This document shows, in pieces, positions 1-13,217 of a stretch of DNA of 13,217 nucleotides (positions within the stretch are counted from its first letter, which is position 1; every line of letters begins with the position of its first letter). The notes under the pieces were generated by a model. That model did not search any database and was not told the DNA's origin. It saw only the letters and a program-made list of their open reading frames with translations. The position numbers and the translations under genes are program-made. Source of the stretch: Filomicrobium sp. (lineage in GTDB: Bacteria; Pseudomonadota; Alphaproteobacteria; Rhizobiales; Hyphomicrobiaceae); assembly GCA_021775655.1 (NCBI GenBank), contig JAJFHK010000056.1, positions 1 to 13,217 on the forward strand. The letters run 5' to 3'.

Positions 1-1
1 T

Positions 2-181
2 GCCTTCTTGTCCTACCGCCTGCGCGCCACGATGGCACTGTTCAGCACCGCGGAGACCCCTCACGGCGAGATGGGCGGCTTCGATGCGCTGGATGAGCCT
101 GATGGCAGCCAACTTGCCCCAGCGCAGGCAACTGGCGACCGCATGCGCCAGCTGCTCGCGCACCTCGACCGTGAGACCTAA
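2..181 (+). CDS. 3' end of an unidentified gene
   Basis: An open frame enters from the left edge and ends at a TAA at 179-181, giving the last 59 residues of a protein. The tail contains FLSYRLRATMALF, then a Gly/Asp-rich stretch (GEMGGFDALDEPDG), and ends in QLLAHLDRET. I do not recognise the family. It lies 55 bases upstream of the SbnB-type gene on the same strand, so it may be the preceding gene of the same operon. The natural partner of SbnB would be the PLP enzyme SbnA, but I see none of the C-terminal sequence I would expect of SbnA in this fragment. The frame is supported only by its openness, its alanine/leucine-rich composition and its position. Confidence 0.45.
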   Translation, partial: AFLSYRLRATMALFSTAETPHGEMGGFDALDEPDGSQLAPAQATGDRMRQLLAHLDRET

Positions 182-236
182 ATTTGAGCAGGCTGGTGCA
201 AACCGGTCGAAAGCACCAATATCCAGGAGTTCACAA

Positions 237-1253
237 ATGGCAGAGGCACCGGAATTTTATACCATTCCCGGATCGATGGTCGGAAACGTCATCGAAGAAA
301 ACAGAGCGGCGGTCTTCGAGGCAATCGAAACTGCATATCGGCTCCACGCCAAAGGCGACTCGGTCAATCCCGACAGCTACTTCCTTCTCTATCCTGAAAA
401 TCCTCGTGCACGCATCATCGCCCTGCCGGCGCACCTTGGCGGCAAAGTCCAAATGAGCGGTATCAAGTGGATTTCAAGCTTTCCAGAGAACCGTGCCGTC
501 AATCTGGCTCGCGCCTCCGCGGTCCTGATCCTCAATGACGCCTCCAATGGCTATCCCGTGGCGTGCATGGAGGCTTCGGTGATAAGTGCGACGCGAACCG
601 CAGCATCGGCGGCGCTGGCGGCAGAGCACCTAGCGATCGATCCGTTCAAGGGGATACTAAGCATCGTAGGTACCGGCATCATTGCCCGTACCACCGTCGA
701 GTGGTTGATGTTCCGCAATTGGCAGTTCGATAAAGTCTGTCTCTTCGACCTCGACAGAAATGAAGCCGAGCGTTTTGCCGGCTGGCTCCGCGACCGCTTC
801 AACCTAGAGGTCGAGATCATGGAAGAACTGGATGACGCCTTGCGCGCAGCATCCTTGGCCTTATTTACGACGACTGCGCCCGAACCGTACGTTCGCGACG
901 AAGAGACTCTCGCGCACTGTCCCACAGTTCTGCACCTGTCACTACGCGACATCGGTGAGAACATTATTCTGTCGGCGCAAAATGTGGTCGACGATATAGA
1001 GCACTGTCTCAAGGCAAAAACGTCGTTGCATTTGGCTGAAACAATGATGGGCAATCGCGATTTCATAGACGGCGTACTTGTGGATGTTCTTGAGGGGAAG
1101 GTGAAGCCCGCCAGTGACAAACCACGGATCTTCTCTCCTTTCGGGTTGGGGGTTCTCGACATCGCGGTTGGACATCTGGTCCTGGAAAAGGCACGCGAGA
1201 CCGGCCAGGCAATTCCAACGCCCAACTTCTTTAGTCATTCCGAGCGGTGGTGA
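237..1253 (+). CDS. sbnB: SbnB-type 2,3-diaminopropionate biosynthesis dehydrogenase
   Basis: This is a 338-residue protein of the ornithine cyclodeaminase/mu-crystallin superfamily, closest by eye to SbnB. In the known pathway SbnA joins O-phosphoserine and glutamate, and SbnB oxidatively cleaves the resulting N-(1-amino-1-carboxy-2-ethyl)-glutamate with NAD to give L-2,3-diaminopropionate and 2-oxoglutarate. Visible marks are GIKW (75-78) at the substrate-binding lysine, RTAA (120-123), the Rossmann loop GTGIIA (145-150), HLSLRD (233-238), characteristic of the SbnB branch, and SPFGLGVLDIAVG (300-312). The start at 237 is chosen because AGGAG at 225-229 lies 7 bases upstream and the family N-terminus begins there; the open frame extends back to 84 without a matching ribosome site. 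It is probably cytosolic and supplies monomer to the downstream NRPS genes. An amino-acid dehydrogenase or cyclodeaminase with another substrate remains possible. Confidence 0.88.
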   Translation: MAEAPEFYTIPGSMVGNVIEENRAAVFEAIETAYRLHAKGDSVNPDSYFLLYPENPRARIIALPAHLGGKVQMSGIKWISSFPENRAVNLARASAVLILNDASNGYPVACMEASVISATRTAASAALAAEHLAIDPFKGILSIVGTGIIARTTVEWLMFRNWQFDKVCLFDLDRNEAERFAGWLRDRFNLEVEIMEELDDALRAASLALFTTTAPEPYVRDEETLAHCPTVLHLSLRDIGENIILSAQNVVDDIEHCLKAKTSLHLAETMMGNRDFIDGVLVDVLEGKVKPASDKPRIFSPFGLGVLDIAVGHLVLEKARETGQAIPTPNFFSHSERW

Positions 1254-1336
1254 TCGTCATCGCACCAGCATTAGTGTGACGGCTGTCTTGAGGGGCGAGA
1301 AGCGAGAATGAGAATACAACAACCAGGGTGAACTGA

Positions 1337-4237
1337 ATGACTGGCGAAACAAGCCCCAAGGCTGAGAAAGCGACTGTCGTGCCGGCGCTTTCGGCCGCCT
1401 CGGTCGTCCAGTCGCCCGCCGGCGGCAACCCATCTATCGACTCCAAAGCGGATTTCGAACGCATCTTCGCCGACGTACTCGCAGAAATTTTGAAAGTCGA
1501 GCGTGTTGATGCTGAGCAGCATTTCTTCGATGACCTTGGTGCCGACTCGATGGTCATGGCGCGCTTTTGTGCCCGTATCCGAAAACGGTCAGACGTACCT
1601 GCCGTTTCGATGAAGGACGTTTATGCCGGACCGACGATTGCGCGCCTCGTGTCTGTTGTCGTGCCTGCTCCTACAGCGCCCGAGGCACAACAAACCAGCG
1701 ACAAATTCATTTCCAATATCGAACGCGTCTATGCTGAGGTGCTGGCCGGGATACTGGCTGTCGAAAACGTCGACACCGATAAGCATTTCTTCGATGACTT
1801 GGGAGCAGACTCGATGGTCATGGCGCGCTTTTGCGCGCGGATCCGAAAACGCGACGATGTCCCGAAGGTAGCGATGAAGGACGTCTACGCGGCCCCGACG
1901 GTCGCCCGCTTGGCTGCTGAAGTTGCGACCGCCAATTGGTCGGCCGAGACGTCCCCATCGAACCCGCCAATAGAGTCGCTTGCCACAAAAGAGCCGCTCA
2001 CAGTAGCGGAGCCGCCGATTCCGGCGACCAACGTCGAGGTTGCTGTCTGTGGTGCGCTGCAGGTCGCCACGAGCCTAGCATACCTTTATGTGTTTTCACT
2101 GGTGTTTACGGTTGGATACCGCTGGGTGGACGATGCCGCCGGATATGCCGAGACGTTCATGCGCTCGACGATCGTTGCGAGCGGGGGTTTGGTTCTTTTC
2201 TCTCTTCTCCCGATCCTGGCGAAGTGGGTGCTTGTAGGTCGTTGGACAGTCCGGCCAATCCGCATTTGGAGCCTCGATTACGTCCGCTTCTGGATTGTCA
2301 AATCTTTGATCCGTTCCAATCCCCTGGTGCTGCTCACAGGCACCCCGGTCTATGTCGCCTATCTTCGAGCATTGGGGGCGAGAATCGGCCGCAACGTCTT
2401 GATCCACTCAACTCACGTTCCTGTATGCACCGACTTGCTGACGATCGGTGACGATGCGATCGTCCGCAAGGATGCTTATTTCAACTGCTATCGCGCGCAT
2501 GCCGGTTCAATTCAGACCGGTCCGGTGAGCCTTGGTAAGAATTCCTTCGTCGGCGAAATGACGGTGCTGGATATCGACACCTCGCTTGGCGACGAAGCGC
2601 AAATTGGACATTCCTCGGCATTGTATGCCGGACAATCCATTCCTGCCAACGAACGCCGGCAAGGCTCGCCGGCGCAGCAACAGACGGCATTCAACTACCG
2701 CGACGTCCCCCAAGAGGGATGCGGCATGGCGCGAAAGGTCGCCTATTCCGCGGCCGTCTTGCTGCCAATGCTGCTGATCCCATCGGTCATGCTTAGTGCG
2801 ATGGTAACACTCGTCCATCTGATGGCCGATCGTCCACATTTCGAAGCCGCGGGGATCAGACCGTTTCTGCACTGGGAACTCTTTGTCGATGCCGTGCTTA
2901 TCTCCGCGATCCTCTTTTTCGGGTCCTTGGCGGTTGGGCTGGCGTTCGTCGGCACGATCCCACGCATCCTCAACCGCGCGCTGGTCCCGGGTAAGGTCTA
3001 CCGGCTGTATGGTCTGCAGCATGGGGCGCACCAGCTGATTGGCAGACTTACGAATAACAGGTTCTTTACATACTTGTTCGGAGATAGTTCCTACATCGTC
3101 CACTACCTGCAATGGATCGGCTACAATTTCCCGAAGGTGGTTCAGACGGGATCGAATTTCGGCATGGACCTGAAGCATGACAACCCGTTTCTCGTAACCG
3201 TCGGCAGCGGGACAGTCATCGCGGACGGGCTGTCTGTCATCAATAGCGACTATTCGAGTTCGTCGTTCCGCGTCTCCGAAGTGACGATCGGGAAGGACAA
3301 CTTCCTCGGGAATTTCGTCGCTTATCCAGCGCAGGCAAAGGCGGGCGACAATTGCCTGCTTGCCACCAAGGTCATGGTTCCAGCTGAAGGCGAAGTGCGC
3401 CAAGGGTGCGGGCTTCTGGGTTCTCCCAGCTTCGAGATACCGCGCTCCGTCGCTCGCGATCGCGACCTCGAACTCGACGACGACGACGAGCGGGCGCGAA
3501 GGCTTGCAGCCAAGGATAAGCACAACCGGATGACGATGGGCTTGTTCTTAGCCGTGCATTGGTTCGAAGCTGTCCTGATGACTGCTCTCGCATTCTCCAT
3601 AGCGGAACTCTACGGGTCGCTGGACGCTCCATTGGCCGCACTTGTCGCCACAGTTACCTTGCTCTTCGCCACCGTGCTCAGGGTTGCCTACTACATCCTC
3701 GCAGAGCGGGTCAGCACCGGTTTCCAACCACTGCGACCGCAGCAATGCTCTATCTACGATCCCTATTTCTGGTTTCACGAGCGATACTGGAAAATGATGA
3801 CCACCAGTGCCCAGTTGAGTTTCCTCGATGGCACGCCGTTCAAGGGGCTCGCGTGGCGGTTGAACGGCGTGAATATTGGCAATCGGGTCTTCGATGATGG
3901 CTGCGGCATGACCGAGAGGACCATGGTTACAATCGGCGACGACTGCACGCTCAACATGGGAAGCATCATTCAGCCGCACTCGCAGGAGGACGGCGGCTTC
4001 AAATCCGACCGAATTGAACTCGGTGTGGGTTGCACGCTCGGCGTTGGTGCGTGGGCGCACTACGGAGTGAAATTGGGACGCGGGGCTGTGTTGGCGCCAA
4101 ACGCATTTCTGATGAAAGGCGAGGAAGTGCCAGCGGGCGACTATTGGGGCGAGAACCCCGCCAGAGAGATTGCCAGCGGTAGTGTCGTGGGCAGCCCTGG
4201 TAGCCAGGCCACACAACTGGCAAATGCGGCGCAATAG
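1337..4237 (+). CDS. Tandem carrier protein fused to a Pls/PosA-type membrane polymerase domain
   Basis: This 966-residue protein has no adenylation domain. It starts with two carrier domains (about 38-108 and 126-196), each with an LGADSM motif whose serines (71 and 159) should receive phosphopantetheine. After a Pro-rich linker come about six membrane segments in pairs (235-260 and 277-300; 467-497 and 515-541; 735-757 and 763-788). Each pair is followed by a soluble region with Gly/Ile-spaced hexapeptide-like repeats (about 345-435, 605-690 and 842-932). TM pair plus soluble domain, three times, is the known layout of the C-terminal half of epsilon-poly-L-lysine synthetase, where the tandem domains form peptide bonds between amino acids without classical condensation domains. 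A highly charged stretch (706-730, with DDDDE) precedes the third TM pair. It starts 83 bases after the SbnB gene; AGGGTG at 1325-1330 is a modest ribosome site. The likely role is polymerising or transferring carrier-bound amino acids at the inner membrane. Architecture is clear; substrate is inferred. Confidence 0.85.
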   Translation: MTGETSPKAEKATVVPALSAASVVQSPAGGNPSIDSKADFERIFADVLAEILKVERVDAEQHFFDDLGADSMVMARFCARIRKRSDVPAVSMKDVYAGPTIARLVSVVVPAPTAPEAQQTSDKFISNIERVYAEVLAGILAVENVDTDKHFFDDLGADSMVMARFCARIRKRDDVPKVAMKDVYAAPTVARLAAEVATANWSAETSPSNPPIESLATKEPLTVAEPPIPATNVEVAVCGALQVATSLAYLYVFSLVFTVGYRWVDDAAGYAETFMRSTIVASGGLVLFSLLPILAKWVLVGRWTVRPIRIWSLDYVRFWIVKSLIRSNPLVLLTGTPVYVAYLRALGARIGRNVLIHSTHVPVCTDLLTIGDDAIVRKDAYFNCYRAHAGSIQTGPVSLGKNSFVGEMTVLDIDTSLGDEAQIGHSSALYAGQSIPANERRQGSPAQQQTAFNYRDVPQEGCGMARKVAYSAAVLLPMLLIPSVMLSAMVTLVHLMADRPHFEAAGIRPFLHWELFVDAVLISAILFFGSLAVGLAFVGTIPRILNRALVPGKVYRLYGLQHGAHQLIGRLTNNRFFTYLFGDSSYIVHYLQWIGYNFPKVVQTGSNFGMDLKHDNPFLVTVGSGTVIADGLSVINSDYSSSSFRVSEVTIGKDNFLGNFVAYPAQAKAGDNCLLATKVMVPAEGEVRQGCGLLGSPSFEIPRSVARDRDLELDDDDERARRLAAKDKHNRMTMGLFLAVHWFEAVLMTALAFSIAELYGSLDAPLAALVATVTLLFATVLRVAYYILAERVSTGFQPLRPQQCSIYDPYFWFHERYWKMMTTSAQLSFLDGTPFKGLAWRLNGVNIGNRVFDDGCGMTERTMVTIGDDCTLNMGSIIQPHSQEDGGFKSDRIELGVGCTLGVGAWAHYGVKLGRGAVLAPNAFLMKGEEVPAGDYWGENPAREIASGSVVGSPGSQATQLANAAQ
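1448..1924 (+). repeat. Tandem duplication encoding two carrier domains
   Basis: Two carrier-domain coding units (1448-1660 and 1712-1924) are offset by exactly 264 bases. By hand alignment about 51 of 71 residues are identical, including an unbroken 23-residue block around the phosphopantetheine serine. At DNA level, 1520-1534 matches 1784-1798 and 1544-1569 matches 1808-1833 exactly, while other codons differ at third positions. This suggests an internal duplication kept similar by selection or gene conversion. Confidence 0.9.
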
Positions 4238-4279
4238 CAGGGGCGCGCGCCACGTCTGCAGAACGAGGATAACAATTCG

Positions 4280-6820
4280 ATGGATAATCTAACTGAACGC
4301 CACCGCCAATACTGGCACAATGTCCTCAACGCCGGCGGTGTCACGACAATTCCTCGCTGGACGCTGCGCCCGACGGCAGCCGTGCAGGAGCATGAGGAGA
4401 AGATCGGCAATACATTGTTCGCCGGCTTACGACGCCTAGCAGATGAAAGCGCCATGCCTGTCGGGACGCTGCTGCTGGCGGCGCACGCAAAGGTGCTGGC
4501 TGCCTTGTCGGGTGACGTGAACGTGACGACAGGCTACCTGATCAGCTCTGCCGATCGGCCACTGCCCTGCCGGCTCGTCGTCGAACCCGGCTCTTGGCGG
4601 AATTTACTGAGCGCCATCCACCGGCGGGAAGTGGAGTTGTTGTCGAACAGCGCATTTCCTGTTGAGCAACTCGCGCGCGATTTGAATATCACCCAGCAGC
4701 CTTTCGAAACCACATTCAGCCCGGCCGGCAAGGTTGATCCGCCCGCCGAGGAGACGCTGCTTTCCGTGATTGTCTCGAGCGAGGCAGATGCACTCGCGCT
4801 ACGCATACAGTATCGGGCTGATGCGCTCGACGCATCGAGCGCAGAGAGAATTGCGGGCTACCATCTCAAGGCCCTCGAATTGATGGTTGCCGATCCCGGC
4901 ACTGAGCACGCCATGCAGAGCCTGCTGTCGGACGACGAGAAGCACCATCTGATCGAGGGGCTGGCCGGTCCACGCCGCGACCTTCCGGACATTCGTCTCC
5001 ACGAGCTGTTTGAGCAACGCGCGGCGAGCCAGCCGGAAACGATTGCCGCCGTCTGTGGCGACAGGAAATGGACGTATCGCGAACTCAACGAACGCTCGAA
5101 CCGTTTGGCACGGTCCCTGGTTGCGCGCGGCCTCGAAAAAGAAGGGGTCGTCGCGGTGGTGACGGAGCGTAACCTCGACTGGTTGGCGTCCGTGCTTGCG
5201 ATCTTCAAGTCTGGCGGCGTCTACCTTCCAGTTGAGCCGCATTTTCCGGCCGATCGGATAGCGCGCATGCTGTCACGCTCTGAATGCACAATTGCCTTGA
5301 GCGAGACTGGCAGCGACGCATCGCTCGATGAGGCCTTAAAGACGCATATAAGCGTGCAAAAGCTGCTGATCGCTGATGCCGATAAAGAGGGGCACGCGGA
5401 CGTCAATCTCGGCATCGAGGTCGCCGCCAATCAGGCCGCCTACATCTACTTCACGTCTGGTTCGACCGGCGAGCCAAAAGGCGCGATGTGCGAGCACGCC
5501 GGCATGCTGAACCACGTCCTGGCCAAAATGGAGGATTTTGGCATTGAAGAGGGGCAGGTCGTCGCAGAAATCGCACCGCAGTGCTTTGACATCTCGTTAT
5601 GGCAGCTCGTCGCCGCGCTCCTCGTCGGCGGACGGACCCATATCATCGAGCAGGACGTGGTTCTCGATGTCCACCTGTTCATCGAGACGGTCTCTCGCGG
5701 TGAAGTCTCGGTCATGCAGATCGTCCCCTCCTACCTTGAGGTCGTTCTTTCATATTTGGACGAAAACGATGTCGATCTGCCGAACCTGCATTGCGTATCC
5801 GTGACGGGCGAGGCGATCACCAAGGAACTTGCCGTGCGCTGGTTCGCCAAGAAGCCAGCGATCAAGCTCGCGAACGCCTATGGACTGACAGAGACATCGG
5901 ACGACACGAACCACGAGGTTATGGTCCGTGCCCCGGAGGGCAAGCAGGTTCCGCTCGGTCCGTGTATCAGGAACGTCCATGTTTATATCGTCGATGACAA
6001 TCTTTCTCTGGTGCCGAGCGGTGCCCCAGGTGAGATCGTGTTCTCGGGTATTTGCGTCGGCCGGGGTTACGTCAATGATCCCGAGCGAACGAGCAAGGCA
6101 TTTTTGGCCGATCCGATACGTGAGGGAGAACGGCTCTACCGAAGCGGTGACTTTGGCTGCTGGAGCCCGGACGGCAAACTCGAGTTTCTCGGCCGACAGG
6201 ACTCTCAGGTAAAAATCCGCGGTTTCCGGATCGAGATCGGCGACATAGAGAACGCCTTGCTGCGCGTCGACGGTGTTTCCATCGGCGCTGTGGTCATCGA
6301 CGAACGAGACAATGGCAGCAAGCAACTCGTGGCCTTCTATTCAGGACCCGAGCGGATCGATGCGGAGGCGATGCGGAGTTCCCTGGCGCGCGCCTTGCCG
6401 GAATACATGGTGCCATCGGTCTTTCATTGGCAGGAGGCGTTACCTCTCACCGCAAACGGAAAGATCGACAAAAAACATCTAAGAGTGCTCGCCGCCGATC
6501 TCAACGAAGAGAGCCGAGTGTTTGAGGCTCCCGTAACACCTACTGAACATGAGGTGGCCGCGGCCTGGGCCAAGGTGCTGAATGTCGAGCCAAAAACCGT
6601 TGGGCTGCGCGATCACTTCTTCGATCAGGGCGGCACGTCCTTGTTGGCCGTCAAGCTTGTCATCGGACTGGGGCGCAAGGTGACGCTTCGGGACGTCAAA
6701 GAAAAGCCGGTTCTGGCCGACCTGGCTGCGCTGATCGATGCCGGCACGGGCGAGAGTGTATCCCAGGATGCGCCCTTGCAAATGGTCAATCTAGGCAGTT
6801 CGCCGTCGCAGGAACAGTGA
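4280..6820 (+). CDS. NRPS: condensation C-lobe remnant, adenylation and carrier domains
   Basis: This is an 846-residue amino-acid-activating synthetase. Residues about 8-225 resemble only the C-terminal lobe of a condensation domain (YWHNVL at 11-16, the LLLAAHAKVLAALSG region near 64-78, FPVEQLARDL at 126-135); the N-lobe with HHxxxDG is absent. The adenylation domain spans about 240-735: WTYREL (264-269), FTSGSTGEPKG (391-401), FDISLW (436-441), NAYGLTE (532-538), YRSGDF (620-625), GRQDSQVKIRG (638-648) and LPLTANGKID (721-730). A carrier follows at about 755-820 with DQGGTSLL and serine 787. Aligned by eye to GrsA PheA, the ten pocket residues read D-I-W-Q-S-T-A-D-D-K; the two acidic positions fit a basic amino acid such as Dap. 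GAGGA at 4265-4269 supports the start. It follows the Pls-like gene by 42 bases and probably loads its own carrier and perhaps the tandem carriers in trans. There is no thioesterase. Confidence 0.9.
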   Translation: MDNLTERHRQYWHNVLNAGGVTTIPRWTLRPTAAVQEHEEKIGNTLFAGLRRLADESAMPVGTLLLAAHAKVLAALSGDVNVTTGYLISSADRPLPCRLVVEPGSWRNLLSAIHRREVELLSNSAFPVEQLARDLNITQQPFETTFSPAGKVDPPAEETLLSVIVSSEADALALRIQYRADALDASSAERIAGYHLKALELMVADPGTEHAMQSLLSDDEKHHLIEGLAGPRRDLPDIRLHELFEQRAASQPETIAAVCGDRKWTYRELNERSNRLARSLVARGLEKEGVVAVVTERNLDWLASVLAIFKSGGVYLPVEPHFPADRIARMLSRSECTIALSETGSDASLDEALKTHISVQKLLIADADKEGHADVNLGIEVAANQAAYIYFTSGSTGEPKGAMCEHAGMLNHVLAKMEDFGIEEGQVVAEIAPQCFDISLWQLVAALLVGGRTHIIEQDVVLDVHLFIETVSRGEVSVMQIVPSYLEVVLSYLDENDVDLPNLHCVSVTGEAITKELAVRWFAKKPAIKLANAYGLTETSDDTNHEVMVRAPEGKQVPLGPCIRNVHVYIVDDNLSLVPSGAPGEIVFSGICVGRGYVNDPERTSKAFLADPIREGERLYRSGDFGCWSPDGKLEFLGRQDSQVKIRGFRIEIGDIENALLRVDGVSIGAVVIDERDNGSKQLVAFYSGPERIDAEAMRSSLARALPEYMVPSVFHWQEALPLTANGKIDKKHLRVLAADLNEESRVFEAPVTPTEHEVAAAWAKVLNVEPKTVGLRDHFFDQGGTSLLAVKLVIGLGRKVTLRDVKEKPVLADLAALIDAGTGESVSQDAPLQMVNLGSSPSQEQ

Positions 6821-6853
6821 ACGCTCAGACAAATATTCTAGGAAGGAAACTCA

Positions 6854-7828
6854 ATGTCGTCCTCCTCTAACCAACAGTCATTTCAATTCGACTTGCGACC
6901 AGATAGTCCCGCCGTTGCGTATGTCACCCCCAGCGGCAGCGCGGCCAGCTGGGTCAGCGAGAACCGGGATGTGCTGCGGGCCGGTGTCACCCAACATGGC
7001 GCCGTGCTGGTTCAAGGACTTGGATTGAAGGATTCAGCCGAAGTTGCTGCCGCCTTTCGCGAACTCGGCTCAAAACTAGTAAAGGACAGAGAGGCATTCG
7101 CCGCAAGAACGCAAGTTTCGGAGGGCGTGTATTCCTCGACACCATGGCCACCTGGTCAACCGATGTGCATGCACAACGAGATGAGTTACGTGCACGAGCC
7201 GGCTGGTCTCATGATGTTTGCCTGCTTGAAGGCGCCGGCCTCCGGCGGTGCGACAGCAGTGTCCGACGCATTCGACGTTCTTGCAAGTTTGCCGGCGCAA
7301 CTGGTCGAGCGGTTTGAGCAAGAAGGCTGGATGCTCACGCGCAACTACAACGAAGAGATTGGTTCTTCGTATGCGGAGGCATTTGGAACCGAAAGCCGGG
7401 ACGAAATCGAAGCCTACTGCAAGGCTAACAGTATCGACTTCGAGTGGCAATCGGATGGGGGGCTCAGGACGAAACAGCGCCGTCCGGCAGTTGTGAAGCA
7501 CCCCGGAACCGGGCAACGTTGCTGGTTCAATCAGATCGCGTTTCACAACGAGTGGACCCTTGATCCGGAGGTGCGCGAATACCTCGTGGAAGTTTATGGT
7601 AGCGACGGTTTGCCGTTCAACACGAGTTTCGGAAACGGCGGCGCGATTGGCGAAGACGTTGTGCAGGCAATTAACGAGACCTACGAGGGTTGCACGAAAC
7701 GCGAGGCTTGGCAGTCAGGTGATTTGATGCTGGTCGACAACATCCGCATGGCGCACAGCAGGGAGGCGTATAGCGGCGAGCGCGAGGTTTTAGTCGCGAT
7801 GGCCGAACCGGTTCGATTTTCCAACTGA
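6854..7828 (+). CDS. SyrP/TauD-like Fe(II)/2-oxoglutarate dioxygenase
   Basis: This 324-residue protein belongs to the TauD/TfdA and clavaminate-synthase-like oxygenases. The iron ligands are visible as H107-x-E109 (MHNEMSY) and H301 (MAHSRE), and R310 (SGERE) is the expected 2-oxoglutarate-binding arginine. HxE instead of HxD is known in the clavaminate synthase branch. Supporting patches are HGAVLVQGL (48-56), ASGGATAVSDA (129-139) and WFNQIAFHN (224-232). SyrP, a known relative, beta-hydroxylates an aspartyl residue held on an NRPS carrier, so a carrier-bound amino acid from this cluster is the likely substrate; that step is inference. It starts 33 bases after the NRPS with a strong GGAAGGAA ribosome site at 6841-6848, which fits co-translation in one operon. 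It is presumably cytosolic. Confidence 0.88.
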   Translation: MSSSSNQQSFQFDLRPDSPAVAYVTPSGSAASWVSENRDVLRAGVTQHGAVLVQGLGLKDSAEVAAAFRELGSKLVKDREAFAARTQVSEGVYSSTPWPPGQPMCMHNEMSYVHEPAGLMMFACLKAPASGGATAVSDAFDVLASLPAQLVERFEQEGWMLTRNYNEEIGSSYAEAFGTESRDEIEAYCKANSIDFEWQSDGGLRTKQRRPAVVKHPGTGQRCWFNQIAFHNEWTLDPEVREYLVEVYGSDGLPFNTSFGNGGAIGEDVVQAINETYEGCTKREAWQSGDLMLVDNIRMAHSREAYSGEREVLVAMAEPVRFSN

Positions 7829-7897
7829 ATGTCGATCGGACCGGTGTTGTGAGCGCTGGGCGGCAAAGGAAATGGTTACCCAAGCGGAGCTCGTGGC

Positions 7898-8719
7898 TCA
7901 CCTGCCGACGCCCTGGACGCTGAACGCCCACTGCTCCGCTTGGCCGAACGCGCCGCTCGCACGAGTCAATTGAGGTCTGCCCTGCGAAGTAAACGCGAAG
8001 CTCTTGAGATCGTGTGAAATGCCTCCACCGGTCGCCTTGATGAGCGCTTCGCCGAGAGTCCAGTGGCGATAGAAAAGCGACCGGCGTTCCAGCCCGATTG
8101 CAGAGCTGGCCACCGCGACGAAGGTCTCCTGCGCAAATGCGAATTCTGCGATCTCCAAGAAGTCCGGCAAGTCTTGTTGTATTTCGATGTCAACTCCGAC
8201 GGGCGCGCGAGCCAACGCTACGGCCACCGCGCCGTCAGTGTGGCTCAAGTTGAAATGCAGGACGTCTCGGGGAGAGGGCCAAGGCCAAACAAGATAGGGC
8301 TTTCCGAATGGGCCGCGTCCGAAGATGAGTTCGCTTGGGGGATGAACCAACATCGACCCGAGCAGGAGCCGCAAAGATGCGTGCGCGGTCCCAACGCTCA
8401 GTTTGTGTCTTGGTGCCAACCGCTTTATGCGCGAATTTGTCTCCCGATCCAGATATCGACCGAGGTACTCATCGGACTCGGTCTTAGGATCGGTGACATT
8501 GCCGAGCCAAAGCCATAGCTCGCCAACGGCGAGTTGCCTTTCTCGCGCTTCGCCAATCGAGGAAAGATACCGTACTTTCGGCGACGCGCAGTCACTTTGA
8601 AGCGCCCACGCAAGCGCATGGGATGCCCCTTCCAGCTTTCTGGCTCGGATCGAGTGTATCAATTCCATCGCCGCGCAACCGAGATCCTCAGACTTGTCAG
8701 CGGGTCCCACTGGTGTCAT
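7898..8719 (-). CDS. Sfp-type 4'-phosphopantetheinyl transferase
   Basis: This enzyme transfers phosphopantetheine from coenzyme A to the serine of carrier domains. Motifs are GRGPFGKP (134-141), FNLSH (156-160), VGVDIE (174-179, with the magnesium-binding D177 and E179) and WTLGEALIKATGGG (220-233, catalytic E224 and K228). The usual lysine in WTxKEA is glycine here, a small deviation. The gene is convergent to the oxygenase gene, with 69 bases between the stop codons, and would activate the three carriers encoded nearby. The start is uncertain: the ATG at 8719 has no good ribosome site, an ATG at 8668 is also in frame, and the conserved domain begins only at ELWLW (67-71), so the real protein may be up to about 50 residues shorter. 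No other function is likely. Confidence 0.9.
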   Translation of the reverse strand: MTPVGPADKSEDLGCAAMELIHSIRARKLEGASHALAWALQSDCASPKVRYLSSIGEARERQLAVGELWLWLGNVTDPKTESDEYLGRYLDRETNSRIKRLAPRHKLSVGTAHASLRLLLGSMLVHPPSELIFGRGPFGKPYLVWPWPSPRDVLHFNLSHTDGAVAVALARAPVGVDIEIQQDLPDFLEIAEFAFAQETFVAVASSAIGLERRSLFYRHWTLGEALIKATGGGISHDLKSFAFTSQGRPQLTRASGAFGQAEQWAFSVQGVGR

Positions 8720-9146
8720 TCGACGATCCGAATTTGCAATTTACAGCTCATCTGGACAATTGAACCTCATCCTTAGCCTGAAGGACACACACCCGCCAAC
8801 GTCAGAAATCGGACCACATCAGGGTACGGTATCGGCGGATCTCAGGGGTATTGCAGCTCAATTCAGTTCCCCACGAGTATATCACCAGCCCTTCCCCCAA
8901 AAACGAAATTAACGGCTCCGTAGTTTGGTGCCGCCGACTGCCCTCCCGAATTTAAGTCACTGCTACAAGGAAAACAACGGTTCGCGGATCATGCTGCGGC
9001 ATCGTTGGGCAGCTCCTGGTCCATGACGTCGGAGCGTCAGAGATTCACAGTCGGTCGATCCAATTCGCAGACATTGACATGGTTCTGATCGGCGACGAAA
9101 TCCCGCCGCCGACCATGTCTGTTGTGGGAGGTATTGCGTCGACGCC
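8720..9146. other. 427-base region without a recognisable gene
   Basis: This stretch separates the phosphopantetheinyl transferase from the broken recombinase. It should hold the promoter of the transferase on its left side. I see no clear promoter boxes, tRNA, inverted repeat or insertion-sequence ends. Short frames on both strands are open but match nothing I recognise. One + strand frame through about 9000-9160 reads LLVHDVGASEIHSRS and then DMVLIGDEIPPP, which could be coding debris. Together with the decayed recombinase next door it looks like eroded mobile-element or junction DNA. Confidence 0.5.
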
Positions 9147-9782
9147 TCAGATATCCATCTTCTCTGCTAGTTCAATGGCGTCATCAACCTCGATGCCGAG
9201 GTAACGAACAGTGCTTTCGATCTTCGAATGACCACGTAAGAGCTGAACAGCTCTGAGGTTTCCGGTTCGACCGTAGATCAGCACCGCCTTCGTCCTGCGC
9301 AGGGAGTGCGTGCCGAACTTCGTTGGATCGCGCCCAATGCTGGCCCCCCATTCCTGGACGAGGCGGGAATATTGGCGAGTGGTCAGACCGGCGCGGTCAC
9401 CGCCCCCTGCAAAAAGGAACTGACACGGTTTCCGTCCTGCCATCCGCAGATAATCATCGATTGCCATTCGTGTTTGTTCGGTCATTTCGAACCTTACTGG
9501 CCGACCGGTCTTCTTCTGCCGAATGGTTGCGCAGTCCTGAGTGTAGCCGCTCGGTGCCACGTCCTCGACGCGAATTGCAACGACGTCACTGCTACACAGC
9601 TTGCTATCGATTGCGACGTTAAAGAGCGCAAGATCTCTCTTCTTGTCGTAGATCTGCAGCTTGGTCCGGATTGACCAGACGTGGCTCGGTCGCAAGGGCG
9701 GCTTGGGGCCGACGTGCTTTCACCTATTACAAGGTGTGCGCCGAGCTGGGTTGGTGGCAACTGGTGCTTGATAGTCTTCCAT
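9147..9782 (-). pseudogene. Broken tyrosine recombinase/integrase
   Basis: This is a relic of the short (about 210 residue) tyrosine recombinases common in rhizobial genomes. The intact-looking part (9147-9695) begins RPSHVWSIRTKL and carries THSLRRT, LLRGHSK and STVRYLG, giving the expected H, R, H and Tyr (159, 162, 185 and 194 of the full frame). Reading upstream in the same frame leads to an ATG at 9780-9782 with AAGGAG 7 bases before it, so the original start is clear, but codon 21 is TGA (complement of 9720-9722). The sequence around the stop (NR, stop, KHVGPKPPLRP) resembles the family's NKGK-x-x-G-x-KPPL segment, so a Gly codon GGA probably became TGA. The first catalytic Arg, expected in KLR-x-x-DL, is Cys (KLCSSDVV). 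A TTG at 9693-9695 could restart translation, but that product would still lack the catalytic Arg. It is probably inactive. Confidence 0.8.
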
Positions 9783-9789
9783 AATCTGT

Positions 9790-9795
9790 CTCCTT
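9790..9795 (-). promoter_or_regulatory. Ribosome binding site of the broken recombinase
   Basis: On the - strand this reads AAGGAG, 7 bases before the ATG at 9780-9782. It shows that the ancestral start lay upstream of the in-frame TGA rather than at the internal TTG. Confidence 0.75.
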
Positions 9796-9955
9796 GGTTG
9801 AGAGACAGAGCAGCATGCGCCGCGAACAAGCTAAGTGGTCGAATTGTCGACCGCTTTCGGACCAATTCTTCCGTCGAATGGTGACCGATCGTCGAACGCG
9901 ACCCAAAACGGACGTAGAGGGCGCCATCGCCTCAGGCGCGCCAAGACTAGACATT

Positions 9956-9983
9956 GCCGCCCGGCCGAGATTGGCCGGGCGGC
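9956..9983 (-). terminator. Hairpin terminator after the hydrolase gene
   Basis: A perfect 11-base inverted repeat (GCCGCCCGGCC at 9956-9966, GGCCGGGCGGC at 9973-9983) with a 6-base loop lies 25 bases past the stop of the hydrolase. On the - strand it is followed by AATGTCTAGTC, which is only weakly T-rich, so intrinsic termination is plausible but not textbook. Confidence 0.65.
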
Positions 9984-10008
9984 GTGATCGACTGCAGCAG
10001 GTTTGCCC

Positions 10009-10839
10009 TCAGCTCTCCACAAACTCCAGGAGGTCGGTGTTGATCAGCTCAGGATTGGTCGCAAACAGACCGTGCGACAGCCCCGCGTAGGTCTTCAGCG
10101 CGCCGTTCGGTAGCAGACGGACTGCCTTATGCGCCGAGTTCTCGATCGGCACAATCTGGTCGTCTTCGCCATGCAGCAGTAGCGTTGGCACGCTCATACG
10201 CGTCAAATCGACGGTAAAGTCGGTTTCCGAGAAGGCCTTGATGCCCTCGTAGTGGGCTTTTGCACCACCTGACATGCCCTGACGCCACCAGTTGCGGATT
10301 AAGCCTTCGCTGATGTTCGTACCAGCGCGATTGAATCCGTAGAATGGCCCCGAGGGCACGTCCAGGTAGAACTGCGCTCTGTTCGTTGTAATTGCCGCCC
10401 GGAATCCGTCAAAGACTTCCAGCGGGATACCGTCAGGGTTGGTCTCCGATTGCAGCATAACCGGCGGCACGGCACCAATCAGCACGGCCTTGGCGACCCG
10501 GCCATGATCAGCGCGGGCCACGTAACGGGTGACCTCACCGCCGCCGGTCGAGTGCCCGATGTGGATCGCGTTTTTCAGATCGAGCGACCGAACCAATGCT
10601 GCGACATCGGCGGCATAATGATCCATGTCATGGTCGTCGCTGACTTGCTCGGAGCGGCCATGGCCGCGCCGGTCGTGCGCGATGACGCGATATCCTTTCG
10701 AGAGAAAGAACAGCATCTGTGCGTCCCAGTCGTCACCGCTAAGCGGCCAGCCATGATGGAACATGATCGGCTGAGCGTCTTTCGGCCCCCAATCCTTGTA
10801 GAAGATTGTGACGTTGTCAGGGGTAGTAATGGTAGACAT
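10009..10839 (-). CDS. Alpha/beta hydrolase, cofactor-free haloperoxidase/perhydrolase type
   Basis: This 276-residue protein has the full length of the non-heme chloroperoxidase family. The nucleophile elbow is GHSTGG (95-100, Ser97), the acid is in HGEDDQIVP (223-231, Asp227) and the histidine is in GLSHG (253-257, His256). HHGWPLSGDDWD (28-39) forms the oxyanion region and HDRRGHGRS (55-63) is typical of the family. Such enzymes hydrolyse esters and form peracids from carboxylic acids and hydrogen peroxide; the halogenation label is largely historical. There is no signal peptide, so it should be cytosolic. The start is fixed by AAAGGAGA on the - strand (10846-10853), 6 bases before the ATG. 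It lies 176 bases downstream of the DoxX gene, so it may have its own promoter, and it is followed by a hairpin. The natural substrate is unknown. Confidence 0.9.
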   Translation of the reverse strand: MSTITTPDNVTIFYKDWGPKDAQPIMFHHGWPLSGDDWDAQMLFFLSKGYRVIAHDRRGHGRSEQVSDDHDMDHYAADVAALVRSLDLKNAIHIGHSTGGGEVTRYVARADHGRVAKAVLIGAVPPVMLQSETNPDGIPLEVFDGFRAAITTNRAQFYLDVPSGPFYGFNRAGTNISEGLIRNWWRQGMSGGAKAHYEGIKAFSETDFTVDLTRMSVPTLLLHGEDDQIVPIENSAHKAVRLLPNGALKTYAGLSHGLFATNPELINTDLLEFVES

Positions 10840-11015
10840 GAAAGGTCTCCTTTGCCGAATCTGTGAGATCTGTTGATTGATTTCCTACTGGCTGCGGTTT
10901 GCATTTCGCCGCGCTGCCGTGAGGAGATTGAATTCGGCTGGGCGCCTGATCATGCGCGGCCTAAGCCTTGCATCTGCCGCATGACCAGACACTACCCAGC
11001 ACGTTGAACTGGATT

Positions 11016-11489
11016 TCAGTATTTCCAGCCGATGGCCTCATCGAGCGAAAGGGCGCCGCCGCCGCGGATGACAAGCGCGAGCGCGACCAAGCCCCAGAGC
11101 AGCGGGTACTCGTATCCACCCGACGTCCAAAAGAAGCCGTTGCCCCAGTGAACGACGAAAGCTGCGACTCCCATCACCGCTACAACTGCCGCAGCTGACA
11201 AACGGGTGAGAATGCCCAGCGCCAACGCCAGCCCGCCGAAGAACTCGGTGACACCGGCAAGTCCGGCGAACAACAGCCCCGGATAGAGGCCAATGCTCTG
11301 CTCCATGAATTGGGCAGTACTGTTCAGCCCGCCGCCGCCGAACCAGCCAAGCAACTTTTGCGCGCCATGTGGGACCAGGATCAGGCCGGTCGACACGCGG
11401 ACCAGAGCCCAGGACATCGCATCGATGCTCAGGGCAGAAATGCTGTTTTTAAAGGCGGTGCTGTGTGTTTCAAAAGTCGTAGTTTCCAT
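11016..11489 (-). CDS. DoxX-family integral membrane protein
   Basis: The protein is 157 residues from the ATG at 11487-11489. That start is preferred to the in-frame ATG at 11534 because AGGAA (11497-11501, - strand) lies 7 bases before it and the upstream start has no ribosome site. Four hydrophobic segments are visible (about 24-40, 70-92, 97-115 and 127-142), with the DoxX hallmarks RVSTGLILVPHGAQKLLG (31-48) and the FFGGLALALGILTR region (83-96), and an acidic LSLDEAIGWKY C-terminus. DoxX relatives sit in the cytoplasmic membrane and are linked to quinone or redox stress functions, but a specific role is unproven. It lies in a - strand series between the NADP-binding protein gene and the hydrolase gene, 94 bases from the former. 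Confidence 0.88.
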   Translation of the reverse strand: METTTFETHSTAFKNSISALSIDAMSWALVRVSTGLILVPHGAQKLLGWFGGGGLNSTAQFMEQSIGLYPGLLFAGLAGVTEFFGGLALALGILTRLSAAAVVAVMGVAAFVVHWGNGFFWTSGGYEYPLLWGLVALALVIRGGGALSLDEAIGWKY

Positions 11490-11583
11490 TGTTTCGTTCC
11501 TATCGTGAGTTGTAAGCTCATGGGACGGCACCAATCATCGAGATAGTCCGTCGTCTTCGAGACACTGAGGTGTGAGGTCAACG

Positions 11584-12195
11584 TCACGCTGCGGCTTGGG
11601 CCGGAGTTAGCAGCTCAAGGCCGGAAAGCGGGCCTGCGAGTTCCATCTGTCGGCCGGCTTGTGCCAGTGAGCCGAGCGATACAGGATGAAACCCAAGTTC
11701 GTTGACGAGGCTCGCAACCGTCGCGACGGCCGGCGCATCGTCCCCAGCGATGAAGATCACGCGCTTCATGCAGTCGTGTAGCGGGGCGAACATTCTGGCG
11801 AACGGGAGCGTGTTGAACGCCTTCACCACACGTGCTGCCGGCGCCAGTCGGGCGACAATCTCGCTTCCTGAGTCGCCTTTCAGGTCGTCAATTTGGGCGT
11901 CGGGCGGGTAGCTCAGGAAGATGTTTGTCGTATCGACCAGAATGCGACCATCCTGTGGCCCTCCGTGCCCGAGCACATCGCGAACCTTGGTCCATGGCAC
12001 GGTCAGGAATGTGAGTTCGCAGCTGAGGGCTTCCGGTGTCGAGCTGGGCGTCAGACGGCTGCTGGAAATCCCAAGGCTGTCTGCCACCTCCTCACGCCCT
12101 CGACTGTTGGCAACGAGAACCTGATGGCCGTTCGCAACAAGTTTGATGGCGAGAGTTTTGCCGACCGCACCAGTTCCGATGACTCCAATTTTCAT
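11584..12195 (-). CDS. F420-reductase-like NADP-binding protein
   Basis: This 203-residue Rossmann protein resembles the small NADPH-dependent F420 reductase/ProC-like family. The dinucleotide loop is GVIGTGAVG (4-12) right at the N-terminus, and NSRG (30-33) after the second strand is the usual NADP phosphate-binding signature. VDTTN (87-91) and VVKAFNTL (123-130) are typical of the family. In most proteobacteria without F420 such proteins act as NADP-dependent oxidoreductases of unknown substrate, so true F420 use should not be assumed. The ATG lies only 19 bases past the stop of the upstream short-chain dehydrogenase gene, which suggests a shared transcript. The ribosome site is weak (GTGGAA). 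Confidence 0.86.
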   Translation of the reverse strand: MKIGVIGTGAVGKTLAIKLVANGHQVLVANSRGREEVADSLGISSSRLTPSSTPEALSCELTFLTVPWTKVRDVLGHGGPQDGRILVDTTNIFLSYPPDAQIDDLKGDSGSEIVARLAPAARVVKAFNTLPFARMFAPLHDCMKRVIFIAGDDAPAVATVASLVNELGFHPVSLGSLAQAGRQMELAGPLSGLELLTPAQAAA

Positions 12196-12214
12196 TTCGC
12201 TGTTCCACTCGCCG

Positions 12215-12964
12215 TCAAATCTGGTTCAATCCGCCATCGACAAAGAGCTCGATGCCGTTGACGTACGAGGAATCCTCGGACGCGAGAAACAGTACGGCCG
12301 ACGCCGTCTCATCTGGTTTCGCGATCCGGCCGGAAGGAATGTTGCTGATGAACATTTTCTTCGCCTCAGCTGCCTGCTCGCCCCCTCCGAACAGTTCATC
12401 GACGCCGGCGGTATCCGTCAGGCCAGGGCTGATAACGTTCACTCGGATGCCGCGGTCTTTCAGGTCCAGAATCCAACTACGGGCGAAATTGCGTACAGCT
12501 GCCTTGCTTGCGGAATAGACACTGAAATTCGCCGTGCCGGCGGTACCTGTGGTGGACGACGTTAGTATGATCGAGGCGCCATCGCGCAGAACAGGCAGCG
12601 CTTTTTGCACCGTGAAGACCACACCTTTGACATTGATGTCGAAGGTGGACTGGTAATGCTCTTGGGTGATCGCGCCGAGCGGAGCGAACCCACCCCCGCC
12701 GGCATTGGCGAATAACACGTCGATATGCGAGTGCTTTTGCTGGACGGTATCATACAGCCGGTCCAGATCCGCCAGACTCGATGTATCACCACGAATTCCG
12801 GTGACGTTGCCGCCGATCGACTCGACGGCAGCGTCGAGAACCTCCTGGCGCCGTCCTGTGATGAAGACCGTCGCACCTTCGTTTACGAATGCCTTTGCCG
12901 TGGCCAGCCCGATGCCGCTGGTGCCGCCGGTAATCACGACGACCTTGTTGGTAAACTTGCCCAT
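12215..12964 (-). CDS. Short-chain dehydrogenase/reductase (SDR)
   Basis: A classical SDR of 249 residues. It has TGGTSGIG (12-19), the NAG motif (87-89), Asn111, Ser137 and the catalytic YSASK (Tyr150, Lys154), followed by ISPGLTDT (178-185) and a C-terminal FVDGG. GRR at 37-39 after the second strand suggests NADP preference. The start at 12964 is chosen over the in-frame ATG at 13027 because GGAGA (12971-12975, - strand) lies 6 bases upstream and MGKFTNKVVVITGG is the normal SDR beginning. The substrate cannot be read from the sequence. It is the first gene of a - strand series and is divergent from a LysR-type regulator gene, which probably controls it. Confidence 0.92.
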   Translation of the reverse strand: MGKFTNKVVVITGGTSGIGLATAKAFVNEGATVFITGRRQEVLDAAVESIGGNVTGIRGDTSSLADLDRLYDTVQQKHSHIDVLFANAGGGGFAPLGAITQEHYQSTFDINVKGVVFTVQKALPVLRDGASIILTSSTTGTAGTANFSVYSASKAAVRNFARSWILDLKDRGIRVNVISPGLTDTAGVDELFGGGEQAAEAKKMFISNIPSGRIAKPDETASAVLFLASEDSSYVNGIELFVDGGLNQI

Positions 12965-13015
12965 AAGCTGTCTCCATGTGCCGACAGCAAGACCGCCTTG
13001 CTGTGTGCAATAGTA

Positions 13016-13070
13016 ATGAAACAGCAACGATATCGGTGGTAGTAAGCAAAACTGGATCGTATCGTTTCAT
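13016..13070. promoter_or_regulatory. Inverted repeat between SDR and LysR genes, candidate operator
   Basis: ATGAAAC (13016-13022) and ACGAT (13027-13031) are mirrored by ATCGT (13056-13060) and GTTTCAT (13064-13070), with inner gaps of 4 and 3 bases. The repeat lies in the 116-base divergent region, 10 bases before the LysR start and about 50 bases before the SDR start. LysR proteins commonly bind such sites, so it is a plausible autoregulatory and activator site; it has no experimental support here. Confidence 0.4.
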
Positions 13071-13080
13071 ATATAGAACA

Positions 13081-13217
13081 ATGAAAAGCGACTTGAACGA
13101 TTTCGCCTATTTCGCAGAAGTAGTGCGGCACGGAGGCTTCGCAGCGGCCGGCCGCGCCTTGCGTGAGCCAAAGTCAAAGTTGAGCCGACGAATTGCACGG
13201 CTAGAGGAAAGGCTTGG
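13081..13217 (+). CDS. LysR-type transcriptional regulator, N-terminal part
   Basis: The first 45 residues are present before the window ends. They form the winged helix-turn-helix typical of LysR regulators: DLNDFAYFAEVVRHGGFAAA, then RALREPKSKLSRRIARLEER. The KSKLSRRI segment is the recognition helix region. The ATG at 13081 has no clear Shine-Dalgarno sequence, but the family N-terminus begins there. It is transcribed away from the SDR gene, the usual arrangement for a LysR protein and its target. The effector domain lies outside the window. Confidence 0.88.
   Translation, partial: MKSDLNDFAYFAEVVRHGGFAAAGRALREPKSKLSRRIARLEERL

Follow-up and report, generated by a model that had tools for sequence, protein, structure and literature searches.

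Dedicated adenylation-carrier (A-T) proteins encoded beside a non-haem iron enzyme, acting as a trans oxygenase or halogenase, are known from the SyrB1/SyrB2 and CytC1/CytC3 systems, in which the modified residue goes to a condensation-type assembly line. In the poly-diaminopropionate (poly-Dap) system of Streptomyces albulus PD-1, the available part of the published description combines SbnA/SbnB-type Dap enzymes (NjxA/NjxB) with a synthetase in which adenylation, carrier and Pls-type membrane domains lie in one polypeptide and no condensation domain takes part in joining the units; the Dap genes are unlinked, and that part of the text mentions no oxygenase (PMC4668381). PosA and other cationic homo-polyamino acid synthetases, as far as the accessible text describes them, share the TIGR02353 domain and six membrane helices in three pairs (PMC10522769). 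Sulfazecin biosynthesis brings together the Dap-activating pocket of the third module of SulM (9n1u), linked Dap genes (SulG/SulH) and the 2-oxoglutarate oxygenase SulO, within a modular synthetase that has condensation domains and a beta-lactam-forming thioesterase and for which the available sections mention no Pls domain (PMC11298585, PMC6097109).

Here we analyse a locus that resembles each of these systems in part. It lies in a stretch of 13,217 nucleotides (the window), a contig from a metagenome-assembled genome of 70% completeness. With S. albulus PD-1 it shares SbnB-type and, as a C-terminal fragment, SbnA-type genes predicted to make Dap, a carrier with a Pls-type membrane domain and presumed joining without a condensation domain, but adenylation resides on a separate protein whose pocket differs, Dap genes stand in linkage with the rest, and there is a TauD-like oxygenase in addition. 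Like PosA and its relatives it carries a TIGR02353 domain, yet it has no adenylation domain in cis, and the pocket of its separate adenylation protein has Trp where theirs have Glu, at the third position. With sulfazecin it has in common a Dap-type pocket, linked Dap genes and a 2-oxoglutarate oxygenase. In contrast to SyrB1/SyrB2 and CytC1/CytC3, the modified unit would presumably be passed to the Pls domain. Our search of the open-access literature, which takes in few subscription papers, retrieved no description of this gene set. Throughout, AT designates the separate adenylation-carrier protein, L-numbers denote fetched loci and G-numbers denote genomes.

The operon and its Pls-type protein

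The five genes of 237-8719 are intact open frames at the coordinates collected in Table 1, and their family scores, far above chance, confirm the identities proposed in the initial annotation. The gene order is SbnA-type (partial) > SbnB > carriers-Pls > AT > TauD, followed by a phosphopantetheinyl transferase (PPTase) that converges on the operon from the minus strand. The gaps among the four plus-strand genes of 237-7828 measure 83, 42 and 33 bases, a spacing as in an operon.

Table 1. Features of the locus, with positions in the window and the evidence for each assignment
Feature	Position	Strand	Evidence
SbnA-type (PLP-dependent) protein, C-terminal 59 residues	2..181	+	frame read; blastp 44% over 57 aa, E 6e-14
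SbnB-type N-(1-amino-1-carboxyl-2-ethyl)-glutamate dehydrogenase	237..1253	+	TIGR03944 389.7 bits, cut-off 326.9
Two carriers and Pls-type membrane polymerisation domain	1337..4237	+	PF00550 x2; TIGR02353
AT: half condensation domain, adenylation domain, carrier	4280..6820	+	PF00501, PF13193, PF00550; TIGR01733
TauD/SyrP-like Fe(II)/2-oxoglutarate oxygenase	6854..7828	+	PF02668 E 1e-42
Sfp/HetI-like 4'-phosphopantetheinyl transferase	7898..8719	-	PF01648 E 3e-11

The SbnA-type fragment had been overlooked in the initial annotation. The contig start cuts its gene, the remainder of which lies off the contig, and blastp aligns the fragment with the SbnA relative in L022 (12045-13259, G044), over residues 347-403 of the latter. 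That relative, whose own N-terminus is lost at a contig end, matches PF00291 at 2-206 and carries a C-terminal cyclic-nucleotide-binding domain (PF00027 at 247-332), and the window fragment corresponds to the tail behind that domain. The SbnA protein of L023, complete at 322 residues, has no such extension. Judging from these domain matches, cyclic nucleotides may control Dap synthesis in the lineage of the window and L022. To the SbnB-type enzyme we assign a presumed reaction in Dap synthesis from knowledge of its family.

The Pls-type protein (966 residues) opens with carriers at about 1469-1654 and 1718-1942, two separate stretches of PF00550, and continues into a membrane domain at about 2045-4162 that scores 646.8 bits against the TIGR02353 cut-off of 423.1 over residues 237-942. 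A PF00501 search of 1337-4237 found no adenylation domain. An AF2 model of the protein (54 sequences, pLDDT 84.5) displays six long helices in three pairs together with three strand arrays, and Foldseek searches with it rank hexapeptide acetyltransferases first (best E 4.7e-7). The AlphaFold description of PosA, in the accessible text, has three membrane-helix pairs and three packed left-handed beta-helices (PMC10522769); the model matches it, so the fold is not new, and the predicted architecture of the window's domain agrees with the Pls/PosA type of three helix pairs and three left-handed beta-helices. The homologue network of that study, according to the same portion of text, used sequences of 1100-1800 residues and thus left out a protein of the length found here (PMC10522769).

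On the basis of its family match the PPTase is likely to arm the three carrier domains; its score against the HetI model NF042922 (63.7 bits) lies far under the cut-off of 370. A relative at 59% occupies the same convergent position in L022, the only one of the relatives' loci with a match over threshold, and the gene does not belong to the wider conserved set; L023 has a different PPTase, upstream of Pls. Beside the PPTase, L022 encodes at 1-2463 (G044) an amino-acid-type ABC transporter (permease, ATPase) and a class IV aminotransferase, where the window has other genes. The plasmid matches of a neighbouring hydrolase in the window fall mostly in Rhizobium and Sinorhizobium, towards which plasmid collections are biased, and we draw nothing from them.

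Anatomy and predicted substrate of the AT protein

The AT protein begins with half a condensation domain, the C-terminal half only (about 4280-4924, residues 1 to about 215), followed by an adenylation domain at about 4997-6499 (TIGR01733 374.2 bits, cut-off 317.4) and a carrier at 6551-6736. It matches the condensation Pfam profile over positions 392-455 only, below cut-off; the AT relative in L023 covers positions 190-451 of 456 of PF00668, above cut-off, and carries PF00975. The HHxxxD motif is absent from the first 280 residues in 120 of 120 AT proteins among the matches listed, and we rejected a conventional condensation-domain peptide synthetase since the catalytic HHxxxDG half is missing in all of these. 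Even the remaining half may be dispensable: in L116-L121, from the Streptomyces sample, proteins align to the window AT only from residue 153 or 174, four of the six having AT frames of just 707-747 residues, and these loci without an aligned AT N-terminus keep all five genes. Unlike most relatives, the window AT yielded no thioesterase domain in our search. AT proteins exceed 1000 residues in 39 of 63 loci (the L043 fusion described below included), and a thioesterase domain is present in the 67 proteins above 1000 residues among the protein-search matches listed, where it perhaps serves proofreading or shuttling. By motif count over the 63 loci, AT proteins contain one carrier in 43 cases, two in 10, three in 3, four in 3 and none in 4.

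The pocket code of the window AT reads DIWISTADDK. Among 63 complete codes of this type, 51 read DIWVSTADDK and the other 12 differ only at 278, 299 or 322. In a search with the pocket segment, the Dap-bound sulfazecin domain 9n1u was the first of 32 matches (E 9.6e-23, 83.9 bits), followed by PvdL (E 2.7e-16, 63 bits). AT and 9n1u share D235, W239, A322, D330 and D331; positions 236 and 278 (V/I in both cases) are similar, 299 (M/S) and 301 (N/T) differ, and K517 falls outside the aligned segment. Taking this likeness together with the linkage to SbnA and SbnB, we consider it very likely that AT activates Dap. Dap had been named as the likely monomer in the initial annotation, and the five shared residues and the company of SbnA/SbnB bear this out; the annotation's expectation of a basic rather than a non-basic substrate is likewise favoured, the 9n1u residues fitting a short diamino acid. 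It is improbable, on the same comparison, that the substrate of AT is a different small amino acid (Dab or Ser) while Dap made by SbnA/SbnB serves only as attacking partner or is used separately. W239 and D331 also occur in serine-activating codes, and the second-best match of the pocket segment is a PvdL module that we take to be Dab-loading, but the Dap-bound 9n1u clearly outscores PvdL, and AT is always found together with Sbn genes in the 68 testable loci.

The AT adenylation domain is not of the type carried by Pls synthetases. Fused Pls proteins of the relatives L004-L021 have Glu at the third code position in 17 of 18 cases (Ser in L021), a position occupied by Trp in the window AT, and identity between AT and the relatives' Pls adenylation domains is 30-37%.

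Distribution of the gene set and probable loss of the Pls adenylation domain

A contig scan gave 527 confirmed Pls relatives, the best 80 of which, together with L022, make up 81 loci, picked by Pls similarity and not at random. Co-occurrence was counted over the 68 of the 81 with at least 7.5 kb behind Pls, 13 loci with shorter flanks being left out. AT, TauD and SbnA and/or SbnB stand together in 55 of the 68, with both Sbn genes in 53; of the 13 without AT and Sbn, 10 also lack TauD and 3 have TauD only. The commonest orders over the 81 loci are Pls>AT>TauD>SbnB>SbnA (38) and SbnA>Pls>AT>TauD>SbnB (12). Eight places around AT genes were fetched, seven from the Streptomyces list and one from G424, and the five-gene set is present in 8/8. 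Co-occurrence of the genes in related genomes, on which the initial annotation had made its reading depend, was thus observed, and the tailoring oxygenase, which it had named as part of a version that could be new, turns out to be a standard part of the conserved set. Two genomes without AT at the Pls locus (L028 in G424, one of the 13 full-flank loci without AT, and L035 in G423, outside the 68) were searched and contain AT elsewhere. Clustering of the genes of the 81 loci, beyond Pls/AT, TauD, SbnA and SbnB, found no other family in more than 9 loci apart from two minus-strand families (20 and 10 of 81 loci) that we judged to be antisense frames.

The set is rare among the window's closer relatives. 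AT occurs in 3 of 397 genomes of its order, the window's own included, and in 64 of 199 genomes of the sample from Streptomyces, the genus of L070 (E <= 1e-250), so that neither a rhizobial speciality nor the initial suggestion of a new rhizobial-type version could be upheld; the genes recur as a set in many actinobacteria of soil. Within the order, SbnB scores over cut-off in 5/397 genomes, among them all three with AT, and in 0/8 of the relatives with a fused DFE-code Pls (G003, G004, G009, G022, G026, G027, G034, G051). Adjoining the cluster, the window encodes a tyrosine recombinase catalytic domain of 182 residues at 9147-9695 (PF00589), which is in line with the patchy spread.

Several loci present other combinations of these genes. 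L028, L039, L042 and L047, which form a sub-clade, contain a carrier-Pls protein, TauD and a stand-alone adenylation protein with pocket DASGATMRSK, and SbnA/SbnB were not found within their fetched stretches. In L114 (5103-12686, G381, from the same family as the window's genome), SbnA and SbnB lie upstream of a fused, distant Pls that has the code DGSCVATTDK and a length of 1429 residues; Dap genes here accompany a Pls in a second layout, with a single polypeptide. On a plasmid of Kitasatospora sp. NBC_00039 (L107), an A-T/TauD pair related to that of the window belongs to a larger cluster with a carbamoyltransferase, an asparagine synthase, a racemase, condensation proteins, a lyase and a kinase; the open-access literature search retrieved nothing on a kinase/argininosuccinate-lyase/SbnA-like Dap route. 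A protein of about 400 residues starting with GxDxARGxAxxGMxA lies near Pls in 9 of the 81 loci (L036 7900-9123, L046 7662-8852, L076 8031-9254 and six more), several of them without AT, and is a possible alternative partner of Pls.

Remnants in some Pls proteins bear on the relation of Pls to AT. In seven actinobacterial operons (L030, L032, L034, L040, L044, L082, L101), Pls starts with an adenylation remnant beside an intact AT, and the A3 and A8 lysines are gone in 7/7; a second, neighbouring Pls in L037 has an adenylation domain broken likewise. Both lysines are kept in the fused proteins used for comparison (L004, L006, L009, the second Pls of L035, the second Pls of L069, and L086). In L043 (Verrucomicrobiales), a single frame of 1608 residues unites AT and Pls and contains each of the adenylation motifs that were checked; SbnB and SbnA accompany it, and TauD was not found in the fetched stretch. 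A quick, midpoint-rooted tree of 102 Pls domains, with long branches among its fused rows, places trans-fed Pls, orphans and TauD-only loci in one 81-row group (SH-aLRT 97) beside the fused DFE-code synthetases, and the window Pls groups with L022, L023 and L043 (support 100). According to the available text of PMC10522769, poly-Dap/poly-Dab synthetases have Phe at position 2 of the pocket. The relic label requires at least three changes on the tree, so the adenylation domain probably decayed or was lost on more than one occasion.

These sequences are most simply read as a takeover by AT with decay of the former Pls adenylation domain. The initial annotation had described a split Pls, and a simple fission of the Pls gene was rejected: the AT adenylation domain has the low identity and the other pocket noted above, it follows half a condensation domain, and some Pls proteins retain a relic of their own.

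Proposed pathway and alternative readings

Since AT and Pls form one frame in L043, and seven operons keep a Pls adenylation relic beside AT, we regard it as highly probable from the gene arrangements that AT feeds the Pls protein. In the pathway that we slightly favour as a whole, the isopeptide polymerase is of the Pls type, has lost the adenylation domain it once had and receives its units in trans from AT, which loads Dap; TauD oxidises the Dap. SbnA and SbnB would first supply L-Dap, as their families suggest; AT would then activate Dap and load its own carrier, in keeping with its pocket and linkage; TauD would oxidise the Dap unit on the carrier or in the chain, by hydroxylation or desaturation; and the units would move to the carriers ahead of the Pls domain. 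By analogy with the Pls family, the membrane-embedded, three-fold beta-helix domain would link them through isopeptide bonds to give an oligomer or polymer, the PPTase presumably arming the carriers. An isopeptide chain, oligomeric or polymeric, appears reasonably likely as the product.

A competing account, which we find unlikely, has AT and TauD make an oxidised Dap monomer that Pls transfers once to a membrane lipid or sugar polymer, much as in D-alanylation, with no chain formed. The hexapeptide-acyltransferase build of the Pls domain, the L107 pair with its similar pocket and no gene named Pls across a 32-kb stretch, and the 10/68 loci where Pls has no AT, TauD or Sbn nearby all speak in its favour. 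The whole TIGR02353 domain is kept, however, the trans-fed Pls group adjoins fused synthetases with the poly-Dap/poly-Dab-type code, and no conserved lipid or sugar partner gene emerged from the 81-locus clustering.

For the oxygenase step of the polymerisation pathway, the TauD protein has an HxE...H site (H107, E109, H301) that we take to bind iron; these residues and R310 are kept in at least 98% of the 120 relatives listed, the window's own included. Its only PDB sequence matches are 9yut and At3g21360. Conservation and linkage make oxidation of the Dap unit by TauD likely. In Dap, each of the two sp3 carbons bears nitrogen, so that hydroxylated free Dap units would be hemiaminals prone to collapse, and for this reason the substrate of TauD may be the chain instead of the monomer. 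An oxidation is more plausible if the Dap is acylated, by analogy with the action of SulO on the monobactam, or if the reaction is a desaturation; SulO hydroxylates a Dap-derived carbon there, according to the accessible part of PMC6097109. Hydroxylated poly-Dap is a possible product. We think it distinctly unlikely that the locus makes a plain poly-Dap homopolymer as in S. albulus, with TauD a passenger or acting elsewhere. A plain polymer of this kind is already documented in the available portion of PMC4668381, and in L043 the fused AT-Pls gene is accompanied by SbnB and SbnA, no TauD being found in the fetched stretch; but TauD accompanies AT in 55/55 full-flank AT loci, it persists beside Pls at four loci where the search found neither AT nor Sbn (L028, L039, L047 and the short-flanked L042), and the residues of its active site are conserved.

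More tentatively, and at less than even confidence, the locus may represent a widespread, apparently uncharacterised pathway class in which an imported A-T protein that loads Dap, together with an oxygenase, has replaced the adenylation domain of Pls. Its product would be an oxidised Dap isopeptide with N-acyl hemiaminal or dehydro-Dap units, the first tailored polymer of the Pls family.

Pls-type synthetases have been described as single polypeptides with built-in adenylation. Here the loading domain has seemingly been replaced in trans, with old remnants visible in some genomes, and the polymerase may therefore accept units from a foreign carrier protein. Feeding in trans would open the substrate choice of the polymerase to direct testing and perhaps to swapping. 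With AT present in about a third of the Streptomyces genus sample, the product could be a common yet unseen cationic polymer.
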